DNA from: Myxococcales bacterium | Lineage (GTDB): Bacteria; Myxococcota_A; Polyangia; Polyangiales; Houyiibacteriaceae | Length of the DNA: 41,303 nt | Assembly (NCBI GenBank): GCA_029862185.1 | Contig: JAOTXX010000035.1 | Span: 1-41,303, forward strand | Reading direction: 5' to 3' | Shown here: positions 1 through 41,303 of the stretch, piece after piece | Layout of the letters: each line of letters begins with the position of its first letter | Numbering within the stretch: position 1 is the first letter of the stretch | The notes under the pieces: generated by a model | Told to the model about the DNA's origin: nothing | The model's database searches: none | The model's input: the letters and a program-made list of their open reading frames with translations, nothing else | Translations under genes and position numbers: made by a program

Positions 1-339
1 CTCGAGCAGGGCGATCCATCGCGGGTCCGCCTCACTGAACGCCGGAGCCCCCATCCATTCCACGCGGCAGCTGTTGACAGCATCGAGCAGCACGTCGAGT
101 TGGCCGTTTTTGAATGACGGTCGATTGGCTGCATCCCCGATAGGGTGGCCGGGGCGGCGAATCCCATCGGGCGCGGGCTCCTCGAGCGCATGGCAGCTCG
201 CACAGGCGAACGTGTTTCCATCGCTGTGTGGCTGTAGGTAGAGGGCTTCGCCTGAAGCGACGGCGGTCGATTCCGAGTCGCTGCAACCCGAAAAACCAAG
301 CACCGACAGGAACGCCATCGTCAAAGCAAGTCGTCTCAT
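1..339 (-). CDS. Cytochrome c-like lipoprotein, 3' end cut by window edge
   Basis: The leftward frame from the ATG at 339 stays open for 113 codons to base 1, so the C-terminus lies outside the window. The N-terminus is a lipoprotein signal (MRRLALTMAFL, then a Gly-Cys at residues 18-19). A single haem-attachment motif, Cys46-Ala-Ser-Cys49-His50, follows. The sequence after it (GIRRPGHPIGDAANRPSF) resembles small class I cytochromes of the di-haem/MauG-associated kind, but only one haem site is visible here. The expected role is electron transfer at the outer face of the inner membrane or in the periplasm; the partner is unknown. It is divergent from the EEP lipoprotein gene, with 118 bp between the two starts. 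Confidence 0.8.
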   Translation of the reverse strand, partial: MRRLALTMAFLSVLGFSGCSDSESTAVASGEALYLQPHSDGNTFACASCHALEEPAPDGIRRPGHPIGDAANRPSFKNGQLDVLLDAVNSCRVEWMGAPAFSEADPRWIALLE

Positions 340-457
340 GAGGCTACCGTACCCACGATATCGCTTCACTCGCAAGGCTGCTGGCCTGGCTCCGCATAGG
401 TTGACGAAGAGACGGGGATTCGGCACGCTGGCGTCACAATTCACAAGGGAGTTAGTC

Positions 458-1753
458 ATGAAGCGTAGCTTAGTCATCGTCAGCGTATTTGCCCTCGCAC
501 TGGGCTGTGGAGAGAGCAGTACAGCAAGCCGGGAGCCGGAAGAAGTCATCGTCGACGCATTCAACGTGGCGCTGGCCGGGGCTTTCATTCCCTACGAGCA
601 GCAACGGCGGGAACCCATTGCGGACGCGATTGCGGCCCACGACGCCGATGTTCTCTGCCTGCAAGAGGTGTGGATCCAGGCCGACAAGGAGCTCATCCGC
701 GATAGGGCGGCCGCAGCGTTTCCGCACTCGGTGTTCTTTGAAAATGACCTCGACACGCCCGTGGACGACCCGACGGATCAGCAAGGACAGATTCCGCCAG
801 CGCCGACCACGGTGCCTTGTCCGGACGAGATCTTCGGCGGCGATGAGCTGACCATCAAAGCGCAAATGGACATCGCGATCGACTGCGTGCGGGACAACTG
901 CTCGACGATTCCGGACAGTGACATGGGTCGCACGACCAGCGCTGCGTGCGCCTCTTCCAACTGCTCGATCGCGGTCGCGCCGCTCTTGTTCGGAACCGAC
1001 CCCCAACATCAGCGCTGCTATGCCTGTGTCATTCCTCAGCTTCCGACGGCGACGTTCGGTGAGATGCGTACGAGCTGTCCGACGGTGCCCAACCAAGACC
1101 TCGCCTTCGGCGGACAGAACGGCGTGATGATCCTTTCGCGTCATCCGCTCAAGAACACCGAGAACTGGGTCATCCCCGGCACCTGGAATCGTCGCAGCAT
1201 CCTCAAGGCCACCGTCGAGCTGCCAAACGGGGCGGAGCTCGATACCTACTGCAATCACCTCACGCCGATCTTCAGCGTCCCGCCCAACAGCATCAACACC
1301 TTTCCTTACACCGGACAATACGGTGAAGGGCTGAAGGGGCCTGGAGGCTGGCAAGCGGAGCAAGAGCTCCAGGCACAAAAGCTCGTCAACTACGTCGCTT
1401 CGAGGAGCAACAACCGACCGGCGGTGATCCTGGGTGATTTCAACGCTGGCCTCGCATTTCCGGACGACGACATCGTTGGCGAGGGCGAGGAAACGTTCCA
1501 AATCCTCGAGGCGGCCTACACTCCTGCCTACACGGCGGACTACACGCCGCTTTGCACGTTTTGCAGCAGCAATCCGGTGACCGATACGGAGTCATCGGTT
1601 TGGATTGACCACATCTTTCTCTACAACTTGACCCAAAGCGCGGTCAGCTCGGCCGCGCGCATCTTCGACCAACCCGTCGTACCAGTGGAAGGCGACATGC
1701 TGGTGCCGCTTTCCGACCATTTCGGAATGCGCTCGGTGATCGTCGTCCCCTAG
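458..1753 (+). CDS. Endonuclease/exonuclease/phosphatase-family lipoprotein (sphingomyelinase-like)
   Basis: This 431-residue protein starts at 458, where a Shine-Dalgarno AAGGGAG (445-451) precedes the ATG; a longer frame from 338 would bury the signal peptide. Residues 1-17 form a lipoprotein signal ending ALGC. EEP-fold catalytic motifs appear in order: LCLQEVW (Glu70), GDFN (about 326-329), IDHIF, and a C-terminal SDHFG (Asp420-His421). This set is typical of Mg2+-dependent phosphodiesterases, including bacterial neutral sphingomyelinases and DNase I relatives. Lipidation argues for an extracytoplasmic substrate such as a phospholipid or extracellular DNA. About 90 residues rich in Cys (roughly 105-195) are inserted between the first Glu motif and the later core, which is unusual. 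The exact substrate cannot be told. Confidence 0.85.
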   Translation: MKRSLVIVSVFALALGCGESSTASREPEEVIVDAFNVALAGAFIPYEQQRREPIADAIAAHDADVLCLQEVWIQADKELIRDRAAAAFPHSVFFENDLDTPVDDPTDQQGQIPPAPTTVPCPDEIFGGDELTIKAQMDIAIDCVRDNCSTIPDSDMGRTTSAACASSNCSIAVAPLLFGTDPQHQRCYACVIPQLPTATFGEMRTSCPTVPNQDLAFGGQNGVMILSRHPLKNTENWVIPGTWNRRSILKATVELPNGAELDTYCNHLTPIFSVPPNSINTFPYTGQYGEGLKGPGGWQAEQELQAQKLVNYVASRSNNRPAVILGDFNAGLAFPDDDIVGEGEETFQILEAAYTPAYTADYTPLCTFCSSNPVTDTESSVWIDHIFLYNLTQSAVSSAARIFDQPVVPVEGDMLVPLSDHFGMRSVIVVP

Positions 1754-1896
1754 GGGCGCATCCTGAATCCACGCTGTGTGGCCTATCTCACATTTGGATA
1801 CTCCCGGCCCCCGGGAACCCAGATGGGTGTATTTTCTCGTAATTTGTGAGCTAGAAATCTTGGCAGCCACGAAGCCTAGTGCGACATAGACAGCCT

Positions 1897-2877
1897 ATGT
1901 TGTACCGAACATCATTCGTTTTGTTGGCCGGCATGGCCTTCCTCATCACCCAGGGATGCTCGAGCGGCGATACCGCTGGCGGGACGGCGCCAAACCTGAC
2001 GGCGGAGTGCATCGAAGATGCGGCCGAGCTCGACGATCAGGACTGGCTTTGTCCGGATGATCTCACGGTTGAATGTGAGGACGGCGGTGCAGATCCGACG
2101 CTCATCTATCTCGAGCCCTCCGGTGACCTTCCCGAAAGCTGTGAAGAAATCGAGCTCGCGCTCAACGATGAAGGGCCGTTCGAAGTAGGCACGCACGAGA
2201 TCGTGGTCACCGCTGCAGCTTCAGGCGGAGGGGAAGACTCGATTGAAGTCGCCTGCGAGACGACGCTGACGGTCGAAGACACCACGTCGCCCGTGGCGAC
2301 CGACGAGGCACTCGAGCTTTGGCCTCCAAATCACAAGTTCCACACGATTTCGGGCGAAGATTGCGTCCGGGACGCCTGCGACGGAAACCTAGCGGTCACG
2401 TTCCTCTCGGCGTCGAGCGACGAGCCGGTCAACGCGAAGGGCGACGGCAACACCGAGCCCGACATCATTCTAGCGTGTGACCGCGTGCAACTTCGCTCGG
2501 AGCGGCAAGGCGGAAGCAACGGCCGCGTGTACAAGCTTGGCTGGAAGGCCACCGATGACAGCGGGAACGAAACCGAAGGCGAGTGCGTCGTGGTCGTACC
2601 GCACGACCAGAGCGGCAGGGAAACTGTCGATGACGGAGCGGCCTACCAGATGACACTCGACGCAGAGGAATGCGACGGTGGCGCGGGTGGCATGGGCGGC
2701 GCAGGTGGCATGGGCGGCGCAGGCGGCATGGGCGGCGCAGGCGGCATGGGCGGCGCAGGCGGCATGGGCGGCGCAGGCGGCATGGGCGGCGCAGGCGGCG
2801 CCGGTGGTGTTGGCGGCTACGGTGGCGACGATGGAGCCGCTGGCCAAGGCGGCGCAGGCGGGATCGTCGTCGACTGA
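1897..2877 (+). CDS. Secreted lipoprotein with HYR-like domain and Gly-rich repeat tail
   Basis: The protein has 326 residues from the ATG at 1897; a GTG six codons upstream is possible, but the signal peptide fits 1897 better. A lipoprotein signal ends at Cys21 (ITQGC). The middle contains acidic, Cys-containing beta-rich sequence with the phrase ELWPPNHKFHTI, a hallmark of HYR/Ig-like repeats in secreted myxobacterial proteins. The C-terminus is a low-complexity Gly/Ala/Met repeat followed by a Gly-rich end. It is probably a surface or periplasmic structural or adhesive protein with no enzymatic motif. No clear Shine-Dalgarno is seen. It is transcribed in the same direction as the EEP lipoprotein, 143 bp downstream. 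Confidence 0.75.
   Translation: MLYRTSFVLLAGMAFLITQGCSSGDTAGGTAPNLTAECIEDAAELDDQDWLCPDDLTVECEDGGADPTLIYLEPSGDLPESCEEIELALNDEGPFEVGTHEIVVTAAASGGGEDSIEVACETTLTVEDTTSPVATDEALELWPPNHKFHTISGEDCVRDACDGNLAVTFLSASSDEPVNAKGDGNTEPDIILACDRVQLRSERQGGSNGRVYKLGWKATDDSGNETEGECVVVVPHDQSGRETVDDGAAYQMTLDAEECDGGAGGMGGAGGMGGAGGMGGAGGMGGAGGMGGAGGMGGAGGAGGVGGYGGDDGAAGQGGAGGIVVD
2677..2802 (+). repeat. 18-bp tandem repeat encoding Gly-Gly-Ala-Gly-Gly-Met
   Basis: Six exact hexapeptide copies (GGAGGM, 18 bp each, 2677-2784) are followed by a seventh ending in Ala. The DNA copies differ mainly at the third base of Gly codons, so slippage is probably recent. Copy number may vary between strains. Confidence 0.9.
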
Positions 2878-2920
2878 AGCGCCTGCCAAAATCGACCTAT
2901 CGAGCTCGACGCTTGCCGTG

Positions 2921-3316
2921 TCAGGTGAAGATGCGAAGCGCGACGGCGATCTGAGCGCCGAAGCCAACGAGGAATGCAACCGTTCGAATCCCAGGAAGGC
3001 CGAAGGCCACTGATGGGAAGTGAACGAGACGTGCCCAGAAATACACCTGCGTCGCAACCAAGATGCCAGGCTCATCGCCCTTTCCCATCGCGAAGGCCAC
3101 GAGGACCAAGGTGGCAAAGACCACGAGATTCTCGACGCCGTTGTAGTGCCCACGCTTCGCGCGGCGCGCCCAGAGGGCTTGCTTGAGCTCGTCTTCGGGG
3201 TCGACCGGGCTCAAGGCGCCCATGATGCCCAAGGCCACCATTCGCTCCAGGATGTACGGAACCCAAAACAGGGCCGTCATCAGTGCCGAAGCTGCTAGCC
3301 ATTCGAGTGCGCTCAT
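2921..3316 (-). CDS. MAPEG-family membrane protein
   Basis: This 131-residue protein begins at an ATG (3316) preceded by GGGAGGAT on the coding strand. It has about four hydrophobic segments. The MAPEG signature is seen as RAKRGHYNGVENLVVFA in the middle and YFWARLVHF further on, both standard for the family (membrane-associated proteins in eicosanoid and glutathione metabolism). Bacterial members are inner-membrane proteins; some conjugate glutathione, but most have no assigned substrate. The length matches the family. It is convergent with the Gly-repeat lipoprotein and divergent from the SDR gene, with 130 bp between starts. Confidence 0.85.
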   Translation of the reverse strand: MSALEWLAASALMTALFWVPYILERMVALGIMGALSPVDPEDELKQALWARRAKRGHYNGVENLVVFATLVLVAFAMGKGDEPGILVATQVYFWARLVHFPSVAFGLPGIRTVAFLVGFGAQIAVALRIFT

Positions 3317-3446
3317 CGGATCCTCCCGGTCAAAGTGCTCGATGCGTTCATGCCGCTACGCTCGGCCATGCGGTGAGTAATTTCAAGAGATATTCCCGGT
3401 GTCGGAGCCGCAGATGCGCCTGTGGTAGGGTTCGAGCTTGCCAGAC

Positions 3447-4454
3447 ATGTCCAAAACCGCATTCGTCACCGGCGGCACCGGGTTCATTGGGGTCAATCTC
3501 ATCGAGCTTCTGGTCAACGAGGGCTGGTCGGTCACCGCGCTTCACCGCCCGACCTCGGACGTCAAGTTCCTAAGCCGATTTCCCATCTCGCTCGTGCAGG
3601 GATCGATCACCGATCGGGACTCCCTCGAGCGCGCGATTCCAGAAGGAACGGACGTAGTCTTCCACGTCGCCGGCGATACGAACTTCTGGTCGAAGAACAA
3701 CGCGCAGCAGGACGCGAACAACATCGGTGGTACGCGCAACATGGTCGAAGTGGCCGCGAAAAAAGGGGTGGGAACCTTCATTCACACGTCGAGCAACGCG
3801 ATTTGGGGTCGCGCGCAGGGGACCATCGACGAAGAGACGCCCGCCGAAGGCGAAAGCTCTTGGATAAACTACGAACGGAGCAAGTGCCTTGCGGAGCGTG
3901 AGGCGATGAAGGGCACGGAGCTCGGGATGAAGGTAGTGTCCGTGAATCCCAGTGAAGTCGTGGGTCCGTACGATACCAGAAGCTTCGGGCGACTCTTTTT
4001 CTTGCTTCGCGACGGCAAGCTTCCTGCCGTCTCACCCGGGACCATTCAAGTCGCGCACGTGCACGATGTCGTTCGCGCGCACCTGGACGCGGTGACGAAG
4101 GGGCGAAGCGGCCAGCGGTATCTGCTGACCGGAGACGTGATCGAGTTCCCAAACTTCGTGGGAGAGATCGCGCGGGTTTCAGGCGCCAAGACCCCTAGGA
4201 CAGCCCCCGCTTGGATCTTCAAGGTTTTCGGGCGCGTGTCGGTGATGATTGCCGCGATCACTGGAAAAGAGCCAGATGTCACGCCAGAGATCGCGGCATC
4301 CATGAGCGACACCGGACGGACTTTCCTCTGCGAGAAGGCGATACGGGAGCTCGGCTACCGAACACGGGCACCCGAGCTGGCCATTCGGGACAACTACGCG
4401 TGGCTCGTGAAGGAAGGACTGCTCGCGGGCAGCCCAGCCGTCCGCGCACCCTAA
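3447..4454 (+). CDS. NAD(P)-dependent epimerase/reductase (extended SDR)
   Basis: The start is the ATG at 3447; a TTG three codons upstream is also open but less likely. The 335-residue product has the extended short-chain dehydrogenase layout: Rossmann motif TGGTGFIG (8-15), a catalytic Ser in HTSS (113-116), and YERSK with Tyr142 and Lys146. The family includes dihydroflavonol-4-reductase-like, 3-beta-hydroxysteroid-dehydrogenase-like and sugar epimerase enzymes; the sequence does not tell which substrate is used. The last four bases overlap the end of the convergent PLP-enzyme gene. It is probably a soluble cytoplasmic oxidoreductase. Confidence 0.85.
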   Translation: MSKTAFVTGGTGFIGVNLIELLVNEGWSVTALHRPTSDVKFLSRFPISLVQGSITDRDSLERAIPEGTDVVFHVAGDTNFWSKNNAQQDANNIGGTRNMVEVAAKKGVGTFIHTSSNAIWGRAQGTIDEETPAEGESSWINYERSKCLAEREAMKGTELGMKVVSVNPSEVVGPYDTRSFGRLFFLLRDGKLPAVSPGTIQVAHVHDVVRAHLDAVTKGRSGQRYLLTGDVIEFPNFVGEIARVSGAKTPRTAPAWIFKVFGRVSVMIAAITGKEPDVTPEIAASMSDTGRTFLCEKAIRELGYRTRAPELAIRDNYAWLVKEGLLAGSPAVRAP

Positions 4455-5875
4455 AACGGATACGACTGCAGGGTGTCGAGCGCCATCGTCATGAGCATTT
4501 GCACTGCTTCGGGGCTATCCATGGGGATGCCTGCGGCGCCGCCTCCGTAGATCGCGGAGCTTTGCGGCTTGGCGTCGCGGTGCTCGTGGGCGTAGGCGAC
4601 CGCCTCCGCGAGGTCCACTGCGAAGGCGTCGGCAATTCCAGTCCGTGTTTGGGGCCGGGTCACGCACATGTGGATTGCGGACGGGTGCTGCTGCCCGTTG
4701 AATCGCCAGCCACGGGTCTTCATGAAGTCGTTGACGTGGTAGATGTCGAATTCATCCGACCGAAACGAGAAGCAGAATGTCGGTGAGCCCATCAACGCAA
4801 GCTCGGAGAGGCTCTTGACTGAGCCCTGCATCTCGAACGAGGTTTCGAAGATCTGCTTCGCGTAGCGCAGATACCCTTCTTTGCCATAGCGCACCATGGC
4901 GGCCCAGGTCGCCGCGATGAGGCCGCCAGAGCGGCTGCCGGCCAGCCCATTGGACGCGTAGATACCGCCCTTCCAGCTCGGCTCGATGTAGTACTGATGC
5001 TTTCGGAACGTCGCGTCGCGGTAGACCACGACCGACGTGCCCTTGAGGCCGTAGCCGTACTTGTGGGTGTCGGCGGAGATCGAGGTCACGCCTGGCAAGC
5101 GGAAATCAAAGGCGGGGATGTCGTAGCCCAGCGCCTCGCCCCAGGGCAGGATGAAGCCCCCAAGACAGCCGTCGACGTGCAGGCCGATGCCGTGCTGCAC
5201 GGCCAAGTCGGAGAGTGCATCGATGGGGTCGATGGTGCCGTACGGGTAATTGCCCGCCGAGCCGACGAGGGCGATGGTTCGGTCGTCGATCTGGTCGCGC
5301 ACGAAGTCCACGTCGACCAGGGTAGTCGTTGGATCGGTTGGCGCTTGGACGACCTCGATCCCGAGCAGGTGCGCGCCTTTGCGAAAGGCAGGGTGGGCGG
5401 TGTCCGGGACGATGACCTTGGGACGATCGATGTCACGCTCCTCGCGGGCCTTGTCGCGGTAGATGAGCAAGGGGTTGATGATGCTCTCGGTGCCGCCGAA
5501 ACCGACGGCGCCACAAGCCTCGTGAGCAGGGTTCGGCTTTTTGACCTCGTCGCCGTGCATCAGGTCGAGGGTCATCGCGATGATGTCCGACTCGAACCGC
5601 GTCATGCTCGGGCAAATGTCGCGCTGCAGCGAGTTCACGTAGGAAAAAAGAGCGCAGACCGCGTTCAAGAAGTCGTAGTGCTCGTGGTCGCCGCTGTACA
5701 TCGTGCCCGAGCAGCGACCGTTCTCCCATGCTTCGTCCTCTTTGGCCGCGACCGCGCGGAGCTCTTCGAGGATCGCCTTGGTCGAACGCCCCTCCGAGGG
5801 AAAGTCGCGGATCACACCGTGACTTTCCGCGTAGGGGTAGAGGCCTCTCATCAAGGATTCGATCGTGTCGGTCAT
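4451..5875 (-). CDS. PLP-dependent lyase of the sphingosine-1-phosphate lyase type
   Basis: This 474-residue group II PLP decarboxylase-fold protein carries SADTHKYGYGLKG, with Lys272 as the predicted Schiff-base lysine. Around it are segments that closely follow eukaryotic sphingosine-1-phosphate lyase (VDGCLGGF, FDFRLPGVTSIS, KGGIYAS, AGSRSGG). The known reaction splits phosphorylated long-chain bases into phosphoethanolamine and a fatty aldehyde; related family members decarboxylate glutamate or aromatic amino acids. No N-terminal membrane anchor is visible, as in bacterial homologues. The ATG overlaps the stop of the upstream FGGY kinase (ATGA at 5872-5875) and has its own GGGAG site, so the two are translationally coupled. 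The exact substrate is inferred only. Confidence 0.85.
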   Translation of the reverse strand: MTDTIESLMRGLYPYAESHGVIRDFPSEGRSTKAILEELRAVAAKEDEAWENGRCSGTMYSGDHEHYDFLNAVCALFSYVNSLQRDICPSMTRFESDIIAMTLDLMHGDEVKKPNPAHEACGAVGFGGTESIINPLLIYRDKAREERDIDRPKVIVPDTAHPAFRKGAHLLGIEVVQAPTDPTTTLVDVDFVRDQIDDRTIALVGSAGNYPYGTIDPIDALSDLAVQHGIGLHVDGCLGGFILPWGEALGYDIPAFDFRLPGVTSISADTHKYGYGLKGTSVVVYRDATFRKHQYYIEPSWKGGIYASNGLAGSRSGGLIAATWAAMVRYGKEGYLRYAKQIFETSFEMQGSVKSLSELALMGSPTFCFSFRSDEFDIYHVNDFMKTRGWRFNGQQHPSAIHMCVTRPQTRTGIADAFAVDLAEAVAYAHEHRDAKPQSSAIYGGGAAGIPMDSPEAVQMLMTMALDTLQSYPF

Positions 5876-7434
5876 GACTCACTCCCAGCGTTCAGCGCGC
5901 GGAACACGGAACGGTTCTTTCTAAAGGCGCGGACGAACTGCGCAAACATCGTATCGTAACGCAAGGCGACCTCTGGCCGCGGCTCATAGGTCGCCGCAAT
6001 GGGGACGCGCGCTTCCATCTCCTCTAAACTGAGCTCGCCAAGATGATGGTAGCCCAGTAGTGCCAATCCACGGCTCACCGCGTACTCCGGTTCGCGAAGT
6101 TGCTCGACCGGAAGTCGGAGGATATCAGCAAAGATCTGCGCCCAGGCCGACGAGAGTGCGCCGCCGCCATAGAACCGAATGCGCGAGATATCCCGCTTGG
6201 CAAAGCGAGCGACCCTTCCTTGGACCCATCGGAGGTTGAAGGCTACGCCTTCGAGCACGGCACGGCCGAGATGCTCGCGTGTCGTTTGAAGGGAAAGGTT
6301 CAAAAAGCCGCCTCGCACTTTGCCGTCTTCAGCGGGTGTCACCGAACCGGTCAGCCAGGGCAGAAAGAGGACGCCGTCACTGCCGGGGGCGATCGCCGCG
6401 ACGGCGCGATCCAAAGCCGAGAACCGCTCGGCAAGGCTGTGGTCAGCGAAGCCGTCGTTGGCGAACACCAGCTGCTCGAGGAAGTAGTCTAAGGCGCCGC
6501 CTCCGATTCCCGCTTCCGCCATGACGAAGTAACCGCCGGCGATCGGGGACGGCATGCTCACCAGGGAATTCAGGACGTCGGTGCGCTTGAAGTCGACGTG
6601 CGTGACGCAGACACCTGTCGTGCCGATGGAGATGCCGGCGTGATTGCCGGCGAACGCCGCAGCGCCGACCCCGCCGGCCTGCGTGTCGTTGATCGGTGGA
6701 AAGACGATCGTGTCGCGTGAGAGCCCGAGGCTTTCGGCGACCTCGGAAAGCACCGGTCCCAGGGGCTCGTCGATTGGAACGAGCTTCGGTAGCTTCTCTG
6801 CGTCGAGGCCCGACCATTTCAGCAAGGTTGGGTGATAAGCAACGTCAGGGCGACGGTTGTCCGTGAGCAGCATGAGAAAGCTGGAACAGCGGTTACTCAC
6901 GTGCCGGCCCGAAAGCCGCATCGCCAGGTAGTCCATCGGCTCGAGGAACGTCGCGGTCCGCTCATATGCGTCTGGGCGCGCGAGCTTGAGCCAGCGCATG
7001 TGCGCGAGGGAGTCTGCGCCCGAATCGAGCGGCGGGATCCCGTGAATCTGCACCCAGCGGCCCATTTGAAACAGGTTGGGCTTCATGCGGTGCCCACCGG
7101 GGAATGTCTTCAAGCGCGACGGCGCACCGCGCTGGTCCATCCAGACGACCATGTTGGCGGTGGGACAGCCCTGGCGGTCCACGGGGATGATCGAGGAGTA
7201 CTGGCTCGCGCAAGCGATGCCGCGGACATCGTGTCTGTTCGGCAGAGAGGCAAGTGCTTGGTCGGCGGCGGCCAAGACCGTCTGCCAGACGCGCTCTGCA
7301 TCTTGCTCGGCGCCGCCATCTGGGGTGTGAACGGTCTCGATGGAGCCGCGACCAGTGCCGAGCAGCGTACCATCGCGATCGACGACCGCAGCCTTGACGT
7401 TCGAGGTGCCAAGATCGATGGCTAGAATAGGCAA
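5872..7434 (-). CDS. FGGY-family carbohydrate kinase (xylulokinase-like)
   Basis: The 520-residue protein begins with a TTG at 7434; no ATG fits, because the frame begins directly with the conserved LAIDLGTSNVKA phosphate-binding motif. Further family features are GGAEQDAERVW, VWMDQRG, ISIGTTGVC and the C-terminal RIRFYGGGALSSAW. The length is normal for xylulokinase, glycerol kinase and related kinases that phosphorylate a terminal hydroxyl of a sugar or polyol using ATP. The substrate is not evident. It lies 12 bp downstream of the DUF1554-like gene and is coupled by a 4-bp overlap to the S1P-lyase-like gene, suggesting consecutive steps. Confidence 0.87.
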   Translation of the reverse strand: MPILAIDLGTSNVKAAVVDRDGTLLGTGRGSIETVHTPDGGAEQDAERVWQTVLAAADQALASLPNRHDVRGIACASQYSSIIPVDRQGCPTANMVVWMDQRGAPSRLKTFPGGHRMKPNLFQMGRWVQIHGIPPLDSGADSLAHMRWLKLARPDAYERTATFLEPMDYLAMRLSGRHVSNRCSSFLMLLTDNRRPDVAYHPTLLKWSGLDAEKLPKLVPIDEPLGPVLSEVAESLGLSRDTIVFPPINDTQAGGVGAAAFAGNHAGISIGTTGVCVTHVDFKRTDVLNSLVSMPSPIAGGYFVMAEAGIGGGALDYFLEQLVFANDGFADHSLAERFSALDRAVAAIAPGSDGVLFLPWLTGSVTPAEDGKVRGGFLNLSLQTTREHLGRAVLEGVAFNLRWVQGRVARFAKRDISRIRFYGGGALSSAWAQIFADILRLPVEQLREPEYAVSRGLALLGYHHLGELSLEEMEARVPIAATYEPRPEVALRYDTMFAQFVRAFRKNRSVFRALNAGSES

Positions 7435-7446
7435 ACGACGTCCCCG

Positions 7447-8130
7447 CTACTGCTCGATGCAATAGAGGCCCAACGGCGTGGAGCAGGCCGGGGTGATGTT
7501 CTCGGTCCAGGTCGCGGTCGTCGAGTTGCTCGCGCCGCACAAGGCGATGCCGCTGGAGCCATTCGTGAACGCTCCGCAGTCGCTAGTGGCATAGGAGGCG
7601 CCGGTGGCCAGGGTTCCAGTCCATATATCGCCGCGGCGGAATACGCCGTTCGCGTCCAGGTTGATCGGCGCGAGGATCGAGCCGTCGACTAGATCGTCCC
7701 AGTCGTCGGCGACCCTCGTTCCATCCACCAGGACGTACGGACCACTGGCTTGGGTCAGACGATTGGAAACCGGTGAGGCGATGGTCGACAGCCAGGCTTT
7801 GAACTCGCCTTCGAGTCCTGCTTCCAGGGCTTGGGCCGCGCAGATTGCATCGGCGCCCGCAATGCCGCCGAGGTTCGCGGTCTGGTTGGTGTCGGTTCGG
7901 AAGATCCGCCACTCGGTCATGCCGGCGTCAACGCCAGCGTCGGGGCCAGCGTCGGGGCCAGCGTCCGTGGAAGCGTCTGGGCCAGCGTCCGTGGAAGCGT
8001 CTGGGCCAGCGTCGGCGCCAGCGTCGGCGCCAGCGTCAGGGCCAGCGTCCGTGACAGCGTCGGAGCCTGTGCAGGCGGAAGAGACCGTCATGGCGAGGGC
8101 TAGGAGAAAGCTGTACCAGCTACATTTCAT
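7447..8130 (-). CDS. DUF1554-like lipoprotein with Asp-Ala-Gly repeat linker
   Basis: The start is set at the ATG at 8130, which gives a lipoprotein signal (MKCSWYSFLLALAM, lipidation Cys20). A longer frame from 8475 is only the shadow of the neighbouring gene. After the signal comes a DAG/DAS/DAGP low-complexity linker of about 45 residues. The C-terminal domain of about 160 residues has GADAICAA, FKAWLS and a final LGLYCIEQ, characteristic of DUF1554 (PF07588), a C-type-lectin/endostatin-like fold found in Leptospira and myxobacterial surface proteins. The product is 227 residues, likely surface exposed, with binding function unknown. It lies 43 bp downstream of the SnoaL-like gene. Confidence 0.8.
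   Translation of the reverse strand: MKCSWYSFLLALAMTVSSACTGSDAVTDAGPDAGADAGADAGPDASTDAGPDASTDAGPDAGPDAGVDAGMTEWRIFRTDTNQTANLGGIAGADAICAAQALEAGLEGEFKAWLSTIASPVSNRLTQASGPYVLVDGTRVADDWDDLVDGSILAPINLDANGVFRRGDIWTGTLATGASYATSDCGAFTNGSSGIALCGASNSTTATWTENITPACSTPLGLYCIEQ
7921..8058 (-). repeat. Degenerate 6-12 bp repeats encoding an Asp-Ala-Gly linker
   Basis: On the plus strand the unit appears as gccagcgtc with variants. It encodes a run of DAGP, DAGA, DAST and DAGV units between the lipid anchor and the folded domain. Such linkers are common in myxobacterial lipoproteins and probably hold the domain away from the membrane. Confidence 0.8.
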
Positions 8131-8173
8131 TCGGGTCTTCTCGCACGCTATTTGGTTCCGAACAACCACCGCC

Positions 8174-8626
8174 CTAGTCGAGCGGGTCCACCCTGATTCG
8201 CGTGAGCTTGAGTGTGCTGATGCGCCAGGCGCCTTTCTCCTTGCGGTACTCTTCGTGGTAGTGGCCGTAGCCGCGGATGCCGCGTGAAGGTTTGAACTCG
8301 ACGTAGTCGTACATCGCCCAGATGCCTCGGGCTTCGGTCGGGCTGAGCAGCTCGATCTCGGGCATGTGACCGTGGTGCACGGTGGCTGCTTTGCCGACCG
8401 CCTTGCGAATGAAGTCGACGACGTCAGCGCGGCCCCGGATGGTATCTCCGGGCGTATGTTTGTCGTGCGAAACATCGACGACGACGTCGTCGGTGAATAC
8501 CTGCGAAAATGGCAGCCACTGCTTGGTGTCCATCAGCCGAAAGTAGCGGGCCTTGAGCTGTTTGATAGCCTCGAGCTCCAGGAGTTGCTCGGCGGCTGAG
8601 GGGGTCTGGTCTTCTGGGTCGGACAT
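8174..8626 (-). CDS. SnoaL-like (NTF2-fold) protein
   Basis: This 150-residue protein matches the SnoaL_4 type of the NTF2-like superfamily. It has an N-terminal helix EAIKQLKARYFRLMDTKQW, then VFTDDVVVD, a mid region FIRKAVGKAATVHHGHMPEI, and a C-terminal sheet ending YRKEKGAWRISTLKLTR. Members are small cytosolic alpha+beta barrels acting as isomerases, dehydratases or hydroxylation accessories on polyketide- or steroid-like ligands. The conserved double His in the middle (VHHGH) is typical of the putative active pocket. The start ATG (8626) has only a weak Shine-Dalgarno. It is divergent from the UDG gene, with 136 bp between. Confidence 0.8.
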   Translation of the reverse strand: MSDPEDQTPSAAEQLLELEAIKQLKARYFRLMDTKQWLPFSQVFTDDVVVDVSHDKHTPGDTIRGRADVVDFIRKAVGKAATVHHGHMPEIELLSPTEARGIWAMYDYVEFKPSRGIRGYGHYHEEYRKEKGAWRISTLKLTRIRVDPLD

Positions 8627-8762
8627 GGAAGTAGATTACAGGAGACCGTCGTTCTTTGGGATCACGAGCCTCTGTTCCGTAGGCTTCGAACTCGCGGTTC
8701 GTGTATTTCGGAGCCGGCACGCCACCCTCGCCGGGCGAGGCACGTGATACGCTCCGGGCTCG

Positions 8763-9350
8763 GTGGCAATCTCATTGCGCACGCTCAAGAAAGACATCGC
8801 TCAGTGCGAGATTTGCATTGAGCACCTTCCGCTTGGGCCGCGGCCGGTGGTTCAGTTCTCGTCGAAGAGCCGAATTGTGATCGTCGGACAGGCCCCCGGG
8901 ACCAAGGTGCACGAAACGGGAGTCCCTTGGGACGACCCGTCTGGCGACCACCTTCGAGAATGGTTGCGCGTCTCCCGCGAAGATTTCTACGACTCAGACT
9001 GGTTCGCTCTGGTCCCGATGGGCTTCTGCTATCCCGGGAAGGCAAAGAGCGGCGATGCGCCACCGCGGCCCGAGTGTGCGCCGCAGTGGCACCAACGCGT
9101 GCTGGACGCCATCGCGCCTGACCCACTCGTGCTCCTGTGCGGGCAATACGCACAAGAGCAGTATCTCGGCTCCTCTCGAAAGAAGACACTGACGGAAACC
9201 GTTCGCTCTTTCACCGAGTACGGCCCCCGAACGATTCCGCTCCCCCACCCGAGCTGGCGCTCCCGCATTTGGATGAAGAAGAACCCCTGGTTCGAAGCCA
9301 AGCTGCTCCCTGTGCTGCGGCGGAAGGTCAAGAAGCGGCTTCAGGGCTAG
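8763..9350 (+). CDS. Uracil-DNA glycosylase family protein (COG1573-like)
   Basis: This 195-residue protein starts at a GTG (8763). It has an N-terminal CEIC pair, then the active-site segment VGQAPGTKVHETGVPW and a C-terminal LPHPSWR corresponding to the HPS motif of the UDG superfamily. The remaining text (LVPMGFCYPG, PPRPECAPQWH, CGQYAQEQYLG) is typical of the conserved COG1573-like proteins annotated as uracil-DNA glycosylase family. The family role is removal of uracil from DNA, but activity of this subgroup is not well established. Only part of the four-Cys iron-sulfur set of family 4 enzymes is visible. The gene end overlaps the convergent rescue-factor gene by 4 bp. Confidence 0.82.
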   Translation: MAISLRTLKKDIAQCEICIEHLPLGPRPVVQFSSKSRIVIVGQAPGTKVHETGVPWDDPSGDHLREWLRVSREDFYDSDWFALVPMGFCYPGKAKSGDAPPRPECAPQWHQRVLDAIAPDPLVLLCGQYAQEQYLGSSRKKTLTETVRSFTEYGPRTIPLPHPSWRSRIWMKKNPWFEAKLLPVLRRKVKKRLQG

Positions 9351-9778
9351 CTGTCATCTCCTCGAACGGGGGCTCGGTCTTTCTTCTTCTCGCTCTGACG
9401 GCGCTTGTCTCGGAGCCGGCGGCGCTTTTGAGACTTCGATGGCTTCGTTGCGACGCGACGCTTCGGAGCGACCAGCGATTTCAGAATCAATCGGCGCAGG
9501 CTTGCGCGCGCCCGTTCGAGATTCTGGCTCTGAGAGCGCTCGGCCTGGGCGCTGATCAGAATTCCGCCTTCGGCGTCCAGGCGGCGCCCTGCGAGCTTTC
9601 GCAAGCGTCGCTTCTGGGCCTGCGTCAACGTAGCCGTTCCGTCGAGGTCGAAGCGAAGGATGACCTTGGTCGCGACCTTGTTCACATTCTGGCCGCCCGG
9701 GCCGGACGAGCGGGCAGCACTCCATGAGAGGTCGCGGCTGGGAATGCTCAGCTGGTCATGGATCACGAGGCCCTTCAT
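9347..9778 (-). CDS. arfB: Alternative ribosome-rescue factor, ArfB/YaeJ type
   Basis: The 143-residue protein has the class I release-factor GGQ domain (SSGPGGQNVNK, GGQ at 28-30) preceded by SIPSRDLSWSAARS. It ends in a long Lys/Arg-rich tail (KKPSK/KRRRLRDKRR-like). This combination, with no codon-recognition domain, is characteristic of ArfB, which binds stalled ribosomes through the basic tail in the mRNA channel and hydrolyses peptidyl-tRNA. The length matches the family (about 140). It stands alone, 30 bp from the end of the PilZ gene, which lies upstream on the same strand. Confidence 0.9.
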   Translation of the reverse strand: MKGLVIHDQLSIPSRDLSWSAARSSGPGGQNVNKVATKVILRFDLDGTATLTQAQKRRLRKLAGRRLDAEGGILISAQAERSQSQNLERARASLRRLILKSLVAPKRRVATKPSKSQKRRRLRDKRRQSEKKKDRAPVRGDDS

Positions 9779-9808
9779 CTGTGCCCCGCTGTGTATGCCT
9801 CGCTGAGC

Positions 9809-10945
9809 TCAGGGTCGCCAGCTCAGGGCAATTTGGTTCGGCACCTGTGCAAGGGTGTTGTATGAGTCTCGGTAGAACTTCAAGTCACGAGCCGGCGAGG
9901 CGTGTGCATCGATCTGAAGGCCAAACCCAGGCGGGGTTGCACGTGAGCTAGCGCCGGGTGTCGCGACCCAAACGAGGGTGCCGCGCAAGTGGACGGTCGC
10001 CGTCGTGCCCGGGGGCCTGAGCTCGAGCCAGAGGGTCGTGTTCTTCGGGGGCGGGTCGAGCGTTCGCACGTAGATCCCAGTCTGGCTCATGTTGTAGGTG
10101 AGGCCGTACTCGGGAGAGAACTCACCCTCCGTTCGAAAGCTGCAAATCGTATCGAATAGGTATCGAGGCGACTGTCGTACCTGACGGCAACCGTCTCTCA
10201 GCAAGTCGTTGGCTACGAAGAGCAGGTGGTCGTGAGGCGCGCCTTCCGAGATGGTGGCGGCGTGCGGGAACTTGGCGTCCAGCATGATTCGAGTCGACGC
10301 CGCGGCGGAGACAACGACAAAACGAGTCTTGGGGGCGTTGGCGGCTCGCCTTGCGCGCTCAATGTTGGCGACTGGAAGGAGCTGGTTGGAAACGACGACC
10401 AGATCGGGCCCCGGCTCCGATGCCATCGCGGTGATGATTTCGTCCGCATCGACCGCGAAGTGCACATCGAAGCAGGCCTGGCGAAGCACGCGTCCCAGAA
10501 GCCGTCGATATTCGTCGACAGGATGACTGATCACAACACGACCCCTGGAGACCGGCGGGCGCGCAGTGGGGTCAAAATCCTGAAGGTTCGCAATGCGGCG
10601 GGTCACTCCCCCAAGATTCGAACGCAGAATCACATCGTCTGCTCCCTTTCGGTATGCTTGGACGAAGGAGGCATCACGAAGGTCCGAGACCATTGCGATC
10701 ACGGGCGTCGCGAACAAGAAGGGATCCTCGCGAATCCAGGTCGTGGTCGTTGCAAGCTCTTCGGTCTCGCCGTCGACGAAAATACACTTTGGGCGCAGCT
10801 CGGCGAGATCGTCCTGCGAACCCAAGATGGTGCTCGACACATAGACGCCCGAGTCCGCTCGCTCGACGGCCCCTCGAAGCATCGCTCCCTGCGCGCGATC
10901 GAAAGGTCCGATCAAAGCAGGGCTTCCGAAGTCTCCCCCTTGCAT
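9809..10945 (-). CDS. PilZ-domain protein with two receiver-like domains
   Basis: In this 378-residue protein, residues about 20-125 and 135-240 each resemble response-regulator receiver folds (RPKCIFVDGETEE; then PDLVVVSNQLLP). The second has Ser where the phosphoacceptor Asp is expected, so it is probably a pseudo-receiver. The C-terminal 115 residues form a PilZ domain: Arg-rich RQVRQSPRYLF and NMSQTGIYV fit the RxxxR plus D/NxSxxG c-di-GMP-binding pattern. It would act as a cytosolic c-di-GMP effector controlling motility or envelope behaviour, as PilZ proteins commonly do in myxobacteria. It is divergent from the methyltransferase gene. Confidence 0.8.
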   Translation of the reverse strand: MQGGDFGSPALIGPFDRAQGAMLRGAVERADSGVYVSSTILGSQDDLAELRPKCIFVDGETEELATTTTWIREDPFLFATPVIAMVSDLRDASFVQAYRKGADDVILRSNLGGVTRRIANLQDFDPTARPPVSRGRVVISHPVDEYRRLLGRVLRQACFDVHFAVDADEIITAMASEPGPDLVVVSNQLLPVANIERARRAANAPKTRFVVVSAAASTRIMLDAKFPHAATISEGAPHDHLLFVANDLLRDGCRQVRQSPRYLFDTICSFRTEGEFSPEYGLTYNMSQTGIYVRTLDPPPKNTTLWLELRPPGTTATVHLRGTLVWVATPGASSRATPPGFGLQIDAHASPARDLKFYRDSYNTLAQVPNQIALSWRP

Positions 10946-11036
10946 ACCCTCAGCCTAACGGAGTCGTCGCCTTCCCTCCAAACGAACGCCAAAGGGCAGC
11001 GGCCCGTAGTTCGGGGACGAGATCCGATCGACAACG

Positions 11037-11071
11037 CTTTGGTCGATTTTCTTGCCCGAAATCGACCAAAG
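11037..11071. promoter_or_regulatory. 13-bp perfect inverted repeat between divergent genes
   Basis: CTTTGGTCGATTT (11037-11049) is followed by a 9-base spacer and the exact reverse complement AAATCGACCAAAG (11059-11071). It lies 51 bp before the methyltransferase ATG (11123) and 91 bp from the start of the PilZ gene (10945). No T-tract follows in either direction, so a terminator is unlikely. An operator for a dimeric regulator, or an RNA stem in the 5' leader, are the plausible readings. Confidence 0.6.
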
Positions 11072-11122
11072 GGCTGCGCAAGCCTGGAATTGACTTGCGG
11101 CGACCGCTCACTAGCATCGTGC

Positions 11123-11938
11123 ATGCCAACCTCGAGGCCTTCATCTAAGCCCGTGGACTGGCCCGGCGACGCGGGGCGGGATCGCCTCATTGGGGACTGG
11201 CACATCTTTCAGCGTTGGGGTGGGCATCGGACGAGCACCGACGACCTGATCACCGCTTGGTACGCAATTCATCGAAATCCGGTGGCTCCGGCTCGATATC
11301 TGGACCTCGGATGCGGAGTGGGCTCGGTGCTCCTGATGGTCAGTCACAAGCTGCGCCCGAAGATCGCGGTGGGCGTCGAGGCACAGGCTCAATCAGTCGC
11401 CATGGCACGACGCGCGATTGCTGAGCTGCCAGAGCATGCATGCCAGATCGACGTCCGACACGCGGACTTCCGCGATCTGAGTTTTGGCGGCGAGCGCTAC
11501 GAGCTCATCACCGGTTCGCCCCCCTATTTCCCGCTCGGTGCCGGTGTGCTGCCCGACGACGCACAGAGACGCGCATGTCGCTTTGAGGAACGCGGCGGGG
11601 TGGAGGCCTACGTGGAGACGGCCTCCCGAGCGCTTGGCGAACGAGCTCGACTTTACGTGGTATTTCAGACGCGTTGGAGCGAGCGGGTCATGGCCGCCGC
11701 GGTCGAGCACGATCTGCATCTGAGCGGCCGGGCAGACTTCTCGACGCGCGCGGACAAGCCAGGGCCGTTCCTTACGGTATTCGAGCTATCAAGACAGCCG
11801 ACGGGGGCGCTTCATCGTGTTCACTGTTCCGTACGCGATGCCGGCGGACGCATCAGCAGGGAATACCAGCGAATTCGGCGAGAGCTTGGCGTTGCCGGCG
11901 CGGCGAGCCCGTCCCTTAGCCCGCGCCGTGATTCGTGA
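11123..11938 (+). CDS. SAM-dependent methyltransferase, TrmN6-like (tRNA1(Val) A37 type)
   Basis: The ATG at 11123 gives 271 residues; upstream in-frame sequence belongs to the divergent intergenic region. SAM motif I is seen as YLDLGCGVGS (59-68), and the base-flipping adenine methyltransferase motif is seen as SPPYF (132-136), equivalent to NPPY. An aromatic stretch before motif I (GDWHIFQRWGGHRTSTDDLITAWYA) matches the TrmN6/YfiC layout. The family methylates A37 of tRNA or, in relatives, other RNA or protein nitrogens. The C-terminus is longer than in E. coli TrmN6 and rich in Ser/Arg. The end overlaps the convergent EF-G-like gene by 23 bp. Confidence 0.78.
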   Translation: MPTSRPSSKPVDWPGDAGRDRLIGDWHIFQRWGGHRTSTDDLITAWYAIHRNPVAPARYLDLGCGVGSVLLMVSHKLRPKIAVGVEAQAQSVAMARRAIAELPEHACQIDVRHADFRDLSFGGERYELITGSPPYFPLGAGVLPDDAQRRACRFEERGGVEAYVETASRALGERARLYVVFQTRWSERVMAAAVEHDLHLSGRADFSTRADKPGPFLTVFELSRQPTGALHRVHCSVRDAGGRISREYQRIRRELGVAGAASPSLSPRRDS

Positions 11939-13946
11939 CGAGCTCTTGAGCGATTCGTTCGGGGACGGCGTCGTAGTGGCTCAGCTCCATGGTGAAGCTG
12001 CCGCGGCCCTTGGTCATGCTCTTGAGGGTGGGCTCGTAGTCCATCATGTCGGCTAGAGGAACCGACGCCTTCACGACGGCCGCGCCGCTGCTCATCACGT
12101 CGGTTCCGAACACCCTGCCGCGGCGGCTCGAGAGATCGCCAGTGATCGCCCCGACGGTGTCGCCTGGTGTCGTCACCTCGATGTTGACGATTGGCTCGAG
12201 GATTTGCGGACTGGCTTTGAGGAATGCGTCCTTGAAGGCGAACTTACCCGCGGTCCGAAAGGCAATTTCCTTGCTGTCGACCGAATGGGTCTTGCCGTCG
12301 ACTACTGTCACGCGCACATCTTCGATCGGATACCCGGCGACGACGCCCTGCCGCATGATGTCGCGAACGCCTTTCTCGATGGCCGGCATGAAGCCCTTGG
12401 GGATCACCCCGCCCACGATCTTGTCGACGAACTCGAAACCAGCGCCTCGCTCGAGCGGCTCGACGCGAAGCTTGACCTCGCCGAACTGGCCGGCACCGCC
12501 ACTTTGCTTCTTGTGCCGATAGTGACCTTCTGCCTCGCCCATGATCGTTTCGTGGTACGCGATCTTCGGCGGCTTGGTTTCCACGTCGACGCCCTGGTTC
12601 TTGATGCGCTCGATCACCAGGCTCAAGTGCATTTCGCCTAAACCATGGATGACGAGCTCGTGCGTTTCGGATTCGAAATGCGCCTCGAAGGTGGGGTCTT
12701 CTTCGCGGATCCGGGCAAGGACCTCCGTAATTTTGTCTTCGTCGCCCCGGGTCTTGGGCACGACGGCAAGGCCGTGGAGCGGGGTGGGATACGGTAGCGC
12801 CTTGTGGTGAACGTGGTCGAAGGCGTGATCGTCGTGAAGGACATCGCTCAGATGTAGCTCCTCGATCTTGGCAATCGCTCCCAGGTCACCCGCAATGATT
12901 TCGGCTACGGGCTCACGCTGCTTGCCCTGCAGCTTGAAGAGGTGGCCCAGCCGAATGGGCTTCTTGCCGTCCCCGATGAAGAGCTGGTCACCCGCCTTCA
13001 TGGTGCCCTGGTAAACCCGACACAGGCACAATTTGCCGAGGTAGGGGTCCGTGGTGACGTGGAAGACGCGGGCGAGGAGGGTCTTGCTGGCGTCATCGAT
13101 GTAGACGAACGGCGTTTCGTCCTCTCCTTCCCCGATGAAGAAGGGGCGCGGGTTCCCTTCGGGGGGGCTCGGGAAATGTCGCACGATGATGTCGAGTAGC
13201 GACTCGACCCCTGCGCCGCTCAGGGCGTCGGTAAAACAGACGGGAACTACATGCGCCTGATCCATGGCTCGTTCGAACGGCTGGTGAAGGGCTTCATAGT
13301 TCGGCTCTTCGCCCTCGAGGTATCGCTCCATGAGCGCGTCGTCGATCTCGACGATCTGATCCAGCAGCTCCGTGTGAAAACCGGAAACTGGGCCGAGGTC
13401 GCTCTCGCCCTCGCCGTTCAACAGGCAATCGATGACGGTCGTGCCCTTGTCCGCGGGCAGGTTGATCGGAAGGCACCCGCGGCCGAACGCTTCTTTGAGC
13501 TCACTCAAGAATGGACCGAGACGTGCGATGCCTTCTCCAATGTGGCTCACCACGATGGCAACCGGCAGGTCGAGATTGCGGGCGAGCTTCAACAGACGCC
13601 GGGTCATGCTGTCGATCCCACGCTCTGGGTCCATCACCAAGACCATGGTCTCGGCAGCCGGAAGGCAGGCGATCGCCTGTCCTATGAAGTCCGGCGCACC
13701 CGGAAGGTCGAGAATGTTGATGCGCTTCCCTTGATGGCTGGCATGCAGGAGTGTCGAGTACACGGAGTAGCGGTGCGCTTGCTCTTCTTTCTCGAAGTCG
13801 CTCGTCGCGGTGCCGGCGTCGACGTTGCCCTGCCGACTGATTTCGCCGGCCCGAAACAGGAGGGCTTCGGCGAGGGTGGTTTTTCCGCTCGAGCGCGGGC
13901 CGGCGAGCAAAATGTTGTGGATGTCGGCGGTGTCGAAGTCGGGCAT
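11916..13946 (-). CDS. EF-G-like translational GTPase with degenerate G motifs
   Basis: The protein is 676 residues from the ATG at 13946; an upstream open frame to 14144 overlaps the neighbouring gene and has no homologous look. The domain order is EF-G-like: G domain, beta-barrel II, then domains III-V (PKGFMPAIEKGVRDIM, GYPIEDVRVTVVDGKTHSVDSKEIAF). The P-loop is intact (GPRSSGKT, 16-23). The catalytic-His region reads DLPGAPDF (80-87) in place of DTPGHVDF. The guanine-specificity motif NKxD is replaced by SHIG (134-137). It resembles the EF-G2/FusA2 paralogue group, whose role in ribosome function or recycling is uncertain; it is not the main elongation factor. Confidence 0.85.
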   Translation of the reverse strand: MPDFDTADIHNILLAGPRSSGKTTLAEALLFRAGEISRQGNVDAGTATSDFEKEEQAHRYSVYSTLLHASHQGKRINILDLPGAPDFIGQAIACLPAAETMVLVMDPERGIDSMTRRLLKLARNLDLPVAIVVSHIGEGIARLGPFLSELKEAFGRGCLPINLPADKGTTVIDCLLNGEGESDLGPVSGFHTELLDQIVEIDDALMERYLEGEEPNYEALHQPFERAMDQAHVVPVCFTDALSGAGVESLLDIIVRHFPSPPEGNPRPFFIGEGEDETPFVYIDDASKTLLARVFHVTTDPYLGKLCLCRVYQGTMKAGDQLFIGDGKKPIRLGHLFKLQGKQREPVAEIIAGDLGAIAKIEELHLSDVLHDDHAFDHVHHKALPYPTPLHGLAVVPKTRGDEDKITEVLARIREEDPTFEAHFESETHELVIHGLGEMHLSLVIERIKNQGVDVETKPPKIAYHETIMGEAEGHYRHKKQSGGAGQFGEVKLRVEPLERGAGFEFVDKIVGGVIPKGFMPAIEKGVRDIMRQGVVAGYPIEDVRVTVVDGKTHSVDSKEIAFRTAGKFAFKDAFLKASPQILEPIVNIEVTTPGDTVGAITGDLSSRRGRVFGTDVMSSGAAVVKASVPLADMMDYEPTLKSMTKGRGSFTMELSHYDAVPERIAQELVTNHGAG

Positions 13947-14007
13947 GGACCGATATGAAGCGCATGTTGGGCGAAGCTGCAAGCCGGCTCTAGCAAAGAT
14001 CGCGAAA

Positions 14008-14763
14008 TCAAATCTCGAGCAGTGCCGCAGGCACGCCAATGTGGCGTAGGGGGCCGGCGAAATCCTTCGGTACGACGCTTTCGAACGCGACGCGTTGGCC
14101 GCTCGCGGGGTGCATGAACGATAGCCGTTGCGCGTGAAGGGCAAGCCGGTAGAGGCCCAGCTCGGCGCGATAGCGACGGTTGTCCGGTCCGTTTCCGTAC
14201 TTGACGTCGCCGGCGATCGGATGGTCGATGCGTCGAAGGTGGCGGCGGATCTGATGACGACGTCCCGTTTGCGGTCGCGCTTCGACGAGCGAGAGCCGCC
14301 GGTCGGAGACGAAGAGTGTTTCGTACTCGGTCAACGATTCGACGTCCGGGCCACCTTCACGTTTGGCCATCGGGCTGTCGATCACACCGTGCGGTGGAGG
14401 CGTGCCGCGAACCAATGCCAAGTAGGTCTTGTGTACGGTGCGCGTGCTGAATGACTCATGAAGGGCCCGGGCATGCTCCGAGGAGAGGGCAAACACGAGC
14501 ACGCCACTCGTCGCGCGATCGAGGCGATGCACCGGGTAGACCCACTGACCGATGGCGTCACGAGTAAGATTGAGCGCGAAGGTCGAGCCCTGGTCGTCGC
14601 CACGATGAACCGACAGGCCGGAGGGTTTGTCGACGACGACCACGGCGTCATCACGATAGAGGATTTCGATAGACGTCGGGATGCGCGCTGCGCGCGGCGC
14701 TTCGTCTAGCCGGCGGCGCTCCCGCCCGACGTCGAAGGCCTTGTCGATGTTGGTGAGCTTCAT
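14008..14763 (-). CDS. truC: RluA-family pseudouridine synthase, TruC-like
   Basis: The 251-residue protein has the RluA catalytic motif HRLDRATSG (79-87, Asp82). Supporting motifs are VVVVDKPSGLSVH, GRRHQIRRHLRRIDHPIAGD and LALHAQRLSF. It lacks an N-terminal S4 domain, and the length matches TruC, which makes pseudouridine 65 in tRNA; RluA itself is shorter. Other RluA members modify 23S rRNA, so the precise target is inferred. It follows the EF-G-like gene's upstream side by 61 bp and has the same orientation, but no clear operon link. Confidence 0.85.
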   Translation of the reverse strand: MKLTNIDKAFDVGRERRRLDEAPRAARIPTSIEILYRDDAVVVVDKPSGLSVHRGDDQGSTFALNLTRDAIGQWVYPVHRLDRATSGVLVFALSSEHARALHESFSTRTVHKTYLALVRGTPPPHGVIDSPMAKREGGPDVESLTEYETLFVSDRRLSLVEARPQTGRRHQIRRHLRRIDHPIAGDVKYGNGPDNRRYRAELGLYRLALHAQRLSFMHPASGQRVAFESVVPKDFAGPLRHIGVPAALLEI

Positions 14764-14806
14764 GTTGCTGCTTCAGAGGGTGGCCAGATGAGCTCTTGAC
14801 TCTGCC

Positions 14807-17458
14807 TTAGGGCAGAAGCCCGTTTCCGGTCGAGAAGCCGCCAGGGTAGCCGTAGGAATCAAAGGCTGCGTAACCGTAGACGTAGAGGCCTAGCGGATTC
14901 GGTGCGGAGAGCGTGTGAGAGCCGATCGAGATCGAAACCTGCGCAGTCGAGTAGTCGGTGCCTGCCAGAACCGTGAACGAACCCACGGGGACGGGCGCTC
15001 CGTCGAGCAGCACATTACCGGCGGACGCATCCGTCGTGAGGGCCACGATGTTCGCGTAGTTTTCGGGGAAGCCCGATCCCGGCGTCGCGAAGGTATACGT
15101 CCGGATGAACTGCTCGGCGGATGGAATCAGCATCATGAAGGGGTCGGATGTGACGCCATCCCACTGGGTGCCGTTCGAGAACTGTGAGACGAGGATCGGA
15201 GCGTTCGCGGCGATACGATAGCTGCCGGTGAGGTTCCGCTCCGCGAAGTCACCAGCATTCAGGTTGATCAGCTCGGGCGCTGCGCCGTCGAGCTGAACCT
15301 GAGTCCCGTTCTGGTCGGCCATGATCCGGAACGTGTCGCCGCTGGTGCGAGTGGCCAGAGGCACGGTGAGCGCTTCGGTACCCCAGATGGAGACGGGCGG
15401 GAGCTGCTCGACGACGTGATCGCAGAAACCGGTTTGCTGGTTGGGGATGTTTGCGCAGCGATTGCCGCCGAACACGGAGATTGGGCGATTTGATTCGATG
15501 AGGGAGCCCGTGAGATCAGCCTCGGACTGAAGCTGATAGGCGTCCAAGGGCCTGAGCACGACGGTGTAGGGGACCCCAGCCGGCCGAGCGCCAGCGGCGG
15601 CCGCGGGCGTGATCGTCACCGTGGTGGGCGTCGTCGTGTCGCCTTCGAAGGCGGGAATTGCCGCGACGGCGAGCTGCGAAGGGCCATTCACTCCGCCGGA
15701 CCAAGCCGCAACGCGGTAGCGCTGGCCCAGAACCTCCGCCGGTAGAGCCGCGAACGCGTCGGTTGACAACAACAGACGATTGAGACCGTAGACGGTGATC
15801 TGCTCGTCCGAGACCACGCGCACTGCAGCGCCGGCCTCGACGACATCGCTCGAAACGATTTCCGAAAGAGGCGGCAAGTTCACCGTGGTGACCGACCCGG
15901 GAGTGATCGAAAACGGCTGACTGAATCCGAGCGCGGAAATGGAAACGACGCCGTTGGTGGCCTGTGGCCCCGACAAGCCCAACGAAAGCTGGGAGCGGAG
16001 GTAATTCGCTTCGAACACGATGACGAAGTCGGTGCCCAACAGCTCGTTCGTCCTGCACTCACCCACTGCGCAAATTCCGTTGCCATTGTCACAAACCGTG
16101 CCGTCTTGGACGCTGGTGTTGTTGCAGACCCCAGCGCCGGTGTTGCACACGCCCACGGTGCAGTCGTTGTTGTCGGCACAATCCTGGTCGACGCTGCACT
16201 CGATGTCGGGCACGCAGGCGTTGGCCACGCAAAGTTCCCCTGCATCGCAGTCGGCATCCACGTTGCACTCGATGTTGGGTACGCACTCATTGGCGACGCA
16301 AATCTCGCCCACGGGGCAGTCTTGATCGATGTTGCACTCGAGGTCGGGCACGCACTCGTTGGCGAAGCAAACCTCGCCCACGGGGCACTCTTGATCGAAA
16401 TTGCACTCGACGTCCGGCACGCAAACGTTGCCCGTGCAAACCTCGCCCGCGGCGCAATCTTGATCGAAATTGCACTCGACGTCCGGCACGCAAACGTTGC
16501 CCGTGCAAACCTCGCCCGCGGCGCAATCTTGGTCGATATTGCACTCGACGTCCGGCACGCATTCATTGGCGATGCAGACCTCGCCCTCGATGCAGTCTTG
16601 GTCGACGTTGCATTCGACATCCGGCACGCACAAGTTGACGACGCAGACCTCGCCAGCGTCGCAGTCTTGATCGACGTTGCATTCAACATTTGGCACGCAG
16701 ACGTTTTGTTCGCAAATGTCTCCGGCGTCGCAGTCTCCGTCGAGCTCACACTCCACGACCTCGCCATCGACGCAGGTAATCGCGACCGTCCAGTCGGAGA
16801 TGCAGTAGTCGAAGTCGTCGTCGCTGACCTCGACGCGAACCGCGTGGGCACCCGTGTTTGTGCAGGTGTAGGTGGTGTCGGCGGCGCCTGCGTTGGCGAT
16901 CGAGCCGTTCGTCGCGTCCCAACGGTAAAGGACTTCGTCACCCTCGAGGTCGACGGCCGATGCCGAAAGTGCGATGTCGTTTCCCACGGAGGTTTGAAGC
17001 GGGGCCACGGCCACGCGAACGAGGTCCGAGCAGACGTTGAACTTCCCGTTGACGCGAACACCACCGAGATTTTGGGGTGGCTTGCAGTTGAGCATCACCA
17101 TGACGTTGGTCGAGACTCCGGGGCTGACGTCGAACTCCGCCCAGCCCTCGCACGAGGTGCCCCCGTCGACCGACGTGGCGGTCATCGTGATGAGGTAGTT
17201 GCTGCCAGCCGGGATCCCGAACACTTCCACAGAGGGTGTCGACCCCAGTGCGCTCGTGTTGATTGCTCCACTGATCGGCGTGATACCGTTTCCCCGAACC
17301 TCCCAGGCGACTTGGTTGATCGTGATGTCACCCTGCAGCGCGAGGTTCACGTTGAGTGAACCGGGTTCGCCGGTCGTCGACTCCGTGGCGCAACCGGCGA
17401 CCACGAGTGAAGCGACAAAGAACAGAACTAACCACGAAGTCGGACGCGAGGCCGGCAT
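14807..17458 (-). CDS. Large lipoprotein: PKD-like region, Cys repeats, IgGFc-binding domain
   Basis: The 883-residue protein starts at the ATG at 17458, with GAGAGGAG just upstream on the coding strand. The lipobox is VVAGC. Parts in order are a beta-rich region (about 30-130); a PKD/Ig-like region with Cys (about 150-230); eight 23-residue Cys-rich repeats (about 235-418) plus a ninth irregular one; and a C-terminal region of about 420 residues matching the IgGFc-binding-protein N-terminal domain (PF17517) with FRIMADQNGTQVQLDG, LISQF-like and LYVYGY segments. Such proteins are abundant in myxobacteria, anchored outside the cell, with adhesion or matrix binding as the presumed role. The repeats resemble short disulfide-knotted modules (Cys spacing 6, 6, 5). 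Confidence 0.85.
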   Translation of the reverse strand: MPASRPTSWLVLFFVASLVVAGCATESTTGEPGSLNVNLALQGDITINQVAWEVRGNGITPISGAINTSALGSTPSVEVFGIPAGSNYLITMTATSVDGGTSCEGWAEFDVSPGVSTNVMVMLNCKPPQNLGGVRVNGKFNVCSDLVRVAVAPLQTSVGNDIALSASAVDLEGDEVLYRWDATNGSIANAGAADTTYTCTNTGAHAVRVEVSDDDFDYCISDWTVAITCVDGEVVECELDGDCDAGDICEQNVCVPNVECNVDQDCDAGEVCVVNLCVPDVECNVDQDCIEGEVCIANECVPDVECNIDQDCAAGEVCTGNVCVPDVECNFDQDCAAGEVCTGNVCVPDVECNFDQECPVGEVCFANECVPDLECNIDQDCPVGEICVANECVPNIECNVDADCDAGELCVANACVPDIECSVDQDCADNNDCTVGVCNTGAGVCNNTSVQDGTVCDNGNGICAVGECRTNELLGTDFVIVFEANYLRSQLSLGLSGPQATNGVVSISALGFSQPFSITPGSVTTVNLPPLSEIVSSDVVEAGAAVRVVSDEQITVYGLNRLLLSTDAFAALPAEVLGQRYRVAAWSGGVNGPSQLAVAAIPAFEGDTTTPTTVTITPAAAAGARPAGVPYTVVLRPLDAYQLQSEADLTGSLIESNRPISVFGGNRCANIPNQQTGFCDHVVEQLPPVSIWGTEALTVPLATRTSGDTFRIMADQNGTQVQLDGAAPELINLNAGDFAERNLTGSYRIAANAPILVSQFSNGTQWDGVTSDPFMMLIPSAEQFIRTYTFATPGSGFPENYANIVALTTDASAGNVLLDGAPVPVGSFTVLAGTDYSTAQVSISIGSHTLSAPNPLGLYVYGYAAFDSYGYPGGFSTGNGLLP
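16205..16756 (-). repeat. Eight 69-bp tandem repeats encoding 23-residue Cys modules
   Basis: Each unit reads approximately VECN-x-DQDC-x-x-GEVC-x-x-N-x-CVPD, with four Cys per unit, and all eight are exactly 69 bp. Two neighbouring copies (16390-16458 and 16459-16527) are identical at every base, while the others differ at many sites. That indicates a recent local duplication or gene conversion. A ninth degenerate unit follows toward 16150. Confidence 0.92.
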
Positions 17459-17750
17459 GAGCTCCTCTCTAGGGGGGACGGGGAGCTGGACGTTACCATT
17501 GAGCGGCGGCGCCTTTCTACAGAGAAGGCCCTTAATCGATGAAAGATTTGGGGCCGCGGTCGAAATCCGACGATCGACAGCATTTGATCGGGTAGCCAAA
17601 TGTGAGGAAGCTTACGAAGGTCCGACGAGATCCAAACGACGAGGGCGCGGGGCCGTGTGGTGGGACCTGTGGGAGTTGAGACGTTAAGGAAGACCTGCGC
17701 TTTGGCCGACACTCCGACGAGTCTGAACGCCGTCGCGCTTTCCGGAGCCC
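17459..17750. other. Intergenic region, no gene recognised
   Basis: This is the leader of the large lipoprotein (reading left) plus sequence of lower coding character. Frames here are short or are extensions of shadows of the lipoprotein. No convincing promoter, tRNA or hairpin was found by eye. Confidence 0.5.
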
Positions 17751-17948
17751 GTGTTGGTCCCCGCTGAGCATCGAGCGGAAGTGCTTCGGGTGAACCCGGA
17801 GGCGACTGCGGTGAGCGAAAAGATCGTTTGGCTATTCCTCGAAGAGCGGGACGCATCGTTTCGAGACCCGACCCGGTTTTTGGTAGGCGACACGGTCGCT
17901 CGCACCTTGTCAAGGGCGTCGGTGCGCTTCAGGATCGGCCCGCCATGA
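17751..17948 (+). CDS. Possible small ORF overlapping the OYE gene start
   Basis: A 65-codon frame from a GTG (in-frame stop at 17724) ends in TGA that overlaps the ATG of the Old Yellow Enzyme gene (ATGA, 17945-17948), an arrangement seen in coupled genes. The product has a mixed amphipathic look (AVSEKIVWLFLEERDASFR) and no recognised domain. There is no obvious Shine-Dalgarno. It could equally be a random open frame or a remnant of a longer gene. Kept only because of the overlap. Confidence 0.25.
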   Translation: MLVPAEHRAEVLRVNPEATAVSEKIVWLFLEERDASFRDPTRFLVGDTVARTLSRASVRFRIGPP

Positions 17949-19240
17949 TTGAATCCCCCCTCACGCTCCCATGCGGCCTCACGCTGAAGAATCGAGTGGC
18001 CAAGGCCGCCATGACCGAGAACATGGCCGACCCCATCGACGGCGACCCCAACGAACGGCACTTTCGTTTATACGAACGCTGGTCGAATGGCGGTGCCGGG
18101 CTTCTGATCACGGGCAACGTGATGATCGATCGGCGTTTTTTGGAGCAAGCGGGCAACGTGGTCTTGGACGCGAGGAGCAACTTCGGAGCGTTTCAAGAAT
18201 TCGCTCGGCGGGCCAAGTCCGGCGGAGCCAAAGTGATCATGCAGGTGAGCCATCCGGGCCGTCAATCGAGCCTATTCGTCACACGCAAGCCGGTCGCCCC
18301 TTCGGCGAGCGCCGCTGTCAAGATGATCGCGTCGTTTGCAAAGCCGCGTGCGCTCGACGCCGACGAAATTGAAGCGCGGATCCGGGCATTTGGCATCATG
18401 GCCGCGCAGGCGGAGAAGGCTGGTTTCGATGGGGTGCAAATCCACTCGGCGCACGGGTACCTCGGGAGCCAGTTTCTCTCTCCGCTGACCAATCTCCGAG
18501 GCGACAAATGGGGCGGTTCGCTCGAAAATCGTGCTCGATTTCTGTTGGAGTGCATCCGGGCCGTGCGCCGGGAGACTTCACCCGGTTTTGCAGTTTCCGT
18601 GAAGCTCAACTCGTCCGACTTTCAGCGCGGAGGTTTCACGCACGAAGAGTCGATCGAGGTCGCGCGCTTGCTCGACGCCGAAAGCATCGACCTGCTCGAA
18701 ATTTCGGGCGGCAATTACGAGAGCCCTGCGCTTCTACTCGGTGTCGACGACGAGAGGGCAGAAAGCACCAAGGCGCGCGAGGCTTATTTCTTCAAGTACG
18801 CTCAAGGAATTCGGCAGGCCTTCAAGCGGCCGCTCATGCTGACCGGAGGTTTGCGCTCCGCCTCGGTGATGAACGAGGTGCTGTCGAATGGCGCGGTCGA
18901 TGTGATCGGTCTTGCTCGGCCACTCGCCATAGACCCAGATTTTCCGGCGGAGCTCATTGCGGGTGACCCGTCGATCGTATCCCCGGTGAAGCCGGTTCGA
19001 TTCATCAACAAGCAGTTCAGCGCCATGGCCGAGGCGGGATACCATGGAGCCCAACTCGAGCGCATGGGCGACGGCAAGGAACCGGACGCGCATCTCTCGC
19101 CGTTTCGCGCGACGACGCACTATCTTGCCGCCCAACTGGCTGGGTTCGTTCGACTGATGCGGAGACCGGCGTTGTCGAAGCAACTCGTGGCAGAAACCAG
19201 CCGCAGCGATTCACGATCGATTCAAGACGCGGCGATGTAG
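17945..19240 (+). CDS. NADH:flavin oxidoreductase, Old Yellow Enzyme family
   Basis: The 431-residue protein has a TIM-barrel OYE layout: N-terminal PLTLPCGLTLKNRVAKAAM, an HPGRQ loop, the substrate-anion pair in QIHSAHGYLGSQFLSP, a KWGGSLENRARFLLE segment, and C-terminal FMN-phosphate binding in GGLRSASVMNEVLSNGAVDVIGLARPLA. The family uses FMN and NAD(P)H to reduce activated C=C bonds. The part after about residue 350 carries FINKQFSAMAEAGYHGAQLERM, found in the NADH-oxidase-like subgroup without the 4Fe-4S/FAD extension. The N-terminal start at 17945 matches the family. The 3' neighbour is convergent. Confidence 0.9.
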   Translation: MIESPLTLPCGLTLKNRVAKAAMTENMADPIDGDPNERHFRLYERWSNGGAGLLITGNVMIDRRFLEQAGNVVLDARSNFGAFQEFARRAKSGGAKVIMQVSHPGRQSSLFVTRKPVAPSASAAVKMIASFAKPRALDADEIEARIRAFGIMAAQAEKAGFDGVQIHSAHGYLGSQFLSPLTNLRGDKWGGSLENRARFLLECIRAVRRETSPGFAVSVKLNSSDFQRGGFTHEESIEVARLLDAESIDLLEISGGNYESPALLLGVDDERAESTKAREAYFFKYAQGIRQAFKRPLMLTGGLRSASVMNEVLSNGAVDVIGLARPLAIDPDFPAELIAGDPSIVSPVKPVRFINKQFSAMAEAGYHGAQLERMGDGKEPDAHLSPFRATTHYLAAQLAGFVRLMRRPALSKQLVAETSRSDSRSIQDAAM

Positions 19241-19258
19241 GTTTTCGCGGTATGCTCC

Positions 19259-19270
19259 TCAAGCGCTTGA
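19259..19270. repeat. 12-bp perfect palindrome between convergent genes
   Basis: TCAAGCGCTTGA lies 18 bp after the OYE stop and 34 bp from the end of the CorC-type gene. It has no loop or T-run. A weak GGGGA/TCCCC stem follows at 19290-19304. It could mark bidirectional termination, but the evidence is thin. Confidence 0.35.
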
Positions 19271-19303
19271 AATTAGAGCATCTGTGGTTGGGGAGCGTGT
19301 CCC

Positions 19304-20671
19304 CTAGGTTTCGGAGTCGGCTTCGTCTTCGCTTGGGGCTTGCTCTAGACGAAGGCGCCGGATTCGACGGCGACTGACGTCTAAGACGGTTGCCACGTAG
19401 GGCCCCACGAGCACCCGGTCGCCGGACTTTGCCATGCGTCCGAGGCGCGCGGTCACGTGCCCACCGATGGTGTCCTCATCTTCGGCTTCTTCATCACTCA
19501 GCTCGAAATCGAGCCTGTCGCAGGTTTCGGGGACGGACATGCGACCGGCGATTTCGTAGACACCCTCTTGCACTTCTTGAAACTCTCGGTCCACCTCATC
19601 GAACTCGTCGCCGAGCGGTCCCACGATTTCCTCGAGTGCGTCTTCTCGGAACGCCAATCCGATGACGGTCCCGCGCTCGTCCACAACGGCCGCGCAGTGT
19701 TGCTGGTTCGTTTGCAACTCGATGAGGAAGTTGGAAATCGACATGGTGTCCGGGACGAAAATCGCGTCTCGTGCCAGGGCGCGAAAATCAAACCCCTTCC
19801 CGTCGAGGACTTGTTGCATCACGTCTTTGGTGTGTACGAACCCGATGATCGTGTCCAAACCAACCTCGCAGAGCGGCAAGCGGCTGTGGCCACTGTCCCG
19901 GATGACCGCGACGTTATCCTCGTCGGGGAGGCCCATGGCTAGATATGCAACGTCGATGCGTGGCACCACGATATGCCGGACCTCGAGCTCCATGATTCGA
20001 AAGACGTTTCCGGTGACGTCGTGCTCGAGCTTCGAGAGGTGCCCCGCGGCCCACGAAAGCGCGAGCATCGACCGAATCTCATCCGACGTGTGTGTGCCCT
20101 CGTCGCCGTGATGCGCCGGCAAACCCGCCAGGCGCAGCAACCGGTTGGAGATGCTGTTGATGACGACGATGAACGGCCTAAAGACCCAGGTGAAAAGCTT
20201 GAGCGGCAGCGCGGTACGGAGAGCGGTCGATTCGGCCCGGCGAAGCGCCCACATCTTCGGTGCCTGTTCGCCCACCGTCATGTGCAAGACGGTAATCACG
20301 GCGAAGGCAATGGTGATCGAAACGATCGGGACCCAGGTCGCATCCGCGGCGACTTCGATACCGAGCCCACCGAGCGCTGCGATGAGCAACACCGACACGG
20401 CGGGCTCTCCCAAGGCGCCGAGGATCAGGCTCGCCAGAGTAATACCAAGCTGGCACGCCGAAAGGTAGCGATCCATGTGCTTGAGGATGTGCTGGACCAC
20501 AACGGCGCTTCGGTTTCCTTCCTTCGCCAGGTTGTCGATGCGCGTCGCACGAACCTTCACAAGCGCAAACTCGGTGGCGACGAAGAAGCCATTGAGGAGC
20601 ACGAAGAAAAGCGTTGCGCCCAAGCGCCAGGCAACCCCCACGGCATCGAGCTGTGTGTGCGGATCGCTCAT
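19304..20671 (-). CDS. CNNM/CorC-type (HlyC/TlyC) membrane protein with CBS pair
   Basis: The 455-residue protein has an N-terminal DUF21/CNNM membrane domain (LNGFFVATEFALVKVRATRI, QLGITLASLILGALGEPAV, MTVGEQAPKMWAL), a CBS pair (about 215-340: VPRIDVAYLAM, GFVHTKDVMQQV, AAVVDERGTVIGL) and a C-terminal CorC_HlyC domain (GRMSVPETCDRLDF, GGHVTARLGRM). Bacterial members are linked to Mg2+ or Co2+ efflux and export. Although labelled hemolysin, there is no evidence of toxin function. It lies 78 bp downstream of mgtE in the same orientation, which supports a Mg2+-related role and possible co-transcription. Confidence 0.88.
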   Translation of the reverse strand: MSDPHTQLDAVGVAWRLGATLFFVLLNGFFVATEFALVKVRATRIDNLAKEGNRSAVVVQHILKHMDRYLSACQLGITLASLILGALGEPAVSVLLIAALGGLGIEVAADATWVPIVSITIAFAVITVLHMTVGEQAPKMWALRRAESTALRTALPLKLFTWVFRPFIVVINSISNRLLRLAGLPAHHGDEGTHTSDEIRSMLALSWAAGHLSKLEHDVTGNVFRIMELEVRHIVVPRIDVAYLAMGLPDEDNVAVIRDSGHSRLPLCEVGLDTIIGFVHTKDVMQQVLDGKGFDFRALARDAIFVPDTMSISNFLIELQTNQQHCAAVVDERGTVIGLAFREDALEEIVGPLGDEFDEVDREFQEVQEGVYEIAGRMSVPETCDRLDFELSDEEAEDEDTIGGHVTARLGRMAKSGDRVLVGPYVATVLDVSRRRIRRLRLEQAPSEDEADSET

Positions 20672-20749
20672 GGCATGCGGCTCGCTTGCATCTTTGACGT
20701 TTTGGGCATCGTGCTCCTCTATACCAGCTTCTCGAGACTGCTCGCCGCG

Positions 20750-22054
20750 CTAAGAGGCCGCGAGCATGCCAGCAAGCAAGGTTGCAAGCCCGAGAAAGGT
20801 GAAAAAGCCCACGATGTCGGTCACGGTCGTGAGAATGATCGAAGAAGCGGTCGCTGGATCTCGGTTCAGCTTGACCAGTACGACGGGGATGATCGCGCCG
20901 GCGCCCGACGCCGCGATCATCGAGATGATCATCGCCAGAAACATGACGAAGGCGAGGCCGAGATTGCGGCTCCAAATGTAGACACCGATGGAGGTCACGA
21001 TGGAAATCGCGATCCCGTTGATCAGGCCGACGATCAGCTCCTTCACGAGTACGCGGAAGCCTTGCGACACGCGGAACTCTCGCAGGGCAAGCCCGCGCAT
21101 CGTGACGGCGAGGGCCTGGGCTCCCGTGTTGCCCGACTGGCCGGCGACCACCGGAAGAAGGACCGCGACGGCCGTGAAACGAGCGATCGTGCCTTCGAAA
21201 AGACCCACCACCGATGCCGCGAGGAAGGCGGTGACCAAATTGACGTTCAACCAAGGAAGGCGACTTCGTACGCCGACCCACGGGCGAGAGAGGGCGCGTT
21301 CTTCCCTCGAACCACCCACCATCTGCTGCAGATCCATGATGGCATCTGCTTGTGCAGCCTCGACGAGGCCGACCTGACGAATGATGCCGACGACATGGTT
21401 CTGAAGGTCGACCACGGGTAGGCTCGAGAGGTGATACTTGTTCAAGAGCTCGACCACCTCTTCACGGGAGGTCATCGGATGAACGGACACGACGCGCGGG
21501 CTCTTGAGCTCTGCCAACTGCTGGTCCGGTGCCGCGCCCACGACGTCTTGCAGGCGCACCACGCCGCTGAACGCTCCCTCGTCGTCGATGATGACGAGAT
21601 CGGAGATCCTTCGATCGCGAAGCCTCTGAATTCGCTCGAGGGCGTCTCGCACGGAGGTTTCTCTGGTGAAGACGGCGACCCGCGTGTCCATGATCTGGCC
21701 CGCGGTGCCTGGGGGATAGGCCAGAATGTCTTTGATTTCTCGTGCCAGAGAGGTCGAAACCGCACCGAGCAGATCGGAACGTGTTTCTTCGGGTAGGCGT
21801 GCCAACAGGTTTGCCGCGTGGGCCGGGTCGAGCCCGGACACGAGGTGTTCCACCCCCTTCTCCCCTCCTGCAGCCAGGATTGTCGCGGCGTAGTCCCTTT
21901 GCATGTAACCAAGAACCCTCGCCGTCGTTTGCGGCGATTCCGCAGCGAGCACGGAAGCGACCTGTTCAGGGGCGGCACTCTCCATCTGCCGCGCCGCCTC
22001 GCCGGGATGCAAGCGCATGAACTGCCCCACGACAACATGGACTGCGGCGCTCAT
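20750..22054 (-). CDS. mgtE: Magnesium transporter MgtE
   Basis: The 434-residue protein has the full MgtE architecture: helical N domain (about 1-125, ending YPPGTAGQIMDTRVAVF), CBS pair (about 130-250, with SDLVIIDDEGAFSGVVRL and SSLPVVDLQNHVVGII), a connecting helix and a five-helix membrane domain (about 270-434). The pore segment contains LPVVAGQSGNTGAQALAVTMRG. MgtE is a homodimeric Mg2+ channel gated by Mg2+ bound between the N and CBS domains. The start overlaps by 4 bp the end of an upstream gene encoding a second, membrane-free MgtE-like protein. This placement implies coordinated synthesis. Confidence 0.93.
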   Translation of the reverse strand: MSAAVHVVVGQFMRLHPGEAARQMESAAPEQVASVLAAESPQTTARVLGYMQRDYAATILAAGGEKGVEHLVSGLDPAHAANLLARLPEETRSDLLGAVSTSLAREIKDILAYPPGTAGQIMDTRVAVFTRETSVRDALERIQRLRDRRISDLVIIDDEGAFSGVVRLQDVVGAAPDQQLAELKSPRVVSVHPMTSREEVVELLNKYHLSSLPVVDLQNHVVGIIRQVGLVEAAQADAIMDLQQMVGGSREERALSRPWVGVRSRLPWLNVNLVTAFLAASVVGLFEGTIARFTAVAVLLPVVAGQSGNTGAQALAVTMRGLALREFRVSQGFRVLVKELIVGLINGIAISIVTSIGVYIWSRNLGLAFVMFLAMIISMIAASGAGAIIPVVLVKLNRDPATASSIILTTVTDIVGFFTFLGLATLLAGMLAAS

Positions 22055-22899
22055 TTGCGCCCTCGAGCGGGTTCGCTCGATCCCATCAAGACCGCGGCGG
22101 CCGACTCGACCAGTCCTCGCAGCCCGAGGCTATAGAGCTCGCCGAGGGCCAATGCGGTTTGAGCCCCGTGATCCTGTACCCCGGTGTCGAGCAACCGCTC
22201 TTCGAGCTTTCGGATCGACGAATAGCGGAGGACGCCGACGAAACGTCCATCGGCCTCGACGACAGGCAATGCGTGGAATCGCCTCCATGCCGGGTGGGCC
22301 ACAATCGCTTGCGAGCTTGCCCGCGCAGAAACGGATTGGACGGGACGAACGGCGATCAAACCGAGAAGCTGATCGCGCCTCGCCGCCATGAGCTCCGGTG
22401 AGTTGAGGACTCCCACGAGCCTCTGGTCCTCCGAGACCACGTACACATAGTGCAAGGCGTGCTTCGCGGCCCTCTGCAGTCGGTTCAGTGCGTCGCCGGC
22501 CGAGACGGATTCCGCGAGGGCAAGTGCTTCTGGATCCATGAGTGCGCCTGCTGTGTCCTGGGAGTACCGAAGGAGATTCTTCGTGGCTTTGCGCGCCGCG
22601 GGGCTCAGCGATTCGATGACCCGCGAACGCGGCTCCGGGCCCATCGCGCGAATGATCGTAGCGGCGACGTCATGGCGGGTCGCAGAGAGCGCGGCTGCAG
22701 CCTTGCTCACCTCGACTAGATCGAGGGCGCGCGCGGCCAACGTAGGGGCAAGCCATGGAAGAAGCTGGGCCAAGCGATCGAAGGGAAGGTCCCCCATCAC
22801 CTCTGCGGCATCTGCAACGGGGAGCGATTCCAGGACCCGCGCGACCTCGGCAGGGTGCGCATCGGTGAATGCGTTGAGCAACCTCGATTCAAGCTCCAC
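22051..22899 (-). CDS. Soluble MgtE-like regulatory protein (N domain plus CBS, no membrane part)
   Basis: The 282-residue protein repeats the MgtE cytosolic organisation: a helical N domain with HPAEVARVLESLPVADAAEV and FDRLAQLLPWLAPTLAARAL, then the junction LLRYSQDTAGALMDPEALAL and a CBS pair (YVYVVSEDQRLVGVLN, HALPVVEADGRFVGVLRY). It stops before any transmembrane helix. It is coupled to mgtE by an ATGA overlap and its own start overlaps the MscS-like gene by 11 bp. A Mg2+ or nucleotide sensor that forms mixed dimers with MgtE, or that regulates another partner, is a reasonable inference. It is not a truncation artefact, since the frame is intact and its sequence differs from the full MgtE. 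Confidence 0.85.
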   Translation of the reverse strand: MELESRLLNAFTDAHPAEVARVLESLPVADAAEVMGDLPFDRLAQLLPWLAPTLAARALDLVEVSKAAAALSATRHDVAATIIRAMGPEPRSRVIESLSPAARKATKNLLRYSQDTAGALMDPEALALAESVSAGDALNRLQRAAKHALHYVYVVSEDQRLVGVLNSPELMAARRDQLLGLIAVRPVQSVSARASSQAIVAHPAWRRFHALPVVEADGRFVGVLRYSSIRKLEERLLDTGVQDHGAQTALALGELYSLGLRGLVESAAAVLMGSSEPARGRK

Positions 22900-23728
22900 G
22901 GGGACCCTCCTCGCTCAAGAGCACGCACCGACTGTTCCCGAAATCCCGACCTGGAATCGAGATCTCGCCATCGGCAGTCTCCAACATGACCGCAGTCCGA
23001 CTCGTCCTCACGATGCGACCTTCGTCTGGGCCAAGACGAACCAGCTGGCCGATTCGGTGAGACTTATTCACGTAGTGCATCGCAAGAATGTCCGCTACCA
23101 GCTCGCGCGCTCCGAGGCCAAACGCCAACGCTGCGGCCGCGAGTGCGGCGGCCAGCAGAATCATGAAGATCGCGCTTAGAAGAGAGACATCCAATCCGAG
23201 CCGCTCCGCTGCGACCAGGCCGGTGGCAATCACGATCGACAGCTGCGCGAACCGGGCCAAGCCTCGGGCTTGCGATACTGGCAATCGAATGGCCGTCTTC
23301 ATGATCGCGTTTCGCGCGAGCCGGCCCGCAACGATGCCGACGAACAAGAGCGCAGCGGCAATGGCGATTCTCGGCAGGTAACTGGCAAAGGCGCCGACCC
23401 ACCGGCTGAAGACGGCAATGTTGAGCGCATCGATGGCGAGCATCGAGGTCATCAACAAGACCAGCCAGTACACGCCGCCCGCTGCGACGTTGCCAACGTC
23501 GTTGTCTTCGACTGCCTCGGACCAAGCCGCACGGCCCGTCCCCGAAGGTATTTGCATCGCGAGCCTTCGGAAGACCCCGCGGACGACCCTTCGCAGGGTC
23601 CAAGCCAAGCCCCAACCGAGAATCAAGACGATGACCGCCGTCACGAGATTGGGCAGTGCGGCGATCAGGCTCAATTTCCATTGGGTGAGTGAAGACAGGA
23701 TTTGGTTTGTCGTGTCGTCGAGCTTCAT
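22889..23728 (-). CDS. MscS-like mechanosensitive channel protein
   Basis: The 279-residue protein begins after a good GGAGAGAT site. Several hydrophobic segments occur (ALPNLVTAVIVLILGWGLAW; YWLVLLMTSMLAIDAL; IAIAAALLFVGIVAG; SIVIATGLVAAERLG), followed by a pore-like AAALAAAALAFGLGARELVADILA and a short beta domain (GRIVRTSRTAVMLETADGEISIPGRDF). This is the small-conductance mechanosensitive channel fold with the Ala/Gly-rich pore helix. The C-terminal cytosolic cage is much reduced. The N-terminal QVDD-type region resembles the conserved TM-helix (TM_helix) subgroup. Role: osmotic-shock ion release in the inner membrane. The end overlaps the soluble MgtE-like gene. Confidence 0.85.
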   Translation of the reverse strand: MKLDDTTNQILSSLTQWKLSLIAALPNLVTAVIVLILGWGLAWTLRRVVRGVFRRLAMQIPSGTGRAAWSEAVEDNDVGNVAAGGVYWLVLLMTSMLAIDALNIAVFSRWVGAFASYLPRIAIAAALLFVGIVAGRLARNAIMKTAIRLPVSQARGLARFAQLSIVIATGLVAAERLGLDVSLLSAIFMILLAAALAAAALAFGLGARELVADILAMHYVNKSHRIGQLVRLGPDEGRIVRTSRTAVMLETADGEISIPGRDFGNSRCVLLSEEGPRGA

Positions 23729-23808
23729 GGGATCTCTCCGGCTGAGTCATGGCGACCGGCTTCTCGAGCTGCCGGCGCCCAGGTGCTTGGTTCAGGAGGT
23801 GGTGGCGA

Positions 23809-24318
23809 TTATTCCGCGCTCGCAGCGACGTTGCGATCTCGAGCCCAGCTGGCCTCGTCAGTGCCCGTCGCCATCTCTTCTCCGACGGAGGTGATCGAAA
23901 CCCGGCTCGAATTCAAACCGAGGGCGCGCATGTAGTCCCGAACGGCGCTCGCACGTCGTTCGCCCAGTGCGATGTTGTATTCCTCGGTGCCCCGCGGATC
24001 GCATGCACCGGTCAACAGGAGCCCGCCTTCGAGCCCTTGGCCACGGAAGCATTCGACGGCCTCCTGGATCGTCGCAAGTGCAACGCTGTCGAGCTCTGCT
24101 GAATCGAAGGCGAAATACACCGTCTGCAGCTCGCAGCGGACTTCTTCGATCGGTACCGGTTCGGGCTCTGGAGGAGGCGCTTCCGCCCCCGTGGTGACCT
24201 CTGGCTCGGCCTCCTCTGCCTCCTTCTTGCAGCCGGCCATCGCCGCTGCACTCACGCAGGCGCAGATGGAAATCGTGAGAAGCCTATTCAGACGCATTTT
24301 CATGTTCGTTTGCGACAT
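23809..24318 (-). CDS. Pal/OmpA-family peptidoglycan-associated lipoprotein
   Basis: From the ATG at 24318 (AAGGAG 8 bases upstream on the coding strand) the product is 169 residues. A lipoprotein signal ends at a Gly-Cys (AAAMAGC), followed by an acidic Glu/Pro linker. The OmpA_C domain has VYFAFDSAELD, then GACDPRGTEEYNIALGERRASAVRDYM and SVGEEMATGTDEASWARDRN, close to Pal. The Asp and Arg that grip diaminopimelate are present. It would tether the outer membrane to the cell wall. It is the first gene of a leftward set (MscS-like, soluble MgtE-like, MgtE, CorC-like) and has a sigma54-type promoter in front of it. Confidence 0.87.
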   Translation of the reverse strand: MSQTNMKMRLNRLLTISICACVSAAAMAGCKKEAEEAEPEVTTGAEAPPPEPEPVPIEEVRCELQTVYFAFDSAELDSVALATIQEAVECFRGQGLEGGLLLTGACDPRGTEEYNIALGERRASAVRDYMRALGLNSSRVSITSVGEEMATGTDEASWARDRNVAASAE

Positions 24319-24383
24319 CGTCTCGTCTCCTTCGCGGGGCTTGGATCAGCCACTGATTAGGCCGCCCCGATTGGGCCACGCTA

Positions 24384-24402
24384 CCAGCAGGAACCGTGCC
24401 AA
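24384..24402 (-). promoter_or_regulatory. Sigma54 (-24/-12) promoter of the Pal-lipoprotein operon
   Basis: On the minus strand TTGGCACGGTTCCTGCTGG has GG (24400-24399) and GC (24388-24387) separated by exactly 10 bases. The -24 box TTGGCACG is perfect and the -12 box CTGC has one deviation from TTGC. The predicted transcription start is near 24375, 57 bases before the Pal ATG. Confidence 0.75.
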
Positions 24403-24473
24403 AGACTGCCGCCCGCGGATTGTGCCTGGCGCCGAGGCCGCTGGAAAGAGGGTCTGCCGCATGAGAGCGCGCG

Positions 24474-24522
24474 AGTGCAGAATTTGCTCTCCCTCAGACT
24501 GGAGCGACGCAATCGCTGCACA
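24474..24522. promoter_or_regulatory. Two tandem activator sites (UAS) upstream of the Pal promoter
   Basis: AGTGCA-GAATT-TGCTCT (24474-24490) matches 11 of 12 arm bases of AGTGCA-N5-TGCACT. A second, weaker copy, GACGCA-ATCGC-TGCACA (24506-24522), matches 8 of 12. Their centres lie 32 bp apart, near -107 and -139 of the predicted leftward start, the usual range for sigma54 activator binding. The same geometry occurs before rimK. Confidence 0.55.
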
Positions 24523-24591
24523 GGGGCCTGGCGTCCTACCGACCCCTACTTGCCAGGCTTCGGCGCAGGGCGCAGCATCGCTCCGAGACCC

Positions 24592-26100
24592 ATGGATGTC
24601 ACCGCCTCGCGCGCTGCGCTGGATTGTCCGAATGCGGCTCTGGTTACGCCGGGCTCGTTCGAGCCGCGCAGCCACTTCTACGCGCGGGTGCTGAACGCGC
24701 AGATTCACCCGCTGGTTTCCTTCTTCCTGCGCATGTCGAATCGGCGGATCGTCAATCGCTACTGTCACCTTAACCCTCGCGTCGATCCGGATTTCTTGGA
24801 GGAAGTGCTCAGCTACACCCCGAAGCACTTCAGGTGGGCGGGCGCAGACCTGTTTTGCACCACGACCGCGGCGGGAAACAGGCGGCTGGTCGTGGTCGAA
24901 ACCAATTCCTGTCCTTCCGGAAACAAGTCGATGCCGATCCTTTCGGACGACGATGAACAAGCTGGATACCGAAAGCTGATCGAAACGGCGTTTCTGCCCC
25001 TCATTTCGAAGCGCAAGGCGACCGCGGGGGACTTGGCCGTCGTTTTCGACAAAAACTACATGGAGGCTTCCGGGTACGCCGCCGTCATCGCGGATCTCAC
25101 GGGCGAAAATGTCTACCTCACTCCATTTCCACATGGTGGCGAAAACCCACCGGCTCGATTCACCGATGGACTGCTCGAAGTGAGAGATGTCCATGGGCAC
25201 TGGAAGTCCATTCGTGCAGCCTTCCGCTACGTAACTCAAAAACCTTGGAACCGGATCCCGATTCGATCACGCACTCGCATCTTGAATCCGGTGGCGACCT
25301 GCCTTTCAGGCGGAAGGAACAAGCTCGTCGCGATGAAGGCCTACGAGATCTACAACGCCGAGCTCGAAGCTTCCGGCCTGCAGATTCGAACGCCTCAAAC
25401 CATCGGGGACGTGTCCAAGGACGAGGTGCCGCTCTGGGTCCAACGATTCGGTGGGCACGCCGTGGTGAAGATTCCTTACAGCAACGCGGGGCAAGGCGTC
25501 TTTACGATCGTTAGTCCACGCGAGCTCGACCGTTTCATGGAGATGGATCACCCGTACGAACGGTACGTCGTGCAGAGTCTCATCGGGAACTACACTTGGA
25601 GCTCCGTCGAGCGCGCAGGGCGCTACTATCACGTGGGGACGATCCCAGATCGGCATGGGCACATCTACGTGGCCGATCTTCGCATCATGGTTTGCGGTGG
25701 TGCGAATGGATTTCGTCCTCTTGCGATTTACGCGCGCCGCTCGAGAAAGCCGCTTCCCTCCGTCCTAGAGGACGGGGAGTCATCCTGGGATGTTCTCGGG
25801 ACCAACCTGTCGGAGCGCCAGCCCGATGGCTCCTGGGCCGCATCGACGGAGCGGCTCCTGCTGATGGATCGGCGTGATTTCAATACGGTCGGCGTTGGAA
25901 CCGACGATCTGATCGAGGCCTACATTCAGTCGGTACTGGCCACGATCGCGGTCGACAAGATGACCGCCAGGCTGCTCACGCAGAAAGGAAGCCTCCGCCG
26001 CGGCCTCTTCCGCTCGCTCGATGACGACCCGGCGCTTCTCGAAGAGATTCGTCAGGGCGCGAAAGGTGGCAAGATCATCGTCCCGGACGTACGGCCCTAG
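24592..26100 (+). CDS. Divergent ATP-grasp-like protein, function unknown
   Basis: The ATG at 24592 gives 502 residues; an open frame extends to 24475 but runs through the regulatory region. ATP-grasp-like elements occur in the second half: HAVVKIPYSNAGQGVFTI (about 289-306, nucleotide-binding lysine and Gly loop), ERYVVQSLIG (adenine-contact strand) and VADLRIMVCGG (about 360-370). The expected metal-binding END/ELN triad is not obvious. The N-terminal 230 residues (FEPRSHFYARVLNAQIHPLVS, VVVETNSCPSGNKSMP) match no family I can name. It probably forms an amide or ester bond using ATP. It is convergent with the GshB-like gene (6 bp apart) and part of the amidoligase region. Confidence 0.65.
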   Translation: MDVTASRAALDCPNAALVTPGSFEPRSHFYARVLNAQIHPLVSFFLRMSNRRIVNRYCHLNPRVDPDFLEEVLSYTPKHFRWAGADLFCTTTAAGNRRLVVVETNSCPSGNKSMPILSDDDEQAGYRKLIETAFLPLISKRKATAGDLAVVFDKNYMEASGYAAVIADLTGENVYLTPFPHGGENPPARFTDGLLEVRDVHGHWKSIRAAFRYVTQKPWNRIPIRSRTRILNPVATCLSGGRNKLVAMKAYEIYNAELEASGLQIRTPQTIGDVSKDEVPLWVQRFGGHAVVKIPYSNAGQGVFTIVSPRELDRFMEMDHPYERYVVQSLIGNYTWSSVERAGRYYHVGTIPDRHGHIYVADLRIMVCGGANGFRPLAIYARRSRKPLPSVLEDGESSWDVLGTNLSERQPDGSWAASTERLLLMDRRDFNTVGVGTDDLIEAYIQSVLATIAVDKMTARLLTQKGSLRRGLFRSLDDDPALLEEIRQGAKGGKIIVPDVRP

Positions 26101-26106
26101 CGGCTG

Positions 26107-27084
26107 TCAGGCCCGTTCGAACGCCTCGACGGCCGCAGCGCTGAAATCTTTCCCGTAGAGGCGCTCACTCGGGTAGAGCCCTCCGGGACTAAAGACGTTG
26201 AGCTCCAGAATTCGCCCGCCTACGAAATCCACGCCCACATGCACCAGACCTTCGCTCTGGAGCTGAGGCGCGATGCGAGCGATCGCGTCGCGCATTGCAG
26301 CGGTGACCTCGACCGGTCGAGCGCTCCCACCCGCATGGAGATTGCTGCGAAAATCTTTGTGGCTGGGGACCCGGGCAACGGCAGCGGCGTGACCATCGAG
26401 TTCGAGGACCTTGCCGCCGATGACGGTCACCCGGACATCCCCCTGCTCTGCGCCCGGAACGAACTCCTGCACCATGGCGTAACCCTGGCGAAGAATGACA
26501 TCGATGATTTGCCTCACGTTCGCCCTCGCGTGCTTGCGATCGAGCACGAACACATCCCGCCCCCGCGTGCCCTCTAACGGCTTGATCACGACGGGCGCGG
26601 GCTCCTGCTCGAGAAACGCCTCGATGGCGTCGGGATCCTGGGTCACCAAGGTTCGAGGGCGGAGATCGACGGGCAAGTCCATCAGTGAGAGCTTGGTGAG
26701 CGCGCGGGAGAGGCCTCTCGGGCTATTGATGACGCGAGCTCCCTGGTCGCTGACGCGCTCGAGGAGGCGAAGGGCCGCAAGGTGAAGGGCGCGGCGAGCT
26801 TCATCTCGACCCGGATTCGTGCGAACGATGCAGAGGGTCTGCTCGTCCAATACGCAACGCGAACCCTCTGAAGCAGAGAGCTCATCGACTAGCGCGGGGG
26901 GGTCGCTCGCGCGCGGAGCGCAAGCCTTGGCGACCACGGTCACGTCGTCACCCATGCCCAAGTCCCCGACCCCACACACCCAGACTTCGTGGTTTCGCCG
27001 AAGCGCGGCGCTGATGAGAAGCGTCGTCGTTTGCTCGACGGACGGTTCCCGCCGATCGTTGACGAGAAAGCAGACCCGCATCAT
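26107..27084 (-). CDS. GshB/RimK-like ATP-grasp ligase
   Basis: The 325-residue protein has an N-terminal alpha/beta pre-ATP-grasp domain (MMRVCFLVNDRREPSVEQT), the nucleotide loop VVIKPLEGTRGRDVFVL (165-181), MVQEFVPG (about 203-210), the RimK-like substrate loop FRSNLHAGG (244-252), and the metal-binding end GVDFVGGRILELNVFSPGG, with Asp285, Glu293 and Asn295. The closing phrase (NVFSPGGLYPSERLYGKDFS) is like glutathione synthetase GshB. It should join an amino acid or small amine to a carboxylate with ATP. It is coupled by an ATGA overlap (27081-27084) to the upstream AstE-like gene, so ligase and hydrolase are made together. Substrate unknown. Confidence 0.82.
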   Translation of the reverse strand: MMRVCFLVNDRREPSVEQTTTLLISAALRRNHEVWVCGVGDLGMGDDVTVVAKACAPRASDPPALVDELSASEGSRCVLDEQTLCIVRTNPGRDEARRALHLAALRLLERVSDQGARVINSPRGLSRALTKLSLMDLPVDLRPRTLVTQDPDAIEAFLEQEPAPVVIKPLEGTRGRDVFVLDRKHARANVRQIIDVILRQGYAMVQEFVPGAEQGDVRVTVIGGKVLELDGHAAAVARVPSHKDFRSNLHAGGSARPVEVTAAMRDAIARIAPQLQSEGLVHVGVDFVGGRILELNVFSPGGLYPSERLYGKDFSAAAVEAFERA

Positions 27085-28127
27085 TCGCTCACTTCCAAGG
27101 TCGCGCGCGTGAGTGAGCGGCGATGGAAGCCGTGTTCCGCCGGGGCGACGCTACCCAGATGCAGGATTCGTGCGCCGGTCTGCCCCACCGGGTTGACGCT
27201 CTTGCCGATGACGATTCCATCTTCTGGGGCGTTGTATTCGCGAATCACATCGCCGAAGGCGTTCCGAAGGACGGCAACCCGCTCGCCTCGGCTCACACGC
27301 TCCGTCGGCCGCGGGAGCACCTCGAGCAGACCACCGCGATCGGTGTACATCCAACGGGAGCGCTCACACAGGACCGGCTCTTGGCCTTCCGACACCGCGC
27401 GCCTGGGCAGCATGCCTGCGGCAGCAAGCACGGTTCGGAGGCCAATTCTCGAGGATCGAACATAGGTGGGCTGAAACTTCTGCGGGTCGCCGATTTCCAA
27501 GGTGATGGCGGGAATGCCGAAGTCCATCGCGGCGCCGCGAAGCGTGTGGTCGGATGCTGGGTTGTGGACGATGATCTGCGGGCGCTGCAGATAGGCCATC
27601 GTTGCCGTCGTCGCATGCGTCATGTCAGCTCGAACGTAGAGCGAATTGACTCGGCCAAAGCTCGCCGTGTGCAGGTCCACCAGGTAGTCGAATCGATTGA
27701 CGATTCGATCGATGATTCGGTGTGCGTACACACGAGCGACGTTTCCTGTGGCTTGGCCGGGAAACAGGTGGTTCAAGTCGCTGCCATCGACGAACTCGCG
27801 CTGATGTCGGTGAAGACCCGGCACGTTCACCACGACCAGGGCGACGACCGTCCCGCAGAGTTGTTTCGTGTCAATGTGGTGGACGAGATCGTGAATCACA
27901 CGGATACCGTTCAGCTCGTTCCCGTGCACCGCTGCCGTCAAGCCGAACACCGGTCCATCCCGTTTTCCGCGAGCAACGAGAAGCGGAAGCAGAATGTCTT
28001 GCGCTAGCCCGTTGGCGACCAGATCGATGTAGAGGCGTGACATCTCCCCGCGCGGGAATTCCTCGATCTGGAGGTCCCGCTGACGATAGATGGGGCCCGT
28101 CAGGCCGTTACGAAAGTCGCCTTCCAT
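27081..28127 (-). CDS. Succinylglutamate desuccinylase/aspartoacylase-family (M14) hydrolase
   Basis: The 348-residue protein is counted from the ATG at 28127; longer frames run into the divergent gene's start. The M14/AstE zinc site is visible: HGNE (His68, Glu71) in LTAAVHGNELNG and the third ligand in YLVDLHTA; the catalytic glutamate is probably in AITLEIGDP. After about residue 260 comes a C-terminal beta domain (GGLLEVLPRPTERVSRGERVAVLRN) as in the AstE/AspA subfamily. These enzymes hydrolyse N-acyl amino acids or C-terminal amide bonds. Being coupled to a GshB-like ligase, it may undo or trim the product. It is divergent from the sigma54 activator, with 92 bp between them. Confidence 0.85.
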   Translation of the reverse strand: MEGDFRNGLTGPIYRQRDLQIEEFPRGEMSRLYIDLVANGLAQDILLPLLVARGKRDGPVFGLTAAVHGNELNGIRVIHDLVHHIDTKQLCGTVVALVVVNVPGLHRHQREFVDGSDLNHLFPGQATGNVARVYAHRIIDRIVNRFDYLVDLHTASFGRVNSLYVRADMTHATTATMAYLQRPQIIVHNPASDHTLRGAAMDFGIPAITLEIGDPQKFQPTYVRSSRIGLRTVLAAAGMLPRRAVSEGQEPVLCERSRWMYTDRGGLLEVLPRPTERVSRGERVAVLRNAFGDVIREYNAPEDGIVIGKSVNPVGQTGARILHLGSVAPAEHGFHRRSLTRATLEVSE

Positions 28128-28219
28128 TGCGCTGCGCGAACACTGACACCCGGACGCGAGATACGCACGCGGGAACGTCTGAAGTGGACGAGCCAACACA
28201 GTCGGGCCATCCTCGAACC

Positions 28220-29614
28220 ATGGCCCAGGAACAGACCGGTCGGATCCTGATCGTCGAGAGCGACCGGGCTCTTCAGTCCAAGCTAGAGGCGCAGCTCTCG
28301 GCGATTGGGCATATCGTGGAGACGGCACCCGACAGCGCCGCCGCCCTCGAGCACCTGGAGGGGTCGATGCCTGACGTGGTCTTGCTGGCGCTCGACCCGG
28401 AAAGGATGGGTGGCTTCGACTTCCTGCGAGAGGCCAGAGCCCTTCTTCCAGCAGCCTCGTTTATCGCAATGGCGGAAACCGGCTCCACGGACACTGCGGT
28501 CAAAGCACTGGCGTGCGGCGCAGACCGCCTTCTCACGCGGCCTGTTCGGCCGGACGCGCTGGCGCTCATCGTCGAGCGGTCCCTCGACAAACCCCTTCAT
28601 GCGAGAGACGCCATGGAAGCCCGGGCCGGTGCGGCCGCAACCCTGCCCACGATCGCGCTCATGGACCGTGTCGTGGGCGTGCACCCTTCGATGCAACGCC
28701 TTTTCAACCGTTTGCTTCAAGCCGCCAAGAGCCGATCGACCGTGCTGATCCAAGGCGAAACGGGCACAGGCAAGGAGCTCATCGCCAAAGCGATTCACGA
28801 GCACTCCCTGAGGAGCGAGGGCCCCTTGGTTCGGCTGAACTGCGCGGCACTCGCGGAGAGCGTCTTGGAGTCTGAGCTTTTCGGGCACGAAAAGGGGGCG
28901 TTCACCGGCGCGGTCACGCGACGAAAGGGGCGGTTCGAGCAGGCGGACGGTGGAACGTTGTTCCTCGACGAGCTGAGCGAGATGCCGCTGTCGGTGCAAA
29001 TCAAATTGCTCCGGTTTCTGCAGGAACGGGAGCTCGAGCGGGTGGGCGGAAACGAAACGGTGTCGGTGAACGTGCGGGTCGTCGCGGCCACGAACCGCGA
29101 CCTAAAATCGCTGGTAGAAGACGGAAAGTTCCGCGAAGACCTCTACTTCCGCCTGAAGGTGGTCGTCCTCGAGGTGCCGCCACTGCGCGCGCGGCCCAGC
29201 GACATTCCGCTCTTGGCCGACCATTTTCTCCGGCTTTATGCCGATGAGAACGACAAGCAGGTACAAGGCTTCACCCATGACGCAAAGGAAGCTCTGGTCG
29301 CCTACCCCTGGCCCGGAAACGTTCGCGAGCTTCAGCATGCGATCGAGCAGGCGGTGGTGCTCTGCGAGAAGGAGCTCATCGACACCGAAGACTTGCCGAT
29401 CGAGCCGCCCGACCGGGAGGCCGAACCCTTGAGCCTGCTGGTCCCTGGCGTGACGCTCGCCGAAGTCGAGCGATATACCATCATGAAGACCCTCGAAGCC
29501 GTCGGCGGCTCACCGACCAAAGCCGCAGCGATTCTCGGTATCAGCAAGCGGACCATTCACTATCGCCTCGAGGAGTGGGGGCTCGCGAAAACCAAGCCAG
29601 AAGACACCTGCTAG
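28220..29614 (+). CDS. NtrC-family sigma54 activator with degenerate receiver
   Basis: The 464-residue protein has three parts: receiver (about 8-125), AAA+ (about 150-390) and a Fis-type helix-turn-helix (about 425-460, ILGISKRTIHYRLEEWGL). The AAA+ domain has the Walker A GETGTGKE (about 178), the sigma54-contact loop GAFTGA (about 226), LFLDE and the RFREDLYFRLKV-type segment, so it should drive open-complex formation. In the receiver the normal phosphoacceptor is Ala57 (PDVVLLALDPERMGG), the conserved Ser/Thr is Ala, and the Lys is Arg (TRPVRP); phosphorylation is therefore unlikely. No histidine kinase gene lies in the window. The receiver probably senses something else, or the protein is constitutively active. 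It is the likely regulator of the nearby -24/-12 promoters. Confidence 0.92.
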   Translation: MAQEQTGRILIVESDRALQSKLEAQLSAIGHIVETAPDSAAALEHLEGSMPDVVLLALDPERMGGFDFLREARALLPAASFIAMAETGSTDTAVKALACGADRLLTRPVRPDALALIVERSLDKPLHARDAMEARAGAAATLPTIALMDRVVGVHPSMQRLFNRLLQAAKSRSTVLIQGETGTGKELIAKAIHEHSLRSEGPLVRLNCAALAESVLESELFGHEKGAFTGAVTRRKGRFEQADGGTLFLDELSEMPLSVQIKLLRFLQERELERVGGNETVSVNVRVVAATNRDLKSLVEDGKFREDLYFRLKVVVLEVPPLRARPSDIPLLADHFLRLYADENDKQVQGFTHDAKEALVAYPWPGNVRELQHAIEQAVVLCEKELIDTEDLPIEPPDREAEPLSLLVPGVTLAEVERYTIMKTLEAVGGSPTKAAAILGISKRTIHYRLEEWGLAKTKPEDTC

Positions 29615-29841
29615 CGGTTGAATCGGTCGTCCGGCGTCAGCACATCGAGGACACCGTCCACGAGAAAAGCCTGCTTTCGTAGGACTTCGACGAGCTCGGC
29701 TGCGATGCAGATGGCTTCGGCCAGTCGACCGGTTTCGATGCTGGCTTCCATGGAGCGAGCCGCCCGGAGGAGCCGTTGATTGTCGGAACGGATTTTCTCG
29801 ACCACTTCAGGCGTGACCAAATCTGATTGCGGATGGGTCAT
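29611..29841 (-). CDS. Small helical protein of unknown function
   Basis: The start ATG (29841) has GGAGG five bases upstream on the coding strand; a longer start at 29871 is less likely. The product has 76 residues and is almost entirely predicted helix (VVEKIRSDNQRLLRAARSME; LAEAICIAAELVEVLRKQA), with no signal peptide or Cys pair and no family I recognise. Codon use is typical of neighbouring genes (GC-rich third positions), so it is real. It is convergent with the sigma54 activator (4-bp overlap) and carries its own -24/-12-type promoter. Its position beside rimK suggests an accessory or adaptor, by analogy only. Confidence 0.75.
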   Translation of the reverse strand: MTHPQSDLVTPEVVEKIRSDNQRLLRAARSMEASIETGRLAEAICIAAELVEVLRKQAFLVDGVLDVLTPDDRFNR

Positions 29842-29865
29842 GACTGCCTCCGGGGCACTTCCAAG

Positions 29866-29883
29866 AAGCAAGTGCCGTGCCTA
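29866..29883 (-). promoter_or_regulatory. Sigma54 (-24/-12) promoter of the 76-residue gene
   Basis: On the minus strand TAGGCACGGCACTTGCTT has GG (29881-29880) and GC (29869-29868) 10 bases apart. The -12 box TTGCTT is perfect and the -24 box differs only by TAGGCACG for TTGGCACG. The predicted start near 29856 gives a 15-base leader that includes the GGAGG site. Confidence 0.65.
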
Positions 29884-29944
29884 GTGACGGCGATTCAAGA
29901 ATCACCATCCCCGTGCACTGACAGTTGCGGCGCACTCTTCGAAC

Positions 29945-29994
29945 AGTGCAAGGTCTGCAGCGGCTCGGAGGGGTGCCAGTGCAGTTCCTGCACT
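29945..29994. promoter_or_regulatory. Two tandem activator sites (UAS) shared by divergent sigma54 promoters
   Basis: AGTGCA-GTTCC-TGCACT (29978-29994) is a perfect palindrome, and AGTGCA-AGGTC-TGCAGC (29945-29961) matches 10 of 12 arm bases. Their centres are 33 bp apart, about three helical turns. They sit at about -106 and -139 of the rimK promoter and about -97 and -130 of the leftward 76-residue gene promoter. A further half-site TGCACT lies at 29914-29919. Confidence 0.65.
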
Positions 29995-30064
29995 CGCGCG
30001 CCGAGCGGACGCTGCGAGCCTCGGAAAAGATCCTTCTGCCCCATTTCTGCGCCGCTCGGGGCGC

Positions 30065-30083
30065 TTGGCACAGAACCTGCTTT
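30065..30083 (+). promoter_or_regulatory. Sigma54 (-24/-12) promoter of the rimK operon
   Basis: TTGGCACAGAACCTGCTTT has GG (30067-30068) and GC (30079-30080) separated by exactly 10 bases, with the -24 box TTGGCAC and the -12 box CTGC. The predicted start near 30092 leaves a 30-base leader containing AGGAG before the rimK ATG. Confidence 0.78.
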
Positions 30084-30121
30084 GGCGACTCGCGAAACCT
30101 CAGTTGACCAAGGAGATAGAA

Positions 30122-31024
30122 ATGAAGATCGGCATCCTATCTAGGAACCAAAAACTCTACTCGACCAATCGCCTCAAGGACGCAGCGGTCGCTAGAGGAC
30201 ACTCGGTTCGTGTCGTGGACTACACGCGATGTTACATGAATATCACGTCGCATCGTCCCGAGGTTCTGCTCGCTGGCAAGCCACTTCACTTCGATGCCGT
30301 GATTCCCCGCATTGGCGCATCTCATACCTTTTACGGGACGGCGGTCGTTCGGCAGTTTGAAATGCAACGGACCTATCCAGTCAACACGTCGCAGGCGATC
30401 TCACGATCACGCGACAAGCTTCGCGCGCTTCAGCTGCTCGCCCGTGAAGGCATTGGAATGCCGGTGACTGGCTTCGCGCGGTCTACGCACGACATCGAGG
30501 GCTTGCTGAAGCTCGTTGGCGGGGCTCCCCTGATCGTGAAGCTCCTCGAGGGCACCCAGGGGATCGGTGTGGTGCTAGCAGAAACCGACAAAGCAGCGGA
30601 ATCGGTCGTGGCTGCGTTTATCCAGCTCGACGCGAACATCCTGGTGCAGGAGTTCATCAAAGAGGCCGGCGGAGCGGACATCCGCGCATTCGTCATCGGC
30701 GACAAGGTGGTTGCCTCGATGATGCGTCAGGGGCCGGAGGGGGAATTTCGGTCCAACCTGCACCAAGGTGGTTCAGGCTCGAAGGTCAAGCTCACGCCCG
30801 AAGAGCGGAGCACGGCGGTCCGCTCTGCAAAGACCCTCGGCCTTCGGGTCGCAGGCGTCGACATGCTGCGCTCCAATCACGGACCGGTCGTGATGGAGGT
30901 GAACTCGTCGCCAGGGCTCGAAGGAATCGAGGCGACGAGTGGGAAGGATGTCGCTGGCGCGATCATCGAGTATCTGGAGAAGAATGCAAAACAAGGCAAG
31001 ACGAAAGACCGGATTGAAGGCTAG
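30122..31024 (+). CDS. rimK: RimK, ATP-grasp glutamate ligase (ribosomal protein S6 modification type)
   Basis: The 300-residue product follows E. coli RimK along its whole length: MKIGILSRN start, [29 protein letters not shown], the nucleotide loop [28 protein letters not shown], the substrate loop FRSNLHQGG, and the metal site [28 protein letters not shown]. RimK adds glutamates to the C-terminus of ribosomal protein S6 in E. coli and can make poly-glutamate; the target here is not proven and rpsF is not in the window. A strong AGGAG precedes the ATG at 30122, and a sigma54 promoter lies upstream. It heads an operon with an AstE-like hydrolase and an AsmA-like protein. Confidence 0.95.
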
Positions 31025-32000
31025 CCCGAGAGCCCCTTTCGAGATCAACGGCGTGACGGCCCCCGCGGGCAAGCTCACTCAGGTCGAGCTTCGCCTTGCG
31101 CGTCTGCCCACTGGAATGTGGATCTCGCTTCCCGTGGGCGTGCTGCACGGTCGACGCGAAGGGCCGGTCATTTGGGTGAGCGCGGCCATTCACGGCGACG
31201 AGCTCAACGGCGTCCCGATCATCCGCCATCTGCTCGATGCCATCGATCCGAGGCGCCTTTCGGGCACGGTTCTCGTAGTGCCGGTGGTCAACGTGCAAGG
31301 CCTGATTCAGCAGTCGCGATACCTTCCGGATCGCCGCGACCTCAACCGCTGCTTCCCCGGCTCGAAACGGGGGTCCTCCGCTGCTCAGCTGGCACACCTG
31401 TTCATGACGGAAATCGTCGCACGCTGCGAGCTCGGGCTAGACCTCCACACAGGCTCGGGCGGCCGAACGAACCTGCCACAGCTACGTTGCGACTTGGATG
31501 AGCCGGGGACGCTTCGTCTTGCGCGCGAATTCGGCGCGCCCGTCCTCTTGCATTCGCGCTTGCGTGATGGCTCCCTGCGAGCGGCCGCTCGCGAGATCGA
31601 TAAGGTCGTTCTGGTCTACGAGGCGGGCGAGGCGAGCCGTTTCAACACCAAGGCCATTGAAATGGGGGTCGAGGGGACACTTCGGGTGATGAAGTCACTT
31701 GGAATGATCGAGGACTCGGTCCAGGGCCCGAAAGTGGCGCCCCGCATCTCTCGGGCGAGCTCTTGGGTGCGAGCCCGTCGGACGGGGTTTTGCGAAATGA
31801 CGGTGCACCTCGGGACGGAGGTTGCCGAGGGCGACAGCGTCGCGGTCATCTTCGATGCGCTCGGTCAGGATCGGTCATCGGTGAAGGCAAAGCACCATGG
31901 GATCGTCATTGGACACGTTACGTCCCCGCTCGTCCATCGCGGTGACGCCATCGCGCACATCGCGGAGCTCCCGGAGACCGTGGGAAGTGAGGGTGAATGA
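30984..32000 (+). CDS. Second M14/AstE-like hydrolase, paired with RimK
   Basis: The ATG at 30984 follows GGAGA and overlaps the rimK end by 41 bp; the product is 338 residues. Zinc ligands are seen in [10 protein letters not shown] (His70, Glu73) and [13 protein letters not shown], and the probable catalytic Glu lies in [15 protein letters not shown]-terminal beta domain (about 265-338) contains [15 protein letters not shown], and HHGIVIGH follows. It is a paralogue of the AstE-like protein at 27081-28127, with related motifs but clearly divergent sequence. A deglutamylating or other reversing role for RimK products is a plausible inference. Confidence 0.85.
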
Positions 32001-34771
32001 AGAAGTCGAAGAGAAACATAGCGATTGCGGTCGTTGCGCTCTTGGGGGTGATCGTCGCCGGCGTCGCCCTCGTGCCGGTGCTGTTCCGAGATCAAATCGT
32101 CGAGCGGTTGCGAACCGAGCTCAACGATCGAGTTGACGCGACGGTGACTTTCTCCGATGTCGATGTCTCGTTGCTGTCGACGTTTCCGACGCTCACCGCG
32201 GAGGTCTCGGAGCTGACGGTCACCGGCAAAGGCGACTTCGCGGAGGTCACGCTCTTGACGGCCAAGTCGATCGGCGCAGGCATCGACCTGATCGGGCTCG
32301 TTCTGAGGCGTGAAATTACGATCGAGTCGATCGAGATGAACACGCCCAAGGTCTACCTCGTCGTCCGCCCCGATGAGAGGGCGAACTACGACATCGTTCC
32401 TGAGCAAGCAGACGGCGCAGAAGCACCCGACGGGACCCTCGCCTTCGAGATTAAACGAATCCGAATCGACGATGGGTCGCTGACCTATGTCACTCCAAGT
32501 GTTCGCGTCGTCGTCGCTGGACTCGAACACGACGGCCGCGCCAAGATTTCGGGCGCCGTTCAGGAGCTTTCCTTGAAGACCACAGTCGATGCCCTCACGG
32601 CGCGACTCGGAGGCATTTCGTACTTGAAGAAGGCGAAGGCGAGTGTCGATGTGAACGCCACCGTCGACACCGATAAAGAGCTTTTGACGCTTCACGCGCT
32701 CGATGTCGCCGTCCAGCAGCTTGCCCTCGAAGGGACTGGACAGATCGGCTGGGCTGGCGATGGAACGGCGCTCGACTTGCAGCTGGCTTCCAAGAAGGGG
32801 CTTCCGATTAAGGCGCTGATCTCCGCGATCCCAAATGCCTACGCTGCGGACTTCGAAGGGCTGACGGCCAGCGGCACGTTCTCGCTCGCGGCAATGATTC
32901 AGGGAGAGCTGGGGCCGGGCGATGATGATGTCCCCTCGTTCTCCGCCACGGCGAAGGTCCAGAACGGAGCTTTCAAGTATCCAGACCTGCCGCGTGGCGT
33001 CACCGACCTGGTACTCGATGCGTCGGTGAAGCACCCCGGAGGCAATCTGGACAGGATGCGAATCGACGTTCCGAAGTACGGGTTTGCGGCGGGGAAAAGC
33101 CAAGCCAAGGGGCGCGTCACCGTCACGCGGCCGATTTCGCAGCCACGGATCGACCTCAGCTTAGACGGCCGCTTCGACCTCGCCGAGATCTCCAAGGCGT
33201 ATCCAATTCCCGACGTCGAAGGGGTGGAGGGCCTGGTCACGGCAACGGTCGAGCTCGAAGCAAAGGGCGAACGAATCGAGAAGCTCTCCGGAAACGTCGA
33301 GGTCTCGGACCTCAGCTACCGCCCGGCCAATGCTCCTCCCGTCCGCATCCGCACCGCGCGCATCGTACTGTCCCCGGAGAGCACGACGATCAAGGGGCTC
33401 GAGGCGCAGGTTGCAGAGAGTGACGTCAGCGTCAGCGGGGTCGTGTCCCCGCTGACCACGGTGCTCCTGGACGATCAGAAGGTCACCGCGAGTTTGTGGC
33501 TGAAGTCGAAGCGTCTTCGGGTCGAGGACTTTGGATCGAGTGAGGAATCCGATGCCACTGACGGAGAAGCGTTCCTGCTGCCCGACAACATCGACGCGAA
33601 GCTTCAGTTCGAGGTCGGAACGCTCACCTACAAAGACCTGGTGCTCCAAAACTTCAAGGGCGCCGGCAGGCTGCGGGATCGAAAGCTTCTTCTCGAAGGT
33701 GTCCGTGCAGATGCGATTGGCGGGTCGATGAAGGTCGACGGCACGGTGGAGACGCCCATCGATGCCCCTGCACGGTTCGACATTCACTACGCGGTGGACC
33801 AGGCGCGCTTCGTCGAAGCGTTCGAATCGCTTCCTTCGATGCGAGCCTTCGTGCCGGTTGCGCAATTCCTCGATGGACGGTTTTCGACGGACTTCGACGC
33901 AAGCGGAACCCTGGGCGAAGACCTGTCACCTCAGCTCAAAACGATCGCAGCAAGTGGAATTGCAGCCGCGGTCCAAAGCAAGCTCAACAGCGAATTCAAG
34001 CCGCTGGCCGCGCTCAACGAAGCGGTGCCTACGATTCCGAAGCCCCTGGACATCGATAGCTTTCGAGCGCGTTTCAAAATCGACGATGGCGCGGTGCGAG
34101 TGACCCCCTTCACCGTCAAGGCGCGGGGAGTGTCGATGGTGGTCGGCGGAACACACGGGCTGGACCAGGAGATGAATTATCAGGTGTCCACCGAAGTTCC
34201 GTTGGACAAGCTGACGTCGAAGCTTTCCAAAGAGATCCAAGTGCTGAACTTAGACCTTTCGAAAGCAAATGTGGTTGACGTCCGGGCGAATCTGACGGGC
34301 TCGATGACGGCGCCACGCGTTTCGGTGAACGTAGACACCAAGGGACTTCGTGGAGCGGTTGCCGATGCCGTTTCGGCGGAACTTGCCGCGCAGAAAGCGC
34401 GCGCGCTGAAAGAAGTGACGGAGCAAACGAAGCGACTGATCGCAGAAGCGGAGAAGCGCGCGGCGCAGATCCGCGCAGAGGCTGCCAAGGCCGCGGAGCT
34501 AGCGCGGAAAGAAGGGTATGCGCGGGCCGACCAGCTCGAGCACAAGAGCGCGCAAAACCCGATCGCTGCCATTGCAGCCAAAGAGAGCGCGAAGCGACTT
34601 CGGGCCGAGACCGACAAGCGCGCCAAGCAACTCGTGAGCGAGGCAGACAAACGCGCGAGCCAAGTGGTGGATGAAGCGCGCAAACGTGAGGCTCAAATGC
34701 TCTCCGAGGCAGAGAAGCGGGGCGACCAAACGACCGAGGCGATCGACGGGCAGACCGACAAGGTACGATGA
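31997..34771 (+). CDS. AsmA-family protein with charged coiled-coil C-terminus
   Basis: The 924-residue protein is coupled to the AstE-like gene by ATGA (31997-32000) and has GAGGGTGA upstream. A single N-terminal membrane anchor (IAIAVVALLGVIVAGVALVP) is followed by AsmA-type repeats (VDVSLLSTFPTLTAEVSELTV, VTLLTAKSIGAGIDLIGL), beta-rich to about residue 780. AsmA/TamB-like proteins span the periplasm and move phospholipids or affect outer-membrane assembly. The last 140 residues (about 785-924) change to a long helix full of Glu/Lys/Arg/Ala (KRAAQIRAEAAKAAELA, AEKRGDQT). This tail is not part of the normal AsmA architecture. It lies downstream of RimK, and the Glu-rich end could be a target or a scaffold. 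Confidence 0.85.
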   Translation: MKKSKRNIAIAVVALLGVIVAGVALVPVLFRDQIVERLRTELNDRVDATVTFSDVDVSLLSTFPTLTAEVSELTVTGKGDFAEVTLLTAKSIGAGIDLIGLVLRREITIESIEMNTPKVYLVVRPDERANYDIVPEQADGAEAPDGTLAFEIKRIRIDDGSLTYVTPSVRVVVAGLEHDGRAKISGAVQELSLKTTVDALTARLGGISYLKKAKASVDVNATVDTDKELLTLHALDVAVQQLALEGTGQIGWAGDGTALDLQLASKKGLPIKALISAIPNAYAADFEGLTASGTFSLAAMIQGELGPGDDDVPSFSATAKVQNGAFKYPDLPRGVTDLVLDASVKHPGGNLDRMRIDVPKYGFAAGKSQAKGRVTVTRPISQPRIDLSLDGRFDLAEISKAYPIPDVEGVEGLVTATVELEAKGERIEKLSGNVEVSDLSYRPANAPPVRIRTARIVLSPESTTIKGLEAQVAESDVSVSGVVSPLTTVLLDDQKVTASLWLKSKRLRVEDFGSSEESDATDGEAFLLPDNIDAKLQFEVGTLTYKDLVLQNFKGAGRLRDRKLLLEGVRADAIGGSMKVDGTVETPIDAPARFDIHYAVDQARFVEAFESLPSMRAFVPVAQFLDGRFSTDFDASGTLGEDLSPQLKTIAASGIAAAVQSKLNSEFKPLAALNEAVPTIPKPLDIDSFRARFKIDDGAVRVTPFTVKARGVSMVVGGTHGLDQEMNYQVSTEVPLDKLTSKLSKEIQVLNLDLSKANVVDVRANLTGSMTAPRVSVNVDTKGLRGAVADAVSAELAAQKARALKEVTEQTKRLIAEAEKRAAQIRAEAAKAAELARKEGYARADQLEHKSAQNPIAAIAAKESAKRLRAETDKRAKQLVSEADKRASQVVDEARKREAQMLSEAEKRGDQTTEAIDGQTDKVR

Positions 34772-34779
34772 GCGAGGGG

Positions 34780-35244
34780 TCAGGGCCTTCGCTTCTTCTT
34801 TTTCCGTTTTGGAACGAGCTCGCGGAATAGATACGAGCGACCCGAGTCGACGAGGAAGCGCTTCCGAATCGCTTCCCGCCCGAGTAGCATCCGAAAGCCC
34901 ATCGCGTCGCGGGTCGTGAGCGTCAGGTCGATCGGCCAGCGCTCTCCACCAAGCTCGATGAGCGTGCGAATGATGGGACGGTACTCCCGGTGGCCGCTCG
35001 AGCTCTTGACGTGGCGATGCTCGTGAAGCGCTGCGACGCAGTGGATCGTCGTCTTGGTTTCGCGCTGAACCGGGTGGACGGTGAATCGGACGAGATCGCG
35101 GCCTCGGCGGGTGAAGACTTCGATATCATATGCGTGGAGCGATGAGCTGCGCGCGCCGGTATCGACCTTGGCTTTGATTCTAGCGAGGTCGAGGTCTGGC
35201 AAGGCCAGCCACTCGCGCCAGCCGATGATAGAGAGGTCCGACAT
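34780..35244 (-). CDS. RimB-type retropepsin-like protease (putative ATP-dependent zinc protease family)
   Basis: The start is set at the ATG at 35244 (154 residues), since IIGWREWLALPDL is the usual N-terminus; a TTG at 35280 would add 12 unrelated residues. The family (PF05618) signature is clear: RIKAKVDTGARSSSLHA (DTGA at 28-31, the aspartic-protease-like catalytic motif), HREYRPIIRT, and FRMLLGREAIRKRFLVD. Members are called RimB when linked to RimK. They are presumed to process glutamate-extended or other peptides. Convergent with the rimK operon (8 bp between) and 51 bp downstream of an MFS transporter gene. The C-terminus is Lys/Arg-rich. Confidence 0.85.
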   Translation of the reverse strand: MSDLSIIGWREWLALPDLDLARIKAKVDTGARSSSLHAYDIEVFTRRGRDLVRFTVHPVQRETKTTIHCVAALHEHRHVKSSSGHREYRPIIRTLIELGGERWPIDLTLTTRDAMGFRMLLGREAIRKRFLVDSGRSYLFRELVPKRKKKKRRP

Positions 35245-35295
35245 GGGGGGAAGGTGCCCTTCGCGCGGTTCGGAAAGCAAAGGAAAAGAGTTCCG

Positions 35296-36534
35296 CTAGG
35301 TGCGGAAACGCAGGCTGGCGATGAGGCCGATGGCGGCGAAGGCGGAGAGAAATAGAAAGAAGTGCTGATGGCCGGGGATGCCGGGGGAACGGTCGAGCAG
35401 CCAGCCGCCGGCGAGCGCCACGAAGACGTCCGGGGTGTAGCCGATCACCGAGACCAGGCCGACGGCGGTTCCCGTAGTTTCGAGGGGGACCGAGCCTTCT
35501 TCGAGGAGCGCGAAGTAGACGCCACGTAAGCCAAACACGGCGGCGCAACTGACGAGGACGTTGGCGTAGAGGACCCACGGAGTGGAGGGCGCGGGGGCGG
35601 TCAGGCCGAACCACAGGTACGAAGCGACCATGGTTGCAAAGCAGAGGGCCGAAACTCGCGAAGAGGTGAATCGGTCCGCCAAGAAACCCGCGCCGACCGC
35701 TGCAACCGGTCTCACCCATGCGCTGATCGCAGTCAGTTGTGCGCCTTCGACCTCGTTCATGCCATAGACCTGCACCGCGAAGAGCGAATAGTTGTCGATG
35801 CCCTTGTAACCAACGTAGGCACAGACGACGATGAGCGCTTGGATCCAGACGGATCGAAGTCGCATCACCTTGCGAACGTTTCGAAGGACCGGCGGGCGTC
35901 CCGCAAGGCGTGATGGCCGCTCGGGCACGAAGAACCAACACAGGACACCGGCAAGGGCTGTCGCCGCGGTGTAGACGAAGATGACGTTGCTGAGTGCCTC
36001 GACGCGTTCGTTTGGGGTGACGGTCGTCGGGTCTTCGGGAAGCATGAGTTGGAAGACGAATACGGCGCCTGCCGCGAGGACTGCAGCGAAGAGGCCGCGA
36101 CCCCCGTCGAGAAGGCCATAGGCACGGCCCTGCTCGTCGGGCCCACCCCACTCTCGGGTGGCTCGAATCAGCGCGCCCCAGAACAGCAGAATGGTGGTCA
36201 GACCCCAGAAGGAGAAGAGCCACCAGGTACCGTTGAACCCGGGAATCGTCGCGAAGTAGAGGCCGCCCGCGCTCGTGCATAGAAGGGATCCGGTGAGCAG
36301 TCGGCGCGTGGTGAATCGATCGGCCAGTAGCCCGCCCGGAAAGTACGCGAGCATGGCGACTACGCCGTAGACGGCTTGGACCGCGCCAAGCTCGGTATTC
36401 GTGAAGTCGAATACTTGCAGAACCGTGGGGCGAAAAAATCGCGCAACGTGGAACGGCAAGCTGAACACCGCCTCGCCGGCGACGATCAAGCATCCGATGA
36501 ACATGACGCGATCGAGTGGGTGCTTCTCGGTCAC
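35296..36534 (-). CDS. MFS transporter
   Basis: The 412-residue protein has about twelve hydrophobic helices, with the MFS loop-2/3 motif in GGLLADRFTTRRLL and a related element AGFLADRFTSSRV in the second half. The N-terminal segment (VFSLPFHVARFFRPTVLQVF) resembles transporters of the sugar-phosphate/NarK-like branch, but the substrate cannot be read. It precedes the RimB-type gene in the same direction, so a peptide or amino-acid product of the amidoligase region is a possible cargo. It shares no clear promoter with neighbours. Confidence 0.82.
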   Translation of the reverse strand: MTEKHPLDRVMFIGCLIVAGEAVFSLPFHVARFFRPTVLQVFDFTNTELGAVQAVYGVVAMLAYFPGGLLADRFTTRRLLTGSLLCTSAGGLYFATIPGFNGTWWLFSFWGLTTILLFWGALIRATREWGGPDEQGRAYGLLDGGRGLFAAVLAAGAVFVFQLMLPEDPTTVTPNERVEALSNVIFVYTAATALAGVLCWFFVPERPSRLAGRPPVLRNVRKVMRLRSVWIQALIVVCAYVGYKGIDNYSLFAVQVYGMNEVEGAQLTAISAWVRPVAAVGAGFLADRFTSSRVSALCFATMVASYLWFGLTAPAPSTPWVLYANVLVSCAAVFGLRGVYFALLEEGSVPLETTGTAVGLVSVIGYTPDVFVALAGGWLLDRSPGIPGHQHFFLFLSAFAAIGLIASLRFRT

Positions 36535-36553
36535 GCCACGCCCGGCCTGTCTT

Positions 36554-37717
36554 TTACTTCACGGTAACCGTGACCCCGGGCTCCGTCTCGGCGAACGCGG
36601 GGGTGAGAAACCGATCGTAGCCGCGCTCATCGCGCAACTGCGACTTGAAGAACGACACGACGTAGAGGTTCTGCAGACGGTTGGCTTCTTCGATGGGGAG
36701 TACGTCGGGACTGCAGGTTGTCTCGTAGGGTTCGATGAGTGCCTCGGCGCCCAGCGTGGGCCAGATCTCGGGGCCCCAACCCCGGTCGATCAGCCAATTG
36801 GCGATGGCACAGATCGCCGCAAAGTGGTTGTGATTCGCGCCAATGATGTCGACTTTGAAGACCTGGGGCGCGTTCACCATCTGCTCGAACGCGATCGCGT
36901 TGTTGCCAATCGGGACGTTGATGTCCTCGGTGCCGCCCATCAGCATGACGGGCACAATGATGCTCTCGAGCTGCTCCCGGGTGAAACCAGCATTAGGGCT
37001 CGGCCGGTCGTCGCTCTGCAGCTCACCGTCGATGACGGCGGAGATCGGCGCGATGGCCATGACTCTGGGATCCGCCGGTGCGCCTGCCCAACCCGCCGCC
37101 ATCCCGACGGCCGTCATCCCGCCAAACGAGTGGCCGACGACGCCGACCGCGCTCTCGTCGACGCGCTGGTAGAAGGCGTCCTGTGAGTCCTGATTTCGGC
37201 TGAACATCGTGTTGATGAGGAACGACACGTCGGGTACGCGATTGGCGGCGGCCTCGTCGAAGGTGTCGGTCGAAGAGGATTGGGAGTTGCCGGTGTGCTC
37301 GGGCGAGATGACGATGAAGCCGTGGCTGGCGAGGGCCTCCATCAAGCCGAACGACTGAATCTGGATTCCCCCATAGCCGTGAGAGAACACGACAAGGGTT
37401 TGCGCCGAGCGTGACGAGACGGGCAAGCCTTCGACCGCAACCTCGGAAGCAAGGCCGAGCGGACCCAGCAAGAGGTATTCGGCTACGGGTGAGTCGGCGG
37501 CGTCCTCGTCGTCGACCGGATACCAGACGTCGACGAGCAGCGAGCGATCCGCACGCGCGGGGTCGACGGCGGCGAAGGAAGAGTGGCCGACCGCGAGGGG
37601 GCCGAGGGCATCAGGCGCATCGACAGGCGCCATGCTCTCCGTCGACGTAGAACCGCTGCATGCGATCAGGAGGATGCCGAGAGGGGCGAGGAACAAAGAT
37701 CGAAGTGTTGAAGGCAT
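36554..37717 (-). CDS. Platelet-activating-factor acetylhydrolase-like lipoprotein
   Basis: The start is the ATG at 37717, giving 387 residues and a lipoprotein signal (LIACSGS, Cys20). The alpha/beta hydrolase core shows VFSHGYGG (oxyanion region), VGVVGHSFGGMTAVG with the nucleophile Ser in GHSFGG, and later ANHNHFAAI with a candidate His. Homologues are dienelactone-hydrolase and PAF-acetylhydrolase-type enzymes anchored outside the membrane, acting on small esters or phospholipids. The sequence DVWYPVDDEDAADSPVAEYLLLG is family-typical. It follows the MFS gene upstream by 19 bp in the same direction. Confidence 0.83.
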   Translation of the reverse strand: MPSTLRSLFLAPLGILLIACSGSTSTESMAPVDAPDALGPLAVGHSSFAAVDPARADRSLLVDVWYPVDDEDAADSPVAEYLLLGPLGLASEVAVEGLPVSSRSAQTLVVFSHGYGGIQIQSFGLMEALASHGFIVISPEHTGNSQSSSTDTFDEAAANRVPDVSFLINTMFSRNQDSQDAFYQRVDESAVGVVGHSFGGMTAVGMAAGWAGAPADPRVMAIAPISAVIDGELQSDDRPSPNAGFTREQLESIIVPVMLMGGTEDINVPIGNNAIAFEQMVNAPQVFKVDIIGANHNHFAAICAIANWLIDRGWGPEIWPTLGAEALIEPYETTCSPDVLPIEEANRLQNLYVVSFFKSQLRDERGYDRFLTPAFAETEPGVTVTVK

Positions 37718-37838
37718 AATGTCGGGCCTTGTCGTGAGGCATGTTGCAGGTTTGTTCAAGTGAGCGGCTCGGACGGAGCCATGATCCGCTGCGTTTTGGA
37801 GGCTTCGGAATCCCAGGGCGGTTCTGCTTTCTCGCGCG

Positions 37839-38810
37839 TCAGACGGTGAGGACGAGCTTTCCTCTGGCGTGGCCTTCGTCGAGATAGCGGATGGCGTCGG
37901 CGGCTTCGCTCAACTCGTAAGTGCGGTCGATGACGGGCGTGACCTTGCCCGATTCGATGAGCTCCTTGAGAACGAGTAGGTCCTCTCCGCTTTCCTTTGC
38001 AACGAAGGTGCGGAGCCTCTGGCGGACGAACGGTGAGAGGAGGAGCGCACGGATTTGACGGTCGGTGCCTCCGAGCCACGGGCCGCCCTCCTCGCCGCCA
38101 ATGATCACGAGCGTCCCCTCGGGCGTGAGGGCGCGCCTTAGCATGGACAGTGGGCGGTTCCCCGCCATGTCGAGGATCAGGTCATAGCGCTGCGTCATGT
38201 GGGTGAAGTCGTTGCGCACGTAGTCGATGACGCGGTCGGCGCCGAGGGATCGGACCATGTCCACCTTGCTCGTGCTGCACACCCCGGTCACCTCCGCGCC
38301 GAACGCCTTGCCGAGCTGCACGGCGAACGTCCCGATACCGCCCGACGCACCGATGATCAAAACGCGTTGACCGGGCTGAGCTTCTCCATGATCGCGAAGA
38401 CCCTGAAGCGCGGTCAAGGCCGAGGTGGGCACGGCGGCCGCCTGCTCAAAGCTGAGGTTTGCCGGCTTGAGCGCAACCTTGCTCGCTTTGGCAGATACGT
38501 ACTCTGCGAAGGTGCCATCCGAGGTGCCGTAGACTTCGTCGCCCACCTGAAACTGGGTCACGTCCTTGCCAATGGCCTCGACACGCCCGGCGAGGTCGTT
38601 GCCGCGAACCGGAAATTTGGGTGCACGGAACCCGTAGCCCGCGATGCGGATCAGGTACGGAAGGCCCGTCATTAAATGCCACACACCCGGATCAACGCCA
38701 GCCGCATGAACGCGTACGAGCACTTCGTCGTCTCCGACCTCGGGTCGCTCGATCTCCCGGAGCTCGAGAACATCGGCGGTGCCGTAGGTGTCTTGGACGA
38801 TCGCTTTCAT
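37839..38810 (-). CDS. MDR-superfamily NAD(P)-dependent quinone/alcohol oxidoreductase
   Basis: The 323-residue protein starts after GGAG. It has the MDR layout: N-terminal catalytic barrel (MKAIVQDTYGTADVLEL, DEVLVRVHAAGVDPG, GNDLAGRVEAIG, DEVYGTSDGTFAEYV) and a Rossmann domain with IIGASGGIGTFAVQLGKAFGAEVTGVCST. The structural and catalytic zinc-site Cys clusters are absent, so it belongs to the zinc-free quinone oxidoreductase branch. NADPH is the likely cofactor. The C-terminus ends YLDEGHARGKLVLTV as in the family. It is separated by 121 bp from the PAF-acetylhydrolase-like gene. Confidence 0.88.
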   Translation of the reverse strand: MKAIVQDTYGTADVLELREIERPEVGDDEVLVRVHAAGVDPGVWHLMTGLPYLIRIAGYGFRAPKFPVRGNDLAGRVEAIGKDVTQFQVGDEVYGTSDGTFAEYVSAKASKVALKPANLSFEQAAAVPTSALTALQGLRDHGEAQPGQRVLIIGASGGIGTFAVQLGKAFGAEVTGVCSTSKVDMVRSLGADRVIDYVRNDFTHMTQRYDLILDMAGNRPLSMLRRALTPEGTLVIIGGEEGGPWLGGTDRQIRALLLSPFVRQRLRTFVAKESGEDLLVLKELIESGKVTPVIDRTYELSEAADAIRYLDEGHARGKLVLTV

Positions 38811-38951
38811 CGGGTTCTCCGTAGCGCGGGGGAAGTAGACGTCCGACCTTGAACCAGGAGCATCTGGCCAGTAATTGTTCGCTCGATCATCGGATTGGGT
38901 TTGCCCATTTTGGGATCACGCGTCTACGGCTCTCTTTGCTATAGTGCGGTG

Positions 38952-39026
38952 ATGAAAGAGCGGCGATACGAAATCACGAAACGTCTGCGTGCGATGCGCG
39001 AGATGCTTGCAGCGGGAAGCACGTGA
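38952..39026 (+). CDS. 24-residue ORF coupled to a small membrane protein
   Basis: ATG at 38952 opens a 24-codon frame (basic, MKERRYEITKRLR) whose TGA overlaps the GTG of the next gene (GTGA, 39023-39026). A TATAGT hexamer at 38940-38945 would place transcription start at or near the ATG, so the message might be leaderless. It could be a regulatory leader peptide, a true micro-protein, or chance. Confidence 0.4.
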   Translation: MKERRYEITKRLRAMREMLAAGST

Positions 39027-39226
39027 TCCTCGTACTCCTCGCGAGCGTCGTTTTGCTCGCTGGCGTGCTCGTGGCCTTCGTGAACGGGCGGATCAAGCTT
39101 GGGGCGAGCGTCCTCGTTCTGGGCGCGCTGACGTTCTTCTTCATTCCGGGCTTTTTGAAGGTCGCGGGATTGGCGATACTAGCGCTGGTCATCGTGGTCG
39201 CGAATACGCTGGATTCCACGATTTAG
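39023..39226 (+). CDS. Small two-helix membrane protein
   Basis: A 67-residue protein from a GTG (39023). It is nearly all hydrophobic: VLLASVVLLAGVLVAFVNG, then LGASVLVLGALTFFFIPGFL, then LAILALVIVVANTLD, giving two to three membrane helices with short Gly/Arg turns. No family is recognised. The start overlaps the stop of a 24-codon frame. It stands alone between the MDR oxidoreductase (divergent) and the dehalogenase-like gene (98 bp downstream). Confidence 0.6.
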   Translation: MILVLLASVVLLAGVLVAFVNGRIKLGASVLVLGALTFFFIPGFLKVAGLAILALVIVVANTLDSTI

Positions 39227-39324
39227 ACTTCCGACAGCGTGTCGTGTTGGAAGGGGCTGCGGTCCGCGTTGACGAAAACGGGCGGGATCCCCATGATTGC
39301 TATCTCACTCGAGAGGAGACCGCC

Positions 39325-40272
39325 ATGGCGACACAGGATTGGACCTTTGGAGGTACTTGGCCGTATGAGCCGCGCTGGTTCGACCACCCGGACGGGAAGC
39401 TCCACTACGTGGACGAGGGCCCTCGCGGTGGAAAGCCGGTGGTGATGGTGCACGGCAATCCAACCTGGGGGTATCTCTATCGCAATTTCATACCTTCGCT
39501 GGTGGCCGCGGGGTATCGGTGCATCGTGCCCGACCATTTGGGCTTCGGGCGGTCGGACAAGCCCGACCGAGCGGAGCTCTACCAAGTGCCGCGACATGCC
39601 AAACGGCTCGAGGCGCTGCTGGAATCGCTCGACCTTCACGATGCCACGCTCGTGTCGCAGGATTGGGGAGGTCCGCTGGGGTTCTATTGGGCGACGCGAC
39701 ACCCCGAACGCATCGCCGCGCTGTGTGTGCTCAACACGTTCGCACATCGGCCCCCGGGCAAGGTCGAGTTGCCTGTCCCGCTGCGGCTCTTCCGCACGCC
39801 CGGGATCGGCGAGGTGATGGTCAAGGGTGGTCACATGTTCGTCCGAGGGTTTCTGTTCAAAGCGGGCATCATGCACCAGGACCGAATCACCCCCGAGATG
39901 CGCGCCGCCTATATGGCCCCCCACCCCACGTACTCCTCGCGCACCTCGATTCTGGTGTTTCCTCGTGAAATCCCGGCGGACTCCACGGGACGCGTCGCCG
40001 ACTTCATGGGAGAGGTCGAGGTGGGGCTCGCGTCGCTGAAGGACAAGCCCACCATGATCGCCTGGGCCATGAAAGACTTGGCTTTCCTTCCTCGGTATCT
40101 CGATGAGCTGTGGCTTCCAGCGTTTCCGAAAGCCGACGTGCTGCGGCTCCCGGATGCCGGGCACTACTTGCAAGAAGACGCACACGAGCGCATCGTGCCG
40201 AAGCTGGTGGCACACCTGGGAAAGGTGTTCGAGTCCAGGTCGCGGGTCGACGGGTCGACGTCGGCTAGGTAA
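39325..40272 (+). CDS. Haloalkane dehalogenase-like alpha/beta hydrolase
   Basis: The start is at the ATG at 39325 with GAGGAG upstream; the product is 315 residues. The motif HGNPTWGYLYRNFIP (43-57) and the nucleophile elbow SQDWGGP with Asp113 are the signature of haloalkane dehalogenases, in which Asp attacks carbon-halogen bonds. The halide-stabilising Asn44 and Trp114 are present. The catalytic His is in DAGHYLQEDA. The cap region (HRPPGKVELPVPLRLFRTPG) is moderately different. Relatives also act as esterases or epoxide hydrolases, so activity needs assay. Confidence 0.85.
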   Translation: MATQDWTFGGTWPYEPRWFDHPDGKLHYVDEGPRGGKPVVMVHGNPTWGYLYRNFIPSLVAAGYRCIVPDHLGFGRSDKPDRAELYQVPRHAKRLEALLESLDLHDATLVSQDWGGPLGFYWATRHPERIAALCVLNTFAHRPPGKVELPVPLRLFRTPGIGEVMVKGGHMFVRGFLFKAGIMHQDRITPEMRAAYMAPHPTYSSRTSILVFPREIPADSTGRVADFMGEVEVGLASLKDKPTMIAWAMKDLAFLPRYLDELWLPAFPKADVLRLPDAGHYLQEDAHERIVPKLVAHLGKVFESRSRVDGSTSAR

Positions 40273-40311
40273 GCAAGGATCGCGCCGTCGCTGGCACAGA
40301 GCGAAAACGCC

Positions 40312-41303
40312 CTAGCGGCGGCAGTTGTCGCAGATGCCGCATATTGGCGGACGGGGTTCGCCAAAGTAGTGGCGAATGAACACGCTGCGACAGTCTTCGG
40401 TTTCGGCGTACGCTGCGATGGTCTGGAGGTGGCGAACGTCTTGGACTCGGCGGGTCTCCAAGCGTGCTGCCAGGTCGGTCGCTCCGGCACGGATTCGCCG
40501 CGTGGTGGCGCGACCGGTGTACTCCCCCCGCTTCACCATTTGTATGACGCCAAGCTCTTCGAGTTGCGCGCACACGGAGCGGGCGGCGGTGACCGGAACG
40601 CGCGCAGACACCGCAAGCTCCTTGGGCTTGACCGGCTTGCTTTCGTCCAACCACGCAACGAGGGCATCGACGACGCGGCGAGCTTGCGCTGTGTTCGACC
40701 GGCCCTTCTCCTGGAGGTGCTCTTGGATGCGAAGGTCGTTGGGATCGAAGAGCAGGACGCAGTCCGATCGCTTGCCGTCACGGCCCGCGCGGCCTGCCTC
40801 TTGTACGTATTGCTCGAGCGAGCCGGGGACCTGGTAGTGGACGATGTAGCGTATATTGGGTTTGTCGATGCCCATGCCGAAGGCGCTGGTGGCGACCATG
40901 ACCAGACGTCGGGTGGGCTTCATGAACTTACGCTGCATCGAAGCGCGCTCGGCGGCTTTCATTTTGCCGTGGTAGCGCGCGCAGGGGATCCGCGCGCGGG
41001 CAAGCGCGTTCGCGACTTGATCGACGGCCTTCGTGGTCGAGCAGTACACGATGCCCGGGCGCTGCAATCGGCGAATCAATCGCGCAGCGCTGGTGATCTT
41101 GTCGTCACCCCAGACGATGTTCGCAGACAAGCGAAGGTTCTTCCGATGGGGCGGCGCGATGACCTCGACCGGGTTTCTCATCCTTAGACGGTCGGCGATG
41201 TCCTTTCGCACGCGCGGTGTGGCGGTTGCGGTCAGGGCGAGCACCACGGGATTGCCAAGCGGCTTTCGAAGCGCGCCGAGACGCAGGTAAGACGGGCGAA
41301 AAT
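40312..41303 (-). CDS. recQ: RecQ-family DNA helicase, N-terminus cut by window edge
   Basis: The leftward frame runs from the right edge (it is open back to 41303) to a stop at 40312, at least 330 residues. Helicase motifs seen are LALTATATPRVRKDI (motif III region), GIVYCSTTKAVDQVANAL, ARYHGKMKAAER, VMVATSAFGMGIDKPNIRYIVHYQ and EAGRAGRDGKRSDCVLLFD (motif VI). The RecQ zinc module follows as CRSVFIRHYFGE, CGICDNC. There is no HRDC domain after the zinc site. RecQ unwinds recombination intermediates and stalled forks. The N-terminal Walker A lies outside the window. Confidence 0.93.
   Translation of the reverse strand, partial: FRPSYLRLGALRKPLGNPVVLALTATATPRVRKDIADRLRMRNPVEVIAPPHRKNLRLSANIVWGDDKITSAARLIRRLQRPGIVYCSTTKAVDQVANALARARIPCARYHGKMKAAERASMQRKFMKPTRRLVMVATSAFGMGIDKPNIRYIVHYQVPGSLEQYVQEAGRAGRDGKRSDCVLLFDPNDLRIQEHLQEKGRSNTAQARRVVDALVAWLDESKPVKPKELAVSARVPVTAARSVCAQLEELGVIQMVKRGEYTGRATTRRIRAGATDLAARLETRRVQDVRHLQTIAAYAETEDCRSVFIRHYFGEPRPPICGICDNCRR

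Follow-up and report, generated by a model that had tools for sequence, protein, structure and literature searches.

A predicted two-way sigma54 control region beside rimK in an uncultured myxobacterial group

We examined the gap at positions 29842-30121 of a 41,303-nt stretch of Myxococcales DNA (GenBank contig JAOTXX010000035.1; the whole stretch analysed is referred to as the window). Comparison with related genomes makes it very likely that this gap is a bidirectional sigma54 control region for the genes on its left and right, under an enhancer-binding protein (gene at 28220-29614) that would also activate a second operon. The best, and a supported, reading of the layout is that both divergent sigma54 promoters share a single operator pair. 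The support comes from orientation, the operator pair and conservation, and not from a single promoter match. The features of the region are:

28220-29614, plus strand: enhancer-binding protein, candidate activator, with degenerate receiver, AAA+ sigma54 domain and Fis-type HTH
29611-29841, minus strand: 76-aa helical protein, predicted product of the left promoter, no family match
29867-29881, minus strand: left -24/-12 (sigma54) element GGCACggcacTTGCT, kept in six genomes, predicted +1 at about 29856
29945-29961, no strand: operator 1 AGTGCAaggtcTGCAgc, imperfect palindrome in the window, centre 29953
29978-29994, no strand: operator 2 AGTGCAgttccTGCACT, perfect 7-3-7 palindrome, centre 29986
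30066-30081, plus strand: right -24/-12 (sigma54) element TGGCACagaacCTGCT, kept in six genomes, predicted +1 at about 30092
30122-31024, plus strand: rimK, S6--L-glutamate ligase family (PRK10446), first gene of the right unit
30969-32000, plus strand: AstE/AspA-like deacylase, start uncertain, probably in one transcript with rimK
31997-34771, plus strand: large protein, no family match; its gene overlaps the AstE-like one and may close the right unit

Architecture of the gap

The two gene starts, at 29841 (minus strand) and 30122 (plus strand), leave a gap of 280 bp. The left element reads GGCAC-ggcac-TTGCT on the minus strand (29881-29867) and the right one TGGCAC-agaac-CTGCT on the plus strand (30066-30081), and both operators lie between them, 33 bp apart. 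The predicted +1 was placed by counting the C of the -12 GC as -12, giving 29856 (left) and 30092 (right). The first-pass annotation had described a gap of this size with outward -24/-12 elements in both directions, two palindromes between them and sites at -97/-130 from the left promoter and -106/-139 from the right; all of these elements were recovered at the positions listed above, and the distances of the operator centres, when recomputed, agreed exactly. We also found Shine-Dalgarno-like GGAGG and AAGGAG motifs at the two gene starts, between the predicted +1 and the ATG. Taken together, the outward -24/-12 elements, the intervening sites at enhancer distance and the linked enhancer-binding protein gene are those of a divergent sigma54 region, and rpoN is present in the genome. 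A simple consensus search detected no IHF-like site in the gap. The Rfam scan of 29500-30300 returned no match, so the palindromes are not accounted for by a known structured RNA.

Shuffling the gap 20,000 times with dinucleotides preserved gave a left-pointing element 90 times, a right-pointing element 125 times, both promoters together once and two palindromes never. The pattern GGCACN6TGCW has three sites in the 41-kb window, two of them correctly oriented in the gap and the third at 24386, while the gap is the sole occurrence of AGTGCANNNNCTGCA without mismatch in the 4.29-Mb assembly. Genome-wide, TGGCACN6TGCW was not enriched (42 sites vs 44 for the reversed control), so an isolated -24/-12 match is little evidence, and these genome-wide counts were not taken as such. 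A chance origin of the gap elements is disfavoured by their conservation.

Conservation across the genus

We compared the window's genome with five genomes of the same genus that have the orthologous region (G012, G001, G009, G003 and G011). Both promoters and both operators were kept in all six, with near-constant spacing. The two operators are 33, 33, 33, 33, 34 and 34 bp apart; a variable-gap pattern was used for this search, as a fixed 33-bp pattern misses G003 and G009 (34 bp). Operator 2 lies 88-90 nt from the right -24 element across the six genomes. On the left, where spacing is less constant, the promoter element and operator 1 are 60-64 nt apart, or 51 nt in G003. The GTGCA and TGC bases were invariant in 12 out of 12 operators.

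The layout of G012 is that of the window, with rimK on the right and the four elements conserved amid diverged sequence. The other four genomes (G001, G003, G009 and G011) keep the small gene, the gene for the activator, the operators and the promoters, and their right gene encodes a small acidic protein (89 aa in G001) instead of rimK. This protein, which is absent from the window's genome and G012, is always the first gene to the right of the two-way promoter, and has a conserved LDWF(A/S)EDPW segment, is acidic in its middle part and carries GWGPVR as a basic tail. Its genes were located as follows:

L047, 8428-8697
L048, 8069-8302
L061, 8460-8717
L062, about 7480-7690

Because four relatives have a different right gene yet keep all four elements, the conserved unit is the two-way module and not the pairing of the small gene with rimK. 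The earlier suggestion that one bound activator could serve both promoters gains comparative support from this, the layout persisting through replacement of the right gene, and two-way activity is inferred from the same conservation. The accompanying idea, that the small protein and RimK are co-expressed, calls for a refinement: the module is general to the six genomes, and that particular pairing is specific to the window's genome and G012.

The right promoter of G009 is followed by an unbroken series of genes on one strand, in the order acidic protein, unassigned protein, mechanosensitive channel, MgtE-N/CBS, MgtE, Na+/H+ exchanger, Na+/Ca2+ exchanger, rimK and AstE-like. With rimK this far downstream, the rimK-first order could stem from loss or transposition of the intervening genes, the direction of the swap being a parsimony guess. 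In G001 the rimB-like, rimK and astE-like genes lie 2-4 kb farther along, and the search gave no operator ahead of them. The more distant L054 showed no matching operators before rimK, and in L056 we found one similar palindrome before rimK, with no clear partner or promoter.

A second target operon

The gap is one of at least two predicted targets in the window, since 24386-24521 holds another promoter with an operator pair:

19304-24318, minus strand: second target operon, encoding a Pal-like lipoprotein, an MscS-like channel, an MgtE-N/CBS protein, MgtE and a CorC/CNNM-type protein
24386-24401, minus strand: -24/-12 element TGGCACGGTTCCTGCT of this operon
24475-24521, no strand: second operator pair, conserved in G012 and G005

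The promoter of this operon is kept in G012 and G005 together with the operator pair, and the distance from the first operator to the promoter is 120-121 nt in the three genomes, equal to that at the rimK promoter. A third operator class, with closer operators and a distance of 90-91 nt to the promoter, was found near the activator gene in G001, G003 and G011, and precedes a SET-domain gene in G001.

The candidate activator

The protein encoded at 28220-29614 is the best candidate activator for the operators, and we name it so chiefly because operator pairs co-occur with its orthologue. An orthologue (at least 75% identity) was present in 7 of the 19 genus genomes (G000, G001, G003, G005, G009, G011 and G012), the G005 copy being broken by a contig end. 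Operator pairs symmetric on both strands were found only in these seven genomes and always near the activator gene; the main pair of G009 and G003 was detected on one strand, its second site being imperfect. A paralogue with 56% identity occurs in most genus genomes, including those without operators, and has a canonical receiver with both Asp and Lys. Directly ahead of its start, this paralogue carries a -24/-12-like element of its own, TGGCACATCAACTGCA (G000:C163:37858-37950; L191 2859-2951).

The candidate has intact Walker and GAFTGA motifs, and its AAA+ sigma54 domain with GAFTGA, combined with a Fis-type HTH, is as in an NtrC-type response regulator. In its receiver (28220-28600) the phosphorylatable Asp is replaced by Ala or Glu and the Lys by Arg in the six genomes compared, so that the receiver Asp and Lys of an NtrC-type response regulator are both missing. 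By these residues it is an aspartate-less pseudo-receiver regulator, a class defined in PMC12632262, and no standard response regulator. With the phosphorylation site missing from the receiver, a classical histidine-kinase phosphorelay is probably not what signals to it. A Ser/Thr protein kinase gene adjoins the activator gene in G001 (L047 4703-6579, also with a PP2C phosphatase) and in G009 (L048 10390-11170). A neighbouring kinase or phosphatase is a possible alternative input for a receiver that is unable to take phosphate on Asp.

Proposed mechanism and alternative explanations

We propose that the 28220-29614 protein would bind the two operators (centres 29953 and 29986), which are three helical turns apart, and oligomerise there. 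DNA looping would then let it remodel sigma54-RNA polymerase at the left promoter, in front of the 76-aa gene, and by the same looping at the right promoter, in front of rimK, the AstE-like gene and possibly, as the predicted end of that unit, the following gene. The same activator would also switch on the lipoprotein/MscS/MgtE/CorC operon via the operator pair at 24475-24521. The points that speak against this reading are the less constant left distance, the lack of an IHF-like site, the imperfect operator 1 and the unenriched -24/-12 pattern.

Single -24/-12 matches being common by chance, and the distance between the left element and operator 1 being the more variable one, it might be argued that the right promoter alone matters, with the left element as a chance match or relic and the 76-aa gene transcribed in another way. 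We regard this as very improbable: the left element was the top-scoring minus-strand match in 6 out of 6 gaps, with the same gene downstream each time, and a search of 29400-30400 gave no sigma70-type promoter. Conservation also disfavours a one-way promoter with a left relic. The genome also contains 65 first-look enhancer-binding protein candidates, which leaves room for a scheme in which the operators are bound by another regulator (a repressor or co-activator), with the promoters driven by a different enhancer-binding protein. Against this, the symmetric operator pairs occur in exactly those genomes that have the activator orthologue, never far from the gene encoding it, and the operators lie at about -97 to -139, where enhancer sites usually lie (see also PMC4641369). 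We give very little credence to such a division of roles, and retain the 28220-29614 protein as the candidate that would act on both promoters.

This preferred reading may be extended by feedback of the left transcript, or of the 76-aa product, on the activator, through protein contact or antisense, a possible addition that we hold as rather doubtful. In each of the six genomes the small gene and the activator gene stand tail-to-tail, and in the window their stop codons overlap (29611-29614), so that leftward transcription would continue as antisense into the gene for the activator; the small gene also stays in place on the left when the right gene differs, and an activator without a phosphorylation site needs another input. 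Conversely, the stop-to-stop gap varies among relatives, and the protein shares 53-80% identity with the versions in the other five genomes, conservation that points to a role for the protein itself and not just for antisense. The 76-aa protein is predicted to form a two-helix hairpin (pLDDT 82, six sequences), and gave nothing significant against Pfam and NCBIfam. More speculative still, and unlikely as a whole, is a scheme in which the Asp-less sigma54 activator would control a small local regulon joining RimK glutamate ligation with Mg2+/cation transport, with the 76-aa gene feeding back by protein contact or convergent antisense, so as to form a self-limiting two-way switch with exchangeable right-side cargo.

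Comparison with known systems

The architecture is of a known kind, as in hyc/hyp, zraP/zraSR and orp1/orp2. In E. coli hycA/hypA and zraP/zraSR a central activator region serves both sides. These two systems differ from the gap in their activators (FhlA and ZraR), operator sequence and functions. Their spacers between divergent units are RpoN-bound (PMC8743547). In Desulfovibrio vulgaris, the divergent operons orp1/orp2 have the activator DVU2106, and their simultaneous activation was shown by reporters (PMC3897727). They have in common with the gap two divergent sigma54 promoters, upstream palindromic activator sites and an activator gene in the same cluster. In contrast, orp1/orp2 have a separate activator site per promoter (-131 and -88), an activator gene within the cluster and a need for IHF sites, whereas here one central pair lies between the promoters, the activator gene lies outside the gap and the search for IHF-like sites gave none. 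Divergent type III secretion operons of D. vulgaris also share an activator, DVUA0100 (PMC4641369).

The novelty lies in the operator, the activator and the regulon, that is, rimK and Mg2+ transport genes under predicted sigma54 control in an uncultured myxobacterial group. Apart from a single RpoN site in E. coli, detected in vitro, the literature searched gave no sigma54 activator for rimK. The E. coli site, at nfsA/rimK-ybjN, was found for the RpoN holoenzyme in a genomic SELEX screen (PMC8743547); it resembles the gap in placing RpoN beside rimK, and differs in its one-directional spacer and the lack of a dedicated activator. In the Pseudomonas rimABK system (PMC11957791, PMC12239564) rimK lies within the rim operon, and the portions consulted mention no enhancer-binding protein or paired operator; RimB-type proteases and poly-glutamate made by RimK are known there (PMC11957791). 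The RimK ligase and a RimB-type (PF05618) gene, nearby in the window, are common to both. Unlike in Pseudomonas, the gene after the window's rimK is AstE-like, and rimK is linked to genes for cation transport.

The locus offers a specific candidate activator and operators, together with cation transport genes predicted to be co-regulated, and from these follows a testable idea of when the cell needs RimK. A right gene that is replaced while the two-way promoter stays the same gives a natural test of how promoters evolve as modules, and the activator provides a compact case for how receivers without a phosphorylation site are switched, an open question according to PMC12632262.

RimK and neighbouring genes

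The window's RimK passes the cut-off of the curated S6 ligase model (PRK10446, 417 bits vs 331). The S6 protein of this genome has a long Glu-rich tail and the C-terminus ...NREEG, the last residue not being Glu. A RimB-type (PF05618) protease gene is found at 34780-35280 (minus strand), 3.7 kb from rimK and on the opposite strand, and in G001 and G033 the RimB-type gene directly precedes rimK. Finally, a protein of about 500 aa is encoded at 24598-26100 (plus strand), beside AstE-like and glutathione-synthetase-like genes. It had no sequence match in Pfam, NCBIfam or PDB, and shows 55-88% identity to records from Myxococcota, Saprospiraceae, Bdellovibrionota, cyanobacteria and Firmicutes; its GQG and lysine motifs lead us to guess at an ATP-grasp-like ligase.
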